From an uncultured Caulobacterales bacterium (lineage in GTDB: Bacteria; Pseudomonadota; Alphaproteobacteria; Caulobacterales; Maricaulaceae): 64,000 nt of DNA. Position numbers and translations under genes: made by a program. The notes below the pieces were generated by a model that was given only the letters and a program-made list of their open reading frames with translations, was not told where the DNA came from and did not search any database. Positions 1-64,000 of the stretch are shown here, piece by piece (the stretch's first letter is position 1; each line of letters opens with the position of its first letter). The stretch is taken from positions 248,001 through 312,000 of the forward strand of contig CANNER010000003.1 in NCBI GenBank assembly GCA_947503715.1, written 5' to 3'.

Positions 1-670
1 GCACCGACACATTCACATCAGCGCGAAGATTGCCCTTCTCCATATCACCGTCACACGTGCCGAGCGCGCGGACAATCCCGCGAAGCTTCTCGACATAGGC
101 GGACGCCTCTTCGGGGGATCGCATATCCGGCTTGGACACGATTTCCATCAACGCCACGCCGCAGCGGTTGAGGTCGACATAAGTCTCATCCGGCGAGAGA
201 TCATGGACGGATTTGCCCGCATCCTGTTCCAGATGTAGCCGTTCAATCCCGACATTGACGGGCTCACCGACATTGCCATCCGCGTCGATGGGCAGGATTT
301 CAATCTCGCCTTCACCGACAACGGGGAATTCAAATTGCGAAATCTGATAACCCTGCGGCAGATCAACATAGAAATAATTCTTACGGTCAAAGCGGGAGAA
401 CAGGTTAATCTTGGCATTGAGGCCAAAACCCGTTTTCACAGCCTGCTCAATGCAGAACTCATTCACGACAGGGAGCATACCCGGCATACCCGCATCGACG
501 AGGCTGACCTGCGTATTTGGCGCAGACCCATAATCCGTCGCCGAGCCGGAGAAGAGCTTGGACTCACTCGCAACCTGCGCATGGACCTCAAGACCAATGA
601 TGATCTCCCAATCACCCGTATCCGTAGTGATCCAATCTTTTTTATCCGCAATGCGGGGGGCTATGAACAT
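1..670 (-). CDS. gatB: Asp/Glu-tRNA(Asn/Gln) amidotransferase subunit B, N-terminal part
   Basis: GatB is the kinase and tRNA-binding subunit of GatCAB. It activates misacylated Glu-tRNA(Gln) or Asp-tRNA(Asn) with ATP so that ammonia from GatA can amidate it. About 223 N-terminal residues are visible, with the family opening '[10 protein letters not shown]', then '[11 protein letters not shown]', '[14 protein letters not shown]' and '[20 protein letters not shown]'. The gene runs off the left edge, so the C-terminal helical and YqeY-like domains are missing from view. The start is the ATG at 670, followed by residues typical of the family. It lies 12 nt after the GIY-YIG gene and is the last visible gene of the gat operon. 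Identity is firm. Confidence 0.95.
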
Positions 671-682
671 TCTTTTACTCCT

Positions 683-1045
683 TCACCTAAGCCGATGAGA
701 CATGACCGTCTCATACAGCTCTGGAAACAAATCTTTGTCAGGCAAAGGCCAGACGGGAGATTTGTTTATATCAATCCAGAACGGGTTGAATTTCTCCACC
801 AGTTCCAGTTTCCAATCTCGGTCCCAGGCCTTCATCCGCTTTTCGCGTAATAAAGCCTCTTCTCGCGTTTCAAATTCCTCGAACCAGACGAGAGACTTGA
901 GTTTATATTTCTTCGAGAAGCCATCAAAGACTTCTGCAATATGTAGTTCCATGCGCTGACCGAGGTCATCCGTGGAACCGATATAAAGCGTCCCGTTGCG
1001 TTTATTTGTGACGATATAGACATAGAAAACCTTGTCGAACATCAC
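683..1045 (-). CDS. Small GIY-YIG endonuclease-like protein
   Basis: A 120-residue single-domain protein of the GIY-YIG (URI) family (COG2827-like). The paired signature is visible as 'FYVYIVTN' (residues 7-14) and 'LYIGSTDD' (20-27), followed by the conserved Arg in 'LGQRMELH' and the C-terminal 'REKRMKAWDRDWK' block that carries the metal-ligand Glu region. Members of this size are common and scattered in alphaproteobacteria, and their cellular role is unknown. The unusual point is location: it sits between gatA and gatB on the same strand, 12 nt before gatB, next to an inverted REP-type repeat. Two adjacent Met codons (1045, 1042) are both possible starts. Substrate is not predictable. Confidence 0.85.
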   Translation of the reverse strand: MMFDKVFYVYIVTNKRNGTLYIGSTDDLGQRMELHIAEVFDGFSKKYKLKSLVWFEEFETREEALLREKRMKAWDRDWKLELVEKFNPFWIDINKSPVWPLPDKDLFPELYETVMSHRLR

Positions 1046-1054
1046 ATCTTCCTG

Positions 1055-1134
1055 CTCTGGACCCCAGCTTTCGCTGGGGTTTACCGGAAATAAATAGACA
1101 CTCCGTCCACCCCAGCGGAAGCTGGGGTCCAGAG
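1055..1134. repeat. Inverted pair of palindromes (REPIN-like)
   Basis: Two 26-nt copies in opposite orientation (1055-1080 and 1109-1134) match at 25 of 26 positions. Each copy is itself a hairpin with 7-bp arms CCCCAGC/GCTGGGG around a 4-nt loop. The pair fills the gap between gatA and the GIY-YIG gene. No T-run follows, so it is not an ordinary terminator. The arrangement is that of a REP doublet. Confidence 0.85.
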
Positions 1135-1152
1135 CGTCAATCTCCTATGTTT

Positions 1153-2619
1153 CTATTTCCACCACGCCTCAGGTTTCGCCGTGAACCCGGCCGCATCTTC
1201 CAGTGCACTCGCCGCTTTAAACACGGTTGCCTCATCCATCGCGCGTCCGATAATCTGCAAACCCAGCGGCAATCCGCTCTTATCCAGTCCCGCGGGAACG
1301 CTAATCCCCGGTAGTCCCGCCAAGTTCGTCGTGACTGTAAAAATATCGTTCAGATACATTTGCACCGGATCGCTGACTTTCCGCCCGACGGCAAAGGCGG
1401 CACTCGGCGCCGTCGGCGTCAGGATCGCGTCGCAGGTCTCCCACGCATTTTCGAAATCCTGCACAATCCGCGTGCGGACTTTTTGCGCACGAAGGTAATA
1501 GGCGTCGTAATAGCCAGCGGAGAGGACGTAGGTCCCGATCATGATCCGGCGGCGGACTTCGTCTCCGAAGCCTTCCGTCCGCGTGCGCTCATAAGTATCA
1601 GCGAGGTCTTTGCCGTCAACGCGAAGGCCGTAACGCATACCGTCATAGCGCGCGAGATTCGACGAGGCTTCCGCCGGCGCGACAACGTAATAGGCGGGTA
1701 GAGCGTATTTTGTGTGTGGCAAGCTGATCGGGACGATTTCCGCACCTGCCGCTTTCATCCATTCAATGCCTTGGTCCCAAAGCGCTTGTATGTCAGCGGG
1801 CATACCGTCAATCTGATACTCCTTCGGGATGCCGATGCGCAGACCTTTCACGGACTGCCCACACGCTCCGACCCAGTCAGGGACATCCGCATTGATCGAG
1901 GTCGAATCTTTCGGATCATAGCCAGCCATGCTCTCCAACAAGATCGCGCTGTCTTTGACCGTCTTGGCGATCGGTCCGGCCTGATCCAGCGAACTCGCGA
2001 ACGCGACCGTGCCCCAGCGGGAGCAGCGGCCATAGGTCGGCTTAATCCCGACTGTGCCCGTTAGTGACGCGGGCTGACGGATGGACCCGCCCGTATCGGT
2101 CGCCGTTGCACCGAGGCAGAGATCCGCGGCGACAGCAGAAGCCGACCCACCAGAGGAGCCCCCCGGCACGAGGTCCACATCATTCCGCCAGGGGTTGATG
2201 ACAGGGCCAAAGGCGGAGGTCTCATTCGAACTCCCCATCGCAAACTCATCGAGGTTCAGCTTGCCGAGCATCACCATGCCATCGGCCTTCATATTCGCCG
2301 TGACAGTGGATTCATAAGTCGGGGTAAAATCGCCGAGGATTTTTGACCCGGCCGTCGTCTTCACACCTTCGGTACAGAACAAATCTTTGATCGCGAGCGG
2401 CGCACCCTCCAGCTTTCCAACAGTACCGGACGCCCGACGCGCGTCAGACGCTTTCGCCCCTTCTATCGCCTGCTCAAATGTCGTCGTGATAAAGGCATTC
2501 AAATCCGCGCCGTCCATACAGGCGTCGATATGGGCTTTGGTCAGTTCCTCGGAAGAGAAATCGCCCTTGGCCATCCCGTCCAACGCACCGGACAATGTCA
2601 TTTTTGTTAGGTCAGACAT
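1153..2619 (-). CDS. gatA: Asp/Glu-tRNA amidotransferase subunit A
   Basis: GatA is the glutaminase/amidase subunit of GatCAB and releases ammonia from glutamine for transamidation of mischarged tRNA. The 488-residue length is normal for the family. The amidase-signature Ser-cisSer-Lys triad is readable: Lys78 in 'APLAIKDLF', Ser155 in 'PGGSSGGSA' and Ser179 in '[10 protein letters not shown]'. It follows gatC with a 3-nt gap. A repeat and a GIY-YIG gene separate it from gatB, whereas in most genomes the two are directly adjacent. Identity is firm. Confidence 0.98.
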
Positions 2620-2622
2620 GCT

Positions 2623-2925
2623 CTACTCCACCGACCGTGGCACGACGAAAAAGCCGTCATCGGCCTTTGGCGCGTTCTTCAGAATTTCGTCACGTTTGCC
2701 GCCATCCGTGACTTTATCCGTCCGCATAGGTGCGGCCATATCGACGGCGGACGTCATGGGCTCTACGCCCTCAACATCCACTTCGCCGAGTTGTTCGATC
2801 CACGCCAGAATGCCGTTCAGGTCTTCGGCAATCGGGGCCAAGCGATCCTCTTCAACATGGAGGCGTGACAGCCTCGCGATTTTCTTGACGTCCTCTGCGG
2901 AAACGCCGTTTTGGGGTTGAGCCAT
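2623..2925 (-). CDS. gatC: Asp/Glu-tRNA amidotransferase subunit C
   Basis: GatC is the small subunit that wraps around and stabilises GatA-GatB. The product is 100 residues, as usual, with the family N-terminus 'VKKIARLSRLHVEEDRL' and the central 'DLNGILAWIEQLGEVD' helix, then 'PMTSAVDMAAPMRTDKVTDG'. It is the first gene of the minus-strand gat operon. Its promoter must lie in the 116 bp between 2925 and the divergent acyltransferase gene. Confidence 0.97.
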   Translation of the reverse strand: MAQPQNGVSAEDVKKIARLSRLHVEEDRLAPIAEDLNGILAWIEQLGEVDVEGVEPMTSAVDMAAPMRTDKVTDGGKRDEILKNAPKADDGFFVVPRSVE

Positions 2926-3041
2926 GACTCTGGTCCTTCAATCTTATTGCGCGCGGTTAGCAGGGGCAAAACGCGCTCGCAAGCGATTGTGAACCTGCTA
3001 TCACTTGTATCGCAGTCATGCCCACTCTAGGGCGCGGGTCT

Positions 3042-3626
3042 ATGACCATAAATCTGCCTCATTCAGCGCCAAGTTTCGGCAACCCACTCTCCCGGGCTTT
3101 TGGGCGCTTGATGCTTCGTACCGTCGGGATGAAAGTCGGCGGAACCGTACCGGATGTGCCGAAAGCCATCCTGCTCGGCGTACCGCATACGTCGAACTGG
3201 GATCTGATCCTCGCCATGGGCATGAAATACGCACTGGGTTTGGATTATAAGTGGATGATGAAATCCGAGGCGTTTTTCTTCCCCTTTGGCGGCATGTTCA
3301 AGGCCATGGGCGGCATTCCCGTGGACCGCAAAGCCGCCAAGGATGTCGTCGGGCAGATGGGCGATTGGTTCGACGCGAACGAGAAAGCGTGGATTGGTAT
3401 CACCCCCGAGGGCACACGGTCCAAGGTGGGCGTCTATAAAAAAGGATATTTGCGCATTGCCTATGCGACGGGTGTGCCTGTCTTTGTCGTCGGCGTTGAT
3501 AGTGTCACCAAAACGCTGGTTTTCGACCGTTTCATGGACCTGACCGGAGATATTGACGTCGATAATGACCAAATTCGCAATTTCGTACGTAACCATTATA
3601 CGGGTCTAAAACCTGATAAGAGTTAG
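3042..3626 (+). CDS. PlsC-like acyltransferase, paralogue 1 of 3
   Basis: A lysophospholipid/glycerolipid acyltransferase-fold protein (COG0204-like) that probably moves an acyl chain onto a lysolipid or related acceptor at the inner membrane. The catalytic HX4D motif is 'PHTSNWD', and the other family blocks are 'GGIPVDRK' and 'ITPEGTRSK'. I place the start at the ATG at 3042 because the N-terminus then aligns best with the two downstream paralogues; an in-frame ATG at 3018 is the alternative. It opens a run of three tandem homologues on the plus strand, divergent from gatC. Acceptor and donor are unknown. Confidence 0.85.
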   Translation: MTINLPHSAPSFGNPLSRAFGRLMLRTVGMKVGGTVPDVPKAILLGVPHTSNWDLILAMGMKYALGLDYKWMMKSEAFFFPFGGMFKAMGGIPVDRKAAKDVVGQMGDWFDANEKAWIGITPEGTRSKVGVYKKGYLRIAYATGVPVFVVGVDSVTKTLVFDRFMDLTGDIDVDNDQIRNFVRNHYTGLKPDKS

Positions 3627-3635
3627 CGGCGGGAT

Positions 3636-3654
3636 GTCCCCGCGCGAGGGGGAC
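3636..3654 (+). promoter_or_regulatory. Hairpin over the ribosome binding site of acyltransferase 2
   Basis: A 6-bp perfect stem GTCCCC/GGGGAC with a 7-nt loop lies directly before the TTG start at 3657. The right arm includes the GAGGGGG stretch that would serve as Shine-Dalgarno, so folding would hide it. That this tunes translation is inference. Confidence 0.45.
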
Positions 3655-3656
3655 TG

Positions 3657-4250
3657 TTGAAATACGAGAATGAGTTTGTCGGTCCGAATATTCCCCGCAT
3701 GGGCAATGCCCTGACGCGGTGGATCGGTGATATCATCATCAAATCCATCGGTTGGAAATTGGAAGGCCGCCTTGCGGATGAGAAACAGATCGTCCTGATC
3801 GGCGGGCCGCATACATCGAATTGGGATCTCATCCTCGCAATGGGCACCGCGCTCTCTGTGGGCTTGAAATTTTCGTGGATGATGAAGAAGGAAGCCTTTT
3901 TCTGGCCGCTCGGCCCCCTTTGGAAAGCCCTTGGCGGTATTCCGATTGACCGCAAAGCGCAGCTGGACGTGGTGGGTCAGATGAAGGGTTATCTCGCGCA
4001 GAATGAGAAAGTCTGGATCGGCATTACACCTGATGGGACCCGCGCCAAGGTTGACCGCTACAAGACCGGCTACCTGCGTATCGCGAGCGGAACAAACACG
4101 CCGCTCTTCATTGTCGGCATTGATGCAAAGCGGAAAACGGTCGTGCTGGACGGGTTATATGACCTGACCGGAGACATTGAAGCGGATAATGCCGCAATCA
4201 AGACCTATATCGAGACGAAATATAACGGGATTAATCCTGAAAAAACTTAG
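3657..4250 (+). CDS. PlsC-like acyltransferase, paralogue 2 of 3
   Basis: Second of the tandem acyltransferase-fold proteins, 197 residues. It keeps HX4D as 'PHTSNWD', plus 'GGIPIDRK' and 'ITPDGTRAK', where the usual Glu of the PEGTR motif is Asp. The start is a TTG codon at 3657, chosen because the residues that follow match the ATG-initiated N-terminus of the third paralogue (both begin Met-Lys-Tyr). It lies 30 nt after paralogue 1, so co-transcription is likely. Lipid acyltransferase activity is inferred from the family; the substrate is unknown. Confidence 0.83.
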   Translation: MKYENEFVGPNIPRMGNALTRWIGDIIIKSIGWKLEGRLADEKQIVLIGGPHTSNWDLILAMGTALSVGLKFSWMMKKEAFFWPLGPLWKALGGIPIDRKAQLDVVGQMKGYLAQNEKVWIGITPDGTRAKVDRYKTGYLRIASGTNTPLFIVGIDAKRKTVVLDGLYDLTGDIEADNAAIKTYIETKYNGINPEKT

Positions 4251-4335
4251 AAAGCCATTTCTAAACATCCTTGTCATAGACTTATGCACGGACGCCTCTT
4301 TTCACGCGTCGAAAAATCAGTATGACGCGCTTATT

Positions 4336-4947
4336 ATGAAATATGACAACCCACATATGTCGCCGCACAGCCCCCGCATGGGCAATGCGTTCACGCGTGG
4401 GTTTGGCTCTTTCATGCTGAAACTGACGGGGTGGAAATTGAAGGGCCGCATGCCCGATGTCGATAAATTCGTCATTATCGGCGTGCCGCATACCTCCAAC
4501 TGGGACGCGATTTCCGCCTCCCTCGCCATGCTCGCCAGCGGGTTCAAATATACATTCCTGATCAAGAAAGAGTGGTTCTTCTGGCCGATGGGGCCCCTCT
4601 TCCGCGCGCTGGGCGGGTACCCTGTGGACCGGGGTAAGGGCGGGAAAGCCGTCGTCGAACAACTCACCAAATACATCGAGGAAAGCGACCGCGTCTGTAT
4701 CGGTTTCCCACCCGAAGGCACACGCTCTCTCGTCCGTAAATATAAGACGGGCTTCCTGCGCGTCGCTTATGCCGCCGATGTGCCAGTCTTCATCTGCGCT
4801 TTTGATGGCCCCAATAAACATGTTGTGCTGGATCGGTTGTTTCCGCTGACAGGTGATATTGATGTCGATGCACGCGCGATAAAGGACTATGTGGATGCAA
4901 ATTGGACGGGGGTTCATCCGGAGCGTCAGAAGGCGGTCACGGGTTAA
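4336..4947 (+). CDS. PlsC-like acyltransferase, paralogue 3 of 3
   Basis: Third tandem copy, 203 residues, with 'PHTSNWD', 'GGYPVDRG' and 'FPPEGTRS'. An open frame extends upstream to 4177 into the end of paralogue 2, but the ATG at 4336 gives an N-terminus that lines up with the other two copies, so I use it. The three proteins are clearly related but have diverged well beyond recent duplicates, which suggests different acceptors or chain lengths. A paired palindromic repeat follows the gene. Confidence 0.83.
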   Translation: MKYDNPHMSPHSPRMGNAFTRGFGSFMLKLTGWKLKGRMPDVDKFVIIGVPHTSNWDAISASLAMLASGFKYTFLIKKEWFFWPMGPLFRALGGYPVDRGKGGKAVVEQLTKYIEESDRVCIGFPPEGTRSLVRKYKTGFLRVAYAADVPVFICAFDGPNKHVVLDRLFPLTGDIDVDARAIKDYVDANWTGVHPERQKAVTG

Positions 4948-4960
4948 GGCATTCTCCCAT

Positions 4961-5075
4961 ATCATCCCGCACGAAGGCAAAGCCGTAGATGCGGGACCTA
5001 TCGCAACTTGATTGAGCTAGCGTCCTGTAAACGTCAGGTTCCGCATCAGCGCCTTTCAGGCTTGTGCGGGATGAC
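4961..5075. repeat. Inverted pair of about 40-bp repeats
   Basis: The left copy starts ATCATCCCGCAC (4961-4972) and the right copy ends GTGCGGGATGAC (5064-5075). Matching continues inward through a shared GATGCGG-ACCT block, with scattered mismatches between. The pair fills the gap between the acyltransferase trio and the next gene. It is the same kind of structure as the repeat at 1055-1134, with a different core. Confidence 0.7.
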
Positions 5076-5106
5076 ATCTGTGCTTTCATGCGCCTATAGC
5101 TAATCC

Positions 5107-5688
5107 GTGAACACCCCGACCCACACCCTTCTCGCCCTAGCCGCGCTCTCAAAACGCGGAGATCGCAAGCGCAATCTTGCCGTCCTCATCGGCTCTCTCA
5201 TTCCTGATGCTGCTCTTTTCCTCTGGGCGCCGTACCAGTATCTCGTCAACGACGTGTCCGGCACAGAAATGTGGGAAACGCTTTATTTCGGCCCCACGAT
5301 GCAGAACCTCATCGCGTGGTTTAATTCCATCCCGATTTATGCGCTGCTCGCCATTATCGGCTTTGCAGCACGCGAAAAAACATGGGGCAAGCTCTTGCTC
5401 TTCTTCGCCCTTGCCGCGCTCATCCATATGGCGACCGACCTGCCCGTTCATGCGGAAGATGCTTACCGCCATTTCTGGCCATTGACGGATTGGCGGTTCT
5501 ATAGCCCGCTCTCTTATTGGGATGTGGATCACCATTCGCGCTGGGTGAGTTTGTTTGAGATTGCGCTGGCCTTTGGCTGTATCGCCCTTCTCTGGAAACG
5601 CTTTCCCAAACTCTGGGTTAAGATCGTGCTGGGTTTGAGCTCGCTTTTCTACATCGCCCTCCTAGCGGCATTCGTCATTTTCCGTTAG
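5107..5688 (+). CDS. YdjM-like membrane-bound metal-dependent hydrolase family protein
   Basis: A 193-residue inner-membrane protein resembling the COG1988/YdjM family, whose biochemical role is not established. Conserved polar motifs are 'PTHTLLALA' at the N-terminus, 'GSLIPDAALF', 'HMATDLPVHAEDAYRHFWP' and 'SYWDVDHHSRW'. These His/Asp residues are what suggest metal binding. At least four hydrophobic segments are visible. Translation starts at a GTG at 5107. It is followed 9 nt later by ruvX, so the two are probably co-transcribed. Homologues are often mislabelled as cobalamin biosynthesis proteins; nothing here supports that. Confidence 0.7.
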   Translation: MNTPTHTLLALAALSKRGDRKRNLAVLIGSLIPDAALFLWAPYQYLVNDVSGTEMWETLYFGPTMQNLIAWFNSIPIYALLAIIGFAAREKTWGKLLLFFALAALIHMATDLPVHAEDAYRHFWPLTDWRFYSPLSYWDVDHHSRWVSLFEIALAFGCIALLWKRFPKLWVKIVLGLSSLFYIALLAAFVIFR

Positions 5689-5697
5689 GGCCCCCCT

Positions 5698-6150
5698 ATG
5701 CCAGTCCAAACCCTCAATGATTTTGCCGCGACGACCGGCCCGCTGCTCGGCCTTGATCCGGGGACGAAAACGCTCGGCCTCGCCATATCCGACCGGACGC
5801 GCCTGATCGCGACACCGCTCAAGACGATCCGCCGGACGAAGTTTACTCCGGATGCGGCAGAACTCTTGGACATTTACGCCAAAAACGAAGCCGTCGGCCT
5901 CGTCATCGGCCTGCCTATGAATATGAACGGCACAGCGGGGCCACGCGTGCAATCCGTGAAAGATTTCGCGAATAACCTTTTGAAAATCCGCGATCTGCCC
6001 ATCCTGTTTTGGGATGAGCGCCTCTCCACCATGGCCGTCACGCGCGGCATGATCGAAGCCGATATGAGCCGCAAGAAACGCGCAGAAAATGTCGACAAAC
6101 TCGCCGCCGGATATATCCTCCAAGGCGTGCTGGACCGCCTCAGAAACTAA
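5698..6150 (+). CDS. ruvX: RuvX/YqgF family nuclease (pre-16S rRNA processing or putative Holliday junction resolvase)
   Basis: RNase H-fold protein of 150 residues, the normal size. The first catalytic Asp is Asp20 in 'GLDPGTKTLGLAISD'. 'VIGLPMNMNGTAGPR' and 'FWDERLSTMAVTRG' are the other family signatures, and 'VDKLAAGYILQG' ends the domain. In E. coli YqgF matures the 5' end of 16S rRNA; resolvase activity was predicted by homology. It sits between the YdjM-like gene and the S1/P1 nuclease gene on the same strand with 9-nt gaps. Confidence 0.92.
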   Translation: MPVQTLNDFAATTGPLLGLDPGTKTLGLAISDRTRLIATPLKTIRRTKFTPDAAELLDIYAKNEAVGLVIGLPMNMNGTAGPRVQSVKDFANNLLKIRDLPILFWDERLSTMAVTRGMIEADMSRKKRAENVDKLAAGYILQGVLDRLRN

Positions 6151-6159
6151 GGAAACCTC

Positions 6160-6963
6160 ATGCGTAAATTCACCGCCCTCCTCGCCGCCGCCCTGTCCTG
6201 CTACGCCCTGCCCGCTAGCGCTTGGGGTCCGACGGGGCATCGCGTGACCGGAAAAATCGCGCAGGATTATCTGTCACCGACCGCGCAGGCGGAAATCTCC
6301 GCCCTGCTCGGCGTCGAATCACTGGCGGAGGGCTCGACCTGGCCGGATTTCATGCGTTCCAATGAGAGCGAGTTCTGGCGGCGCAAGGCATCGCCCTGGC
6401 ATTACGTCACGGTCCCGCCCGGACAAACCTACGCTCAGGCCGGCGCGCCGGAGGAAGGCGATGCCATTACCGCGCTGCGTTATTTCACGCGGCAGCTGAA
6501 AGACGACACCGTGCCCACGGCGCAACGCCAACTCGCCCTGCGGTTCATCGTCCACATCATCGCCGACCTCCACCAACCGCTTCATGCGGGCCGCGGCGAT
6601 GATCGCGGCGGCAATCAATTTGACGTCAGGTTCAAGGACGAAATGACGAACCTCCACCGTCTGTGGGATGAAGACCTGATTGATGATGAAGGTCTGTCCT
6701 ACACGGAAAAATCCCGCTGGCTGGCCCGCAAGATTACGCCCGAAATGCGCGCACAGTGGACGACCACCGATCCGCAGATCTGGGTCGCGGAGAGCATTGT
6801 GTTACGCGATCAACTCTACTCTGAACTCGGCCCGCGCCGCCGCGATGTTCTCCCAAATCTGAGCTATAATTACGTCTACACCCACCGCGCGAATGTGGAC
6901 CGTCGGTTGCAGCAGAGCGGTGTGCGGGTGGCGGCCTATTTGAACGAGGTGTTTGCGGAGTAA
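6160..6963 (+). CDS. Secreted S1/P1-family nuclease
   Basis: A zinc-dependent single-strand nuclease or phosphomonoesterase of the S1/P1 family, probably periplasmic. A signal peptide ends about residue 21 ('LPASA'), which would make Trp22 the new N-terminus, as required because the free N-terminal Trp binds zinc in this family. Further ligands are visible in 'GHRVTGKIA', 'WPDFMRS', 'SPWHYVTVP' and 'HIIADLHQPLHAG', and in the 'DDRGGNQFDV' loop. Length (267) is typical. It could scavenge phosphate and nucleosides from extracellular nucleic acid. It is the last gene of the short plus-strand run. Confidence 0.92.
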   Translation: MRKFTALLAAALSCYALPASAWGPTGHRVTGKIAQDYLSPTAQAEISALLGVESLAEGSTWPDFMRSNESEFWRRKASPWHYVTVPPGQTYAQAGAPEEGDAITALRYFTRQLKDDTVPTAQRQLALRFIVHIIADLHQPLHAGRGDDRGGNQFDVRFKDEMTNLHRLWDEDLIDDEGLSYTEKSRWLARKITPEMRAQWTTTDPQIWVAESIVLRDQLYSELGPRRRDVLPNLSYNYVYTHRANVDRRLQQSGVRVAAYLNEVFAE

Positions 6964-7087
6964 TGTGGGACGGCGCATATTTGCGCTAATCCGCGTTTAT
7001 ACGTGATTTCAGCGTCCAGTCGCGAGTGCTGCCCCCTTCGATGGGCCGCGAGCTATGGCGCTTGTTTTATTAATATACCTTTTTGTC

Positions 7088-7198
7088 ATCGTCCGACTTG
7101 ATCGGACGATCCATTCGCATCGATGTTCGTAGAATGTCGCGGTTGCGGGTCACACCCTCCACCTGAAAGCGAATGGGTCCTTCGGTCGAGCCGGAGGA
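7088..7198. repeat. Inverted pair of REP-type hairpins
   Basis: The left hairpin (7088-7110) has a perfect 9-bp stem ATCGTCCGA/TCGGACGAT. The right element (7178-7198) is a diverged copy in opposite orientation with a TCCTTCGG/CCGGAGGA stem. Flanking 'GCGAATGG' is shared by both copies. The single element at 11534-11558 has a similar core (CCGGCTTGACCGG), so this is a dispersed family. The rest of the gap 6964-7227 shows nothing else. Confidence 0.75.
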
Positions 7199-7227
7199 TA
7201 ACATCGATTAGAGAGAGTTCTTGCCTA

Positions 7228-7611
7228 CTAATATTTCGAGCGCTCTCCATTCGGTCGCCGCGCATCTTCCAGAATACGGCGCTTAATCTGCGCCAGCGTG
7301 CCGCCGATGCTTTTCTTGCGAAACACGACCGGATGAACGGCGGAGAGCTCGTATCGATAGGCCTCCTCATGTTTCGTCAGGAGTTCCTTATGCAAGGACC
7401 GGATCATCAGGATATGCCCGCCCCGCACGAGAATAAAATAGAAAGCAAAGAAGCCAACAATGGTCGCATTGTGATCGCGAAACCGTTGCGCGTCAGAAAT
7501 CGTGGAAAATATGAACAATAAAACGAGCAAGACCAGCATGGCAGGCAGCACAATCCGTAAGCCCCAATGGCGCAGGGAAAGGTGGTTCGCGATGAGGGTT
7601 TCAGGTGTCAT
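7228..7611 (-). CDS. Hypothetical small membrane protein
   Basis: 127 residues, not recognised. Two hydrophobic segments are visible: about 19-38 (rich in Leu/Val, 'VLPAMLVLLVLLFIF') and about 50-68 ('ATIVGFFAFYFILVRGGHIL'). A basic, hydrophilic C-terminal tail of about 55 residues follows, including 'KRRILEDARRPNGERSKY'. The predicted topology is a short hairpin with a cytoplasmic tail. It is divergent from the antiporter gene that starts at 7706. Coding potential is supported by amino-acid composition and membrane segments only. Confidence 0.55.
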   Translation of the reverse strand: MTPETLIANHLSLRHWGLRIVLPAMLVLLVLLFIFSTISDAQRFRDHNATIVGFFAFYFILVRGGHILMIRSLHKELLTKHEEAYRYELSAVHPVVFRKKSIGGTLAQIKRRILEDARRPNGERSKY

Positions 7612-7705
7612 CTTCTCCCGAATACGCTCATCACGACAAAAAGTGTATGAGGCAAATTGGCTAATCCCAGCTTGCCCTGATTTACGAAATCGTTAGGACG
7701 GGGAC

Positions 7706-9040
7706 ATGTTGTCCTTATTTGAAATCGCAGCCTCGCTGCTCGTCCTGTCCGCCATCCTGTCCTGGATCAACCGCGCCTACCTGAAATTACCGCACACAAT
7801 TGGCCTGCTCGTGATGGCGCTGTTCGCGAGTTTCATCCTCATGGCGCTGGAAGTCTTCGTGCCCAGTGTCGGCCTGACCGATACGATACAGGCAGGGTTG
7901 GGGCAGATTGATTTTAATGAAACCCTGATGAAGGGCATGTTGGGCTTCCTGCTCTTTGCGGGGGCGCTCCATGTCGATCTTGGGAAATTGCGCGATGCGA
8001 AATGGGCGATCGGGTCAATGGCGACCTTTGGCGTTGTGCTCTCGACTTTCATCGTTGGGACGGGATTCTGGGGTCTCGCGCAACTTCTGAATATCGACAT
8101 TCCGTTTATCTGGGCGCTCGTCTTCGGCTCGCTGATTTCGCCGACAGACCCGGTGGCTGTCTTGTCCATCCTGAAAACCGTGAAAATGCCGAAATCACTG
8201 GAGACAAAAATTGCGGGCGAGAGCCTGTTCAATGACGGTGTCGGCGTTGTCGTCTTCACCCTCATCCTCGCCATTGCTGTCGGCAGCGACAGTTCTCAAG
8301 CGATGATGGAACAGTTCAAACTCGCAGGCCCCATCATGGCCGCAACAGGCGGCGGCGCCATCGGCGTATTGGACGTGATCGAGCTCTTCGTCGTCGACGC
8401 GATTGGCGGCGCTATCCTTGGCGGATTGGCGGGTTGGATTACTGTCAAAGCAATGAAACGGATCGATGAACACGCGATTGAAATCCTGATCTCCCTCGCG
8501 CTTGTGGCGGGCACTTATGCGCTCGCTCAACGGATCGAGATACTCGGTCATCATCTCTCCGGCCCGATCGCCGTTGTCATTGCGGGTCTGATGATCGGCA
8601 ATAAGGGCGCAACGGACGCGATGAGCGATCACACGCGGCAATATCTCTTCGGCTTTTGGGAGATGATTGACGAAATCCTAAACTCGGTGCTGTTCCTCCT
8701 CATCGGTCTGGAGATTCTCGTGTTGGGCCTCGTGCCGGAATATGCGCTGATTGGTGCGATTGCGATTCCGCTGGTGCTGTTGGCGCGTCTTTGCGCGGTT
8801 TTCGTGCCGATGAAAGTGATCGGGACGTTCAAAAATTTCACCAAAGGCGCTGTGCCCGTGCTGACATGGGGCGGCGTGCGGGGCGGGATTTCCGTCGCGC
8901 TGGCGCTGTCCCTGCCGGATAATGAATACAAACCGCTTATCCTGACGGCGACCTACGGCGTCGTCGTCTTCTCCATTATTGTGCAGGGCATGACGGTGAA
9001 AAAGCTGGTCGAGAAAGTCGTCGATCCGGACTTGATGTAG
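7706..9040 (+). CDS. CPA1-family Na+/H+ antiporter (NhaP type)
   Basis: A multi-spanning inner-membrane cation/proton exchanger, 444 residues with about twelve hydrophobic segments. The family core is '[17 protein letters not shown]', with the acidic ion-binding Asp, and '[17 protein letters not shown]', with the conserved Asn-Asp pair. '[18 protein letters not shown]' near the C-terminus is also diagnostic of CPA1 proteins. A role in pH and sodium homeostasis fits a marine bacterium. The ion specificity cannot be told from sequence. It stands alone, without the C-terminal TrkA domain seen in some relatives. Confidence 0.9.
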
Positions 9041-9064
9041 GCTGTTGACGGTTTCTCATTCGAG

Positions 9065-9077
9065 GTTATAGAGTAAC
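9065..9077. promoter_or_regulatory. Possible Zur-type operator
   Basis: GTTATAGAGTAAC is an imperfect palindrome with GTTA/TAAC arms, ending 3 nt before the ATG of the small secreted protein and upstream of the ZnuD-like receptor. Alphaproteobacterial Zur sites are AT-rich palindromes of this general kind. The match is by eye and the site sits unusually close to the start codon. Confidence 0.35.
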
Positions 9078-9080
9078 GCG

Positions 9081-9383
9081 ATGACGCGACACCCGCTCAT
9101 AAAGACCGCCTGGGTCCTTTTTGCCGCCTTGTTCCTGACGGTCCAAGGTCTGTCGCAAGCCCATGCCATCACGAATGGTGGTGTGGATCATACCCATGAC
9201 GGCGTCGCCTGTGATGTAGCGCTGGTCACAGCGGAGCAGGCGGTTATCACACCGCCCGCAGACATTCCTGAGCTCGTCATTTTGCCCAGCCGCGAAACCG
9301 GCTTCATCGCCCCGACATCTTTTGAATACCGCCAATTCGAGGGCCGCGCACCGCCGCCCCGAGGGCCGCCTCTCCAGTTCTGA
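9081..9383 (+). CDS. Small secreted protein with a His/Cys motif, next to a ZnuD-like receptor
   Basis: A 100-residue protein with a clear Sec signal peptide (hydrophobic core about 10-25, cleavage after 'SQAHA' near residue 29). The mature part is about 70 residues and carries a compact HTHDGVAC motif followed by an acidic, Pro-rich tail ending 'PPPRGPP'. The His-x-His...Cys cluster suggests binding of a transition metal, but no named family is recognised with confidence. It lies 68 nt upstream of the TonB-dependent receptor on the same strand, so a shared role in zinc uptake is a reasonable inference. Confidence 0.65.
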   Translation: MTRHPLIKTAWVLFAALFLTVQGLSQAHAITNGGVDHTHDGVACDVALVTAEQAVITPPADIPELVILPSRETGFIAPTSFEYRQFEGRAPPPRGPPLQF

Positions 9384-9451
9384 ATTCCGATATCCACCGC
9401 AGGTCTTTCGCCTGACGGTTTTCCATACCTTTCAGAACATAAGAGTTTCCC

Positions 9452-11512
9452 ATGTCACGTTTGACTACAGGCCTATTGGCCAGCGCATTCCTCATTCCGT
9501 CTTTTGCAGTTGCCCAAGACGTCACAGATGAAGACATCATCATCGTCACCGCTTCCCCGCTGGAACGGTCCATTGACGAAGCCATTACCGGCCAATCCAT
9601 CCTCAGCGGCGATGACCTGCAAGACCGTCTCGCCGGTACAATCGGCGAAACGCTCAAGTTGGAGCCCGGCGTTTCCTCGACCAGTTTCGGCGCAGGGGCC
9701 TCCCGCCCGATCATTCGGGGGCAAGGCGGTGACCGGGTTCGGGTCCTAACAAATGGCGTGGGCTCTATCGACGCCTCCTCCGCCTCCCCCGATCATGCCG
9801 TCGCCGTTGAACCCGCACAGGCCGAGCGGATCGAAGTCGTGCGCGGCGCGGCGCTTCTGCGCTATGGCAGCTCCGGTTCCGGCGGGATCGTGAATGTCAT
9901 TGACGGTCGCATCCCACGCGACGTGCCGGACGGGCAGACTGATGTTTCCGTTCGCATTGGCGCGGCCACGGTTGATGAGAGCGCAGAAGGCGCCTTCTCT
10001 ATTGATCAACGCGCCGGAAATCTCGTCTTCCATCTCGATGGGACATTCCGTGAAGCGCAGGATTACCGCATCCCCGTTGAAGGCGAAAGCCGCGAACAAC
10101 TCGCCGAAGAAGGCGAAGAGGTCCCCGACGATTTCAACGAAGGCCGCCGCCTCGACAATAGCTTTGTCGACTCGCGCAGCCTGACGGGTGGCGTCTCCTA
10201 TATTGGCGAGCGCGGCTTTATTGGTGTCGCGGTCAGCGACTTTAACACGACCTACGGCATTCCCGGTGGCCACGGCCATGAGGAAGAAGAAGGCGAAGAG
10301 CATGATGAGGAAGAGCACGAAGAAGGTGAGGAGGAAGAAGAAGAAGAAGCCGTCTTCATCGAACTCGACCAAACCCGTGTCGATCTCAATGCGGGATTGG
10401 ACTTTGACGGCCCGATTGAACGCGTTCAGGTTTTCGCCGGCTATGCCGACTATAAGCACACCGAATTTGAAGGCCCCGGCGAAGTCGGGACCGTCTTCAC
10501 AAATGAAGGCTTTGAAATTCGCGCAGAAGCCATTCAGGCCGAACGCGGCAATTGGAAAGCCGCTTACGGCGTCCAATATCGCGAAAGGGATTTCGCCGCA
10601 ATCGGTGAAGAAGCCTTCGTCCCGCCCAGCATGACCGAACAGTTGGGCGTCTATACGTTCCATGAAGTTGAAGTCGGAGCAGGCCATATTGAAGGAGCAC
10701 TTCGCTATGAGAGCACCAATCAGGAAGACGTCACGGGCGGACAGGATCGAAGCTTTGATCTGTTCAGCGTCAGTGGCGGCGGGGATGTCCACCTCTCGGA
10801 TGCCGTGCGTATCGGCGGGACAGTCTTCCGCACGGAACGCGCCCCGACGACGGAAGAGCTTTTCTCCAACGGTCCTCATCTCGCGACTAATCAGTTCGAG
10901 CTGGGCGACCCGACACTCGGCAAAGAAGTCGCGACCGGTATTGAGGCCGCCATTCGTCACCGCGAAGATGGTCACAGTGCGACGCTGAACCTGTTCTACA
11001 CGAGCTATGACGACTATATCTTTGAGGCGGAAACAGCTGGCGAAGAGGACGGCCTGCCGATCTTTCAATTCACAGCGGAGGACACCGAGTTTTACGGGTT
11101 TGAAGCCGTGGGCCAAACAGAGCTGACAACGGTTGGAAAGTTTGATCTCTCGGCAGATGCCCTCGTCGAATATGTGCGGGCCAAAACGGATTCCGGCAAC
11201 CTGCCGCGCATTCCGCCACTCTCCGTCCTGTCAGGTATTGAAGCGGAGTCAGATCGCGTGAAACTTCGCGCGGAATGGGAATATGTGGCGGAAGCCAATG
11301 ACCTCGCGGCGTTTGAGCTGCCAACGGATGACTATAACCTCGTCAATGCGTTTGTGACGTGGAAGGCTCCGATGGATGCCGAAAATGTGGCGCTACGGTT
11401 CTCGGTTCTGAACATCTTTGACGCGGAAGCCCGTCAACATACGAGCTTCCTGAAAGACCTCGTCCCGCAACCGGGCCGGAATTTCCGGTTCTCAATTACA
11501 GCGAAATTGTAA
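9452..11512 (+). CDS. TonB-dependent receptor, ZnuD-like (probable zinc uptake)
   Basis: A 686-residue outer-membrane beta-barrel receptor. A signal peptide ends about residue 22; a TonB box-like 'DIIIVTASP' and a plug domain (about 40-160) follow, with 'RPIIRGQGGDRVRVLTNG', 'SPDHAVAVEP' and 'GGIVNVIDGRIP'. These are close in pattern to Neisseria ZnuD. An extracellular-loop stretch at about residues 275-300 begins Gly-His-Gly-His and is almost all Glu with interspersed His, resembling the metal-capturing loop of ZnuD. The barrel ends in a terminal-strand pattern 'NFRFSITAKL'. TonB receptor identity is firm; zinc as substrate is inferred. Confidence 0.88.
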   Translation: MSRLTTGLLASAFLIPSFAVAQDVTDEDIIIVTASPLERSIDEAITGQSILSGDDLQDRLAGTIGETLKLEPGVSSTSFGAGASRPIIRGQGGDRVRVLTNGVGSIDASSASPDHAVAVEPAQAERIEVVRGAALLRYGSSGSGGIVNVIDGRIPRDVPDGQTDVSVRIGAATVDESAEGAFSIDQRAGNLVFHLDGTFREAQDYRIPVEGESREQLAEEGEEVPDDFNEGRRLDNSFVDSRSLTGGVSYIGERGFIGVAVSDFNTTYGIPGGHGHEEEEGEEHDEEEHEEGEEEEEEEAVFIELDQTRVDLNAGLDFDGPIERVQVFAGYADYKHTEFEGPGEVGTVFTNEGFEIRAEAIQAERGNWKAAYGVQYRERDFAAIGEEAFVPPSMTEQLGVYTFHEVEVGAGHIEGALRYESTNQEDVTGGQDRSFDLFSVSGGGDVHLSDAVRIGGTVFRTERAPTTEELFSNGPHLATNQFELGDPTLGKEVATGIEAAIRHREDGHSATLNLFYTSYDDYIFEAETAGEEDGLPIFQFTAEDTEFYGFEAVGQTELTTVGKFDLSADALVEYVRAKTDSGNLPRIPPLSVLSGIEAESDRVKLRAEWEYVAEANDLAAFELPTDDYNLVNAFVTWKAPMDAENVALRFSVLNIFDAEARQHTSFLKDLVPQPGRNFRFSITAKL

Positions 11513-11533
11513 GCGCAAACCACTAAACACTTT

Positions 11534-11558
11534 CATCCTCCGGCTTGACCGGGGGATG
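11534..11558. repeat. Single REP-type hairpin
   Basis: A stem-loop with arms CATCCTCCGG/CCGGGGGATG around CTTGA lies between two convergent genes (the receptor and pyk). The core matches the repeats at 7088-7198. With no T-run it is a repeat first, though it could also stall transcription from either side. Confidence 0.65.
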
Positions 11559-11580
11559 ACATCTCTACCAGATTGGCGGT

Positions 11581-12993
11581 CTAATCCACCTTCGAAATAT
11601 TGAGCGTATTGGTCGTCCCCGGACGGCCAAAAGGGACACCGGCAGATATCATAACCGTATCGCCAGACTCCAGCCCAAGCTTCTCTTTCGCGAGACCAGA
11701 CACACGTCCCATCATATCGTCAAAATCGGCCGGATCTTCTGTCACAACCGGCAGCACACCCCAGCTGAGCGCGAGGCGCGAGGCCGTCCGCATATTCGGG
11801 GTCAAGCCAACAATGCGGCAGGGCGGACGTTCACGACTAATCCGCTGCACCGTAGAGCCAGTCAACGTGTAACCCAGCACAGCTTTCGCGTTCAGCTTCG
11901 TCGCAATGCCCTGTACAGCGCCGGAAATCGCATCCTCTGCCGTCGCATCATAGGGCAATTGAACGGATTGGAAATATTCCCAGAAAATCGGGTCCTTCTC
12001 CGCCGCGCTGATAATCCGGTCCATGATCGCAACCGCCGTCGCAGGATGCCGACCAACGGCGGTTTCAGCTGAGAGCATCACGGCATCCGCGCCCTGATAA
12101 ATTGCCGTTGCGACATCTGACGCTTCGGCACGTGTTGGGGTCGGTGCATCAATCATGGATTCCAGCATATGCGTCGCGACAATCACAGGCTTACCGAGTG
12201 CGCGGCATTTGCGGATAATCTTACGCTGCACGACCGGCACTTCTTCGAGCGGAAGTTCCACGCCCAAATCGCCCCGCGCCACCATGGCTGCGTCGGCGGA
12301 AATCAGGATTGAGTCGAGATCTTCCACAGCAGACGGCTTTTCGATTTTGACGATAATGCCGGCCTTGTCCCCGATAATTTCCCGGGCTTCGCGCACATCT
12401 TCAGATGTCTGCACAAAGGAAAGCGCAATGTAATCCACGTCCTGCGTCAGGGCGAAAGCCATATCCACGCGGTCTTTATCCGTCATAGCCGACATGGGCA
12501 GGACCGCATTGATAACATTAATGCCCTTACGTTCAGACAGTTGCCCCGGTACATCGACACGCGCCTTAGCGGTTTTCCCGTCATTGGACAGCACCGTGAC
12601 TTGCAGCTTCCCATCATCGAATTTCAGAATGGTGCCCTCGACCATCGCGTTCATGAGCTCCGGATGCGGCATAACGACGAGACCATCTTTTCCGTTCTCG
12701 CGGCCCTCACGAATTTCAATTGTCTGGCCATAGCGCAGCTCAATCGACCCGTCTTCAAATGTACCGCAACGCAGTTTGGGGCCCTGCATATCCGCAACAA
12801 TGCAAATCGGATTTCCCGTCTCCGCCTGAATCGCGCGAATGGCTTTCACCGACGCCGCATGATCTTCGTGAGAGCCGTGAGAGAAATTCAACCGGAACGC
12901 ATCGACCCCGACATCATGCAGCAGTCGCATGGTATCCGGCGCGCGGGAGGCCGGACCGAGTGTGGCGAGAATTTTGGCAAAGCGATTACGCAT
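11581..12993 (-). CDS. pyk: Pyruvate kinase
   Basis: Converts phosphoenolpyruvate and ADP to pyruvate and ATP, the last step of glycolysis. The 470-residue protein has the catalytic signature 'IVKIEKPSAVEDLDSIL' with the essential Lys, the metal-binding stretch 'AAMVARGDLGVELPLEEVP' and the downstream 'ATHMLESMIDAPTPTRAE' block. The C-terminal regulatory domain is present. The N-terminus 'FAKILATLGPASRAPDTM' fits the family well. It is a monocistronic minus-strand gene. Confidence 0.98.
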   Translation of the reverse strand: MRNRFAKILATLGPASRAPDTMRLLHDVGVDAFRLNFSHGSHEDHAASVKAIRAIQAETGNPICIVADMQGPKLRCGTFEDGSIELRYGQTIEIREGRENGKDGLVVMPHPELMNAMVEGTILKFDDGKLQVTVLSNDGKTAKARVDVPGQLSERKGINVINAVLPMSAMTDKDRVDMAFALTQDVDYIALSFVQTSEDVREAREIIGDKAGIIVKIEKPSAVEDLDSILISADAAMVARGDLGVELPLEEVPVVQRKIIRKCRALGKPVIVATHMLESMIDAPTPTRAEASDVATAIYQGADAVMLSAETAVGRHPATAVAIMDRIISAAEKDPIFWEYFQSVQLPYDATAEDAISGAVQGIATKLNAKAVLGYTLTGSTVQRISRERPPCRIVGLTPNMRTASRLALSWGVLPVVTEDPADFDDMMGRVSGLAKEKLGLESGDTVMISAGVPFGRPGTTNTLNISKVD

Positions 12994-13115
12994 ATCAAAC
13001 CTTTACGGGGTCGAGATAGAATGACAGCGTCGGCATAATTCATCGCGATAAAATTAACAGGGCTAATTGACAGGCTTGGCCCTAAATCGCGGCAATATTT
13101 ATGTAAAGTTTGAGG

Positions 13116-13727
13116 CTAACAGCGACTTTCGGGCAATTTAATCGTCTGGCCAATCTGAATGCCGTAATCCGCACCGATTGTGTTCATGCCGCGTATGACG
13201 TCGACGCCGACACAGTTTTTGCGGGACAGACCGTAAATCGTATCGCCTTGCTGGACGGTGTAATCCTGCCCCGCAGAGGGAAGAATACGGATTTCAGGCG
13301 CGAGGTCCGGCGTCGCGATAGCCGCGTCCGCTCGCACAAGGTTCTGAGAATAATCATAATTCACTGCTTGCGGTCCGAGAGTCTCAGCTGATTGGGCGGA
13401 TTGAATCGTAACGGTGATTGGTTGATCCAGTGTCGCCATATATCCGGGCGTTCCCGTGATGACTCCATCCGCATATTCAGCCTCCGTTGGAGAAGGCTGC
13501 ATGATAACATCAACCGTCTGAATAGATTCAGTTTGAGGGGCTGGAACCGTTTGGGTTTCATACACGACCTGCGTTGGCGCAGGTGCCGTGTAAGGCGCCG
13601 TCTGGGCCACTTGCGTCTGACCCTGCGTGTTATAGCGCGAGGAATATTCGTAATTCGGGTTTTCCTGAGTCGTCAGACAACCTGTCAGGATAATGGCGGC
13701 GGAAACGAGTAAAGCTGGGGTGCGCAT
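13116..13727 (-). CDS. LysM-domain lipoprotein
   Basis: A 203-residue protein with a lipoprotein signal ending in the lipobox 'LTGC' near residue 17, so it is probably membrane-anchored in the envelope. A Gln/Thr/Pro-rich linker (about 30-120) precedes a C-terminal LysM motif: 'YTVQQGDTIYGLSR', then 'GMNTIGADYGIQIGQTIKLP'. LysM domains bind peptidoglycan. The frame extends upstream to 13856, but the ATG at 13727 begins the signal peptide and has an AAAAGG ribosome site before it. It lies divergent from the dienelactone hydrolase gene. No peptidase domain is present. Confidence 0.85.
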   Translation of the reverse strand: MRTPALLVSAAIILTGCLTTQENPNYEYSSRYNTQGQTQVAQTAPYTAPAPTQVVYETQTVPAPQTESIQTVDVIMQPSPTEAEYADGVITGTPGYMATLDQPITVTIQSAQSAETLGPQAVNYDYSQNLVRADAAIATPDLAPEIRILPSAGQDYTVQQGDTIYGLSRKNCVGVDVIRGMNTIGADYGIQIGQTIKLPESRC

Positions 13728-13897
13728 AACGGACCTTTTTATATCAATGAGTTCAGAGATTGAGAGATTATGGCTAATTTTCCGTAAAGAATTCTGTGAA
13801 CCGCCGCCATAACTCGCTGAATCTTCCATCTTGAAAATTGACCTGAAAAACAGCACACCCTGTCAAAATTAAACGTCCGCTTTGGAGCCACCTACAA

Positions 13898-14638
13898 ATG
13901 AACCTCAAGACCCGCCCCGTTGAATATAAAGACGGTAAAACGACCTGTATTGGATATCTGGCTTGGGATGAGAGCCGTGCTGATCCCCTGCCCTGCGTTC
14001 TTGTGAACCACGCTTGGGGCGGTCTCGATGGATTTGCGCAGGATCAAGCCGTTCGTATGGCGGCCCTCGGCTATGTCGGCTTTGCACTGGATAATTACGG
14101 TGACGGCGCGCTGCCCGAAACGATGGATGAAAAAGCGGCGATGATGACACCGCTGAAGGAAGACCGCAAAGCCCTGCTCAAACGCCTCACCGCAGGATAC
14201 AAAGCCGCCGCAGCCTTGGACGAAGTTGACGAAACGCATATGGCCGCGATGGGCTTTTGCTTTGGCGGACTCTGCACATTGGATATGGCACGGGCGGGTC
14301 TCGACCTACACGCGGCGATTTCCTTTCACGGCCTCCTCGACGCGCCGGAAGGTCTGCCTAAAAAGAAATGCAAGGCGAGTGTCCTCGTCGCACATGGCTG
14401 GGACGACCCTATGGCGGACCCCGATATGGTCAAAGCCTTTGGCAATGAGATGGCGGAGCGGAAATGCGACTGGCAACTTCACGCTTATGGCAATGTCGTC
14501 CACGGATTTATGAACCCCGAAGCCGATAACAAAAAAATGGGAATCGTTTATAACGAACTCGCCGCGCAACGGGCGACAAATGCATCACTTGACCTTTTGG
14601 CCGAAAAATTCTCCATGCACGGGATTGATCAAGCCTAG
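13898..14638 (+). CDS. Dienelactone hydrolase family protein
   Basis: An alpha/beta-hydrolase of 246 residues. The nucleophile elbow is 'GFCFGG', with Cys rather than Ser as in dienelactone hydrolases. The acid is in 'HGWDDPMA' and the catalytic His is in 'VVHGFMNP'. In the type enzyme this triad opens dienelactone in chlorocatechol breakdown, but most chromosomal homologues act on unknown esters or lactones, and there is no catabolic cluster here. Its stop codon overlaps the GTG start of rnd by one base, so the two are translationally coupled. Confidence 0.88.
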   Translation: MNLKTRPVEYKDGKTTCIGYLAWDESRADPLPCVLVNHAWGGLDGFAQDQAVRMAALGYVGFALDNYGDGALPETMDEKAAMMTPLKEDRKALLKRLTAGYKAAAALDEVDETHMAAMGFCFGGLCTLDMARAGLDLHAAISFHGLLDAPEGLPKKKCKASVLVAHGWDDPMADPDMVKAFGNEMAERKCDWQLHAYGNVVHGFMNPEADNKKMGIVYNELAAQRATNASLDLLAEKFSMHGIDQA

Positions 14639-15792
14639 TGAACATTATTCGAGATACGGACGCGCTCAAAGCCTATTGCGACGCCGCGCGCGAACATGAC
14701 TTTGTCTGTATCGACACGGAGTTCATGCGCGAGACGACGTTTTTCTCCATCCTCTGCCTCGTGCAGGTCGCGACGGTGGAGGAAGAGGCGATCATTGATC
14801 CGCTGGCCGAGGGCATCGACCTGACTCCGTTAAAAGAGCTGCTGATGGATGCTAGCATTACGAAAGTCATGCACGCGGCGCGTCAGGATATGGAAATTTT
14901 CTACAAGATCTGTGACGCTGTCCCCGGCCCAATTTTCGACACACAGATTGCAGGTATGGCCATCGGTCTTGGCGATAGTGCGGGTTACGGCGCACTTGTC
15001 AAAGCGCGCCTCGGGATCAATCTCGACAAGGGCGCGCGCTTCACCGATTGGTCGCGTCGGCCCTTATCAGAAAAGCAACTGACCTACGCCCTCGCCGATG
15101 TGACGCATTTGCGCGATCTCTATCCCGCCGTGCTGGAAGAGCTGGAGGAAAAGGGTCGTCTGAAATGGGTCATGGAGGAAATGGCCCAGCATTCGGACGA
15201 GTCGCTCTACACGTTTGAGCCGGAAGACGCCTATCAGCGTCTGAAAATCCGGGGCACGAAGAAACACTATCTCGCCGCGCTGAAAGCCGCCGCCGCTTGG
15301 CGGGAACGTCAGGCGATCAAAAAAGATGTCCCGCGTCGTCGCGTGTTGAAAGACGACGCCATGTATGACCTCGCGCAGCAACGCCCGCGCACGATTGAAG
15401 CGCTGGCCAAACTCCGTGGCATTCCGCGTGGGTTCGAGAAATCCTCCTCCGCGCAAAGCCTAGTCGACAGTATCGGTGCCGCGATAGACAATGCCGATGA
15501 TTACGCGCCGCCCGCGCCGAAAGTCCGGCACATGCCGCCCTCGCTCGGCCCGCGTATTGAGATGTTGAAGACATTGCTACGGCTGCGCACTGAGGTCGAA
15601 GGCATTGCGACGCGGCTTGTCGCGAATGCGAAAGATATCGAACAGCTTGCCGCTTTCGGGGACGCCGCGGAAATCGTTGCGTTGAAAGGCTGGCGACGTG
15701 AGATTTTCGGGCAGGATGCGGTGGATATGCTGCGCGGGAAAATCGCGCTGAGGCTGGAGGGCGAACATGTCGTCGCCGAACGCCTCGATTAA
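14638..15792 (+). CDS. rnd: Ribonuclease D
   Basis: A 3'-5' exoribonuclease that trims tRNA precursors. The DEDD-y exonuclease domain occupies the first 170 residues: 'FVCIDTEFMRE' (first Asp/Glu pair), 'MHAARQDMEIF' (second Asp) and 'LTYALADVTHLRDLY' (Tyr and last Asp). An HRDC-type region follows at about 210-290 ('AWRERQAIKKDVPRRRVL'). The 384-residue length is normal. The start is GTG at 14638, overlapping the previous stop. Its 3' end overlaps the RluA-type gene by 26 nt. Confidence 0.95.
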   Translation: MNIIRDTDALKAYCDAAREHDFVCIDTEFMRETTFFSILCLVQVATVEEEAIIDPLAEGIDLTPLKELLMDASITKVMHAARQDMEIFYKICDAVPGPIFDTQIAGMAIGLGDSAGYGALVKARLGINLDKGARFTDWSRRPLSEKQLTYALADVTHLRDLYPAVLEELEEKGRLKWVMEEMAQHSDESLYTFEPEDAYQRLKIRGTKKHYLAALKAAAAWRERQAIKKDVPRRRVLKDDAMYDLAQQRPRTIEALAKLRGIPRGFEKSSSAQSLVDSIGAAIDNADDYAPPAPKVRHMPPSLGPRIEMLKTLLRLRTEVEGIATRLVANAKDIEQLAAFGDAAEIVALKGWRREIFGQDAVDMLRGKIALRLEGEHVVAERLD

Positions 15793-16456
15793 TCTGGACC
15801 TGCCCGAGCGGCGGAGTTTCGATTACGCGCCTCCCGCAACGCCTCTGGACATTTTACACAAAGATGACGACCTGCTCATCGTCAATAAACCCTCGGGCTT
15901 GCTCTCAGTCCCCGGTCGGGATTTCCCGGATTGTCTGGAGGCGCGTCTACGCGCGGAATATCCGGAAACCCTGCTCGTCCATCGACTCGATATGGCGACA
16001 TCGGGCGTGATGGTCTTCGCGCGGAACAAGCCTGCGCAACGTCATCTCGGCCTGCAATTTGAACGCCGTCACACGACCAAATCCTACATCGCGCGCGTCG
16101 CGGGAGAGGTGACAGGCGAAAGCGGGCGCATCACCCTACCCCTCATCGCAGATTGGCCGAACCGCCCCCGTCAGATGGTGAGTTTCGAGCACGGCAAACC
16201 GAGCGTCACGGATTGGGAGGTACTGACGCGGGAAGACGATGCCACACGCCTTGCGCTTCACCCGATTACTGGCCGCTCTCATCAGTTACGCGTCCATTGC
16301 TGGGCGATGGGTCATCCGATTTTGGGAGATCGCATTTATGCTATGGGTGAGGTGTTTGAGGCCGCGTCGAGATTACAGCTTCATGCCCACACATTAGGCC
16401 TTCGTCACCCCACGGGTGGCGAACGAATCTCTTTTACGGCAAACTGTCCGTTCTAA
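15767..16456 (+). CDS. RluA-family RNA pseudouridine synthase
   Basis: Isomerises uridine to pseudouridine in 23S rRNA and/or tRNA. The catalytic Asp is Asp75 in the family motif 'HRLDMATSGVMVFA'. The surrounding blocks 'LLIVNKPSGLLSVPG', 'KSYIARVAGEV' and 'PITGRSHQLRVH' are all present. With 229 residues and no S4 domain it resembles E. coli RluA (target U746 and tRNA U32), but the exact target is inferred. It overlaps rnd by 26 nt and converges on the photolyase gene, overlapping it by 4 nt. Confidence 0.93.
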   Translation: MSSPNASINLDLPERRSFDYAPPATPLDILHKDDDLLIVNKPSGLLSVPGRDFPDCLEARLRAEYPETLLVHRLDMATSGVMVFARNKPAQRHLGLQFERRHTTKSYIARVAGEVTGESGRITLPLIADWPNRPRQMVSFEHGKPSVTDWEVLTREDDATRLALHPITGRSHQLRVHCWAMGHPILGDRIYAMGEVFEAASRLQLHAHTLGLRHPTGGERISFTANCPF

Positions 16457-18003
16457 AGATAGCTCTTCGTCTGGCTCTCATCCAAACCCTCCAGGAAGCC
16501 CTTCGCCTGTTTCAGCAACTCTTCACGGGTCTCACTGTCCATCTTATCCAGATTGCGATAGACCATATTCATGCGAGGGTTGCCGCGTAGCGTGTCTTCA
16601 TTCCGCGCCATGAAATCCCAGTAGAGTGAATTAAACGGGCAGGCATCCTCGCCGATACGCGCCTTTACCTTATATCGGCAATCCTTGCAGTAATCGCTCA
16701 TGCGGTTGATGTAACTCCCGGAGGACGCATAGGGCTTCGACCCCATCATGCCACCATCACCGAACTGGCTCATGCCCAGCGTATTCGGCAACTCCACCCA
16801 TTCAAACGCGTCGAGATAGACCGAGAGATACCACTCATGCACGGCATGCGGGTCCGCGCCGATCAGTAGCGCGAAATTCCCGGTAATCATCAGGCGCTGA
16901 ATATGATGCGCGTAAGCGTGTTCCAGCGTTTGGCCAATCGCGTTGGACAGACAGTTCATCTCCGTCTCGCCCGTCCAATAGAAGTCCGGCAAGGCACGTT
17001 TGGCGTTGAGATGGTTCATCTCAATATAGTCCGGCATCTCCAGCCAATAGAGCCCGCGCACGAATTCGCGCCAGCCGATAATCTGGCGAATATAGCCTTC
17101 CACCGCATTGATTGGCGCGTCGCCCGCGAGATAACGTGTCTCAACAGCACGGCAGATTTCCATCGGCCCGAGCAGACCCGTATTGAGATAGGGCGAGAGG
17201 AGCGAGTGAAACAGAAACGCTTCACCGCCGACCATTGCGTCCTGATAATCGCCAAAATCGACCAATGCCTTCTCAAGGAAATAGTCCAGCGCCTCCAGCG
17301 CGCCGTCCCGCGTCACCGCCCAAAAAAATCCGTCTGCCGAGCCGAGCCGCGTATCAAATTCGGACTTCACCATTACGATGACATCCTGCGTAATCGCGTC
17401 GGGTTGGAACCTTAATTCACCGGGGAAATCCATGTCGCCCTTGGGCGGCTTGCGGTTCTGCTTATCGTAATTCCACTCGCCGCCTTCAGGTTTGTCCCCG
17501 TCCATGAGGAGGCCCGTCTTGCGGCGCATGTCGCGATACCAATATTCCATCCGCGTCTGTTTGCGGCCCGCCGCCCATTCCGCGAATTCTTCCTTGGTCG
17601 CGATGAAACGGTCATCCTGTGTGATAGACACGGGAATGCCGAGATCGTCTTCCCAGCCCTTCACATATTCCAGCACGCGGTAGACGGAAGGTTCGCAAAC
17701 GCGAATTTGGTTGATGTCATGGCGGTCAAGCGCGCGTTTGACCTCGGAGGTGAACTCGCCCGTATTGTCGTCGTCCGTCAGTTCGACATAATCCACAGTC
17801 CAACCCACCTCCCGCAATTCCTTAGCGAAGTGACGCATGGCGGAGAAAAGGAAGATGAGCTTTGTCCGGTGATGGGGAACATGGGTCGCTTCATGCGCGA
17901 CCTCCATCATCAGGACGACGCAGTCCTCGGGCTCTGACGCGGCGAGGCTGGAAAGGTTTTGCGAGAGTTGATCAGCAAAGATGGGGATGAGCGTTTTTGA
18001 CAT
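16453..18003 (-). CDS. Iron-sulfur bacterial cryptochrome/(6-4) photolyase-like protein
   Basis: A 516-residue member of the FeS-BCP/CryB/PhrB class (COG3046), binding FAD and probably a 4Fe-4S cluster. It may repair UV (6-4) photoproducts or act as a light sensor. The C-terminal half shows the cluster-type cysteines in 'CLSNAIGQT', 'SDYCKDCRYKVK' and 'EDACPFNSLYWDF', and the family 'HIQRLMITGNFALL' and 'SKPYASSGSYINRMS' motifs. Relatives often neighbour DUF2256 and an SDR gene, exactly as here on the opposite strand. The start at 18003 gives the usual N-terminus 'LIPIFADQLS'. Confidence 0.92.
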   Translation of the reverse strand: MSKTLIPIFADQLSQNLSSLAASEPEDCVVLMMEVAHEATHVPHHRTKLIFLFSAMRHFAKELREVGWTVDYVELTDDDNTGEFTSEVKRALDRHDINQIRVCEPSVYRVLEYVKGWEDDLGIPVSITQDDRFIATKEEFAEWAAGRKQTRMEYWYRDMRRKTGLLMDGDKPEGGEWNYDKQNRKPPKGDMDFPGELRFQPDAITQDVIVMVKSEFDTRLGSADGFFWAVTRDGALEALDYFLEKALVDFGDYQDAMVGGEAFLFHSLLSPYLNTGLLGPMEICRAVETRYLAGDAPINAVEGYIRQIIGWREFVRGLYWLEMPDYIEMNHLNAKRALPDFYWTGETEMNCLSNAIGQTLEHAYAHHIQRLMITGNFALLIGADPHAVHEWYLSVYLDAFEWVELPNTLGMSQFGDGGMMGSKPYASSGSYINRMSDYCKDCRYKVKARIGEDACPFNSLYWDFMARNEDTLRGNPRMNMVYRNLDKMDSETREELLKQAKGFLEGLDESQTKSYL

Positions 18004-18051
18004 GTGGTTAATACGGGTGGGGCGTGGAGAAGGTCTAAATTTAAATAAGCC

Positions 18052-18178
18052 GTCACACCGTCACGGCCCGCAGGGACGTCCGGTGCCCATGCCGAGATTT
18101 TTGCGTAACGCTCGAATTTTGATGACGATGCCATCATCACGGCATGGGCACCCGACGACTGCGCCGCGACGGTGTGAC
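18052..18178. repeat. Long imperfect inverted repeat in a divergent promoter region
   Basis: The left arm 18052-18094 and right arm 18140-18178 pair through GTCACACCGTC/GACGGTGTGAC (11 bp) and GGTGCCCATGCC/GGCATGGGCACC (12 bp), with a partly matched middle. The 45-nt spacer is AT-rich. The element sits between the photolyase gene and DUF2256. It could be a mobile palindromic element or a structured control region. Confidence 0.85.
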
Positions 18179-18195
18179 ATAACTTATAAACCCCG

Positions 18196-18213
18196 CTTCC
18201 CCTCGAGGGGAAG
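18196..18213. promoter_or_regulatory. Perfect 18-bp palindrome upstream of DUF2256
   Basis: CTTCCCCTCGAGGGGAAG is fully self-complementary and ends 39 nt before the DUF2256 start. A dimeric repressor or activator could bind it, or the transcript could fold into a hairpin. The regulator is unknown. Confidence 0.4.
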
Positions 18214-18252
18214 GAATTACAAACGCTTTCTCCCCTCACCCGTAACCACTGC

Positions 18253-18399
18253 ATGGCCCACAAGAAACTCAACCTCCCCACCAAAATGTGCCCCTTCTGC
18301 GAGCGACCTTTTGCGTGGCGGAAGAAATGGGAGCGGGATTGGGACAATGTTATTTATTGCAGCAAACGCTGCCAGCGCGAGAGCAAGGCGAAATCATGA
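18253..18399 (+). CDS. DUF2256 zinc-ribbon-like small protein
   Basis: A 48-residue Cys-rich protein that is easy to miss. It has '[16 protein letters not shown]' followed by 'YCSKRCQ', two CxxC-like knuckles that should bind one zinc, and a Lys-rich ending. The pattern is that of DUF2256, whose members are small, of unknown function, and repeatedly found next to cryptochrome/photolyase genes. It starts at the ATG at 18253, and its final TGA overlaps the ATG of the SDR gene (ATGA). It is probably co-transcribed with the SDR gene and divergent from the photolyase. Confidence 0.85.
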
Positions 18400-19136
18400 A
18401 GTTTGAAAGTTTTGGACAGAACTTACGCGTCGCCATCGTCGGCGCATCCGGCGGAATTGGCGCGGCGATGGTGAACGAACTTGTGAACAGTCCACAGGTC
18501 GTAAGAATCCACGCGCTTTCGCGATCAGGCCGCAGCCACCCGTCGCCCAAAGTCGCGAACCTGACATTTGATTTCACGGATGAGGACAGCCTCATCGCGG
18601 CGGCTCAAGCCTTGGAAGAAGTCAAACCGCTCGACATGGTTATCGTCGCCACGGGTCTTTTGCAGGGCGAAGGGATCTCTCCTGAGAAGAACCTCCGCTC
18701 TCTCTCTTTTGACGGCTTCGCCAAGAGTTTCGAAATCAACACAATTGGGCCCGCTATGACGGCGAAATATCTCGTGCCCCTCCTCCGCCGCGATGCGAAG
18801 GCCGTCTTCGCCGCGCTCTCCGCACGCGTGGGCAGTGTGACGGATAATCGTCTTGGCGGCTGGTATGCGTATCGATCATCGAAAGCCGCGCTGAACATGG
18901 TTTTGCGAACGTTGGCTATTGAGACAAACCGTCGTTTTTCTGACCAACTGATTATCGGGTTACATCCCGGCACAGTCGACACGGACTTGTCCAAACCCTT
19001 TCAGGGCAATGTGCCGGAAGGCAAACTCTTCACCCCTGAATTTTCAGCGGAGAAATTGCTGTCTGTAATCGATGGCGTGGGGCCAAAAGACAGCGGCAAT
19101 CTATTCGACTGGGCCGGCAAGCAAATCGTCTTCTGA
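18396..19136 (+). CDS. Short-chain dehydrogenase/reductase, CsgA/C-factor-like
   Basis: A 246-residue Rossmann-fold SDR. The cofactor loop is '[13 protein letters not shown]' (residues 13-25), and the catalytic Tyr-x3-Lys is in '[13 protein letters not shown]', preceded by the Ser block '[13 protein letters not shown]'. '[14 protein letters not shown]' is typical of the C-factor/sniffer subgroup. The substrate is unknown. The frame is open further upstream, but the ATG at 18396, overlapping the DUF2256 stop, gives the normal N-terminus. Together with DUF2256 and the photolyase it forms a light/UV-linked gene group. Its 3' end overlaps hda by 36 nt in convergent orientation. Confidence 0.88.
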
Positions 19137-19727
19137 TCGCTGTTTCAGATATTTCGAGACATAGGATTTGGTCAAATCCGCCTTTGTCGATCCGGCGGCA
19201 ATATCCAAATCGTGAACAAGTGCCCGCAGAGCATCTACGGAGCGTTCCGTATTTTTAAGAATAAAGACGACGACATCCGCCCCGACGCTACGACCGGCCT
19301 GTGCGAACAATTCGCGTAAAATCGGCTCCAGCGTCGCTTCATCATGTTCCGATAAGGTAATGGTCGGCGTCGCATTCAAACGGGACCGCAAATCCGGCAG
19401 ACTGACGGCCCAGTCCATCGGCGGAAGATGGCTGGCTAGCACCAATCCCGCGCTCTCCCCCGCAAGAGCGCGGTTATAGGCGTCAAACAAAGAGACCTCA
19501 TCCAGCCAATGCGCGTCATCTAAGAACTCACCCTGATATTTCGCACGCCAAGCCTCACCTAAATGCGTTTTGCCGGAACCGCTGGGCCCGAGCAGAAGCA
19601 GCACCGGACTGCTCCACCGCTCCCGCGCGCGCAGCATGTTGACGGCCGCGACATTGCCCGGCGAGACGTGGAAATTCGAAAAACTCGGCTGCGGTGTCGG
19701 CCGCAAGTTTAAGGGAATTTGTTTCAT
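19101..19727 (-). CDS. hda: DnaA-related regulatory ATPase Hda/HdaA
   Basis: Hda binds the DNA-loaded beta clamp and stimulates DnaA-ATP hydrolysis, preventing re-initiation of replication. The product is 208 residues with a short N-terminal clamp-binding stretch 'KQIPLNLRPTPQPSF', then Walker A 'LLGPSGSGKTHL'. A Walker B-like 'FLDDAHWL' follows, with an AAA+ lid region at the end. It lacks DnaA domain IV, as expected. The ATG at 19727 is chosen because the sequence upstream of it is the end of the DUF2066 gene. It follows that gene by 4 nt, so they form an operon. Confidence 0.9.
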   Translation of the reverse strand: MKQIPLNLRPTPQPSFSNFHVSPGNVAAVNMLRARERWSSPVLLLLGPSGSGKTHLGEAWRAKYQGEFLDDAHWLDEVSLFDAYNRALAGESAGLVLASHLPPMDWAVSLPDLRSRLNATPTITLSEHDEATLEPILRELFAQAGRSVGADVVVFILKNTERSVDALRALVHDLDIAAGSTKADLTKSYVSKYLKQRSEDDLLAGPVE

Positions 19728-19731
19728 CGGC

Positions 19732-20721
19732 CTAGGACCGTTTGAAAACGAGCCCAAGCTGCGGATCGCGTTGAACTGTAACGCCTTTGAACCGAAGTTC
19801 ATTCGCAAGACGATCAAGATCGCCGCCATAGGAAATCGTCATTAATGCGCCATCGCTGGACAGGGCATCCAAGCGTGCGCCGCTAATCTGTGCGGATGTA
19901 TTGATGGCTTCCTGTAGGGCGAGCCAACTGGCGTGGTTGTTGTAGAGGACGGACACGGTCGTCGTGATCATTTCATCGGCGACGATGGCAGACGCCTGTT
20001 TCCAATCCGCTTCCAAACGTTCAACCAAACGGTCAGCAAAGCCAGTCGGATCACTCGGATTGGAGATATAGTAAGTCTGACGGTCACCCGTATCCGTCGC
20101 CACATCTAAAACTGTGCCGGTGGGCTCAACGATCAGGACCTGCGTTAGACCGTATTTCGCGGCCAAGCCCGCCAGTTCCGTATCAGACGTCCCGACAAAG
20201 CTGTCTTCCGCATTGGCAGCACGGAGCGGAGTTAAGGCGTGGGAAAGACGCGGATCGGCAAAAGCATTCTGTAGAGTCGAAGCGCCGGAAGAGCCGCGCA
20301 AACCGCCATCCTTCACGACGACCAAACGCTCCCGCGCCTGCGAACTGACGAGGGTCAGATTATTCTCGCGCAGAAATTGCTGCACCTGTGACGGGTTAAA
20401 GGCGACGGCGATTTCGCCGAGATAGCGATTGGCCGAGCGTTTCTCCTTGCCCGGTTCCAAGGCCCGAATCATTCGCGCGACGAGTTCTGGGGTGAGTTCC
20501 GGCAGCGGATTGCTCTGGCGCTCGCTTTCCAGTGTTAGGCGGTCAAAGAGTTGCTCCGCCGCGACCAACTGTCCATCGCGCATGGCGATGGTCTGGGCCT
20601 CAATGGCGGTGCGCGCCGTGGCATCGACTTGAACACCTGCAACGGTGAACGGGTCAGCGGCCAAAGCTGTGGCTGAGGAAAGCGACATTGCGGCGAAAAC
20701 TATGCTCAAAAAACGTTTCAT
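19732..20721 (-). CDS. DUF2066 periplasmic protein
   Basis: A 329-residue protein of the DUF2066 family, function unknown. A signal peptide (about 1-22, ending 'ATALAA') indicates export. The visible family features are the N-terminal 'GVQVDATARTAIEAQTIAM' segment, 'YLGEIAVAFNPSQVQQFLRENN', and a long mixed alpha/beta C-terminus. Homologues commonly precede hda in alphaproteobacteria, and the same arrangement is seen here with a 4-nt gap. The ATG at 20721 begins the signal peptide; a longer frame to 20757 would add residues before it. It is divergent from purM. Confidence 0.85.
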   Translation of the reverse strand: MKRFLSIVFAAMSLSSATALAADPFTVAGVQVDATARTAIEAQTIAMRDGQLVAAEQLFDRLTLESERQSNPLPELTPELVARMIRALEPGKEKRSANRYLGEIAVAFNPSQVQQFLRENNLTLVSSQARERLVVVKDGGLRGSSGASTLQNAFADPRLSHALTPLRAANAEDSFVGTSDTELAGLAAKYGLTQVLIVEPTGTVLDVATDTGDRQTYYISNPSDPTGFADRLVERLEADWKQASAIVADEMITTTVSVLYNNHASWLALQEAINTSAQISGARLDALSSDGALMTISYGGDLDRLANELRFKGVTVQRDPQLGLVFKRS

Positions 20722-20877
20722 AGCGGAGTCGATAGCGCAGACCTTGTAAAACGCCAATAGCTCTTCACCAGATATGATGTCTTCTCACACCTTTCTCACA
20801 GCGCCATCTTGCGCCAATGCGGACAAAATGGTCCAAGCGCGACACTTACAACCAAAATCCTGCACAGGACTGTTCAC

Positions 20878-21909
20878 ATGTCGGACGAAAAAGGCCTTTC
20901 TTACGAAGACGCGGGCGTCTCCATTGACGCTGGCGATGCACTCGTGGACCGCATTAAGCCGATGGTAAAGTCCACGCGGCGGTCCGGCGCGGACGGTACG
21001 ATTGGCGGATTTGGCGGCGCATTTGATTTGAAGGCGGCGGGGTTCAGCGACCCTATACTGATTTCCGGTACAGATGGTGTCGGGACGAAGTTGCGCATTG
21101 CGATTGATACGGGACGTCTGACGACAGTCGGGATCGACCTCGTCGCGATGTGCGCGAATGATGTACTGGCCAATGGCGCGGAACCGCTCTTCTTTCTCGA
21201 TTACTATGCCACCGGAAAATTGACGCCGAATAACGCAGCGGATGTAGTTTCCGGCATTGCGGAGGGGTGTCGTCAGGCGGGCTGCGCACTGGTCGGCGGC
21301 GAAACGGCGGAAATGCCGGGCATGTATGAAGGCGATGATTTTGACCTCGCCGGTTTTGTCGTAGGTGCCGTTGAACGCGACGGGATGCTGCCGCGTCATG
21401 ACCAAATGGATGGGGGCGATATGTTGATCGGCTTGGAAAGCTCCGGCCCGCATTCCAATGGTTATTCCCTCATCCGCAAAATCGTCGAGCGCTCCGGTCT
21501 GTCCTGGGATGATAAAGCGCCCTTTGCGGACCAACCGCTGGCCGAAGCGCTGCTGACCCCTACAAAACTATACATCAAACCCTTGCTTCCCCTCATCCGC
21601 GACAATCTGCTCTCAGGTCTCGCGCATATTACGGGCGGTGGATTGACCGATAACACGCCGCGCATGCTGCCGGACGGGTTGGAACCCGAATTCGACTTTA
21701 ACGCATGGAACCGTCCCGCTGTGTTCAAATGGCTACAAGAAACGGGCGGCGTCGCGGAAGACGAAATGCGGAGGGCATTTAACTGCGGTATCGGCATGGT
21801 TCTCTGCGTGCGCCCCGAGAACATGCCCGAAGTCCTGACGCGACTGGAGGCTGCCGGCGAACCCGCTCACGTCATAGGACAGCTCAAACGTGTCCCGACC
21901 TGTGCTTAA
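20878..21909 (+). CDS. purM: Phosphoribosylformylglycinamidine cyclo-ligase (AIR synthetase)
   Basis: Catalyses the ATP-dependent ring closure of FGAM to aminoimidazole ribonucleotide, step five of purine synthesis. The product is 343 residues, the usual length. Recognisable blocks are '[12 protein letters not shown]', '[13 protein letters not shown]', '[23 protein letters not shown]', '[13 protein letters not shown]' and '[14 protein letters not shown]'. I use the ATG at 20878 because residues upstream in the open frame do not match the family. It is followed by purN, overlapping by 20 nt, the common purMN pair. Confidence 0.98.
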
Positions 21910-22477
21910 AAAACGGGTTGCTATCCTGATTTCAGGGCGGGGCTCGAACATGTTGGCCTTGATTGAGGCGGCAAAAGCCCCGAATTATCCGGCGGATATT
22001 CAGTTGGTGATTTCCAATCGGCCAAAGGCCGGCGGATTGAAGCTGGCGAAAGATCATGGCGTCAAGGCCCTCTCTATCGACCATAACGTGTTCGCCACCC
22101 GGGCCGCTTTCGAGGTAGAACTTGACAGAACTCTACAAGAAAACGAGATCGAATTCATTGTCTGCGCAGGTTTTATGCGCGTGCTGGGTGCCGCGTTTGT
22201 TTGCAAATGGACGGGACGATTGATCAATATCCACCCGTCCCTCCTGCCGAAATATAAAGGCCTGAACACGCATCAACGCGCGCTCGACGCTGGGGATACA
22301 CATCATGGCTGCACCGTGCATTGGGTCAGTGAAGGTGTCGATGAAGGCGATATTATTGCCCAAAGTGACCTAATTATTAAGTCAAATGAAACGCCTGATG
22401 ATTTATCCAAACGCGTCCAACAGTTGGAACATAGCCTCTATCCAAGAGCGCTGCGTCAAGCCTTAGGTTTTGATTAA
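21890..22477 (+). CDS. purN: Phosphoribosylglycinamide formyltransferase
   Basis: Transfers a formyl group from 10-formyl-THF to GAR in purine synthesis. The 195-residue product has the N-terminal phosphate loop '[18 protein letters not shown]'. The catalytic region contains '[13 protein letters not shown]', '[22 protein letters not shown]' with Asn and His, and '[18 protein letters not shown]' with the conserved Asp. The start is a GTG at 21890 inside the end of purM, a 20-nt overlap that suggests translational coupling. Confidence 0.97.
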
Positions 22478-22604
22478 CCCTGTTGCGATGTTAGCCCCGC
22501 GTTAACCCCATCTCGAAAGCTCTTCCTCACTTCCACTCTGTAAAACCCAGTCAATGGGGCGGATTGAATCCGCTCTGTGTGGGAACAAACTGGAATTTGG
22601 GATT

Positions 22605-23960
22605 ATGTTAAACACGATAAGACGAATATCGCTTTCAAAGCGTTATCGCGACGACGAAAAGGGCAATGTGTCCTTGATGTTCGCCGTCAGCGCAGTTGCG
22701 GTTATCGGTTGCATGGGTGCGGCAATGGATTTCTCGACGCTCAGCAACGCCAAACACCAAAGTCAATCCATTGCGGATCAACTGGCGCTCGCAGCCGCAA
22801 TCTACGTCAAAGATAATGATACGCCGCCAACGGATAAAAATGAGGGCTACACGCAAGGAGATCATACAGCGGCAGACCTAGGCTTTGCGTATAAAGGTTG
22901 GGTCGAGGGCGGTGCTTCCAATGTGAATGTCAACGTCAATTATGATGACAGGGTCAAAGAAGCGACTGTCACAGTGACGGGGAAAACAGTCCCGACTTTC
23001 ATGCAGGTCTTGGGTAAACATGATATGTCGTTTAAGGCGACATCGACAGTGTCTTATCTTCAGGTCGACGAGATGCAGCCAGCTTCCGTTGTAATGGTGT
23101 TGGACAATTCAGGATCGATGCGATGGGATAGTCGAAAACTTCTGGCAGGAAATGTGCGCGTACCCAATCCAACTGCGAGAATTGACCAGCTCAAAACATC
23201 AGTCACAAAATTTCGCACAGATTTGAAAGCGCGTATTGGAGACCAGAAAAAAAATGATGGTCACCGTGTTCTGCGTACGGGTATTCTGCCATATAATTCC
23301 GAAATTATTGCGAGAGATAATGATAAAGACCGCAGAATGGCTTGGGGTTTTGGTGGTGTCAGTAATTCTTTCATAAATGAAATGTCCGCAGAGGGCGGAA
23401 CCAACTCAAACCCTCCTATGAAGGAAGCTACAGTCTGGTTGGAGGGCGAAGACGCAAAACACCGCAAAGAAGCGAATGATCACGATGAAGCCTATCGCGA
23501 GCCTATTAAATTCGTCGTTTTTATGACAGATGGACAAAATTCTACGGGCGATTACGATTTTATTGCGGACAACTCCACAGGTATTTATTGGAAATTGGTT
23601 GATGGAGAATGGGTCGGCACACGAAATTGGTGGGCTGTCTATTACGGATATGATGAGGGCTATTTAAAACTCGCTTCTGATCGTCAAACTCTTGAATCCT
23701 GCAATGAAATGAAGACCAAGGATGTAAAAATTTTCACAGTTGGATTTGGCCTCGAAGTTGGAAAATACTACGACCCGGAATTTCCGAACGATCCTGCAGA
23801 AGTAACGCAAGCTACGCGATCGTCAGCTCTAAGCCTTCTTTCACAATGTGCATCCAAGCCTGAAAACGTCATTATCGTGGGTGAAGGTGACTCACTCCAA
23901 GGCGCATTTGACCAAATTCAGAATGCGGTTGTTAAAGAACTCATCCGAATCAAATCTTAG
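22605..23960 (+). CDS. TadG-like pilus protein with a von Willebrand A domain
   Basis: A 451-residue protein with an N-terminal membrane anchor after a charged 'YRDDEKGNVSLMFAV' start, as in TadE/TadG pseudopilin-like proteins (PF13400 region). It carries a vWA domain whose metal site 'VLDNSGSM' has the DxSxS pattern, and 'FVVFMTDGQNSTG' later. It would face the periplasm and bind a partner through the vWA domain. No other tad genes are in the window, so it is an isolated copy. The ATG at 22605 starts just before the anchor; an earlier in-frame ATG at 22554 is possible. The distal half is richer in AT than its neighbours. Confidence 0.8.
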   Translation: MLNTIRRISLSKRYRDDEKGNVSLMFAVSAVAVIGCMGAAMDFSTLSNAKHQSQSIADQLALAAAIYVKDNDTPPTDKNEGYTQGDHTAADLGFAYKGWVEGGASNVNVNVNYDDRVKEATVTVTGKTVPTFMQVLGKHDMSFKATSTVSYLQVDEMQPASVVMVLDNSGSMRWDSRKLLAGNVRVPNPTARIDQLKTSVTKFRTDLKARIGDQKKNDGHRVLRTGILPYNSEIIARDNDKDRRMAWGFGGVSNSFINEMSAEGGTNSNPPMKEATVWLEGEDAKHRKEANDHDEAYREPIKFVVFMTDGQNSTGDYDFIADNSTGIYWKLVDGEWVGTRNWWAVYYGYDEGYLKLASDRQTLESCNEMKTKDVKIFTVGFGLEVGKYYDPEFPNDPAEVTQATRSSALSLLSQCASKPENVIIVGEGDSLQGAFDQIQNAVVKELIRIKS

Positions 23961-23989
23961 GCACAGTCCTATTTTCAAACAAAGAAAAA

Positions 23990-24017
23990 GGCCGGGTCTC
24001 GCGACCCGGCCTTTTTT
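23990..24017. terminator. Bidirectional rho-independent terminator
   Basis: An 8-bp perfect stem GGCCGGGT/ACCCGGCC with a 6-nt loop is flanked by an A-run on the left and six T on the right. It serves both the TadG-like gene (plus) and ndk (minus), which converge here. Confidence 0.92.
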
Positions 24018-24039
24018 GATTCCTAAATCAGCTGAAAAA

Positions 24040-24462
24040 CTAACCAACAATTTCATCGTCTGTGAAGAAGAATTTGATTTCTTCTGCGGCTGTTTCAGGT
24101 GCGTCGGACCCGTGAACCGTATTGGCGTCAATAGACTCAGCGAACTCAGCGCGGATTGTTCCCGCATCAGCATCCGCCGGGTTTGTAGCACCCATCACGT
24201 CGCGGTAAGCTTTGATGGCGTTTTCGCCTTCGAGGACCTGCACGACAACCGGACCGGACATCATGAATTCGACGAGGTCGTTATAGAAGGGACGCTCTTT
24301 ATGCACGGCGTAGAAACCGCCCGCTTGCTCTTTTGAAAGACGCAGACGCTTTTGCGCGATGATGCGCAGGCCCGCCTCCTCGATCTTGGCGTTGACCTTG
24401 CCCGTGATATTACGCTTCGTCGCGTCAGGCTTGATGATGGAGAATGTACGTTGAACAGCCAT
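24040..24462 (-). CDS. ndk: Nucleoside diphosphate kinase
   Basis: Equilibrates NTP and dNTP pools by phosphate transfer through a phosphohistidine. The 140-residue length is standard. The active-site His is His117 in '[12 protein letters not shown]', and the N-terminal '[13 protein letters not shown]' and '[19 protein letters not shown]' blocks are canonical. It converges on the TadG-like gene, with a shared terminator between them, and is divergent from the ABC-F gene. Confidence 0.98.
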
Positions 24463-24549
24463 GTTGAGGCTCCTTTAATGGGTATAATCAATTTGCCGCG
24501 CCCTTAATGCGGGCTTGCATCGGTGTAAAGGCGCGATAGGAGTGCGGGC

Positions 24550-26454
24550 GTGTTACACATCAATGATTTGACATATCGTATTGAAGGCCGCCCGCTTTTC
24601 ACACAGGCGACACTTGCTATTTATGAAGGCTCGAAAGTCGGCCTCGTCGGGCGAAACGGGACGGGGAAATCGACACTCTTCCGCCTCATCAAAGAAGAGA
24701 TCAGTCCCGATGACGGCGAGATCAACCTGCGCAAGAATATGAAGCTCGGTGTGGTTGACCAAGAAGTGCCCAGCGGCCCGCAGAGCCTGATTGCGACCGT
24801 TTTAGACGCGGATAAAGAACGAAAGTCCCTCCTCGCGGAGGCGGACATCGCGACCGACCCTATGCGGATCGCGGCCATCCACACCCGCCTCGCCGATATT
24901 GAAGCCTATTCCGCCGAAGCCCGGGGGGCGTCCATCCTGTCCGGGTTGGGATTTACCGCAGAAGATCAACTTAAACCCTGCGCCGATTTTTCCGGCGGGT
25001 GGCGGATGCGGGTGGCGTTGGCAGCTATGCTTTTTGCGCAACCGGACCTCCTCCTCCTTGATGAGCCGACAAACTATCTGGATGTGGAAGGCGCTGTTTG
25101 GCTGGAATCCCATATCCGGAAATATCCGGGCACGGCTTTTATCATCTCGCATGACCGCGATTTCCTGAATACGGCCGTGACCCATATCGCGCATCTGCGC
25201 GGCGGGAAGCTGTTCAGCTATACTGGAAATTATGATAATTTCGAACGACAGCTCGCGGAACGGAATCGTCTCGACATGGCGTTGATGGCCAAACAGGAAG
25301 ATGAGCGCCGCCATCTCGAAGCTTTCGTCAACCGCTTCAAAGCCAAGGCGTCGAAAGCGAAACAGGCGCAGAGCCGCGTCAAAAAACTTGCCAAGATGCA
25401 GCCCGTCGCGACCATCATTACCGACCCGATTGCACCCATCGCCCTGCCCGGGCCGGAGCGTCAGCTCTCCCCTCCCATTGTCAGATTTGACGAAGTTGCG
25501 CTGGGCTATGATGATTTGATCGTCCTGAAAAACGTAAATGTGCGGATAGACCCGGATGACCGGATTGGCATTTTGGGAAAGAACGGCCAAGGTAAATCGA
25601 CCTTTGCCAAGGCCATTATGAATGAGTTGGAACCCCTCCTCCTCGACCCTGCCAATCCCGGTTTTATTCGACGGCATAAGAAACTCCGCATCGGATATTT
25701 CGCGCAGCATCAGATTGACTCTCTCAATCCCAAAGCCTCTGCCTATGACCATGTCGTAAAATTGATGCCCGACGCGACCGAGGCGCAGCGTCGCGCGCGG
25801 CTGGCCGGTTTTGGGTTGGGGCAGAAAAATGCGGAAACACCTGCGGGTGATTTATCAGGCGGAGAAAAGGCCCGCCTGCTCTTCTCGCTGATCGGATTTG
25901 ATAAGCCGCATATGCTCGTGCTCGACGAACCCGCCAACCATTTGGACATCGATTCCCGTGCCGAACTCATTCGCAGTCTGAATGAATATGAAGGTGCGGT
26001 CATTGTGATTTCCCATGACAGAAACTTGCTGGAGGCCGTCGTGGACCGTCTCTGGCTCGTCGATTCCGGCAAGGTCGAAACCTATGAAGGCTCATTGGAG
26101 GATTACCGCCAACTCCAATTAGAAAAAAATAAAGATGATACAAAACAAAAAGCTACATCTGAAAACTCACGCAAGCGATCCCGACAGGAACGCGCGAAAT
26201 CCTTAAAAGAAATTGCGCCATTGAAGAAGAAAGCCGATACACTCGAAAAGAAAATAGAAGCTGCGCAAACCAAGCTGAAAGAAATCGACTACCGCCTCGT
26301 CAGTGAGAATTTATTTACCACAAATCCTGATGAGGCTGTCCGAGTCAATCAAGCCCGTGCCAAGACCGAGACGTTGATAGAATCACTCGAAATGGACTGG
26401 CTCACGGCGCTCGATGAATATGAGCAAGCCCGGGAGCGCGAGGGATTGGATTGA
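24550..26454 (+). CDS. ABC-F family ATPase
   Basis: A soluble tandem-ATPase protein of 634 residues without membrane segments. ABC-F proteins bind the ribosomal E site and help translation. First cassette: Walker A 'GRNGTGKST' (35-43), signature 'DFSGGWRMR', Walker B 'LLLLDEPTNYLD'. Second: 'GKNGQGKST', 'DLSGGEKAR', 'MLVLDEPANHLD'. The interdomain linker is rich in Lys/Arg/Gln, and the tail (about 530-634) is a Lys/Glu-rich coiled coil as in Uup/YheS-type members. The start is GTG at 24550. The exact subgroup is not determined. Confidence 0.93.
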   Translation: MLHINDLTYRIEGRPLFTQATLAIYEGSKVGLVGRNGTGKSTLFRLIKEEISPDDGEINLRKNMKLGVVDQEVPSGPQSLIATVLDADKERKSLLAEADIATDPMRIAAIHTRLADIEAYSAEARGASILSGLGFTAEDQLKPCADFSGGWRMRVALAAMLFAQPDLLLLDEPTNYLDVEGAVWLESHIRKYPGTAFIISHDRDFLNTAVTHIAHLRGGKLFSYTGNYDNFERQLAERNRLDMALMAKQEDERRHLEAFVNRFKAKASKAKQAQSRVKKLAKMQPVATIITDPIAPIALPGPERQLSPPIVRFDEVALGYDDLIVLKNVNVRIDPDDRIGILGKNGQGKSTFAKAIMNELEPLLLDPANPGFIRRHKKLRIGYFAQHQIDSLNPKASAYDHVVKLMPDATEAQRRARLAGFGLGQKNAETPAGDLSGGEKARLLFSLIGFDKPHMLVLDEPANHLDIDSRAELIRSLNEYEGAVIVISHDRNLLEAVVDRLWLVDSGKVETYEGSLEDYRQLQLEKNKDDTKQKATSENSRKRSRQERAKSLKEIAPLKKKADTLEKKIEAAQTKLKEIDYRLVSENLFTTNPDEAVRVNQARAKTETLIESLEMDWLTALDEYEQAREREGLD

Positions 26455-26517
26455 CACGGGGGAGTTAGACGTCGCGCGCAAAATGGCTGGGCCGCGGCAC
26501 ATAGATGGGTCAAAGCC

Positions 26518-27363
26518 ATGTTGAATACGAATCTTCTAAATAATCGTCTGGTCCGCGAAAAAGACGCGCTCTTACAATTCGAAACGATGGCCTGGTTGAT
26601 CCGGCGGTATGGGTCGCCCACACGCCCGTCCGTACCCTCACCCCTCCATAAATCTACAACTTTCGAAGATGTTTATTGGGATGAAACAGACTCGCGCTCC
26701 GTCTTTGACTGGGCGGACGATCATTTCGGCGCAATTAAATCCGACTGCCAGATGGATGATTGGACCGTTACAGTTATACCCGCAGGGGACGGCATCGACC
26801 CGATGTCCGTCGCGCCCACGCGACAGCTCGCCTCGGCCTCCAACCAAGCGTCCTATATTGTCGACCTGCACGGACGTCCCGTTTTCTTCTATGACCCGCG
26901 CGATTGCGTTGAGCCGGGATATTACACCGCACGCGCCGTCCTTCGACTCGCCGAACTTCGCCTGACGGGATTTGAGAGTGCGGATGGCCTCTCCGGCCTA
27001 ACGGGACGAATGGCCGTCCTGACAGCAGCTTGTTACGCGCGACAGGGCCTTACACTCGCAAACCTGCCCCGCGAGGTCTCAACCTATATGACGTCTGACC
27101 ATGATCTGCGCGCCGTCCCGCATCGTGTCATCATGAACACGCTCTGCTTTTCTACCTGCCTCGCCCTGCGGATTAAGCACCAGAGTGAGGAGATGATTCT
27201 CGCGACTTACGGCACGCGCATGCCGAAAACTTTTCGCCGCAAGGTCCGTCAAGCCTGTCGCCAGATTGATAGCTTCGCACAGGAACTCAAACTTCTACAG
27301 GTCATGAGCGAGCCCGCTCCGCACCACGCGACGAACTCTGCGCGGTTCACGCAATACGCTTAG
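26518..27363 (+). CDS. Hypothetical protein
   Basis: 281 residues, not recognised. It has no signal peptide and no clear membrane helix. Composition is normal for the genome and Cys-containing ('DCQMD', 'DCVEPGYY', 'TLCFSTCLALR'). A C-terminal basic helix 'FRRKVRQACRQIDSFAQELK' is visible. It starts 63 nt after the ABC-F gene on the same strand and ends before the DUF3140 gene. It appears to be a genuine chromosomal gene, probably lineage-restricted; no function can be assigned. Confidence 0.6.
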   Translation: MLNTNLLNNRLVREKDALLQFETMAWLIRRYGSPTRPSVPSPLHKSTTFEDVYWDETDSRSVFDWADDHFGAIKSDCQMDDWTVTVIPAGDGIDPMSVAPTRQLASASNQASYIVDLHGRPVFFYDPRDCVEPGYYTARAVLRLAELRLTGFESADGLSGLTGRMAVLTAACYARQGLTLANLPREVSTYMTSDHDLRAVPHRVIMNTLCFSTCLALRIKHQSEEMILATYGTRMPKTFRRKVRQACRQIDSFAQELKLLQVMSEPAPHHATNSARFTQYA

Positions 27364-27414
27364 CGGAACGGTTTTGCGCCTCTCTCGTTGTTTCTTCACA
27401 CATAGGAGAGACAA

Positions 27415-27765
27415 ATGAGCAGTTCGAAATCACGTGAAACCATTTGGAAAGAGTGGCGGGACCTCGTCAATATGGCTCCACAGGAACTGGAGGACTGGCT
27501 GGAGACAGAGGAGAGCAAGAGCGTCGGCGACAGTGACTCTGGCGAATCGACGGGTCACAAATCCGGTCGCCGCATCGTCAAAATCAAACGCACGAAAAAG
27601 GATGATATCACCGATGACCAGTGGGACCACATGGCCACGGTCGTCGGTTACATCAAACGGCACTGTTCACAAAGCGCGCAGAAAGAGGATGTCGAGACGA
27701 GCAATTCGACCTATTCCCTCAAAAACTGGGGACACGACCCGCTGGCCGAAGGTGGCTGTGCTTAG
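27415..27765 (+). CDS. DUF3140 family protein (putative DNA-binding)
   Basis: 116 residues matching the DUF3140 pattern: an N-terminal 'IWKEWRDLVNMAPQELEDWL', a Lys/Arg-rich centre 'SGRRIVKIKRTKKDDITDD', and the characteristic ending 'YSLKNWGHDPLAEG'. Family members are annotated as putative DNA-binding proteins on weak grounds; no activity is established. A GGAGAG ribosome site precedes the ATG. Its stop overlaps the 3' end of the convergent lipoprotein gene by 4 nt. Confidence 0.8.
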   Translation: MSSSKSRETIWKEWRDLVNMAPQELEDWLETEESKSVGDSDSGESTGHKSGRRIVKIKRTKKDDITDDQWDHMATVVGYIKRHCSQSAQKEDVETSNSTYSLKNWGHDPLAEGGCA

Positions 27766-28238
27766 CGGCAATCCAAAGTCTGGACGTAACCTTCTGCGTC
27801 CAGTTCTATTGTCAAGCGGTCCCCGATTTCGGGGCCGAGATTGATGCGTTCCGTCACCGTATTGATGGACGGCGCATAGAGGCTCTGCTGCGGGAGGAAA
27901 TCGCGGACTTCCACGAAAGGTGGTTGGTCATAGAAACTGTCCTCCGGACTGTAATCAAAGCCTTCCAAAGTCGCGGGCTTAATCACGCGCTTCCGTCCCG
28001 GCAGTCCCGCAATATAAATCGCTCCCTCATGCTGTCCCAGCAGCCCCTGATAGAGCTGTGACCGGCACGCATCCACGGCAGGCACGATCGGCGTGGGTTG
28101 CGCATTCAGGTAGGCCGGCCGTACATATTGCCCTTGCCCCGGACGCGGTTGAAACCCGGGATAGGTGCTGGACGGCGCACCGGACGCACAGGCCGACATT
28201 ACAAAGCCAGCTATAACTATGAGGGAAAGACGAATCAT
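27762..28238 (-). CDS. Putative lipoprotein of unknown function
   Basis: 158 residues. The N-terminal hydrophobic segment runs into 'FVMSACASG', a lipobox with Cys near residue 17, so the protein is probably lipidated. The mature part is Pro/Gly/Gln-rich, then 'CRSQLYQGLLGQHEGAIYIAGLPGRKRVIKP' (read in pieces) resembles the small I78-type inhibitor-like fold, ending 'RLTIELDAEGYVQTLDC'. Similarity to the I78 protease-inhibitor family is suggestive only. The ATG at 28238 begins the signal sequence; a TTG at 28259 is less likely. Confidence 0.65.
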   Translation of the reverse strand: MIRLSLIVIAGFVMSACASGAPSSTYPGFQPRPGQGQYVRPAYLNAQPTPIVPAVDACRSQLYQGLLGQHEGAIYIAGLPGRKRVIKPATLEGFDYSPEDSFYDQPPFVEVRDFLPQQSLYAPSINTVTERINLGPEIGDRLTIELDAEGYVQTLDCR

Positions 28239-28296
28239 AAGCTCAGAATGGGCCGCCAAGCGTTTACACCGCGTTAACCATAGCGCACGCAGCGCA

Positions 28297-28599
28297 CTAA
28301 TCCTGCGTGCTGAGTCCTAAAACACCGCCAAATGCGCGGTCAATCACATCTGCAAATGGCGCATAAGTCACCACGGCGAAAACAAACCAGTACATCGTCC
28401 AACCCGTGCCGTAGCGTTTCGACAGCCACCACAGGAATAGGCCCCAAAGACCTAAGCCGATCAAAGCTTCACCGCGCCCATGCGCTTCATTTTGGTGGAT
28501 TACGTTTCGAAAATATTCAGAGACAGTATGCGCCCACACGCCCGCGGCCAACAGGATACCCGATTCCTTCAACGTAAACATTGGCGGCGATTGAGACAT
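28297..28599 (-). CDS. Hypothetical small membrane protein
   Basis: 100 residues, not recognised. Three hydrophobic stretches are visible: about 11-25 ('GILLAAGVWAHTV'), 45-58 ('ALIGLGLWGLFLWWL') and 66-85 ('WTMYWFVFAVVTYAPF'). A His/Glu-containing hydrophilic loop lies between the first two. It is divergent from trmD, with 90 bp between the two starts. Confidence 0.55.
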   Translation of the reverse strand: MSQSPPMFTLKESGILLAAGVWAHTVSEYFRNVIHQNEAHGRGEALIGLGLWGLFLWWLSKRYGTGWTMYWFVFAVVTYAPFADVIDRAFGGVLGLSTQD

Positions 28600-28689
28600 G
28601 CCATGGCCTTAGCAAACATATCCTAACACCCTATTGACCCACGACCCGAGGATGACGGCAACAAAAACGAGTGCTATGGGAACCGCTAT

Positions 28690-29403
28690 ATGTCCGAAAC
28701 AGCGAACATCCCCTGGCGCGCGACCGCCCTCACCCTGTTTCCGGATGCCTTTCCAGGCGTGCTGGGCACCTCCATCATCGGAACAGCTGAAAAAAACGGT
28801 CTCTGGCAGTTAGAGTCGGTGGACATTCGCGATTTTTCGACTAATAGGCACCGCAGCGTCGACAGTCCGCCTTCGGGTGGCGGTCCCGGCATGGTGTTAA
28901 AACCTGATGTGGCCGCAGCAGCTATTGACAGTGTGTCTGATGACAGACCGCTCATATATATGACCCCCCGGGGCAAACCCCTCACCCAATCGCGGGTGAG
29001 AGAGTTGGCAGCGGGCACGGGTCTTATTGTGTTTTGCGGACGGTTTGAAGGCCTTGACCAACGGGTGATCGAAGCCCGCCGGATGGAGGAAATCTCCATA
29101 GGTGACTTCGTTCTCGCCGGCGGAGAGGTCGCGGCGCAAATGATGATCGAGGCGTGCGTACGCCTGCTGCCTGGGGTTCTGGGTGATGCGGACAGCGCCT
29201 CGGACGAGAGTTTTGAGAACGGTTTGCTGGAGTATCCACTCTATACCAAGCCGAGAGAGTTTGAAGGCCGGAACATTCCGGAGGTGCTGTTAAGCGGTGA
29301 TCACGCAAAGATCGCGGCCTGGCGACGCCAGCAAAGTGAAGAGACAACCAAGTCGCGGCGTCCAGACTTATGGAGCCGAGCGCAAACAGGAGACGGACAA
29401 TGA
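28690..29403 (+). CDS. trmD: tRNA (guanine37-N1)-methyltransferase
   Basis: Methylates G37 next to the anticodon using S-adenosylmethionine, which prevents +1 frameshifting. The 237-residue SPOUT protein has '[12 protein letters not shown]', '[11 protein letters not shown]', the trefoil-knot strands '[15 protein letters not shown]' and '[14 protein letters not shown]', and the catalytic Asp region '[14 protein letters not shown]'. The usual rpsP-rimM genes are not immediately upstream. Its stop overlaps the start of rplS in an ATGA. Confidence 0.97.
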
Positions 29404-29795
29404 ACGTCATCGAAAAGATTGAAAAAGCCGAAGCCGCGCGTCTGCTAGAAGGCGGAAAAACCATCCCTGACTTCTCAGCGGGTGACACACTCGTCGTTCA
29501 AGTCCGGATTACAGAAGGTACGCGGACACGTCTGCAGGCATTTGAAGGCGTTTGTATCGCCCGTTCCGGTGCCGGCCTGAAAGAGAGCTTCACCGTTCGT
29601 AAAATCAGCTACGGCGAAGGCGTCGAGCGCGTCTTCCCCCTCTACTCCCCCATGGTCGAGGAAATCGAAGTCAAGCGTCGCGGCAAAGTCCGTCGCGCCA
29701 AACTCTACTACCTCCGCGATCGCCGCGGGAAGTCCGCGCGGATAGCAGAGCGTACAACAGGCCGCGGCATGTCAGGTGGCCGCGCGAAAAAGTAA
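29400..29795 (+). CDS. rplS: 50S ribosomal protein L19
   Basis: L19 lies at the 30S-50S interface. The 131-residue product shows '[18 protein letters not shown]', '[16 protein letters not shown]', '[21 protein letters not shown]' and '[23 protein letters not shown]', all canonical, plus a short basic tail. The ATG at 29400 overlaps the trmD stop and is preferred over an in-frame ATG at 29370. A rho-independent terminator follows. Confidence 0.98.
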
Positions 29796-29824
29796 GCGCT
29801 CTCACGAGAGATTTGAATAAAGAG

Positions 29825-29854
29825 CCGTCATCCGAAAGGGTGGCGGTTTTTTTT
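29825..29854 (+). terminator. Rho-independent terminator of trmD-rplS
   Basis: A 9-bp stem CCGTCATCC/GGGTGGCGG (two G-T wobbles) with a GAAA loop is followed by eight T. It closes the trmD-rplS operon and marks the left edge of the AT-rich accessory spot. Confidence 0.88.
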
Positions 29855-30251
29855 GTTTGGAAAATTTATGTCTTGGGCATCCCCGTAGCAGAGATTGTTT
29901 TAGTGGCTTAAGCCGTCCAAGGAAGAGCGTTCGCCAAGGTGTGCTTCCATCGAACGTTAAGTGCCGTTCGACATTTTAACTCATCCCAAAAATCGAGACT
30001 TTGATGCGTAAAGCATCTGCGGAGGTGTTTGAGTGTTTAAATTTGTTTCTAGTTTTGGGTACGTGATGATGTGCAGCGGAGTTTGGCGGTTTTTTGAATG
30101 GGCGAAACGCTTTATGCTTGGAGGGCGCAAACTTGTTTGAAAAATAGAGAATGAAAGAGTGATTTTTTAATTCGTCGGCTTGGCTATTTTAAGATTTTAT
30201 TCCTGTCTGCTTTATGTCAGGTTGTATTCTAACTTTACGGAGGTTTTGGAC
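29855..30251. other. AT-rich intergenic stretch before the lone ATPase
   Basis: No gene is supported here. The stretch is much richer in AT than the flanking core genome. CGTTCG (29928-29933), CGAACG (29951-29956) and CGTTCG (29965-29970) could form two mutually exclusive hairpins, and GATGC/GCATC (30003-30017) forms a third. ACGGAGG at 30237-30243 is the ribosome site of the next gene. The promoter presumably lies in this stretch but is not clear by eye. Confidence 0.5.
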
Positions 30252-31772
30252 GTGTCACTAGCTAGAGAGCTCAAGTTATCCGATAGCCCCTTTGAACATT
30301 ATGCCGCTGAGACAGAGCCAAAGATATCTCTATATGCCATTCGCCCACCGTATTTAGAGACGATATCTACAAGAGCTTTTAAACTTAATTCCTTTATCTT
30401 ATTTGGCGATAGAGGAGCCGGCAAAAGTGCTACTAGGATTACGATCTACAATGATATGTGGTCTGAAGGTGAATTTTCAGGAAACAAAGACCGCCCATTC
30501 ACAGTTAACATAACTGACTTTTCTCAGATACTGGAGACGTTCCAAAACAAAAAGTTAAAAGACATTGATATCGCAGGACTTGTTGCATTTTTTGTCATTG
30601 AGCAGGCGCTAGTGTGGCTTTCGTCGCTTGAATCTGCAGAGCGAGAGGTATTTATAGAAGCGCTTGATAAAGACGAGAAAACACTAAGTCTCGCACTGAT
30701 ACAAGGTTTTTACTTAAACGTTCCAGAAATGTCTCGAGATGTGTCGACTGGAAATGCATTAAAATTACTAAATAGCGCTTGGACGACTAAAAGTGCGGTA
30801 TGGATAAATAAACGATGGACTTCATTATCTCATATAGTTGCGACTGCAGTTGCAGGGTTATCTAAAAAATACGTAAATGAAGATGTAAACATCGCTCCGG
30901 CAGCTGAAAAAATTCTTGCTTCTTTGAAAGGGGAGGATGCAAACGTATCACGCGCAGTTCTTTCCAAACTTGTTGAGTTTGTTCAGATGTTTGGGTTTTC
31001 AGGAATATGTTTGCTAGTAGATAAAGTCGATGAAACTCCAATTACTGCAAATTCTGCAGAAGAAAGCGCTAAATTAATACATCCGGTCTTAAATCATATT
31101 CAATTGTTAGAAGTTGAGGGTTGTTCGTGGATATTCTTTTTATGGAGTAACCTTCAAAAGCATTTCAACGAAAAATTTCCCGTTAGACTAGATAAGATCG
31201 CGCATACTACCATCAAGTGGGAAATTGCACGTTTGAGAGAGATGATAGAAACAAGAGTTAAGTTCTTCTCTGATGGTAGGTTAGGTGTCGCAGATTTATT
31301 TGAAGAGGGCCACGATGTGGAAGCCACATTTACACAGTTGGTTTCACTGTCAATCAAGTCGCCTCGAGAACTTATCAAAATTTTAGATACTATTGTTCGT
31401 GAGCACGATGCGGCAGATAAGGGCGGCCTGCTTAATCAAGAAAGTGTTTCAGGTGGCGCTGACAAATATGTCGTAGAAACTATCGAAACTTGGTATCCGC
31501 GAAAGCACCTTCAACAAGTCTTACGCTTGGGAATGGTTTCATTTAACAATTCTGATGTTCTAGGAAAGTTCAAAATAAGCGGGCAAGGAGCTAGAGCTAA
31601 GATAAAATTTTGGGAAGATTTAGGTCTCGTAGCGCAAGATGGAACTATGGCCAGCGCAAAGGGCAACAAGCCAGTCAATAAATACATCGTCGCGGATACA
31701 AGAGTTATCAGAATTATTGATAGAAAGCTAAATGATATTGTAGGCGCAGATGTCGATGGTGAAATAATCTAA
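30252..31772 (+). CDS. P-loop ATPase, Sll1717-like; accessory gene
   Basis: A 506-residue cytoplasmic NTPase. Walker A is 'LFGDRGAGKSATR' (about residues 50-62) and a Walker B-like strand is 'GICLLVDKVDE' (about 251-261). The GDRG-GKS and VDxVDE pattern matches the family named after Synechocystis Sll1717. Function is unknown; distant KAP/STAND-type NTPases include antiphage proteins. A GTG at 30252, 8 nt after ACGGAGG, is the best start; a TTG at 30180 would add 24 residues without a ribosome site. Base composition is strikingly AT-rich and codon use differs from all neighbours, a sign of transfer. It is not linked to any other accessory gene, but the hairpin-rich region follows. Confidence 0.8.
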   Translation: MSLARELKLSDSPFEHYAAETEPKISLYAIRPPYLETISTRAFKLNSFILFGDRGAGKSATRITIYNDMWSEGEFSGNKDRPFTVNITDFSQILETFQNKKLKDIDIAGLVAFFVIEQALVWLSSLESAEREVFIEALDKDEKTLSLALIQGFYLNVPEMSRDVSTGNALKLLNSAWTTKSAVWINKRWTSLSHIVATAVAGLSKKYVNEDVNIAPAAEKILASLKGEDANVSRAVLSKLVEFVQMFGFSGICLLVDKVDETPITANSAEESAKLIHPVLNHIQLLEVEGCSWIFFLWSNLQKHFNEKFPVRLDKIAHTTIKWEIARLREMIETRVKFFSDGRLGVADLFEEGHDVEATFTQLVSLSIKSPRELIKILDTIVREHDAADKGGLLNQESVSGGADKYVVETIETWYPRKHLQQVLRLGMVSFNNSDVLGKFKISGQGARAKIKFWEDLGLVAQDGTMASAKGNKPVNKYIVADTRVIRIIDRKLNDIVGADVDGEII

Positions 31773-31872
31773 TCTGTGACTAAATTTAGCCGTCTTTGAT
31801 CGTTGTGGAGTTTTACTGTATTTTATATTAAATCAAACGCTGATTTACTATGGCGGCCTAACAATCTTTGAA

Positions 31873-32448
31873 ACAAGATAGGAAATCTTAGACCCGCAAA
31901 CGGAGACACCAGCGTTCGCTGAGCCCCCGTAACCTTCCTCCAAACATAATCCCCACCTTGCCCGACCTGCCCTATATTCAAACTCGTTCTGATGACGTGG
32001 ACAGGCAATCGATCGTGGTTTGTTGGTTATTGGACGTGACGACAGAATTTGACTGCTAGTCAAATTCCGAGGAACCGAACCGCATAGCGGTTCGGCACGA
32101 CACTGCAATCGACTCACGGGGTCGATTGCGGACGTTTTACGTGTGCCGGGTCTTTTATGGCGAGCGTTGACCGCCGGGCCTCGAACGGAAGTGTCTCTTA
32201 CGGGAGACGACTAGACGGAGGCGCGACTGCGGGACCCAGTGCATTTTGCTTTCAGCAAATTGCACGGACCATCATATCAAAAACCGCTGCCGCGTGGTCG
32301 TGCAATTGGCGTCAGCCAAATGCACCGATGCCTTTGCGAAACAAAATTAAAACTTCGGTATCCGGTAAGGGTATCGACCACGCGGACTGTCCGCCTTTTA
32401 CGGACATGCGCTATCCGGCAGACCCACAGAAAATATCCGGGGGCTGCG
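31873..32448. other. Hairpin-dense noncoding region, candidate structured RNA or DNA
   Basis: The gap 31773-32501 has no convincing gene but an unusual density of short perfect stems. Positions: 31875-31889 (AAGAT/ATCTT), 31910-31921 (CAGC/GCTG, GTTC loop), 32044-32068 area (10-bp stem, loop GCT), 32075-32095 (9 bp, triloop), 32105-32129 (9 bp), 32193-32208 (5 bp), 32239-32265, 32300-32325, 32356-32376 and 32388-32406. The 32239 and 32300 hairpins share a GTGCA/TGCAC lower stem, one internal mismatch and a small loop, while their upper stems differ by paired changes. An 11-bp long-range pair CCGCGTGGTCG (32290-32300) with CGACCACGCGG (32375-32385) encloses two of them. Strand and function are unknown. 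Confidence 0.65.
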
Positions 32449-32501
32449 AACGTTGACGCTTGGCCAAATATTTATATTTCAACTATAAGGTCTGAGGTCT
32501 T

Positions 32502-32822
32502 ATGCTACGTCTTTATATCGGTTTCGCCATAGCGGTTTATGTCCTGCTCATAAATTTTGTCGGCTACACCGCTTTCTTCGTGGATAAGCGCGCGGCGCAA
32601 AGTCGGGATCGACGGATTTCGGAGAGCACGCTTCTATTCATTGCACTGCTGGGCGGAACACTAGGATGCATCTGGGCGCAACAAAAATTTCGTCACAAAA
32701 CGCGTAAGCAACCTTTCAAACTTCAACTGCAAATAATTGTTGTGTTGCAAGTTATTACGATTTTCGCACTCGCCTTCCCCGATATACGAACTCTACTTTG
32801 GCAAACTCTTTTCTCCAACTGA
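32502..32822 (+). CDS. DUF1294 membrane protein
   Basis: A 106-residue inner-membrane protein of DUF1294, function unknown. It has an N-terminal helix (about 4-25), the conserved basic stretch 'FFVDKRAAQSRDRRISE', a central hydrophobic 'LLFIALLGGTLGCIWAQQ', the family signature 'FRHKTRKQPFK', and a last helix (about 77-95). Some larger relatives carry an N-terminal cold-shock domain; this one does not. It sits between the hairpin-rich region and the DEAD-box helicase gene. Confidence 0.88.
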   Translation: MLRLYIGFAIAVYVLLINFVGYTAFFVDKRAAQSRDRRISESTLLFIALLGGTLGCIWAQQKFRHKTRKQPFKLQLQIIVVLQVITIFALAFPDIRTLLWQTLFSN

Positions 32823-32966
32823 CCGTCACCGCACACACTGCTATACAAAGCCGCACAAACACCATAGAGGGCGCGGACGGCCTTTTAATCCTGAGTGGGC
32901 CACGCGGATCGACGTGATCGATCACCCGCTGACCGGGCATCGACCCATCGGCAGAAAGACCGTACC

Positions 32967-34967
32967 ATGTCCAACATGACCCATGCGCATCCCGCGCTCG
33001 CTGACGCTTTGGCGAAAAAAGGATATGAAAAACTGACCCCTGTCCAAGACTCCGTTCTGGACCCTGACCTTCTGGGTCAAGACCTGCTCGTCTCCGCGCA
33101 AACGGGGTCCGGTAAAACGGTCGCCTTCGGCCTCGCGATGGCGTCAACGCTCTTAGGCAACGCGGGCGCGTTTCTTCGCGCCGACGCCCCCCTCGCCCTC
33201 TGTATCGCGCCGACCCGTGAACTCGCGATGCAGGTTAAGCGCGAGATTGACTGGCTCTACCGCGAAGCCGGCGCGAAGACGATGAGTTGTGTCGGCGGCA
33301 TGGATGCCCGCCAGGAACGCAACGCCCTGCAACGCGGCGCCCATATCGTCGTCGGAACGCCGGGTCGTCTCTGCGATCACATTAATCGCGGCGCACTCGA
33401 TATGTCCGAGATCAAATGCCTCGTCCTGGATGAGGCCGATGAAATGCTGAAAATGGGATTCCGTGAGGAATTGGAACTTATCCTAAATGCCTCACCATCC
33501 GAGCGCCGGACGCTCATGTTCTCCGCCACGGTTCCGAAAACTATTCTGGGCATGACCAAGAAATATCAACGCAACGCCGTGCGCGTCAACACCGCCGCAG
33601 AAGCCAAACAGCATCTCGACATCGACTATCAAGTCATGACGGTTTCCAACGCTAACCGTGAAAATGCGATCATCAATGTGCTGCGCTTTTACAATGCGAA
33701 AAATGCGATCGTCTTTGGCGATACGCGCGTCGCCGTGAACCGCATGACTCAGCGTTTTAATAATCGCGGATTTTCAGTCGTCTCGCTCTCCGGTGAGCTG
33801 TCACAGGCCGAGCGTAGCAATGCGCTGCAAGCGCTGCGCGATGGTCGGGCGCAAGTCTGCGTCGCGACGGATGTGGCTGCGCGGGGCTTGGACCTGCCGG
33901 ACCTCGAACTCGTCGTACATGCCGATGTGCCGCGCAACCGCGAAGCCCTGCTCCATCGGTCGGGCCGGACGGGTCGTGCGGGGCGCAAAGGTGTTTCCGC
34001 CCTCATCGTCGCGCCCAGCCGCCGCCGGAATGCGGAACGCCTTCTGCGCGATGCGGGCATCACCGCCGAATGGGGCGAAGCCCCGAGTGCGGATGCGATT
34101 ATTGCCAAGGATAATGAACGTCTCTTGGACAATATGACACTAGAGGCCGAAGTGACAGAGGAAGAGCGGACCATGGTCGCGCGCCTGCTGAAAGCGTACT
34201 CACCCGATCATATCGCAACGGCCTTCATCCGCCAATATCGCGAAGGTCAATCCGCGCCGGAGGACTTGCTGCCTGCCAATTACAAGCCATCAAAAGAAGA
34301 GCGCGGGCCGAAAACTCCACGTGCGGATTTTGACGATGGTGTCTGGTTCTCCCTCAATGTCGGACGCAAGCAAAAGGCGGAACCGAAATGGATCCTGCCC
34401 ATGTTGATGAAATCCGGTGGTCTGAAGAAAGGCGAGATCGGCGCGATCAAAATCATCGACCGCGAAACATTTGTCGAAGTCGCGCCAAAAGGTGTCGAGG
34501 GCTTTCTGAAAACCATCGGGCCGGATATGAAAATCGAGGCGGCCATCACAGTCTCACGCGTCGCGGGCAAACCGAATCTCAGCCAGCCAACGGACGGCCA
34601 CCGCTCTCGAGACCGGGATAACCGTTCCGGTAAATCGCGTAAAAAACCTTATGGCGATAAGGGCAATTCTTATGGCGGGAAGAAAAAGTCCTATAACGAT
34701 AAACCTCGCGGCAAGGCGAAATCATATGACGACAAGCCTAAGACCTATAATGATGGAGATACGCCGAAGCGAAAAGGCAACTTCGAAGAAGGCACGTTCA
34801 AACGCAAATCCCGCAAAAAAACGGGCGGTGACATGCCGTCACCTCATGCAGTTGAGGGCGGAAAGCCGAAAAAGCCGCACAAGAAAAAACTCGCCCGCGT
34901 GGCGGCACTAAAGGAAAAAGGCGGCGTTAAAAAGGGTGAGCGGAAAAACACGCGGAAGCGGAAATAA
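32967..34967 (+). CDS. DEAD-box RNA helicase with DbpA-type RNA-binding domain
   Basis: An ATP-dependent RNA helicase of 666 residues, probably acting in ribosome assembly or RNA decay at low temperature (CsdA/DeaD-like). Helicase motifs are all present: 'AQTGSGKT', 'APTRELAMQ', 'VLDEADEML', 'MFSATVP', 'AARGLDLPDLE' and 'HRSGRTGRAG'. A DbpA-like RNA-binding domain follows at about 440-515 ('VWFSLNVGRKQKAEPKW', 'GAIKIIDRETFVEVA'). The last about 130 residues are a disordered Lys/Gly/Ser/Tyr-rich tail with degenerate 'SYNDKP/SYDDKP/TYNDG' repeats. I use the ATG at 32967; a GTG at 32895 is in frame. A 12-bp palindrome GTGATCGATCAC lies in the leader (32914-32925). Confidence 0.93.
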   Translation: MSNMTHAHPALADALAKKGYEKLTPVQDSVLDPDLLGQDLLVSAQTGSGKTVAFGLAMASTLLGNAGAFLRADAPLALCIAPTRELAMQVKREIDWLYREAGAKTMSCVGGMDARQERNALQRGAHIVVGTPGRLCDHINRGALDMSEIKCLVLDEADEMLKMGFREELELILNASPSERRTLMFSATVPKTILGMTKKYQRNAVRVNTAAEAKQHLDIDYQVMTVSNANRENAIINVLRFYNAKNAIVFGDTRVAVNRMTQRFNNRGFSVVSLSGELSQAERSNALQALRDGRAQVCVATDVAARGLDLPDLELVVHADVPRNREALLHRSGRTGRAGRKGVSALIVAPSRRRNAERLLRDAGITAEWGEAPSADAIIAKDNERLLDNMTLEAEVTEEERTMVARLLKAYSPDHIATAFIRQYREGQSAPEDLLPANYKPSKEERGPKTPRADFDDGVWFSLNVGRKQKAEPKWILPMLMKSGGLKKGEIGAIKIIDRETFVEVAPKGVEGFLKTIGPDMKIEAAITVSRVAGKPNLSQPTDGHRSRDRDNRSGKSRKKPYGDKGNSYGGKKKSYNDKPRGKAKSYDDKPKTYNDGDTPKRKGNFEEGTFKRKSRKKTGGDMPSPHAVEGGKPKKPHKKKLARVAALKEKGGVKKGERKNTRKRK

Positions 34968-35000
34968 TACCACGCTCTCGAATTTCAAATAATTTTAATT

Positions 35001-35028
35001 AAAAAAAATGACCGGCCAAAGCCGGTCA
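35001..35028 (-). terminator. Rho-independent terminator of the secreted protease gene
   Basis: An 8-bp stem TGACCGGC/GCCGGTCA with a 4-nt loop. Read on the minus strand it is followed by eight T. It lies 27 bp beyond the stop of the minus-strand gene at 35056. The helicase gene converges on the same site. Confidence 0.88.
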
Positions 35029-35055
35029 TATCTTGATAAAATATCTAATCTGAAA

Positions 35056-37047
35056 CTAGAAGACGGTGTTCACAACATCGGAACAGGTCGACGTTCCGGC
35101 CTCGCAAACCTGATGACTATGCGCACCGCCGCCCTTGCTGTTCGACGTCAGCGTAAAGAACCCGTCATTAGCGGTCGTGGAAACAACCGACCCATCAAGA
35201 TAGATATCGACAGAAGAACTCGTTGCGCCGTTCCAATTGTAGTCCCAACGCTTCTTGCCCTTGACCTTATAAGCACTGACGGAAGACAGGTTCACATCAA
35301 CGCCGCCCGTGCCGCCTTCACTGACCGTGACGCTGGAGCTTGTGCTGGCGCTCGCCCCGTCATCATCGGTTACAGTCAGGGTAACGGTATAGGTTCCGGC
35401 CGCTGCATAGCTATGCGACGGGTTCTGTGCGCTCGAAGACGCGCCGTCGCCGAAGCTCCAACTGCGCGATACAACACTGCCGTCACTGTCGGAGGAACCA
35501 TCCGTGAAGCTACAGGTCAGGTCCGTACAGCTCTCAGAGAAGCTGGCTGTTGGTGGTGTATTGACCGGAGGCGTCGTGCCACATGTCGACGGGTCAACGA
35601 CCAGACCTTGCTGGCCATCCGCATTTCCGCTCAGGCCCAGATCAGCGGTTTTCGCTGCATCAAACAAACACTGTGCGGTTGTGCCATTCAGGAACGGACC
35701 CGCCATCCCGTCAGAGGTCGTGAAACCCCAGCTATTGACGGACATAAGAGAGCCTGTTCCGGTGGCCTCATCCATCGGTTGAATCCAGGGTCCACCGGAT
35801 GAACCGCCGGAAAGCTGGCTGGACGGCAACCACCAATTATCCGATCCTTCTGTCGTCATATCCTCGGCGGAATACATGAAGAACGGATCATCAGAATAGG
35901 AATAGCCCAGCGCATGGGTCCAATCCTGCGTAAACTCACCGGGCTGTCCGTCATTCACATTCGGGGCTGCGAAACTGACATCGAAGCTGCCGACCGCAGC
36001 GTCAAGCGCACCGCCCGTACCATTGCCGGAATGATTGCCATTATCACCGACAACGTAATAGGCGTAATCCCAAGGGATGTTATTCGGGAAGACACTCGTC
36101 GTCCAGTTCTGCTCGACAACGCCGAAGTCTGTGACCCAGCAGCCTTCCGGATCGTTGAAACAATCGCGGTCCGTGCTACCGCCCGTCGTGCCGTCCTGAT
36201 TCGGGATGAAAATCACATTCCGCGCAAAAGACGCATCCGCATCATCATAGACACAATGCGCCGCCGTGATGATGATGGACCTTCCGGTTGTACCGTCTGT
36301 CGCAACCGTACCGGAACAGACATAACCGGACCAGCCGCCACCATTTGGCATCTCATAGAGAAGACGTCCGGCCGCCGTTTGAATGGCGCCCCCATTGGCC
36401 CAACGTGAGTTTGCAACGACACCGCCGCCGCCTCCACCGCCGCCATTACCACCTTCAACGGTGAAACCGTAGGAACCGGTCGCGCCGCTATTGCCGCCTT
36501 TACGTTTGACATTATCACGTGACAGCACGCGCCAGCTCCCCGAGCCGGAGGTGAAGCCAGAAACTGTGACCTCATATGTATCATTGCCAACATTTGTCCC
36601 CGCAAATGTAGACGTTTGACCGTTAAAAGTGACTTCGAAATTGACCTCGCGGACGCCGTCAACATCTGTGACAACGGCTGAGAATGTCTGGCTGGTTCCG
36701 ATGATGGCACCATTGGCCGGTGTTCTGGACGAAACGGTTGGGGCCTGATTATCTTGCGTAACCTGTGCGTCCCAGTTTTTCGTATTCACGCGCCGCGTAT
36801 TTGATGTCAGCTCTGACTTCATGGCGTGACCATGCGGCGTCAGCTTTCCTTTTTTACCGCGAATATAGCCCATTCCCCGATGATCGATCAGCATGTCGCG
36901 GGGCTCCGCCGCCGCGATACGTTCCGCCGTCCAGTGCTTGAGCACTTTATCCGTTCTGTCATTCGGCGCCGCAACTGCAGCACCCGCCATTGAAAGCGTA
37001 AGGCCAAGCCCCGTTCCGGCCATTAGAAATTTATTTAATTTTGTCAT
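35056..37047 (-). CDS. Secreted trypsin-like serine protease with Ig-like and PKD domains
   Basis: A 663-residue exported protein. The signal peptide covers about 1-27 ('GAAVAA'). An Ig-like segment spans about 100-198 ('PTVSSRTPANGAIIG'), followed by a Gly8 hinge. A trypsin-fold domain spans about 206-470, with His264 in 'ITAAHCVY', a likely Asp327 in 'IPWDYAYYV' and Ser417 in 'GGSSGGPW'. A PKD domain lies at about 508-590 ('SWSFGDGASSSAQNPSHSY', 'GTYTVTLTVTDDDG') and a beta-rich C-terminal module follows. Likely role: extracellular proteolysis or substrate attachment. The ATG at 37047 has an AGGAGG site before it. Several Cys pairs suit an oxidised compartment. Protease activity is inferred from the intact triad. 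Confidence 0.88.
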   Translation of the reverse strand: MTKLNKFLMAGTGLGLTLSMAGAAVAAPNDRTDKVLKHWTAERIAAAEPRDMLIDHRGMGYIRGKKGKLTPHGHAMKSELTSNTRRVNTKNWDAQVTQDNQAPTVSSRTPANGAIIGTSQTFSAVVTDVDGVREVNFEVTFNGQTSTFAGTNVGNDTYEVTVSGFTSGSGSWRVLSRDNVKRKGGNSGATGSYGFTVEGGNGGGGGGGGVVANSRWANGGAIQTAAGRLLYEMPNGGGWSGYVCSGTVATDGTTGRSIIITAAHCVYDDADASFARNVIFIPNQDGTTGGSTDRDCFNDPEGCWVTDFGVVEQNWTTSVFPNNIPWDYAYYVVGDNGNHSGNGTGGALDAAVGSFDVSFAAPNVNDGQPGEFTQDWTHALGYSYSDDPFFMYSAEDMTTEGSDNWWLPSSQLSGGSSGGPWIQPMDEATGTGSLMSVNSWGFTTSDGMAGPFLNGTTAQCLFDAAKTADLGLSGNADGQQGLVVDPSTCGTTPPVNTPPTASFSESCTDLTCSFTDGSSDSDGSVVSRSWSFGDGASSSAQNPSHSYAAAGTYTVTLTVTDDDGASASTSSSVTVSEGGTGGVDVNLSSVSAYKVKGKKRWDYNWNGATSSSVDIYLDGSVVSTTANDGFFTLTSNSKGGGAHSHQVCEAGTSTCSDVVNTVF

Positions 37048-37205
37048 TTTTATAGGTCCTCCTGAATCGGCGCTAAGCTCACGTTTCCGTGAAGTCAAAC
37101 GGGGAACTGACAAAAGTTAAAGAGGATTAATATTCCCTTTCCTCCAAACGGGCGTGGTTTGGGTATGTAAATATATAAAATCTAAGATTGTTTTTCATTT
37201 GAACC

Positions 37206-37232
37206 AAAAAAAAGACCCGCCGAAGCGGGCCT
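37206..37232 (-). terminator. Rho-independent terminator of the haloalkane dehalogenase operon
   Basis: Minus-strand reading gives an 8-bp stem AGGCCCGC/GCGGGTCT closed by TTCG and followed by a T-run. It ends the ParB-like and dehalogenase transcription unit. Confidence 0.88.
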
Positions 37233-37273
37233 GAATGTTCAATGTTTTACGACTGCCCTATTTGCGTGAACCA

Positions 37274-38176
37274 CTAATTTTCCCCAAACCTCGTACATAA
37301 TCCAATCAGCATATCACTCAATTCGGCATGAACATCTTCTTGGAGGAAATGTCCGCCGCCCTTCAGGATTTTATGTGGTTGCCCCGTAGCGCCCGGAATG
37401 AGTTTCTGGAACACCGCTTCGCCGCCTTTCGTGACGGGATCTTCGTCGGAGAAGGCTGTGAGGAAGGGTTTGTTCCACTGTTTGAACACCTCCCATGCTG
37501 CGATATTGTCCGCGACACCCGCCATATCCGGATGGGTCGGCACGAGCGCGGGGAAGATGCGGGCTCCAGCCTTATAGCTCTCATCAGGATAAGGCGCGTC
37601 ATAGGCAGCGACCTCTTCCGTTGTCAGATCGCGGGACGTTGCGCCCTGCAGAATCATGCCCGTTGGAAATTCCGGCACGGATTGCGAGAATTTTTGCCAT
37701 TTCAGGAAGGCGTCTGACGGCGTGCCCTTCCCGACGGGCAGCCCCGTATTCCCCGCCATAACAGCGGCGAAGCGATCCGGATTTTCCGCGACAAGGCGCA
37801 AGCCGATCAACCCGCCCCAATCCTGACAGAACAGCACGACGTCAGACACATCCATCTGGTCCAGCCAGTCCTGCATCCACGCGACATGTCCATTATAGGA
37901 ATAATCCGACATTTCCGTCGGCTTATCCGACCGGCCAAATCCGATCAGATCCGGCGCGAGAACGCGGTAGCCTGCCTCGGCCAGATTCCGGATCATGAAG
38001 CGATAGAGAAAGGACCAACTCGGCTCGCCATGCATCATAATAACTGTTCGCCCCGCCTTCGGACCCGTATCGACATAGTGAAGACGAAGCCCCTCTCCGA
38101 CCTCGCAATAATGCGGCTCGAAATCGTAATCAGGCAGGTTGTCGAAACGATCATCCGGCGTGCGAAGGGCTTGCAT
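37274..38176 (-). CDS. Haloalkane dehalogenase (HLD-I type alpha/beta-hydrolase)
   Basis: A 300-residue hydrolase expected to release halide from haloalkanes through an Asp ester. The nucleophile Asp119 and halide-binding Trp120 are in 'CQDWGGLIG'. The oxyanion stretch is 'HGEPSWSFLY' (49-58). The acid is in 'FSDEDPVT' (about 242-249) and His276 is in 'GGGHFLQED'. The pattern fits DhlA/DhmA (subfamily I) better than DhaA, which has its acid after strand 6. Marine bacteria meet natural organohalides, which gives a plausible substrate source. It follows the ParB-like gene by 9 nt, so they are probably co-transcribed. Confidence 0.9.
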   Translation of the reverse strand: MQALRTPDDRFDNLPDYDFEPHYCEVGEGLRLHYVDTGPKAGRTVIMMHGEPSWSFLYRFMIRNLAEAGYRVLAPDLIGFGRSDKPTEMSDYSYNGHVAWMQDWLDQMDVSDVVLFCQDWGGLIGLRLVAENPDRFAAVMAGNTGLPVGKGTPSDAFLKWQKFSQSVPEFPTGMILQGATSRDLTTEEVAAYDAPYPDESYKAGARIFPALVPTHPDMAGVADNIAAWEVFKQWNKPFLTAFSDEDPVTKGGEAVFQKLIPGATGQPHKILKGGGHFLQEDVHAELSDMLIGLCTRFGEN

Positions 38177-38185
38177 ATTTAAATC

Positions 38186-38431
38186 CTATTTTCTTTGGGC
38201 CGCAACAATGTGACCGTCGATAATTTTCTCTCCGAGAAGCTTCATCGCTTCCATTCGGTGCAGACCCTCTTGCAACACATAGCGGTCCTTGCCGAGGCGA
38301 ACATAAATCGGTTTTTGTAAGCCGTTCTCCAGAATATCTTCCGCCAATTCGACGACTTTATCTTGGTCCAGCGTCTTTTGACGCGCTCCCGGCACGTAAA
38401 TCTTATCTATGACCACATCGACAACGCGCAT
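38186..38431 (-). CDS. Lone ParB-like N-terminal domain protein
   Basis: An 81-residue protein consisting only of a ParB/sulfiredoxin-fold domain: 'DKVVELAEDILENGLQKPIYVR', then 'YVLQEGLHRMEAMKLLGE' (the ExGxHR-like nucleotide-binding motif of the ParB fold; here 'QEGLHR'), and a short basic end. It has no helix-turn-helix or dimer domain, so it cannot work as a canonical partition ParB. Family members of this kind include CTP-binding and nuclease-like proteins. It precedes the haloalkane dehalogenase gene by 9 nt. Function unknown. Confidence 0.8.
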   Translation of the reverse strand: MRVVDVVIDKIYVPGARQKTLDQDKVVELAEDILENGLQKPIYVRLGKDRYVLQEGLHRMEAMKLLGEKIIDGHIVAAQRK

Positions 38432-38498
38432 CGCAAAACTCCGTCAAATTCGATTTTCACGATAGACAGACCTACCGCCTCAATGCAATCAAGATGAT

Positions 38499-39155
38499 AT
38501 GACCGAATATGTATTTCCACCGCACGATCCTGTTAGCTTGCCCATCCACGGATCCGACGCACGGTTTCCGGTGCGGCGCGTCTATTGTATCGGGAAGAAT
38601 TATGCAGACCATGTGAAGGAAATGGGGGGCGATATAGGGCGATCTGAACCGATATTTTTTACAAAAGCGGCTGAAACCATTGTCCAAAGTGGGCAGGACA
38701 TTCCCTTCCCGCCCAACACGACTGATCTGCATTATGAAGTCGAACTCGTCGTTGCGATTGGGCCTGATCTGGATGTTTTCGGCTATGGCGTCGGCATCGA
38801 CCTGACCCGCCGGGATTTGCAATCCGCCGCCAAGAAAAAGGGCGGGCCCTGGGCGCGGGCGAAGAATTTCAACCACTCCGCCCCCTGCTCTATGCTCACC
38901 CCCGCAGCTAATGTCGATCTCGCAAAGGCCCGTATTGTCCTGCGCAAAAACGGCGATATCGTCCAGCACGGCGCTTTGTCCGACATGATTTGGGGCATTG
39001 ATGAAATCATTGAGCGATTGCGGACCGACATGGATTTACAGCCCGGAGACCTGATTTACACCGGTACACCAGCCGGCGTGGGTCCGGTGCGTGTGGGAGA
39101 CGAACTTTCCGGCGGTGTGGAAGGCTTACAACGTATTACGGTGCGCTTCGTATAA
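38499..39155 (+). CDS. Fumarylacetoacetate hydrolase (FAH) family protein
   Basis: A metal-dependent C-C hydrolase or decarboxylase of 218 residues. Markers are 'VYCIGKNYADHVKEMG', 'IFFTKAAETIVQSGQDIPFPP', the metal ligands in 'DLHYEVELVVAIG' (Glu-x-Glu type), 'GVGIDLTRRDLQSAAKKKG' and 'DLIYTGTPAGVGPV'. The size and 'RRDLQ' block match the FAHD1/YcgM-type subfamily, known for acylpyruvate hydrolase or oxaloacetate decarboxylase activity. The exact substrate is inferred only. The ATG at 38499 is divergent from the ParB-like gene. Confidence 0.93.
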   Translation: MTEYVFPPHDPVSLPIHGSDARFPVRRVYCIGKNYADHVKEMGGDIGRSEPIFFTKAAETIVQSGQDIPFPPNTTDLHYEVELVVAIGPDLDVFGYGVGIDLTRRDLQSAAKKKGGPWARAKNFNHSAPCSMLTPAANVDLAKARIVLRKNGDIVQHGALSDMIWGIDEIIERLRTDMDLQPGDLIYTGTPAGVGPVRVGDELSGGVEGLQRITVRFV

Positions 39156-39192
39156 GCTTGAAAGAAGCCACGTTTTCGTCCAATAATATGTC

Positions 39193-39600
39193 ATGGCTTT
39201 TACCTATGACGACATTCTTCTTCCGCTGGCCATCACGGTCATAATCGACAAGAAAGTGCGTACCCCTGAACTCCGCAGTTTTACCCGACAAGCGACGGGC
39301 CTGATTGAAATGTTTGAATTAGAGCCGATGACAGGTGAGGAAATCAGAGCTTGGTTCCGTGCCCATTTCCAAGAATTAGAAGCCAAGTTAACGAGCGCGC
39401 GGAAAAATACACTCGTCCTGCGCGCCTTATCAAAGTTCAAAGATGACCGCGATGTCGAAGCTGTCTATGACGCGATGGTCTCCATTTCTGTCAGCGACAA
39501 AGAATATGTAAAGGCCGAATCAGAGCTGATTAAATCCGCTGCCGCGATCTGGGGCTTTGCCCGTCCGCCACTCAAAGTCGATAAAGTCTCTCAAAAATGA
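39193..39600 (+). CDS. TerB-like helical protein, copy 1
   Basis: 135 residues, almost entirely alpha-helical and acidic/basic, without signal peptide. The C-terminal half 'VYDAMVSISVSDKEYVKAESELI' followed by 'KSAAAIWGF' matches the TerB/DjlA-type helical repeat, in which acidic residues bind metal. Assignment to the TerB superfamily is by pattern. Its stop overlaps the ATG of a related second copy (ATGA). No other tellurite-resistance genes are present. Confidence 0.65.
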   Translation: MAFTYDDILLPLAITVIIDKKVRTPELRSFTRQATGLIEMFELEPMTGEEIRAWFRAHFQELEAKLTSARKNTLVLRALSKFKDDRDVEAVYDAMVSISVSDKEYVKAESELIKSAAAIWGFARPPLKVDKVSQK

Positions 39601-40016
39601 TCGATCTGGACGAAACACTTCGCGCTGTTTCGACTGTCCTAGCGGTCAGTGCTTTGATTGATGAGCGGCTTCGCGATATTGAAATGATTGAGTTTTCGCA
39701 CTCGGTTATGACGATCAATCAACGCATACGCCCGGGCGTAATCCTACCGCGCAAAACTGTTGTAAAGTGGTTTAAAGACAATGAAGACGAGATTACCGTC
39801 AAGATTTCCGAAGACGAGAACTCAGTCTGGAGAAAAGAAATCCTCAGCCTCATAACAGACCCTGAACTTCGGCGACTGGTTTTGTCCGCTATGTTCTCTA
39901 TATCGGTCTGCGATTACGAACTGGATGATGAGGAATGTGAATTCCTCAAATTAGCTGTCTCCCTCTGGGAAACAGGTTTGCCCAGCGTCGCAGATGTTGA
40001 GTTGATGGTCGTTTAA
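39597..40016 (+). CDS. TerB-like helical protein, copy 2
   Basis: 139 residues, same size and layout as the preceding gene, with the C-terminal block 'LSAMFSISVCDYELDDEECEFLKLAVSLWE' (two pieces) aligning with copy 1 'VYDAMVSISVSDKEYVKAESELIKSAAAIW'. The acidic run DDEE is typical of TerB sites. Identity between the two copies is otherwise low, so the duplication is old. Start and stop overlap copy 1, which implies coupled translation and perhaps a heterodimer. It converges on typA with a 12-bp gap. Confidence 0.65.
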   Translation: MIDLDETLRAVSTVLAVSALIDERLRDIEMIEFSHSVMTINQRIRPGVILPRKTVVKWFKDNEDEITVKISEDENSVWRKEILSLITDPELRRLVLSAMFSISVCDYELDDEECEFLKLAVSLWETGLPSVADVELMVV

Positions 40017-40028
40017 AACCGTCAGTCT

Positions 40029-41888
40029 TTAGCCCTCTTTTTCGAGAGCCTCCATTCGGCGACTTTCTTTTTTCCGCTCAGTTTCTAACAGATAGCGCTT
40101 ACGAATACGGATGGATTCCGGCGTCACTTCGACCAACTCATCATCATTGATATATTCCAGCGCGAGTTCCAACGTCATCGTTATCGGCGTCGTCAGCGTT
40201 ACGGCTTCATCGGTCCCGGAGGCGCGAACGTTGGTTAGCTGTTTCCCCTTGAGCGGATTGACGGTCAGATCATTATTGCGGGAATTCTGACCGATAATCA
40301 TGCCTTCGTAGACTTCTGTCGCATGTCCGATGAACATTTCGCCGCGCGCCTGTAAGTTCCAGAGCGCAAAAGCCAAGGCCTTACCCGTGGAGTTCGAGAT
40401 CAAGACGCCCTTCTGACGACGGCCAATGCCCGCTTTTGTGCGTGGCTTGTAAACGTCAAAGTTATGATAGAGCAGGCCCGACCCGGAGGTTAGCGTCATG
40501 AACTCGGACCGGAAACCGATGAGACCTCGTGTCGGGATTTCATAATCCATCCGCACACGGCCATTTCCGTCCGGCACCATGTCCTGCAAATTACCCTTCC
40601 GCTCACCCAGTTTCTCCATGATGGAGCCCTGATGGTCGGCTTCGACATCAACCGTCAGCTTCTCGTAAGGTTCGCAGAGGACACCGTCGATTTCCTTATT
40701 CACAACTTGCGGGCGGGAAATCGCGAGTTCGAATCCTTCGCGGCGCATATTCTCGATCAGGATGGAGAGGTGAAGCTCACCCCGACCCGACACACGGAAT
40801 TTATCGGCATCGTCGAGTTGTTCGACGCGCAGGGCGACGTTGGAAATAAGCTCCTTGTCCAAACGGTCCTTGAGGTTCCGCGACGTGACAAATTTGCCCT
40901 CGCGGCCGGCAAAAGGTGAGTCGTTGACTTGGAACGTCATCGAGATTGTAGGCTCATCCACAGAAAGCGGCGGCAGCAGCTCCACATGTTCCGGATCACA
41001 GATCATGTCGGAAATACCGAGATTATCGATACCTGTGAAGCAGCAGATGTCGCCAGCAGACACCGAGTCCATTTTCACACGGTCCAGTCCCATAAAGCCG
41101 TAGAGATCGACAATACGCCCCTTACGCTCTTTCCCGTCAGGCGAGGCCACGACGACATTTTGCTTGGCGTTCAACGTCCCGCGCACAACGCGGCCAATCC
41201 CGATGACGCCTGTATAAGTGCTGTAATCCAGCGCAGAGACTTGCAGCTGCAAGGGCGCATCAGGGTCGACATCCGGAACGGGCGCGTTTTTGACGATGGC
41301 TTGGAAGAGCGGTGTCATATCCGTGCCTTCCTGATCCGCTTCATCCGACGCCCAACCATTCAAGGCGGAGGCGAAGACGACGGGGAAGTCTAGCTGCTCA
41401 TCCGTCGCGCCGAGGCGGTCAAAGAGGTCAAACGTCTGATCGACCACCCAATCCGGGCGCGCGCCGACGCGGTCAATCTTGTTCACAACAACGATGGGGC
41501 GAAGGCCTTGCGCAAGGGCTTTCTTCGTCACGAAACTCGTTTGCGGCATGGGGCCTTCGACGGCATCGACGAGCAGCACGACGGAATCGACCATGGAGAG
41601 CACGCGCTCCACCTCACCGCCAAAATCCGCATGTCCCGGTGTGTCAACGATGTTAATGCGCCACTCTTGCTTGTCTGGATCGGTCCAGCCAATCGCTGTG
41701 TTCTTGGCAAGGATTGTAATCCCGCGTTCTTTCTCAATATCACCTGAATCCATCACGCGTTCTTCGCGATCCCCGCGTTCATCCAGCGTACCGGATTGAC
41801 GCAAGAGTTTATCCACGAGCGTGGTCTTGCCGTGGTCAACGTGGGCCACGATTGCGACATTGCGCAGGAATTCGACAGAGTTGGACAT
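40029..41888 (-). CDS. typA: Translational GTPase TypA/BipA
   Basis: A ribosome-binding GTPase involved in stress and low-temperature ribosome assembly, 619 residues. G motifs are '[15 protein letters not shown]' (G1), 'ERGITI' (G2), '[17 protein letters not shown]' (G3) and '[15 protein letters not shown]' (G4). The C-terminal BipA-specific region includes '[19 protein letters not shown]' and '[18 protein letters not shown]'. The ATG at 41888 begins '[19 protein letters not shown]'; an upstream extension of the frame has no family match. It is divergent from pepN. Confidence 0.97.
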
Positions 41889-42049
41889 GATGGTAATTTC
41901 GCGAGTTTTGAACGTTCGCGCGGCCCATAGCGCAATGCCCCTGAATGTCCAGTGTCTATGGCATTTCGACACGGTCAAACTGTGCTTGAATCGTTGCACT
42001 TTGCATGAGCCTTAGCCAAATAGAGCTTCAGATACAGGATAATAAAGAT

Positions 42050-44653
42050 ATGCGCACTGACACGGCCCCGACTCCGACTCTCCTCTCCGATTATGAACCA
42101 CCCAGCCATGAACTGACCTCCGTCTATCTGGATTTTGATTTGCAACCCGAGGCCACAACGGTGCGGTCCAAAATTGAGGTCAAACGGTTGCGAGATGAGC
42201 CCTTCATTCTGAACGGCGAAGAGATTGAGCTGAAATCCGTGAAGATCGACGGGAAGGTGTTGAAGCGATCCGCCTATAAGCTGGATCAGGAAAAGCTGGT
42301 GCTCGCCAAGACACCGGAAAGCTTCACACTCGAAATCGAAACGGTTTGCAATCCGAAAGCAAACTCAAAGCTTATGGGACTTTACGTGTCCGGTGGGCGG
42401 TTCTGTACGCAATGCGAAGCAGAAGGCTTTCGCCGCATCACCTTCTTCCCCGACCGTCCGGATGTCATGAGCGTCTTCACGGTTCGAATGGAAGCGGACC
42501 TCGCGACCTATCCCTTCCTCTTAGCAAACGGGAATAAAACGGAAGAAGGTGCCGCTGTCGGTCAGGGCCGCCATTTTGCCGTCTGGCATGACCCCTTTCG
42601 CAAGCCCGCCTATCTCTTCGCGCTCGTCGCAGGCCAATTCGATCTGCTGGAAGACAGTTTCACAACCATGTCCGGCCGTCACATTCCGCTGGAAATCTAT
42701 GTCGACCCCGGCAATGCCCCGCAGGCCGAATATGCTATGGACGCGCTGAAACGCTCCATGAAATGGGACGAGGACGCCTTTGGCCGCGAATATGATCTGG
42801 ACCTGTTCATGATTGTCGCCGTTCGCGATTTCAATTTCGGGGCGATGGAGAATAAGGGGTTGAACATCTTCAATTCCGCCCTCCTCCTCGCGGATGCAGA
42901 ATCCGCGACGGATATGAATTTCGAACGGATCGAATCCGTTGTGGCCCACGAATATTTCCACAATTGGACGGGCAACCGCATCACCTGCCGCGATTGGTTC
43001 CAACTCTGCCTGAAAGAAGGTTTCACCGTTTTCCGCGATCAAGAGTTTTCCGCCGACCAACGCGGCGCGGCAGTCCAGCGCATCAAGGATGTCCGCGCGC
43101 TTCGCGCGCGTCAATTCGCAGAAGATGCAGGCCCCCTCGCCCATCCCGTACGTCCTGAATCTTACATGAAGATTGACAATTTCTACACAGCAACAGTCTA
43201 TGAGAAAGGCGCGGAACTCATCCGCATGCTTAAGACGATACTAGGTGCAGAGAAATTTCGCGCCGGTTGTGATCATTATTTCGAAAAACTTGACGGTACC
43301 GCCGCAACGATTGAGCAATTCCTAAAATGTTTCGAAGAGGCAACAGGCGAGGACCTCTCGCAATTCATGCTCTGGTACCAACAAGCGGGTACGCCAATCC
43401 TGACCGTGAAACGCGAGACAGTGGTTAATCAACAGCGCATACACTTTAAACAGGCGACAAAACCAACACCAGGGCAACCGAGAAAAAGCCCAGTCGTCCT
43501 GCCGATTAAATGGCAGCTGGTGGGCGATAATGGGCCGCTATCAGAACCTCAACTCAAGCTTCTCAAACATGACGCAACCAGCGTGTCATATCCTGCGATT
43601 ACTGAGCCTCATTCGGTTTCAGTTCTGCAAGATTTCTCCGCTCCCGTCACAGTGAGGAGTGACGCCACGACGGAAGATCTCCTGCGCCTCATGGCCGCTG
43701 ATCCAAATGCCTTTAACCGCTGGGAGGCCGGACAGACACTCGCACGTCAGCTCATCGCCAGTTTGGCAAAAGCCATTGAAAGCGGGAAAACGCCACCCGT
43801 CGATAAAGCTCTGAAAGGCTATTGCGAGGCTCTGGCGCGTACGCTTGATGACCCAAAATTCAATAATGCCTTCAAAGCCTTGGCGTTAACGCCCCCTGCA
43901 CCGATGGAAGTTTTACAGAGTCTCGATCAATCCGATCCGCTCGCCGTGCATGAAGCTGGAAAATGGCTTTCACGGGCCGTCGCAGATTACCTCCGCGACG
44001 CCCTGCTCGACCGCTATCACGCACTCACCGATACAGGCGCGTTCAGCTCGGATGCGTCTTCGGCGGGCCGTCGCGCACTGCGTAATCGCTGCCTCGCATT
44101 GCTGGCCGCGCGGCATGACCCTCTGGCCGCCACACTCGCGCAAACGCAATTCGCCGAAGCGACGAATATGACGGATGAACTCTCCGCGCTAATGACCCTC
44201 ACACGCCTTGGCGGACAACGTGTTGAGACGACGATGGAAGATTTCTATTCCAAGTGGGAGAAAAACCCGCTCGTGCTGGACAAGTGGTTCTCGGTCCAAG
44301 CCATGCGGCCCCATGCCGGCGGCGTGAGTTCAATCCTCCGCCTCGCAGACTCAACACGCTATGAACGTACGAATCCAAATCGCGTCCGCGCGCTCGTCGG
44401 TGGATTTGCGATGGGGAATGCGGAACTATTCCACAAAGCCGATGGCAGTGGTTACAGCTTCTTCACCGACCAAATCATCGACATGGATAGTCGTAATCCG
44501 CAAATCGCCGCTCGTCTCCTCGGCGCGTTTGAAATCTGGCGAAAGCTAGATGACAAACGACAAGTAATGATCCGGTCCGAACTCCAACGCGTCATAAATT
44601 CCAAGCCGAGCAAGAACGTCTTGGAAATCGCGAAGAAGACTCTGGGAGAATAA
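42050..44653 (+). CDS. pepN: Aminopeptidase N
   Basis: An M1 zinc aminopeptidase of 867 residues that trims N-terminal residues from peptides in the cytoplasm. The zinc site is HEYFH at 300-304 ('VAHEYFHNWTGNRI') with the downstream Glu in 'LCLKEGFTVFRDQEFS'. The exopeptidase motif GAMENKG is at 264-270. The C-terminal DUF3458 region and helical tail are complete ('MAMRPHAGGVSSI'-like segment). The ATG at 42050 gives 'RTDTAPTPTLLSDYEPP', typical of proteobacterial PepN; an ATG at 42005 would add 15 residues. Confidence 0.96.
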   Translation: MRTDTAPTPTLLSDYEPPSHELTSVYLDFDLQPEATTVRSKIEVKRLRDEPFILNGEEIELKSVKIDGKVLKRSAYKLDQEKLVLAKTPESFTLEIETVCNPKANSKLMGLYVSGGRFCTQCEAEGFRRITFFPDRPDVMSVFTVRMEADLATYPFLLANGNKTEEGAAVGQGRHFAVWHDPFRKPAYLFALVAGQFDLLEDSFTTMSGRHIPLEIYVDPGNAPQAEYAMDALKRSMKWDEDAFGREYDLDLFMIVAVRDFNFGAMENKGLNIFNSALLLADAESATDMNFERIESVVAHEYFHNWTGNRITCRDWFQLCLKEGFTVFRDQEFSADQRGAAVQRIKDVRALRARQFAEDAGPLAHPVRPESYMKIDNFYTATVYEKGAELIRMLKTILGAEKFRAGCDHYFEKLDGTAATIEQFLKCFEEATGEDLSQFMLWYQQAGTPILTVKRETVVNQQRIHFKQATKPTPGQPRKSPVVLPIKWQLVGDNGPLSEPQLKLLKHDATSVSYPAITEPHSVSVLQDFSAPVTVRSDATTEDLLRLMAADPNAFNRWEAGQTLARQLIASLAKAIESGKTPPVDKALKGYCEALARTLDDPKFNNAFKALALTPPAPMEVLQSLDQSDPLAVHEAGKWLSRAVADYLRDALLDRYHALTDTGAFSSDASSAGRRALRNRCLALLAARHDPLAATLAQTQFAEATNMTDELSALMTLTRLGGQRVETTMEDFYSKWEKNPLVLDKWFSVQAMRPHAGGVSSILRLADSTRYERTNPNRVRALVGGFAMGNAELFHKADGSGYSFFTDQIIDMDSRNPQIAARLLGAFEIWRKLDDKRQVMIRSELQRVINSKPSKNVLEIAKKTLGE

Positions 44654-44696
44654 CTGTCGTAACCCTCCCTTATCTCTTCTGAGGTAAGAGGGCGAC

Positions 44697-45437
44697 ATGA
44701 CGTCTTTACGCACAGCCGAAGGTTTCCGTGACCATGTGTCGGAACAGCGCTTTTCCGTGCTGCGTCAACCCATTGTGTCATTGAAAACCGGACACATTCA
44801 CCATCACGAATGGCTGGTGCGTTTCGATCATGATGACCATTTGGAGGGTGTGTTACGCCCGGCGGAAGTGTCCGGCGTCATTCGCGATCTCGACTTATCG
44901 ATGTTGGCGCAATCCATTCTCGTCCTGAATGCTAATCCGAATGATACAGGAATTGCGATCAACCTCTCCGGGGCTTCCGTCGATAAACCAAACTTCATGC
45001 CTTCGGTTCTAGCGTGTTTGACCGCCCTAAAAGCGTCTCCAACGAAACTTGTCATCGAGTTGACGGAGAGTTGGCACATGCAGGAATTAGGACCCGCAGA
45101 AGCTCTTATCGTTGAATTGAAAACACGCGGACATCCGGTGTGTTTGGATGATGTCGGGGCGGGGGCGGCGTCGATCCGTTACTTACGCGCCCTGCCCGCC
45201 AATTGGTTAAAAATCGACGGTGGGTTCGTGGCTGCGGCCTTTAACACGGCACGCGACCGCGCGATTTTGAAAGCTCTGCTATCCTTGCGGGACGCGCTGG
45301 ATGTGCGTTTCATCGCAGAGGGTGTTGAAACGGAAGAACTCCGTCAATTTGTGATCGATTTGGGGTTTGATGCTGCGCAAGGTTACGCCATTGGACATCC
45401 TGAACCCGAACCCCGCATCGGACGCATTGTTTCGTAA
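44697..45437 (+). CDS. EAL-domain protein with a variant signature
   Basis: A 246-residue stand-alone EAL domain, the fold that hydrolyses cyclic di-GMP. The opening motif is 'EWLVRF' rather than EAL(L)R, keeping the Glu. The other catalytic positions are still readable: Asn in 'AINLSGASV', Glu in 'VIELTES', Asp-Asp in 'CLDDVGAG' (usually DDFGTG), Lys in 'WLKIDGGF', Glu in 'IAEGVETEE' and Gln in 'AAQGYAIGHP'. Activity is therefore possible but not certain; it could also be a c-di-GMP-binding effector. No sensor or GGDEF domain is attached. It lies between pepN and a large histidine kinase gene. Confidence 0.85.
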   Translation: MTSLRTAEGFRDHVSEQRFSVLRQPIVSLKTGHIHHHEWLVRFDHDDHLEGVLRPAEVSGVIRDLDLSMLAQSILVLNANPNDTGIAINLSGASVDKPNFMPSVLACLTALKASPTKLVIELTESWHMQELGPAEALIVELKTRGHPVCLDDVGAGAASIRYLRALPANWLKIDGGFVAAAFNTARDRAILKALLSLRDALDVRFIAEGVETEELRQFVIDLGFDAAQGYAIGHPEPEPRIGRIVS

Positions 45438-45598
45438 CGGTTTAGCAACGAAATCCGACGCAAAAACGCAGTTTCCCTATAATATCAATCTTATATTAAC
45501 CACGTTTTGTTCGACTGGAAGGATATCGACAGCTAACCCTGTAGGTACTGATTCGGCGATGGGGATCGCTATCATTTATTCAGGCCATCATTATCATA

Positions 45599-48490
45599 AT
45601 GGCCACGACCTGCCGATTGGTAAAGGGGATTTCAAAGGTGCAAAACGGGCAGGGTCAGAACGGACACAATCAGGGGGGCGTTCACGGAACATCCGCGCAG
45701 CCCTATGTGCCACGCCCCGCTCAGGCTCGATCCATCCCCATGGGGACGGCCCCCACTCCGCATTATTCACAACAGATGCCGGGCCGACCTGCACAGGGTC
45801 AGAGGCCGCAAGGCTTTCAACCGCCTCCAAACGCTATTTCTACACCTGTGGGAACATCAAAGCCCTTACAGTCCTTTTCGACCTCCAGTTCCAACGATCT
45901 CGTCACACGGCTTTCAGACCGGGTCGGAGGTCGCGATATTTTCAAACGTTTGCTCATCACAACATTGCTGTTCTTCACCCTGTTTCTCATCATCGCGACA
46001 ATCAAATTCGTAAATGATCGGCAGGCCAACCTTTCAGAAGAGATCACAACATTTGAAACCCGCTTAATAACGGACTCCGAAACCGTCGGGAAAACTCTGG
46101 ACTCAGAATTTACGTGGATGGAGACCGCCCTCACCATGCGGGGCGGTGCGCAGGACATTGTGAACTTTACAACGCAGTCGCAAAATATCATTGGCGCGGC
46201 TTTGCTGAACGGCGATGGCCGGGTGATTGCGGAGACAACGAATGCAGGCGCGGCTTTAGCACAAATTGATCGTCGTAATTTTCCGACCGCTGGACGAAAA
46301 ATAGACTCACTCATAGATGATGGAAGCGTGGTTCGGCCTGTCCTGATCCGCCGCGTCGGGGATAATTATCTATCAGTTATACTGAAACCCGGGAGCCTGA
46401 TTGGAGACCTTAAAGGCAGCAAATCCCTGGCTTTAGAATCGGGTCGTTTGATTGATGCGCCTATTTCCATCGCCACTCAAGGACCACAGACTTATTACCG
46501 CGTCTCGGCCAATCAGCTTTCAAATATGCTCCAGGGATCAACCTCCGCAAAAGTCAGTTCGCTCGTGCGAAACGACAACAAACTTTGGTTTGGGTCCGCC
46601 TCTATACGCAATTCATCGCTTTCGATTTTGGACACGACGCCCCGCGGAAAGAATGCAGGTATTTTGCAAAACCTCATGCTTTTTGGCCTACTTTTTCTGG
46701 GTTCCGCTTGGTTGATATGGATGTTGATGAATCAACTTCTTCGTCAAATTGACGCTATGCGGGATCAGAATATGCAAGAGGAGGTCTCCCGCCAGCGTTA
46801 CCGTGCGGCCGTGGATGGATCTAACGGTGGCATTTGGGAAGTCGACCTGACGCGTAACCTGACATATCTTTCCCCCTCGCTCGCAAAGACCATGGGATTG
46901 AAAGAACAGGAAACGCATCTACCCCTGCCGCAATTTCTGGCCCTGTTCAGCACGGCGCAGCGGGACCAATTTTACAATCACCTCAAACGCGCCCACCTAA
47001 ACGGATCATTTCAAATCGAATTAGGCGCGGCTGCACTGCCCATCTATGTGTCCTGCCGGGGACGCCCGACCGTTCGCGAAGATCAATCCAAAATCGTGAT
47101 CGGAATGGCATTGGACATTACCGAGACACGCGGCGCGCAGGCGCGGTTACAAGCCGCTGAGGCTCGGTTATTTGATGCATTGCGGTCTATGAATGATAGT
47201 TTCGTGATTTGGGATCAACTCGATCGTCTTGTGCTTTGGAACAGTAAATTCGAAGACTTTTTCGGCTTTGAACCCGGTATTTTGCGCCCCGGGCTTCCAT
47301 ATTCTCAAGTCGAATTTGCCGCTGAAGCGGCTATCGCACAAACGGTCCGCCTATCCGACGACACTGGCAATGAGCTTGAGTTGAAGGATGGACGTTGGGT
47401 CCGGTATTTGGAGACCTACACGGCGGATGGAGCCCGCGTTTCAATCGGTACAGAAGTTACAACAATCCGAACGCGAGAGCAGCAATTACAGGACAATCAA
47501 AATGCCCTAGAGAAAACAATTAATGTCTTGCGGAAGTCGCAAGTGCGTATTGTCGAGCTTGCGGAAAAGTACGAGCAGGAAAAAATCCGCGCTGAGGAAG
47601 CCAATCAATCCAAGTCTGAATTCCTCGCCAATATGTCTCATGAACTGCGAACTCCGCTCAATGCGATTAACGGCTTCTCTGACATTATGAAGAAGGAAAT
47701 GTTCGGTCCGCTCGGGGATGCGCGTTACAAAGAATATGTGAATGACATCCTGTTTTCCGGTCAACACTTACTCTCCCTCATTAATGATATTCTGGACATG
47801 TCCAAGATTGAGGCGGGTAAGATGACGTTGAATACGGAACACATGGTCATGTCCGATATGGTCGGTCAGGTCATTCGTATTATTCGCGGCCGCGCGGATG
47901 AGAACCGCCTCAAACTTATTTACGATGGTCGAGAAACGCCGGAAATTGAAGCTGACCCTCGCGCCGTGAAGCAAATCCTACTGAATCTGATGACAAATGC
48001 GATTAAGTTCACACCGGAAGGTGGCGTCGTGACTGTGAATGTGGAGTCGAAGTCTGCGGGTCTGATTGTGAGTGTGTCAGACACAGGCATTGGCATTAGT
48101 GAAGAAAACATCAAACGCCTCGCTCAACCCTTTGAGCAAATTGACAGTCAAAATAGTCGCCAGCATGAAGGTACGGGACTGGGACTCGCGCTGTCCAAAT
48201 CTCTCGTCGAATTGCATGGCGGGAATTTCAATATAAGTTCTGTTATCGGGGAAGGCACAACCGTGACCTTCACACTTCCCGTCTCGGTCATGAAGAAACA
48301 GGCCAAACCGATTGGGAGTGAAGTCGGGAGTGAGATTTCACGCCTCGCACAAGATATCGCAGAGGTGCTTGAAACCAGTCACGAGCAGATCGGTGCGGCC
48401 ACCCCCGGTTCAAAACCGGCCCCCGTTCAAAGCCCGACAACGCCTCTACCCCTTCCGATGGCACCGCCGCATCAAAGCAGCGCCGCTTAA
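45599..48490 (+). CDS. PAS-domain sensor histidine kinase, PleC/DivJ-like
   Basis: A 963-residue membrane histidine kinase. Residues 1-115 are a disordered Gln/Pro/Gly-rich cytoplasmic head. Transmembrane helices lie at about 118-140 and 357-377 with a periplasmic sensing region between. PAS modules follow (about 395-510 and 520-625), then a coiled coil, HisKA with His681 in 'ANMSHELRTPLNAINGF', and a HATPase domain ('LLNLMTNAIKFTPEGG', 'VSDTGIGIS', 'GTGLGLALSKSL'). 'SDIMKKEMFGPLGDARYKEY' is typical of the PleC/DivJ group that controls DivK and the alphaproteobacterial cell cycle; this role is inferred. A GTG at 45638, after AAAGGGG, is an alternative start. Confidence 0.88.
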   Translation: MATTCRLVKGISKVQNGQGQNGHNQGGVHGTSAQPYVPRPAQARSIPMGTAPTPHYSQQMPGRPAQGQRPQGFQPPPNAISTPVGTSKPLQSFSTSSSNDLVTRLSDRVGGRDIFKRLLITTLLFFTLFLIIATIKFVNDRQANLSEEITTFETRLITDSETVGKTLDSEFTWMETALTMRGGAQDIVNFTTQSQNIIGAALLNGDGRVIAETTNAGAALAQIDRRNFPTAGRKIDSLIDDGSVVRPVLIRRVGDNYLSVILKPGSLIGDLKGSKSLALESGRLIDAPISIATQGPQTYYRVSANQLSNMLQGSTSAKVSSLVRNDNKLWFGSASIRNSSLSILDTTPRGKNAGILQNLMLFGLLFLGSAWLIWMLMNQLLRQIDAMRDQNMQEEVSRQRYRAAVDGSNGGIWEVDLTRNLTYLSPSLAKTMGLKEQETHLPLPQFLALFSTAQRDQFYNHLKRAHLNGSFQIELGAAALPIYVSCRGRPTVREDQSKIVIGMALDITETRGAQARLQAAEARLFDALRSMNDSFVIWDQLDRLVLWNSKFEDFFGFEPGILRPGLPYSQVEFAAEAAIAQTVRLSDDTGNELELKDGRWVRYLETYTADGARVSIGTEVTTIRTREQQLQDNQNALEKTINVLRKSQVRIVELAEKYEQEKIRAEEANQSKSEFLANMSHELRTPLNAINGFSDIMKKEMFGPLGDARYKEYVNDILFSGQHLLSLINDILDMSKIEAGKMTLNTEHMVMSDMVGQVIRIIRGRADENRLKLIYDGRETPEIEADPRAVKQILLNLMTNAIKFTPEGGVVTVNVESKSAGLIVSVSDTGIGISEENIKRLAQPFEQIDSQNSRQHEGTGLGLALSKSLVELHGGNFNISSVIGEGTTVTFTLPVSVMKKQAKPIGSEVGSEISRLAQDIAEVLETSHEQIGAATPGSKPAPVQSPTTPLPLPMAPPHQSSAA

Positions 48491-50079
48491 GGCTTTACCA
48501 GAACTTCGGTTTCGGGCTTTGTATCGACAAGCTTCGACTTCACCCGGGGAAAGAGAAGCGCCGCGCGCAGGCCCGGTCGATCGGGGTCTCCACCCTTATC
48601 GACCGCTGGTAGATCGTCATTATCTGTCATAACAAATTCTGCTTGGTGAAGATCGGCGACGGCCTCGACAAGGGAAAGGCCCAGGCCGCTTCCCGGTAGA
48701 GATCTCGATTTATCGAGTCGAACAAACCGTTCTTTCACCCGCTCCCGATCCCAACTCGGGATGCCGGGGCCGTTATCTCTGATGGAAACCTCGACACCAC
48801 CGCCCCGTCTTTTACGACAGACAAGTGCTACGGCGCCGCCTTCCGGCGTATATTTAATCGCGTTTTCCAAGAGGTTGGAGACGGCCTGTGACAGTAATCC
48901 TCTATCGGCGGAGATCAGGGTCTTCGCCGCAATATCCGCCGTAAAACTCAGCCCCGCATCTTCACAGGCCGGTTCGTACAATTCGGCCAAATCATCCAAA
49001 ATGGGTTTGGGATCGAGGGGTTTGAGAAGCCCGCGCTGTTCGCCGGCCTCTAGGCGAGCAATGCGCAGGACCGAATCAAAAGTGGAGAGTAATTGATCTG
49101 CATCCCCTGCGGCTTCATACAGGGTTATCGCTTCATCCGTGTCACCGAGCTCGACGGCTGCCGTTTCCAGACGGGTCCGAAGACGTGTCAGCGGCGTCCG
49201 AAGGTCATGCGCCACACTGTCACCCGCATAGCGCATAGCAGACATGAGGCGGGAGATATGGTCCAACATGGCGTTCAGATGTTCTGCCAGCAGGTCCATC
49301 TCGTCTTCGGAATAATTGCGCGGGGCGCGACGGTCCAAATTTCCCGCCCGTACATCGGTCGCAAGGCGGTTGAACCCCTCGACACGCAGGGCAAAGCGGC
49401 GCGAGACGAAGAAGGAGGAGAGCAGGCCCAGAAAGAGCGCGATACCGGAAGAGGTCAGGATCGCGGTCCGAACACGTTCGCCCGTGCGCATGACGGCCTC
49501 GACATCCCGCCCGACGATCAGGCGCAGGACAGGTTTGTTCTCGAGATAGATATAATCGGTCGTAATGCGCCCGCGATTGGATTCGATATTGTCTTCGCCG
49601 TCCACCGGCTTTTCAAACACGATTTCGGTCTTGTCTTTTTGCAGCGTTTCCGCGTCCAGAAAACCTTCGCCGAGATCTTCGGGCTGCAGCCCCAAATTCC
49701 CGATTACGCCTTCTTCCGTTTGCAGAATGTAAAGCCGTTCATAGGAGAGACCACGAAGGATGATGGCGCGACCGACGGGCTCAAGACCGGCTTCGGTATA
49801 GATGCGGCGGTAAAGCGGAGAGTCGGGTGTCGCGAATTGGCTGAGAACGCCAGACTGTTTTGCGAGCAAAATGGCGCGTTCGCCACTCTCCCGATATTCC
49901 GTTCTGAGTTCGGCAATTTCCGCATCAATCGAACGGTCTACGCGGCGCAATTCGCTCTGCACCACGGCGTAATAAACATAGCCCAGCGCCACAAAGAGCG
50001 AGAGCACAAAGAGCAATGCGCCCAGCAGAGATAATCTGAAGAGCGTGTTGCGATAGAGTTTACGAATTGAGCCAACCAT
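48487..50079 (-). CDS. Envelope sensor histidine kinase with HAMP domain
   Basis: A 530-residue kinase. Transmembrane segments lie at about 13-38 and 204-226, enclosing a periplasmic domain of about 165 residues. A HAMP linker (about 227-280) leads to HisKA 'SVAHDLRTPLTRLRTR' and a HATPase domain 'LLENAIKYTPEGGAV', 'IRDNGPGIP', 'GSGLGLSLVEAV'. It follows its OmpR-family regulator by 17 nt and lies downstream of a degP-type protease gene on the same strand. Envelope stress sensing is therefore a reasonable inference. Its 3' end overlaps the convergent PAS kinase gene by 4 nt. Confidence 0.9.
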   Translation of the reverse strand: MVGSIRKLYRNTLFRLSLLGALLFVLSLFVALGYVYYAVVQSELRRVDRSIDAEIAELRTEYRESGERAILLAKQSGVLSQFATPDSPLYRRIYTEAGLEPVGRAIILRGLSYERLYILQTEEGVIGNLGLQPEDLGEGFLDAETLQKDKTEIVFEKPVDGEDNIESNRGRITTDYIYLENKPVLRLIVGRDVEAVMRTGERVRTAILTSSGIALFLGLLSSFFVSRRFALRVEGFNRLATDVRAGNLDRRAPRNYSEDEMDLLAEHLNAMLDHISRLMSAMRYAGDSVAHDLRTPLTRLRTRLETAAVELGDTDEAITLYEAAGDADQLLSTFDSVLRIARLEAGEQRGLLKPLDPKPILDDLAELYEPACEDAGLSFTADIAAKTLISADRGLLSQAVSNLLENAIKYTPEGGAVALVCRKRRGGGVEVSIRDNGPGIPSWDRERVKERFVRLDKSRSLPGSGLGLSLVEAVADLHQAEFVMTDNDDLPAVDKGGDPDRPGLRAALLFPRVKSKLVDTKPETEVLVKP

Positions 50080-50096
50080 CGGGCTCGCCTACAGAC

Positions 50097-50768
50097 TTAG
50101 ACCTGCAAACGATAGCCCGCACCGCGCACGGTATGCAAAAGGGGTTCGTCAAATTCTTTGTCGATCTTCCCGCGCAGACGCGAAATATGGACGTCGATGA
50201 CATTTGTCTGGGGGTCAAAGTGGTAGTCCCAGACCTTTTCGAGCAACATCGTGCGGGTCACAACACGTCCGGCATTGCGCATCAGACATTCCAGCAAACG
50301 AAACTCGCGCGGCTGCAGCAGAATTTTCTGTCCGTCGCGGCGCACAGTCCGCGCGAGGAGGTCCATCTCCAACCCGCCGACCTTCAGCTTTGTGACAGCG
50401 GCGGTCGGGTCAGACCGTCGGCCAATCGCTTCGACACGTGCGAGAAGTTCCGTGAAACTATAGGGCTTGGCGAGATAATCATCGCCGCCCGCCCGCAGGC
50501 CTTCGACCTTCTGGTCAACTTCGCCCAATGCGGACAGGATCAGCACGGGAACGGCATCGCCGTCCTCCCGCAAATCGGCGAGCACTTCGAGGCCGTCACG
50601 CTTGGGCAGCATTCGGTCCAAAATCAGCGCATCATAATCTGCGGCACGGGCCATTTCGAGACCGAGATCTCCGTCGGGTGCGAGGTCTACGACATGGCCA
50701 GCCTCCATTAAGCCCTTGCGGACATATTCGGCGGCGACCGAGTCATCTTCGACGACTAATATTCTCAT
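50097..50768 (-). CDS. OmpR-family response regulator
   Basis: A 223-residue transcription factor. The receiver domain has the acidic pair in 'LVVEDDS', the phospho-acceptor Asp51 in 'LILDRMLPKRDG', Ser/Thr in 'LILSALGE' and Lys in 'DDYLAKPYSF'. The winged-helix DNA-binding domain at about 130-220 contains 'LLQPREFRLLECLMRNAG' and 'VIDVHISRLRGKID'. The start is set at 50768 (Met before 'RILVVEDD'), with a GGAG site 9 nt upstream; an ATG 15 nt earlier is also possible. It lies between degP and its cognate kinase gene. Confidence 0.93.
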   Translation of the reverse strand: MRILVVEDDSVAAEYVRKGLMEAGHVVDLAPDGDLGLEMARAADYDALILDRMLPKRDGLEVLADLREDGDAVPVLILSALGEVDQKVEGLRAGGDDYLAKPYSFTELLARVEAIGRRSDPTAAVTKLKVGGLEMDLLARTVRRDGQKILLQPREFRLLECLMRNAGRVVTRTMLLEKVWDYHFDPQTNVIDVHISRLRGKIDKEFDEPLLHTVRGAGYRLQV

Positions 50769-50820
50769 TTCTTTTTTCTCCATAGGTCCCCACCCACTTT
50801 CTTAAATTGATGCCGCCTTG

Positions 50821-52401
50821 CTATAAGGGCAGCACCATAAATGTTTCCTGTCCGTCTTTTCTACGTACGTTCAGGAGGATATCTGTCTGCCCATTCGTCC
50901 TTGCATTCAGGACAATGGACTTCCATTTTCTAACTTCGGCAATCGGCTGTGAATCTGCTTCGAGTAAAACCATGCCGAGTTTAAAGCCTGCGCTCTCAGC
51001 CAAACTGCCCGGCTCAACACTCTCAACATACACGCCGACCTGATCGGAGCGCATATTAATGGCGGAGCGGAATTCCGCTGAAATATCCAACAGGTGCAAA
51101 CCCGTATCGATATTGACCTTCGGCAGAGACGGATCACGCGGCGGAGGCGGCACGGGCAGGCCCTGCGCTTCCGCACTCTTGCGCTGGAGGTCATATTTCT
51201 CCGGCCGCTCACCGATTTGAACGTCGAGGGAATATGTCTGCTCGTTCCGCTCATAAATGAATTTGGCAACTTTGCCGGGCATAATATCGGCGATAGCACG
51301 TGTCGCCTCGACGGAATTCCGCACGGTCTGGCCGTTAATGTTCAGGATGATGTCATCGACTTGCAGACCGTAAATATCCGCAGGACTTCCCGCCAGAATA
51401 TCGTTAACGGTCGCGCCGGATTTATAAATTCCGGGCTCGCCTTCTAGCTCGAAGGTCGCGGTCCGCAGGCCTGCGCCAAGATAGCCGCGACGGACGAAAC
51501 CGTCCTTGCGGATAGAGTCAATAATCTCCTCCGCCGTGTGATGCGGGATGACAAATGCAATCCCGACACTCGCCCCAGTGGGAGAATAAATCGCAGAGTT
51601 CACGCCGACAACATCGCCTTCGAGGTTAAAGAGCGGTCCACCGGAATTGCCGCGGTTAATCGTGGCATCCGTCTGGATATAATCGACATAGGAGCCGCTA
51701 TCGACCTTCTCGCGCCCAATCGCAGAGATGACGCCGAGCGAGGTCGACTGACCAATCCCGAACGGATTACCAATCGCGACAACCCATTCGCCTATGCGGA
51801 GCTCGTCTTTCTGATGAAAGTTCACGTAAGGAATGCGCTCATCCGTATCGATACGAAGCAAAGCGAGGTCTGTTTCTTCATCTGTGCCGATAATGCTTGC
51901 CGGATATTTGCGGCCATCATTGAACTCGATATTGATGTACGTCCCGCCCTCAATGACGTGATAATTCGTGACGACTTCCAATTCGTCGGAAATGATAAAG
52001 CCGGAGCCCTGCCCCTCGGATGTTGTCTCACCACTTTCCGTTGTCACAACGATATTAACCACGGACGGACTGACGCGGTCCACAAGATTGGCAATAGACG
52101 GAAGCGCACTGATCGGCATATCCATCAAGTTTGTGCCAATTGGAGGCTGTGGATTAGCTTGCGGCAGGGGCAGTCCCGCTTGCAGTTCAGGCGCAGGATT
52201 TGGAACGACGGTCAGACTTGGCTTTTCAGCCTCGCCCATATCGCGCAGCGATTTAAACTGCGTCTCGGACATGGGCGCGTCCAATACGACTTCATACTTA
52301 TCCGAGTCGGCATAAATTACGGTTGCATCTTGGGCGATGACTTGCGGTGCAAGTCCAAACGCCATCACGCTTCCCAATAATGTCAGTTTCATTTTGGACA
52401 C
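50821..52401 (-). CDS. DegP/HtrA-type periplasmic serine protease
   Basis: A 526-residue protease/chaperone of the envelope. The signal peptide ends about residue 23. An unusual Pro-rich segment of about 75 residues precedes the protease domain. Catalytic triad: His148 in 'VTNYHVIEGG', Asp178 in 'EETDLALL' and Ser253 in 'INRGNSGGPL'. Two PDZ domains follow: the first (about 310-400) contains 'GSPADIYGLQVDDIILNING', the second (about 440-526) 'EPGSLAESAGFKLGMVLLE'. Downstream genes are a response regulator and kinase, the usual setting for MucD/DegP homologues. The operon is probably induced by misfolded envelope proteins. Confidence 0.93.
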   Translation of the reverse strand: MSKMKLTLLGSVMAFGLAPQVIAQDATVIYADSDKYEVVLDAPMSETQFKSLRDMGEAEKPSLTVVPNPAPELQAGLPLPQANPQPPIGTNLMDMPISALPSIANLVDRVSPSVVNIVVTTESGETTSEGQGSGFIISDELEVVTNYHVIEGGTYINIEFNDGRKYPASIIGTDEETDLALLRIDTDERIPYVNFHQKDELRIGEWVVAIGNPFGIGQSTSLGVISAIGREKVDSGSYVDYIQTDATINRGNSGGPLFNLEGDVVGVNSAIYSPTGASVGIAFVIPHHTAEEIIDSIRKDGFVRRGYLGAGLRTATFELEGEPGIYKSGATVNDILAGSPADIYGLQVDDIILNINGQTVRNSVEATRAIADIMPGKVAKFIYERNEQTYSLDVQIGERPEKYDLQRKSAEAQGLPVPPPPRDPSLPKVNIDTGLHLLDISAEFRSAINMRSDQVGVYVESVEPGSLAESAGFKLGMVLLEADSQPIAEVRKWKSIVLNARTNGQTDILLNVRRKDGQETFMVLPL

Positions 52402-52496
52402 GGGAGTCCCCTTCTTCGCTTACCAGACTGCAAGGGTTCAGATGACCCAATGCTGTCCAAAACATGACGAAACATCCATATAGGGATGATTTCGCC

Positions 52497-53132
52497 TCAG
52501 CGCCGGAAAAACCCGAAAAAATGATTATTGGCAGGCATCGGGCGCAGCTCGGATTGATTAAAGCCGTTGAGTGCGAAGATATGTTTAACAAAGTCTGACT
52601 CGCGTACGCCCCAGGCGCAATTTCGTGATTTTAGCGAGGCATCAAAGTCGAGATTGGACGGAGCAGAATCCTCGCCGAAGAGATAGGGTCCGTAAAGCCA
52701 GACAGCCCCCCCATCTTTGACCAGCTTGGCTGCGCCCCGCGCCAAACCTTCCAGCGCCTCAACTGGCGCAATGTGAATCATATTTGCGCAGAAAATGGCA
52801 TCATAGTCGGACAGCGCTTTTGTCCAGTCGTTTGTCGTATCAATCTCTAGCGGCGCGGGCAGGTCCAGACCGGAATGGGCAATCCACGCCGATTGGCTTT
52901 CCCGCGACTCCGCATTGGGATCAGAAAATTGCCAGTCCAGATCGGGACGCGCCACGAGGGTCGTGATGCCGTGCTGTCCGGTCCCGCTCGCAATCTCGAG
53001 GACCTTTGCATTTTGCGGTAGGACACGCGCCAGATGCTCCGCTATGACTTCACGGTTTCGTCCCGCAGACGGCGAAAACAAACGTCCATCCTCCTCTATC
53101 CGAGCTTCCAATGCGATAGGTTTATCCGTCAT
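52497..53132 (-). CDS. DUF938 SAM-dependent methyltransferase-like protein
   Basis: 211 residues of the DUF938 family, a class I methyltransferase fold. The SAM-binding glycine loop is 'VLEIASGTGQHGITTL', with the family start 'FSPSAGRNREVI', then 'IFCANMIHIAPVEALEGL' and 'LYGPYLFGEDSAPSN', ending 'ANNHFFGFFRR'. Substrate unknown. The ATG overlaps the stop of the upstream kinase (ATGA), making it the last gene of a PepSY-RR-HK-DUF938 operon, an unexpected partner for a two-component system. Confidence 0.88.
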   Translation of the reverse strand: MTDKPIALEARIEEDGRLFSPSAGRNREVIAEHLARVLPQNAKVLEIASGTGQHGITTLVARPDLDWQFSDPNAESRESQSAWIAHSGLDLPAPLEIDTTNDWTKALSDYDAIFCANMIHIAPVEALEGLARGAAKLVKDGGAVWLYGPYLFGEDSAPSNLDFDASLKSRNCAWGVRESDFVKHIFALNGFNQSELRPMPANNHFFGFFRR

Positions 53133-54526
53133 GTATCTCTCGCGATGGGAAGGCGTAAGACAGCTTTCAAACCACCAATACTGGCGCGGTCTAATCTTAG
53201 TGATCCCTTATAAGCCTGTGCCAAATCATCAACGATAGACAGTCCCAAGCCGCTGCCTGGCGTCGCCTCGTCCAATCTCGCACCGCGTTGAAGGGCCGTC
53301 GCATATTCTTCCGGCGTAAGACCGGGGCCATTATCCTTGACCGTAACCAAACAAAAGCCTTCATCCTCAAGCTTGACCTCAAGCTCGACACGGTCGGTCG
53401 TCCATTTGGCGGCATTGTCCATCAGGTTTCCGACCATATCTTCCAGATCGCGCGGCGCACCGCGGAACATCAAACCTGTCTCCCCTGTGCGGACAATCTG
53501 CAAATCCTTATCCCGATAGATGCGCGGTAGCGTTCGGACGAGACCGTCTATGATCGGGTCCATCTCCGCCCGCACACCGATGGCCTGCCCGCGTGCCGCC
53601 GCCCGTGCACGGCGCAGATGATGGTCAACCTGTTGCGCCATAGATTCGGTCTGTCGCGACACAACTAAGGAGTTCGTGACGTCGCCCATGGCAGCTTCGT
53701 TCCGTAAAACTGCAATCGGTGTTTTCAACGCATGGGCCAGGTTTCCAACATGCGTTTGCGCACGATCAACGACAGATTTATTATGCAAGATCAGAGAGTT
53801 AAGCTCGCCTGCCAGCGGTGCAATCTCAGGCGGGTAGACGCCTTCGACCTCTGCCGCACGTCCCTCCCGTACATCCGCAATCCGCTCACCGAGGGCAAAG
53901 AGCGGTCTGAGGCCAAGGCGGACCTGTGCGTAAACGGCAAAAATCAGCCCAAGCGTCAGAATGACAATCATCGTCACCGCCGTTAGTGTGAAGGTCCGAA
54001 TGGCACTGATAACAGGCGTACGGTCTGCCGCTGCGAGAACGATAACAGGCGTGTCCATATTCGGAAGAATCACTTGCCGCGCAACGACGCGCAGCGCTTC
54101 ATTTGCATCAATATCCGGCCCGTCCGTGACAAATCGCACGGGCTCCTGTTCCTGCAGCGCCAGAGAAGACCGAACAGTTGCACTTATGGGTAAAGAGGAG
54201 CCGTAGAGTGACCGCGAAGAGAGCCGCGGTATGATATCATTCCGGTCATTGGCTTCGCCAATCATCCAGTATTTTCCTGACAGTGCCCGCTGATAACGCG
54301 GGTCGGGCAATTCCCGTGACAGGCGGAGAGCGCCGTCATCCGCGACCTCGACGCTCGCGATCAATCCAATGACGGCTGATTCCAGCGGCTCGTCAAAGGC
54401 CCGATAGGTCGAATTTCGCGACAACCATGTCAGGGCAAGTGCCGTGATAATCAGACCCGGAACAGCCCAGAGGGCCGCTGCGCGAACAAGAGAGGAAACC
54501 AGCGATGGCGGCTGGCGTCGGGTCAT
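53129..54526 (-). CDS. PhoQ-like sensor histidine kinase
   Basis: A 465-residue kinase with transmembrane helices at about 12-33 and 178-202 and a periplasmic domain of about 145 residues. The dimerisation/phospho-acceptor motif is 'GNLAHALKTPIAVLRNEA', the PhoQ-type variant of HisKA. ATPase motifs are 'GNLMDNAAKWT', 'VKDNGPGLTPEE' and 'GSGLGLSIVDDL'. The ATG directly follows the TAA of its response regulator (no gap). It lies in an operon with a PepSY protein, so a PhoPQ-like response to cations or envelope cues is plausible. Confidence 0.92.
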   Translation of the reverse strand: MTRRQPPSLVSSLVRAAALWAVPGLIITALALTWLSRNSTYRAFDEPLESAVIGLIASVEVADDGALRLSRELPDPRYQRALSGKYWMIGEANDRNDIIPRLSSRSLYGSSLPISATVRSSLALQEQEPVRFVTDGPDIDANEALRVVARQVILPNMDTPVIVLAAADRTPVISAIRTFTLTAVTMIVILTLGLIFAVYAQVRLGLRPLFALGERIADVREGRAAEVEGVYPPEIAPLAGELNSLILHNKSVVDRAQTHVGNLAHALKTPIAVLRNEAAMGDVTNSLVVSRQTESMAQQVDHHLRRARAAARGQAIGVRAEMDPIIDGLVRTLPRIYRDKDLQIVRTGETGLMFRGAPRDLEDMVGNLMDNAAKWTTDRVELEVKLEDEGFCLVTVKDNGPGLTPEEYATALQRGARLDEATPGSGLGLSIVDDLAQAYKGSLRLDRASIGGLKAVLRLPIARDT

Positions 54527-55207
54527 TTAAGTGTCAGCGTTTTCAGCATCCGGATCGAGCAGACGATAGCCCAGACCGCGCACGGTCTCGATCCGGTCGG
54601 TCCCGATCTTTTTCCGCAGACGCCCTACAAAAACTTCAATCGTGTTCGAATCACGGTCAAAATCCTGATCGTAAATATGTTCGACCAGTTCTGTCCGTGA
54701 AATCACGCGACCCTTATGCGACGCCATATAGGACAGCAGGCGGAATTCATGGCTCGTCAATTTGATCGCCATACCGTCAACAAAAGCACGCGCAGCCCGG
54801 TTATCAACCATGAGATCGCCAATCTCTATCGTGTCCGTCGTGTGACCCGCCGCGCGGCGCAGCAGCGCCCGCAGCCGCGCCATGAGTTCTTCGGTATGGA
54901 AAGGCTTGGTCAGGTAGTCATCTGCCCCGGCATCGAACCCAGCGACTTTTTCGGACCACTGATCTCGAGCCGTTAAGATCAAGACAGGGAACGTCTTCCC
55001 ATCCGCCCGCCATTTCTGCAAAACACTCACGCCGTCAATTAGGGGCAGGCCCAGATCCAAAACCACAGCGTCATAAGGTTCCGTATCGCCAAGGAAGTGA
55101 CCTTCCTCACCATCCGGCGCAACGTCCACGGCATAGCCCGCATCCTTAAACGCAGATTTAAGCTGGCGTGCCAAATCGGCATCATCTTCGACAATCAGAA
55201 TACGCAT
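54527..55207 (-). CDS. PhoP/OmpR-family response regulator
   Basis: A 226-residue regulator. The receiver has 'ILIVEDDADLARQLK', Asp51 in 'VVLDLGLPLIDG', 'LILTARDQ' and 'DDYLTKPFH'. The winged helix includes 'LTSHEFRLLSYMASHKG' and 'SNTIEVFVGRLRKKIG', close to PhoP/QseB types. The ATG at 55207 begins the receiver; the open frame upstream overlaps the PepSY gene and has no family similarity. Its stop abuts the ATG of the cognate kinase. It follows the PepSY gene by 43 nt. Confidence 0.94.
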   Translation of the reverse strand: MRILIVEDDADLARQLKSAFKDAGYAVDVAPDGEEGHFLGDTEPYDAVVLDLGLPLIDGVSVLQKWRADGKTFPVLILTARDQWSEKVAGFDAGADDYLTKPFHTEELMARLRALLRRAAGHTTDTIEIGDLMVDNRAARAFVDGMAIKLTSHEFRLLSYMASHKGRVISRTELVEHIYDQDFDRDSNTIEVFVGRLRKKIGTDRIETVRGLGYRLLDPDAENADT

Positions 55208-55250
55208 GGGGGACCTTTCGCGCAAAATAGTAAAGGAGTCGGCGGTTGGG

Positions 55251-55535
55251 TTACTTTTTGACGCGTCCGGTATTGGCGTCAATATAAACATCGACAACTT
55301 TGCCATTCTTGGCAATCACGCGGACGCGGTAAGTATCGCCGCGGCGGGAAATATCCACGACTTCGCCGCCTTTGACACGGGACCGCGCGATGGATTTCGC
55401 TTCAGCCGGTGAGACGGAACGCTGGGCTTCCAACACAATATCCATGCTATAGGATTGAGCAAAGCCCGGCGCGGCAGCACCGAGGCTCAAAACAGCCGCT
55501 AAAGCTGCGGAAAGGATATGACGTTTCGTCAACAT
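55251..55535 (-). CDS. PepSY-domain periplasmic protein
   Basis: A 94-residue exported protein. The signal peptide (about 1-26, 'AAPGFAQ') leaves a mature part that is essentially one PepSY domain: 'SVSPAEAKSIARSRVKGGEV', then 'DTYRVRVIAKNGKVVDVYIDANTGRV'. PepSY domains inhibit proteases or sense envelope signals, and such genes often precede PhoPQ-like pairs. It is first in the operon with the response regulator and kinase and could modulate the kinase periplasmic domain. Confidence 0.88.
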   Translation of the reverse strand: MLTKRHILSAALAAVLSLGAAAPGFAQSYSMDIVLEAQRSVSPAEAKSIARSRVKGGEVVDISRRGDTYRVRVIAKNGKVVDVYIDANTGRVKK

Positions 55536-55608
55536 TTCTGTGGTTTAGCCGTTCGCCCCTGAACACTTCCTGAATAGCTCTCTTAAGCCCTATTCAAATT
55601 AAGACAAT

Positions 55609-56556
55609 CTAAATGAGACCGGACCGGAGATCATGTTTCTCGCCATCAGGTAATTGTGCAGCCAACACGCTCGCGCCCGCCATTTCACCGCGCGTCAGTT
55701 TGATCTGCGGCGTGATATAGAGGTCGCCCGTCCCGTCCTTGGCGCGCACACCTTTCCCGCTCAGGCGGAAGCGCTTGCCACTATTCGTACCCGCCGGAAT
55801 ATTCAACGAGACCTTCCCCGTAGGCAGATCAATCTCGACTTTCGTACCCTTTAGGGCCTCAGAGAGGGAAATAGGCACGTCGAGTTTTAAATCATTGCCG
55901 TCGCGCACCAAATTGCGATGCGGCAGGACCGTGATTTTCACGCGGGCATCGCCCGCCGGACCGCCATTGACGCCGGCTTTGCCCTTACCGCGCAAACGTA
56001 CAGTTTGACCGTCCTTGATTCCCTTAGGAAAACGCACACTTAGTCCACGGCCCAAATCCTTTACCCCACCTGTTAAGGCATCAATTAGGGTCATTTTTAG
56101 CGTATAGCGAACATCTTCACCGCGTTGTGGCGGGGCTTGGCGCTGTTGAAAACCACCCCCGCCGCCCATGCCGCCTGCACGGCGACCGCCGCCCATATTC
56201 ATGCCAAAGAGCGAGGAGAACAGGTCGGACATGTCGTCCTGACCGCCCATTCCGCCAAACCCGCCAAAGCCCGTATCCATGCCGCCCTGCGCATTGGCAT
56301 GGCGAAACCCGCCAGCAAACGGGTTTTGCTGCTGGCCGGAGGCATCGACCTGCCCCGTATCATATTGGCGGCGCAAATCCTCATTCGAGAGTAGGTTATA
56401 GGCCGCCGTGACCTCCTTGAACTTCGCCTCAGCCGCTGGATTATCAGGATTCACATCCGGATGGAGGGTCTTGGCCAGCTTGCGATAAGCCGACTTGATC
56501 TCTTTATCCGTCGCGGTTTTGGGCACGCCCAGTAATGTATAAGGATTCTTCGCCAT
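55609..56556 (-). CDS. DnaJ-domain protein, CbpA-like
   Basis: A 315-residue Hsp40 co-chaperone. The J domain is at 1-68 with the HPD motif in 'TLHPDVNPDNPAAEAKFKEV'. A Gly/Phe/Met-rich linker (about 75-145, 'GGFGGMGGQDDMSDLF') follows. The C-terminal substrate-binding domains ('LRGKGKAGVNGGPAGDARVK', 'PTGKVSLNIPAGTNSGKRFR') follow without the Cys-rich zinc finger of true DnaJ. This is therefore type II, like CbpA. It lies 41 bp beyond the end of the GTA operon on the same strand and need not be related to it. Confidence 0.92.
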   Translation of the reverse strand: MAKNPYTLLGVPKTATDKEIKSAYRKLAKTLHPDVNPDNPAAEAKFKEVTAAYNLLSNEDLRRQYDTGQVDASGQQQNPFAGGFRHANAQGGMDTGFGGFGGMGGQDDMSDLFSSLFGMNMGGGRRAGGMGGGGGFQQRQAPPQRGEDVRYTLKMTLIDALTGGVKDLGRGLSVRFPKGIKDGQTVRLRGKGKAGVNGGPAGDARVKITVLPHRNLVRDGNDLKLDVPISLSEALKGTKVEIDLPTGKVSLNIPAGTNSGKRFRLSGKGVRAKDGTGDLYITPQIKLTRGEMAGASVLAAQLPDGEKHDLRSGLI

Positions 56557-56597
56557 AGTGCGGTAGAGATAGGTCAGTTTGACGCGGTTTCAACGGG

Positions 56598-59500
56598 TTA
56601 AACGATGATTTCCGCGCGCGGCCCTTCACCTGTGAGCGTATCGAGTTGCGCGACGGAGACTTTGACACCCGAACCCGTCAAGATGGGTAGTGTGGCAGAG
56701 ATTCCCGCCACATCAATCTCCTCCGTCTCCCACTTCACACGGAACACGGCATTCGGGTCAATTTCGTTCGACTCGTCGCGATTACGGGGTATCCAATCCA
56801 GACGAGTCATCTCTCCCTCGGCTGTCACGGAGAGATGGACGGGTGAGAGCGGTCTGCGATGCGCGGCCCTATATGTAAAAGTGGCGGGGACGCCGGACCG
56901 TCCGCCTGCCTTGATCGTGACCTCAACCTCCTGCCCGAGAAAATCATCCTCTACGGGCAGCGTCGCCAGTCCACCGTCCAGCGCAATAATCCTAGCCCCT
57001 GCAGGGACGCGGAAAACTTGCCCGTCATCGGAATTGGACAAACCGCGCAAAAGCGTTTTCAGGCGGTAGCTCTCCGGCCCCGTTAGCACGATATCCGCCG
57101 CGCCGATGATTTCCCAGCCCTTCGCGGTTTCAATCGCAAAACGGTTTCGACCCGCCATCACATCTGCCTCCGACCGTGCGACGAGTTGCGCGCCGGGCAT
57201 CCAGATGTTGAGTTCGCCTGTCCGGTCCCAGACACCTATTGGTCCTACTCGTAAGTCTGACGTCGTGCCCCCAATTCTGACAGGCGCTTCAACTGTGACG
57301 GAGATGGAGTCTAAGGATAAAATCGCAGGTCTGAACGGGTCCATCAGGGCGCCGAGTTGCGGCCCCTCCGTACCCGGAAATTCGAAGGTCGCGGCGACGG
57401 GTTCAGAAACCCAGACCGGATTTTCACTCCGCCCCGTATCAGACCCCGTCACGACCGCATCAGCTTTCCGATCCGACATCAGAACCGCTCCGACATCGAG
57501 CTGATCGCCGCGTTGAAGCGTGACGATTTGCCAGACGCCCGCCGTCTCCGGCAAGCGAATCCGCCCACCCACGGAGACGTCATCCGCTGCCATGGGCGAG
57601 AGCGAGAAGCGCGCCATCTGCCGCGCAGGTTCGCTCTGCGCCAAGAGGTGGTCGACAATGCGCCGCGCTTGACCGGGGTCGAAAACGATGGGGGCTTGCA
57701 GATCGGCAATCCGGACCGTTTCAGCCAATTCATTTCGCGCGGACACTGTCGCCGTCTGGTAATCGCGACTGGCGTCGATAAAGGTCAACCGCGCATCCTT
57801 GAGCGAGGCGGTATTATCCTCAGTGCTGAACGTTACAAGTCCGCCTTCTCTGTCGATGAAATTATTTAATTCCAGTGAGATTATAGGCGTTTCCGAAGGG
57901 GTGAAGAAGTGGACGATACCGCCCTCTTCCGCGAGAGAAATGTCATAGGCCTGCATCAAGGCGGAGAGCGCATCCCGCGCGCGCATCGGACGATCAATCG
58001 TAAAACCCGAGACAAGACCGGAGACGCGGCTGACATCAATGTCGAACAGCCCCGCTTCCGCGCAAATATCGGTGATCACATCGGCCAGAAGAACCAGTCC
58101 CGTCCGCCCATTAATCCAATGCCCCGTTTGCCAGTTCTGGCCGTCCGACCAAGTATCCGTGCGGGCCGGAAAATCTGGATAAGGCCGGGCATCCCAGGCC
58201 CAGACTGCCATGGCGGAACTATCGATCATCCGCTCGCCCGACACACCGGAAACGGGATTATTCGCGGCGTTCTCCCAATATCCCATCATCGCCTCCAGAT
58301 AACGTCTTTGTATGAGATCATCGCGGGAACCGTCTGAATAATATGGGATATCTGATTCAATGGATTGCCCGTCAGAGAAGATGTTGGGTTGGTTCGCGCC
58401 GAACCTCACGGCGGGGCAGCCGATCTCCGTCAACCAGAAAGGTTTGCTTTCCGGCACCCAATCTGTCGGGGATTGCTCAACGCCGCCAATCCGGTTGCGG
58501 TGTTCGTTTTTCCACCAATTACGGAGATCTTTATAACGGTAGACCCAATCAGAAATCGGGGTACGGATTTGCGCATCGCGGTCCGCGTCTGACGCATAAT
58601 ACCAATCAAAGACCTCCCCGCCTTCGACATTCCCCGCGAGGTAATCCGGATCGTAAATATCGTCAAATTCCGTAGCGTCCAGATGCTTTCCCTCCCGCCA
58701 ATCGGAGAGGGGGAAATAGGCGTCAATCCCGATGGCAGTAATGGCCGGATGCGACCATAATTCATCGAGATGAAAGAAGACGTCACCGCTGCCGTTTTGC
58801 GGATGAAACCCGAAATATTCCGACCAATCGGCGGCATAGGTAATACCCGTTTGCGGACCCAACATCGCCCGCACATCGCCCGCCAATTCAGCCAGTTTCT
58901 CCACCGCCGGAAAACGGTTCGAGGCATCGCGCAATGTCGTCAACGCGACCATTTCAGACCCAATGACAAAGCGGTCCACGCCGCCCGCCCGCCGCGCCAG
59001 ATTGGCCTGGGTCAGGATATAATTGCGAAAGCGATTATCGGGACCCCGGTGATGGTCTTCGCCCGCGCCGAGAGTGAAATCGGACCCCTGCGCCGTCCCG
59101 AAAAAATCATTGATATCGCCCCGCACACCATTCGTCCCGTCACGGTGGGACGTCACCCGCCCTCGCCACGGGAAGCCCTCTACATCCATCATCAGAAACG
59201 GATAGAGCGTCACCGTCATCCCGCGTCCGCGGATCGCGCGAATGGCCTGAATGATGCTCTCATCAGAAGGTGTGCCGCCAAAGTTTGGACGGCCCCCATT
59301 GGCGACCGACTCGCCATCCGTGCTGACCAGCCAAGCCGAGCCGCGATTGTCGCGCCCGACCTGCCACTCGCTGTTCCGAACATTTCGAAAATCCTGCTCG
59401 ACACCGGGCCTAATTTCACAGTCCGCCGCCCGCATCGACGTCCCGAACCAGCTATTGATAATCGACACATTTCGACAATTGGGAAGCTGCGCCTGTAGCT

Positions 59501-60248
59501 GGTCCAGCGCCAATTCGATATCCGCCTGCCCCGACAGATTATTCATATTCATTGGACGCGTCTGACCGGGGCGTTGGCTTTCCTCGATAATCGTCGTGGC
59601 ATAGGCAAACTCCCCCGATCCGGGCAGCAGGTTCACCGATTGGACAAGGCTTTCCAACCGTCCCGATTGCCGCCCCGCCCGCACGACCTCCACATTGATC
59701 TGCGGCAGGCGGGAACCGTATTCATCCAGCGGAAAGTCCTCGAACACGAGATAGGCTGTCCCCCTGAAACACGGAACCGCGCCCGCCTCTGTGGCCGCGA
59801 TAATCGGGTCGGGCGCTTGGGTCTCGGTCCCCCGATAAACCCGCATATCCAGCCCCACTGTTGCGAGCGGCACCCCATTCGCCCAAATCCGGTCCACGCC
59901 AAGAATTTCACCCTCACAGAGGCCAATCGCAAAACTAATAGTATAGCTAAAATTCGTCTGTGTCGGTCCGCCGCCCTTCCCGCCCACGGATTCTTCCGTT
60001 GAGATCTCTCGCACATTCGACGCCCAGATGACCTGCCCCGCGAGGCGCACACGTCCGAAAACCCGCGCCATGGGCGCGCCGTCCCGACTGGTCTGCAGGT
60101 GAAACCCGTCCAGCCTTGGCCCTTGGAAATTGCGATTATCGAACGCACGGCTGATATAGCTCGTCGCCGTCGCAATCGCGATCTGGCTCGCCGTATTGAC
60201 GAGAGTTTGCCCAGCAAATTGTGCGGCGGTCGTGGCGAAATTGGCCAT
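56598..60248 (-). CDS. GTA tail tip/host-specificity protein (gp15, 'megatron')
   Basis: A 1216-residue baseplate and fibre protein that forms the distal end of the GTA tail. The N-terminus 'TYISRAFDNRN'-like region and 'GPRLDGFHLQTSRDGAPMARVFGR' (read in pieces) are typical of gp15. A TIM-barrel-like GTA domain occupies about 430-720 with 'WRNWWKNEH'-like aromatic runs and 'KPFWLTEIGCPAV'. The phage-tail domain follows at about 730-900. The R. capsulatus homologue is about 1300 residues, so this one is slightly shorter. It is the last gene of the structural operon, 3 nt after gp14. Confidence 0.93.
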   Translation of the reverse strand: MANFATTAAQFAGQTLVNTASQIAIATATSYISRAFDNRNFQGPRLDGFHLQTSRDGAPMARVFGRVRLAGQVIWASNVREISTEESVGGKGGGPTQTNFSYTISFAIGLCEGEILGVDRIWANGVPLATVGLDMRVYRGTETQAPDPIIAATEAGAVPCFRGTAYLVFEDFPLDEYGSRLPQINVEVVRAGRQSGRLESLVQSVNLLPGSGEFAYATTIIEESQRPGQTRPMNMNNLSGQADIELALDQLQAQLPNCRNVSIINSWFGTSMRAADCEIRPGVEQDFRNVRNSEWQVGRDNRGSAWLVSTDGESVANGGRPNFGGTPSDESIIQAIRAIRGRGMTVTLYPFLMMDVEGFPWRGRVTSHRDGTNGVRGDINDFFGTAQGSDFTLGAGEDHHRGPDNRFRNYILTQANLARRAGGVDRFVIGSEMVALTTLRDASNRFPAVEKLAELAGDVRAMLGPQTGITYAADWSEYFGFHPQNGSGDVFFHLDELWSHPAITAIGIDAYFPLSDWREGKHLDATEFDDIYDPDYLAGNVEGGEVFDWYYASDADRDAQIRTPISDWVYRYKDLRNWWKNEHRNRIGGVEQSPTDWVPESKPFWLTEIGCPAVRFGANQPNIFSDGQSIESDIPYYSDGSRDDLIQRRYLEAMMGYWENAANNPVSGVSGERMIDSSAMAVWAWDARPYPDFPARTDTWSDGQNWQTGHWINGRTGLVLLADVITDICAEAGLFDIDVSRVSGLVSGFTIDRPMRARDALSALMQAYDISLAEEGGIVHFFTPSETPIISLELNNFIDREGGLVTFSTEDNTASLKDARLTFIDASRDYQTATVSARNELAETVRIADLQAPIVFDPGQARRIVDHLLAQSEPARQMARFSLSPMAADDVSVGGRIRLPETAGVWQIVTLQRGDQLDVGAVLMSDRKADAVVTGSDTGRSENPVWVSEPVAATFEFPGTEGPQLGALMDPFRPAILSLDSISVTVEAPVRIGGTTSDLRVGPIGVWDRTGELNIWMPGAQLVARSEADVMAGRNRFAIETAKGWEIIGAADIVLTGPESYRLKTLLRGLSNSDDGQVFRVPAGARIIALDGGLATLPVEDDFLGQEVEVTIKAGGRSGVPATFTYRAAHRRPLSPVHLSVTAEGEMTRLDWIPRNRDESNEIDPNAVFRVKWETEEIDVAGISATLPILTGSGVKVSVAQLDTLTGEGPRAEIIV

Positions 60249-60251
60249 GAT

Positions 60252-60692
60252 TTACTCCTGTGGAAGAGGCGGAAAGGCGAAGCTGGCGACGTGACGCCGC
60301 TGCCAGTACGGGACGAGATGGGATTCCACGACCGCCTTGCCCCAATAGGCATGAAGCAATGCGTCAGGCGCGGATAGAATACCGATATGTTTGCACGGCG
60401 CAGTCGGTGCCATGCGGAAGAGGAGCGCATCACCCGGATGCGGCGTGGCAACCGGCGTCAGCCATCGCTCTGCCGCATCGCGTAACGTCTCCTGCCCCGA
60501 ACGTTCCGCCCAATCCGGCGTATAGGCGGGCGGCGCTTCCGGCTCTGCCCCGTAAAGCTCTCGCCAGATGCCACGAATGAGGCCGAGACAGTCTGTGCCC
60601 ACGCCCTTCACGCTCGCCTGATGCCGATAGGGCGTGTCGAGCCAGCCCCGCGCGAGGCGCAGGATCTCGGCCCTTAACTGTGGATCGGTCAT
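60252..60692 (-). CDS. GTA NlpC/P60 cell-wall peptidase (gp14)
   Basis: 146 residues, the NlpC/P60 Cys peptidase carried on the GTA tail that is expected to cut peptidoglycan during DNA delivery. The active-site Cys is in 'GVGTDCLGLIRGIW' (about residue 34) and His in 'PCKHIGILSAPDALLHAYW'. 'ARGWLDTPYRHQAS' is the usual N-terminal lead-in. Its start overlaps the gp13 stop by 4 nt (ATGA), consistent with a coupled operon. Confidence 0.93.
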   Translation of the reverse strand: MTDPQLRAEILRLARGWLDTPYRHQASVKGVGTDCLGLIRGIWRELYGAEPEAPPAYTPDWAERSGQETLRDAAERWLTPVATPHPGDALLFRMAPTAPCKHIGILSAPDALLHAYWGKAVVESHLVPYWQRRHVASFAFPPLPQE

Positions 60693-61312
60693 AGCCGGTA
60701 ACGCGAGCTTCCATCGCGGCGGTCATCCGCGCGAATGTCAGATTGTAGGGCGTCATCGCCGAGGAGGTAGGGAAAGCCGCGAAAATTGGCACTATTCGCG
60801 AACTGATCCCGACAGGCGGGAAATGTGCGCGGGCAATCCATACCTTCTGGAAAATTTGCGCTGTTCAAGCCGCAGCGTGTATCACCAAAACTCGCATCGC
60901 ATTGGCGAGAAAAGACCCGTCCTGTGGACCGGTCGAGCAGGCTGGCGAGTCCGAGCCATTCGGCTTCGAACCTATCTCCGGTTTGAGAGATGTCGCCAAT
61001 GCGACCTTCACTCAAAAGCTGCGTGTCGCCACGCCGCCAATCATGCCGGAACTGCGCAATCCGTGCAGAGTCCAAGGACCCGTCGCGGATGGCTTGCGGC
61101 GAGAGATTTGGGAGGTCGAGAACCGTTTGGATCGTGGCGCTGTCGGCGCTTAATCCGGCCTGTGTTTCGACGACTGAGCTCTCCGCGCCGCGACGCGGGA
61201 AATAGGTGACGCCGTTAATATTTAAGTCCACATCATGATTGGTCAATCCAATGGTGGAGCCATCTTTCAGGGTCAGCCGCCAGAGCGAACAAGTGGTCGT
61301 GACATCAGACAT
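60689..61312 (-). CDS. GTA hub protein (gp13, DUF2163), apparently internally shortened
   Basis: 207 residues, the baseplate hub of the GTA tail. The DUF2163 part is complete ('LWRLTLKDGSTIGLTNHD', 'YFPRRGAESSVVETQAGLSAD', 'FEAEWLGLASLLDRSTGRVF'). The C-terminal part then goes from 'RQCDASFGDTRCGLNSANF' almost directly to 'CPRTFPACRDQFANSANF' and 'RGFPYLLGDDAL'. In relatives these two segments are normally separated by roughly 80 residues of beta structure, so the central part of that domain seems lost without a frameshift. R. capsulatus gp13 is close to 300 residues. The ATG at 61312 lies 8 nt inside the end of gp12. Confidence 0.88.
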   Translation of the reverse strand: MSDVTTTCSLWRLTLKDGSTIGLTNHDVDLNINGVTYFPRRGAESSVVETQAGLSADSATIQTVLDLPNLSPQAIRDGSLDSARIAQFRHDWRRGDTQLLSEGRIGDISQTGDRFEAEWLGLASLLDRSTGRVFSRQCDASFGDTRCGLNSANFPEGMDCPRTFPACRDQFANSANFRGFPYLLGDDALQSDIRADDRRDGSSRYRL

Positions 61313-61928
61313 GATCCTGCACCTCGATGAGGGGAATATCCTGAATTTGCGTCGCGCCGAAATCATCCAAAACGATATCGAGGGACTCCGAGACGAAGCG
61401 GACGGGAACGTCAAACTCGAACCCTGCGGTAACCGTTGCGCCCGCTTCAGGCGGTGAGTTAAAGGTCACAATTCCCGTTAGTAAATCAATGCTAAAATCG
61501 GACGTGGGAACGCCGTCAATCGCAACGGCAACTGTGCCTTCAAGAGGCTTTGTGATCGGTCTCCAATAAGTATGCGGCGCATCGCCATAGGCTTTGCGGA
61601 GTTGGAAATTTGTCGTCTCGCCATCGCCATATCCGAGGGTTTGATCCATCGGGGAAATCGAATCTGAACTCGCATGATCCAAGGGGTCGCGAAAGCGAAA
61701 GGCGTATAAAGGCCCATATCTTGATTCGAAAAATGACATGATTTCATTGGCTTGCTGCGGGGACTTCAACCCTGCGATAGCGTTATAACGCCGTTTGGAA
61801 TGACGATGCGGCGCGTTTCTAACTTCGCCGCCACTTGCCAGCGGAAGGATCGTGGTGCGCCGCACGGGGCCACCACTCGCCCCGAAAGCGAGGTGGAGCG
61901 GGAAGCGGATATCGTGAAAATCTGTCAT
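61305..61928 (-). CDS. GTA distal tail protein (gp12, DUF2460)
   Basis: 207 residues, full length for DUF2460, which forms the distal tail ring. Markers are 'FHDIRFPLHLAFGASGGP', 'RRYNAIAGLKSPQQANEIMSFFE', 'RYGPLYAFRFRDPLDHAS', and the C-terminal 'FDVPVRFVSESLDIVLDDF'. It begins 3 nt after gp11 and overlaps gp13 by 8 nt. Confidence 0.94.
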   Translation of the reverse strand: MTDFHDIRFPLHLAFGASGGPVRRTTILPLASGGEVRNAPHRHSKRRYNAIAGLKSPQQANEIMSFFESRYGPLYAFRFRDPLDHASSDSISPMDQTLGYGDGETTNFQLRKAYGDAPHTYWRPITKPLEGTVAVAIDGVPTSDFSIDLLTGIVTFNSPPEAGATVTAGFEFDVPVRFVSESLDIVLDDFGATQIQDIPLIEVQDHV

Positions 61929-61931
61929 GAT

Positions 61932-62342
61932 CTATCCTGTTCGATTTTGCGCTTTACCGACGGCCTGCGCCACCCGCGCCGCGATCTGCGCACCGGAGGC
62001 TTGCGGGCCTGAGGCGCCAGCGTTTTGCGCCATATTGAGATTCACGGTGACGGGCGCCCCGCCGCCTGTAATCGCGCCGGAAAGAGAGTTTGTCAGGGTC
62101 CCGACAAGGCTCTCCAACGGTGCCGTGATGAGTTGATCGACGGCTAATCGCGCGAAGTCATTGGCGATAGAGTCTGCCAATGAATTAAATGAGAGTTCCC
62201 CCGATCGCGCAGCCCGCTCGAGACTATCCGCAATGCGATCCCCCGCCTGTTCAAAGACATCGGCGAGACCATTCGCGGCGTCTGCCCCGGGCCCATTTGC
62301 AAAATTATCCAGCGCGTTTGCCGCGTCATCATTCGGGTTCAT
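61932..62342 (-). CDS. GTA tape-measure protein (gp11), short form
   Basis: 136 residues. The sequence has an N-terminal amphipathic stretch ('AANALDNFANGPG', 'GLADVFEQAGDRIADSLERA') and a C-terminal 'FNSLADSIANDFARLAVDQLI' and 'LVGTLTNSLSGAITGGG' as in gp11 tape-measure proteins. R. capsulatus gp11 is roughly 220 residues, so this version is short; tape-measure length usually tracks tail length. The ATG at 62342 overlaps gp10.1 by 14 nt; a frame open to 62399 adds residues with no family match. Confidence 0.85.
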   Translation of the reverse strand: MNPNDDAANALDNFANGPGADAANGLADVFEQAGDRIADSLERAARSGELSFNSLADSIANDFARLAVDQLITAPLESLVGTLTNSLSGAITGGGAPVTVNLNMAQNAGASGPQASGAQIAARVAQAVGKAQNRTG

Positions 62343-62526
62343 TTTCGTCTCCTGTGTCAGGATAAATATCGAGCAAATCAGCCAATGCCGTGCGGTCAAA
62401 TCCGCTCGGTTTAGCGCCGTCCAAAAGGCTCAACCACTCCCGCACCGGCAGGGCCCAGAACTCTGTGGGCGCGAGTCCGAAACGACGAATGGCGATCTGT
62501 TGCCAGCGTTCAAATGGCCAGCTCAT
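62329..62526 (-). CDS. GTA tail assembly chaperone (gp10.1)
   Basis: A 65-residue protein of the short phage tail assembly chaperone family seen between g10 and g11 of alphaproteobacterial GTAs. 'FERWQQIAIRRFGLAPTEFW' and 'LPVREWLSLLDG' are the recognisable parts; the rest is acidic. It overlaps gp10 by 4 nt and gp11 by 14 nt. In tailed phages the equivalent proteins coat the tape measure before tail-tube assembly. Confidence 0.88.
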   Translation of the reverse strand: MSWPFERWQQIAIRRFGLAPTEFWALPVREWLSLLDGAKPSGFDRTALADLLDIYPDTGDENEPE

Positions 62527-62813
62527 CCGCCCAGCCCTTCAACGATGACGGCGGTGAGGTCGGGCAGGATCCGCCCCATATCCGAAGGGGAAATATCCCC
62601 CGCCGGTCGGGGTGTGGCGATGGCTTTGAGAATAGGCTGCCACACCCCTGATCCCGTCTCGCGCCCGGCTTGACGGAGCCGGTGGGCCAGCGCGGCGGGC
62701 GTGCCTGTATTGGTCAGCGCGGCGATCTCGGCCAGGGCCGAGAGGGTGAGCCGCAAGCGCGTCTCCACGCCGTCAATCATCACGATCCGGTCCCCTGGAC
62801 GGAACCCGCTCAT
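62523..62813 (-). CDS. GTA gp10 family protein (tail assembly chaperone)
   Basis: 96 residues, recognisable as GTA gp10: 'ETRLRLTLSALAEIAALT' followed by 'GTPAALAHRLRQAG' and the ending 'DLTAVIVEGLGG'. The lambda gpG/gpGT-like role in tail assembly is inferred from position between the major tail protein and gp10.1. It overlaps both neighbours by 4 nt. Confidence 0.9.
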   Translation of the reverse strand: MSGFRPGDRIVMIDGVETRLRLTLSALAEIAALTNTGTPAALAHRLRQAGRETGSGVWQPILKAIATPRPAGDISPSDMGRILPDLTAVIVEGLGG

Positions 62814-63214
62814 AGCGGTGCAAAGTCCGGGACGCCCGCACTGGACAGGCTCAATTCAAATTGCGCTTCGCCATTATAGCTGCCCGCATAGGACAGACCC
62901 GTGACGAGGAAGGCGCCCGTAATCGTGCCGAAATCAGGGATGACGAATTGGCAATCCTGCGCAGCTTGTTCAAAGAATGCCGTGCGGATGAGCGCGTCAG
63001 AGCCCGCGTCGCGGAACACGCCCGTGCCGGAAATCTCCGCCGTGCGGATGCCCGCGCCGGGGAGCAATTCCTTCCACCCTTGAGACGCCGTATCCGTCAC
63101 ATCGACGGGCCGCGCGTTTAGGCGCAGGGTTTTGGTCCGTAATCCGGCGACGGTGGCGTATCCCGCACCGTCTTTAATCTTCAGCAGCATCTGGCTGCCC
63201 CGTTGCGCGCTCAT
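62810..63214 (-). CDS. GTA major tail protein (gp9, TP901-1 family)
   Basis: 134 residues, the tail-tube subunit. Family features are 'AQRGSQMLLKIKDGAGYATV', 'LRLNARPVDVTDTASQGWKELL', 'AEISGTGVFRDAGSD' and 'GAFLVTGLSYAGSYNGEAQFELS' (read in pieces). The length matches R. capsulatus gp9. It overlaps gp8 and gp10 by 4 nt each. Confidence 0.94.
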   Translation of the reverse strand: MSAQRGSQMLLKIKDGAGYATVAGLRTKTLRLNARPVDVTDTASQGWKELLPGAGIRTAEISGTGVFRDAGSDALIRTAFFEQAAQDCQFVIPDFGTITGAFLVTGLSYAGSYNGEAQFELSLSSAGVPDFAPL

Positions 63215-63633
63215 GGCGTTTCTCCTTGTGCGGTGAATGACACGCGCAAGACGCCGTGGCGGGTAAAGCCGTCCGGCGCGCGCAGAATGTCGGAATAAAT
63301 CGGATTGGCACTGCGCACGGCGATGTCGCCCGCAGCAGTCAATTTCTCTGCTGTGAGCGCCGCACTCACGCGGCGGATAAGGGTCAGAACCTCCGCCCGA
63401 CCCGCATAGCGCGACCAGACATGCAGCGTCATTTGATGGGCGGAAAGCGGCGTCTCGTCTGCGCCAATATCCTCGGACCGCATCGCGCCATAGGTGAGAT
63501 AGGGAAAGACGGGGTCTTCCGGCGCGGCGTCATATAGTCTTGGAGGTTCCCCAAAACTGTCCTGCACATGGAAATCATCGCGCAGCACGGCATGCACCGC
63601 TTTCGCCAGCGCTTCTGCATGATCAGTAATCAT
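63211..63633 (-). CDS. GTA tail terminator (gp8, DUF3168)
   Basis: 140 residues of DUF3168, the tail-terminator fold that caps the tail tube below the head. Markers are 'FPYLTYGAMRSED', 'HQMTLHVWSRYAGRAEVLTLI' and 'RHGVLRVSFTAQ'. Four-nt overlaps with gp7 and gp9 keep the operon coupled. Confidence 0.93.
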   Translation of the reverse strand: MITDHAEALAKAVHAVLRDDFHVQDSFGEPPRLYDAAPEDPVFPYLTYGAMRSEDIGADETPLSAHQMTLHVWSRYAGRAEVLTLIRRVSAALTAEKLTAAGDIAVRSANPIYSDILRAPDGFTRHGVLRVSFTAQGETP

Positions 63634-63947
63634 TGTTTCTCCTCCTCACAGATCAGGTGCAGCCGCTCGCCCCGCGTATCCGGGTCACTCGCCGCGACGA
63701 CACGCAAGATGCGGTCGCCCCAGACGAGCCGCGCCCGTTCCGGAAAATGCGTTTGGTAGCGAATGGTGACGAGATAGGTCTGGGTGACAGCCAGCCGCCC
63801 ATTCTCGCGTGTTTCGGAAAGGGCGCGGGGTTGGATGGCCGCCCAGAGCCCGCGCTGAAACGCCCATGTTGTGATCGTCCCACCTAGATCGTCTCCCACC
63901 GTTTCCGGCGCATAAAGACCGACGCGTTTTCGCAATTGCCCGATCAT
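63630..63947 (-). CDS. GTA head-tail stopper (gp7, head-tail adaptor family)
   Basis: 105 residues of the SPP1 gp16-like head-tail joining family: 'MIGQLRKRVGLYAPE', 'TTWAFQRGLWAAIQP', 'TYLVTIRYQTHFPERARLVW' and 'RILRVVAASDPDTRGERLHL'. It would plug the DNA-filled head at the connector. It starts within the last codons of gp6 (ATGA overlap at 63944-63947). Confidence 0.93.
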   Translation of the reverse strand: MIGQLRKRVGLYAPETVGDDLGGTITTWAFQRGLWAAIQPRALSETRENGRLAVTQTYLVTIRYQTHFPERARLVWGDRILRVVAASDPDTRGERLHLICEEEKQ

Positions 63948-64000
63948 AGCCGCACTCCCCGATAGGGCTGCAGCAACGCCCCGACCATGAGCGGCAGCGG
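63944..64000 (-). CDS. GTA head-tail connector (gp6), C-terminal end only
   Basis: Only the last 18 residues are inside the window (ending 'LLQPYRGVRL'). Assignment rests on position immediately upstream of gp7 with a 4-nt overlap, the standard GTA order, and on the Tyr-Arg-Gly ending. The rest of the gene, and presumably the portal, capsid and terminase genes, lie beyond 64000. Confidence 0.7.
   Translation of the reverse strand, partial: PLPLMVGALLQPYRGVRL

Follow-up and report, generated by a model that had tools for sequence, protein, structure and literature searches.

The region from 31986 to 32450 of the window (the whole 64,000-nucleotide stretch of DNA analyzed here, from an uncultured Caulobacterales bacterium) carries, on its plus strand, a member of what is almost certainly a conserved, multicopy family of structured RNAs. 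The family has no counterpart in Rfam 15 or in the literature that we searched. The best explanation overall, to which we assign a probability of about 65%, is that the copies are dispersed, independent RNA genes that have their own promoters, form homodimers through a hairpin called P2, and act in trans.

An initial annotation of this region had described a run of stems and proposed that they might represent an undescribed structured RNA. All of the stems were found where it placed them. In the window sequence, these are a 10-bp perfect stem (32045-32054/32058-32067), two 9-bp perfect stems (32075-32083/32087-32095 and 32105-32113/32121-32129), two GTGCA hairpins with a single internal mismatch in each (32239-32265 and 32300-32325), and an 11-bp long-range pair (32290-32300/32375-32385), which is P7 of the RNA. 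When folding was compared with shuffled sequence, as the annotation had suggested, positions 31873-32470 had a lower fold energy than 100 of 100 dinucleotide shuffles on the plus strand (z -6.82) and on the minus strand (z -5.78). The suggested covariance-model search likewise found a family of homologues, whose paired positions change on both sides. With covarying stems in these homologues and no Rfam match, the proposal of an undescribed structured RNA is borne out.

At the gathering score, Rfam 15 gave no match in the window, and 10 loci carrying other copies gave none. A search of 31700-32560 against Rfam to E 5 gave four matches, of which none is credible and none is to OLE, ROOL, or GOLLD. 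A tRNA and tmRNA search found none. Literature searches on Litorimonas noncoding RNA, Hellea balneolensis RNA motifs, and multicopy structured RNAs did not turn up the family within their scope.

Distribution and copy number

A blastn search with the region against 60 relatives gave matches in 15 genomes and at 13 places in the window's own genome, with the query place counted. The matches split into modules corresponding to 31963-32036, 32037-32136, 32142-32297, and 32276-32392. The matched loci were fetched, and complete copies were collected from them. A covariance model of the 5' domain, called R1, was built from 34 sequences. Of 149 genomes searched with it, 25 contain the RNA, the own genome among them, and all belong to the window's own taxonomic family. 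The carriers are 13 of the 18 genomes of the genus, one of which (G001) has one weak match only, at 23 bits, and 12 genomes from four other genera.

Copies were counted at E 0.001, with few genomes per search and more candidates scored. Among the copies listed, 43 are in Litorimonas cladophorae (G013), 35 in the own genome, 12 in G015, 8 each in G003 and G028, and 5 in G034. The window copy (33 bits, with its stem-loop P3 replaced) lies outside the listed 35, which brings the total for the own genome to 36 or more. One contig was sampled over 464 kb and contains seven copies.

Six genomes of the genus are without clear carriage. Four of them gave no match to E 1, and G014 gave a single R1 match of 15.8 bits (E 0.77). 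Because the family is absent from 5 of the 18 genomes, namely G006, G007, G011, G014, and G017, and represented by one doubtful match in a sixth, it is dispensable in the genus.

Pattern scans gave 78 stretches in named genomes and 2 in viral contigs; by these scans, L. cladophorae, one Hellea metagenome-assembled genome (MAG), and six uncultured Caulobacterales MAGs carry the family. Of these stretches, 49 from named genomes and both from viral contigs were tested with R1, which matched 48. The exceptions are the two viral loci and a Verrucomicrobiota locus, and we treat them as chance.

A second subclass (L053, L210, L245, and L246) has another P3 and middle domain, of the GACGGTGTGCTTA type, and still has stem P0, the P2 palindrome, and the 3' domain. 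Four copies in G003 (L040, L073, L074, and L075) have RNA bodies that are 96-99% identical, with upstream similarity that ends between -1 and -74; this pattern might reflect concerted evolution or strong selection.

Conserved secondary structure

In the alignment of the 5' domain, 98.2% of cells are paired, 16 of 22 pairs have double changes, and the covariation score is 0.713, compared with 0.049-0.189 in slid controls. Mutual information over 88 cores pointed to helices beyond the 5' domain. For the resulting full core, represented by 49 sequences, 92.2% of cells are paired, 43 of 63 pairs have double changes, and the covariation score is 0.463 versus 0.060-0.108 in slid controls, over which the structure has an advantage in being partly derived from the same sequences as were scored. 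Also, the copies are mutually related, so these sequence counts exceed the number of independent events.

Pair cells of the 5' domain include 166 G.U and 2 A.C. This asymmetry identifies the plus strand as that of the RNA. The possibility of a folded DNA element, which the initial annotation had left beside that of an RNA, fits poorly with this bias and with the promoter-like block described below.

R1 matches the window at 31986-32174 with 33.4 bits, and a profile of the D domain matches at 32276-32392. The 5' domain is closed by P0 (31988-31996/32026-32034; pairing in the window read from sequence), which corresponds to helix 1 of the alignment, with 98.1% of cells paired and double changes in 6 of 8 pairs. 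Within P0 lies P2 (32003-32023), a hairpin whose palindromic loop in the window has AUCGAU (32008-32013) overlapping CGAUCG (32010-32015). A candidate pseudoknot crosses P0, joining GGAC at 31999-32002 to GUCC at 32389-32392. All of its lettered cells pair, and it probably ties the core together, although covariation leaves it unproven because the two strands are nearly invariant.

The 3' strand of P3 (GTGCCGGGTC; 32143-32152) was placed by alignment to other copies. It is followed by P4 and a variable middle domain (32154-32279), with P4 itself at about 32154-32160/32269-32279 as read from the window sequence; the core of P4 (helix 9) has 93.8% of cells paired and double changes in 4 of 4 pairs. 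The 3' domain is closed by P7 (32290-32300/32375-32385; helix 13), for which 100% of cells are paired and 4 of 7 pairs have double changes. Its apical hairpin, P8 (32300-32325; helices 14-15), is optional, being absent from 18 of 49 rows, and has double changes in 7 of 7 pairs.

P10 (32357-32363/32369-32375; helix 16) is weakly supported, as only 72.8% of its cells are paired. Across 101 copies (32357-32375 and equivalents), its 3' strand can pair locally or with the strand before GCGTAAAAC. For 90 distinct cases, the two competing pairings have mean energies of -7.1 and -8.7, compared with -4.4 and -6.4 for mismatched partners. A two-state switch is possible, but we do not claim one, because several copies are without one of the two pairings.

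Predicted ends of the RNA

When 105 copies are aligned at a conserved GTTC, strong preferences appear upstream of it: T at -7 (96%), A at -11 (90%), G at -14 (79%), T at -15 (72%), and C at -33 (95%). An unusual ATCCNC lies near -35 in 76 of these copies. In the window, the promoter-like block is at 31949-31978 on the plus strand, with ATCCCC (31949-31954) in the -35 region and TATATT (31973-31978) in the -10 region; this -10 box is shifted one base upstream relative to other copies. The conserved spacing is that of a sigma-70 promoter from which transcription would begin with the G of GTTC. The RNA would then begin at 31986, behind its own promoter-like block. A scan of the window stretch with a plain sigma-70 consensus found no promoter. 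ATCCNC also recurs at about -112 to -57 upstream of some copies, where it is possibly an additional binding site of a regulator.

The 3' end was placed approximately, near 32450, by a tail hairpin (GGCAG..CUGC; 32417-32447) read from sequence. A loose pattern for this tail fits 39 of 107 copies. A terminator scan of the window stretch found a single terminator-like site, a number similar to that in shuffled sequence.

The window copy is a composite

This region does not form a single unit. Although it does contain a structured RNA, positions 32037-32136 on the plus strand belong to a separate, inserted element, which we call B. This dispersed 100-bp element has three hairpins, the perfect stems at 32045-32129, and occupies the place of P3. 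B occurs alone at other places in the own genome, and partial matches to it exist in G014 and G006, which are RNA-less. It also stands in the place of P3 in L030 and L031 of G009, of which L030 is cut by a contig end. The window copy, then, has P0, the P2 palindrome (in DNA letters, ATCGAT overlapping CGATCG), P7, and P8, and retains the P3 3' strand beside B, but its P3 is replaced, and it may therefore be altered or inactive. Elsewhere, B was seen at L022, L023, L027, and L028; some solo copies directly follow gene stops, and L022 and L027 hold inverted pairs of B.

The two GTGCA hairpins had been interpreted as one structure kept by compensating changes. We instead regard them as two instances of an optional module. 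The module in the middle domain (32239-32265, plus strand) has counterparts in 27 of 112 collected copies, a set that excludes the window copy, at several places in the RNA. We rejected the idea that the GTGCA hairpin is a genome-wide REP element, as only two occur in 464 kb of the genome, both inside the window RNA. A short inverted repeat at 1051-1136 of the window recurs upstream of two RNA copies (L021, 1765-1804; L026, 1612-1648) and is another dispersed hairpin repeat.

Genomic sites and mode of action

A quinone oxidoreductase gene (qor) lies downstream of an RNA copy in 6 of 16 qor loci (G000, G013, G012, G010, G008, and G002). The RNA is located between a pirin gene and qor in G000 and G012. 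In G013, pirin is further upstream; in G010, what precedes the RNA is no more than a pirin-like C-terminal stretch (42% identity); and the fetched stretches of G008 and G002 have no pirin. In G003 and G015, which carry the family elsewhere, pirin ends 38-39 nt before qor, and no RNA is present; in G004, the site has 318 nt and no RNA. A weak R1 match at the G003 locus (15.6 bits) lies inside the pirin gene, and we take it as noise. Judging from these sequences, the branch leading to the six species most likely acquired the qor-site copy, which was then kept. Filled and empty sites were compared at this site only, and the species are too diverged for junctions to be read.

The six qor-site copies retain P0, GGACAG, P2, and the 3' domain, and their middle domains differ. 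Their palindromes are AGCGCT, GAGCTC, CGATCG, TGATCA (in two genomes), and GACGTC. The content of the RNA at this site has most likely been replaced over time, through point changes or through conversion from paralogues.

A second site is adjacent to a DEAD-box helicase gene. In 21 helicase loci searched, an RNA is nearby in G000, G013, G010, and G008, and is inverted in G002. Weak matches were seen in G003 and G048 (12.9 and 9.8 bits). The remaining loci are without RNA, including those of the carriers G009, G016, and G015; at G005, a contig end truncates the locus. As the RNA is missing at this site in several carriers, we rejected the helicase as the regulated gene. In a tree of the helicase, the RNA-less G006 and G007 are nested among carriers with moderate support, which suggests that the RNA was lost.

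The main rival to independent RNA genes is that the family is a selfish, non-autonomous mobile element, similar to MITE or BOX elements, whose RNA structure serves only its own spread. We consider this unlikely, yet it has the strongest claim among the alternatives. Copies are many per genome and show no constant orientation toward the gene downstream, and a published survey (PMC11109978) takes inconsistent orientation of a multicopy motif as a sign of a selfish element. The gain at the pirin-qor site, the RNA-less genomes nested in the helicase tree, and the lack of RNA beside the helicase gene in closely related carriers all agree with mobility. Against a purely selfish role, several species keep copies at orthologous sites that have retained both the fold and the palindrome. 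Moreover, copying through RNA would lose the promoter-like block, which lies upstream of the predicted start, although movement at the DNA level is still allowed. Candidate movers were also sought. RAYT (Y1_Tnp, PF01797) was found in 0 of 11 genomes of the genus, own genome included, and TnpB-type PF07282 in none of 18 genomes, a set that includes 11 of the genus. Reverse transcriptase is present in 4 of 11 genus genomes, one of them RNA-less. None of the three families, which were also those considered as partner proteins, tracks the RNA among the genomes searched.

It is improbable that the RNA is a cis-acting leader or exerts riboswitch-like control over the downstream gene. The RNA precedes qor in six genomes and the helicase gene, on the same strand, in four, and, among homologous neighbors, a shared gene is more often the downstream one than the upstream one. 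However, several draft contigs break off at the 5' side of a copy, so shared upstream genes would be undercounted. Both flanks are common to 8 pairs of copies between genomes, and one flank to 64. Among the 89 copies with a gene on each side, 49 share their strand with the downstream gene, and in 40 the two strands differ. Also, neighboring genes have mixed, unrelated functions, and no one gene class marks the placement of the RNA. This inconsistency of strand and function favors action in trans. The proximity to an Sll1717-like ATPase gene in the window, to which the initial annotation had tied the region, seems incidental, as other copies adjoin unrelated genes. A link to the direction of replication was considered through GC skew and discarded (43 of 92 positive; p 0.60).

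A palindromic loop and probable homodimers

Among 39 distinct versions of the P2 loop, 33 are exactly self-complementary over at least 6 nt, compared with 16.7% expected by shuffling and 7.7% of 4209 other windows. If G.U pairs are allowed, 37 of 39 are self-complementary over this length, versus 37.4% expected by shuffling and 29.9% of other windows. The two exceptions (L094 and L095) have palindromes of only 4 nt. At the center of P2, 12 of the 16 possible palindromic tetranucleotides are present, 11 of them in loops with at least 6 nt, and five of the tetranucleotides are each seen in a single loop.

Six-base palindromes are usual at sites of DNA-binding or restriction proteins, but it is very improbable that P2 represents such sites rather than RNA kissing loops, given that one position holds many different palindromes, that departures at the hexamer's outer pair, among the 39 loops, comprise 4 G.U and 2 others but no A.C, and that the palindromes sit in a hairpin loop whose closing pair covaries (UA, CG, GU, or UG; helix 4).

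Within a single chain, neighboring bases at the center of the loop are unable to pair, and pairing of the palindrome would therefore occur between two molecules. According to PMC12286853, OLE and GOLLD have symmetric kissing loops, inferred from palindromes that switch sequence. As the P2 evidence is of this published kind, we infer that the RNA quite probably forms homodimers through the P2 loop. It is a more tentative idea that dozens of paralogous RNAs sort into homodimer classes according to palindrome, with a self-recognition code that is remodeled at fixed loci and stays palindromic throughout.

Comparison with known systems

REP/BIME and BOX elements are intergenic, dispersed, and composed of modular hairpins. 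The family described here shares these traits, but it is larger, has a complex covarying fold, and carries a promoter-like block; also, RAYT proteins, sought for comparison with REP, were absent from the 11 genomes mentioned above. HEARO RNAs are present in many copies in some genomes. Like these and other OMEGA guide RNAs, exemplified by the 343-nt HEARO RNA of Limnospira maxima in PMC12286853, the present family consists of structured RNAs of about 300 nt. It has no Rfam HEARO match, however, and the search for an associated nuclease, which covered TnpB of the TnpB/IscB pair, found PF07282 in none of the 18 genomes.

OLE, ROOL, and GOLLD are, like our family, large structured noncoding RNAs. 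The switching of P2 palindromes, seen in sequence comparisons, parallels the case made for OLE and GOLLD, which have symmetric kissing loops. Unlike all three, the family has no match to their Rfam models, numbers between 5 and 43 listed copies in each of the six genomes counted, and has a promoter-like block. Phages and prophages encode ROOL and GOLLD, as stated in PMC12286853, whereas a single copy of our family (L049) used as query gave no match in phage and plasmid collections. The split of 49 same-strand and 40 opposite-strand downstream genes, unrelated to each other, distinguishes the family from riboswitches and leader RNAs, and it lacks a match to the Rfam models of group I and group II introns.

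Proposed role

Under our preferred explanation of independent, trans-acting RNA genes, each copy would be transcribed from its own promoter, starting at GTTC, into an RNA of roughly 350-500 nt. This RNA would fold into a core of P0, P2, P3, P4, P5, P7, P8, and P10, probably tied by the GGAC/GUCC pseudoknot. Two molecules would dock through the palindromic P2 loop, like with like, and paralogues with different palindromes would form separate dimer classes. The RNA would work in trans, in a particle made of RNA alone or of RNA and protein, and not as a switch of the adjoining gene. New copies would arise through insertion into further intergenic sites, persist there across species, and be remodeled in place.

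Natural RNA homo-oligomers are rarely observed, according to PMC12286853. With many palindromes at one loop, and several of them in a single genome, this family would make RNA self-recognition testable by natural variation. A complex structured RNA with tens of copies per genome, each with its own promoter-like block, is unusual. It raises the question of whether these bacteria have a host function that needs both dosage and variants, or harbor a selfish element whose RNA assembles.
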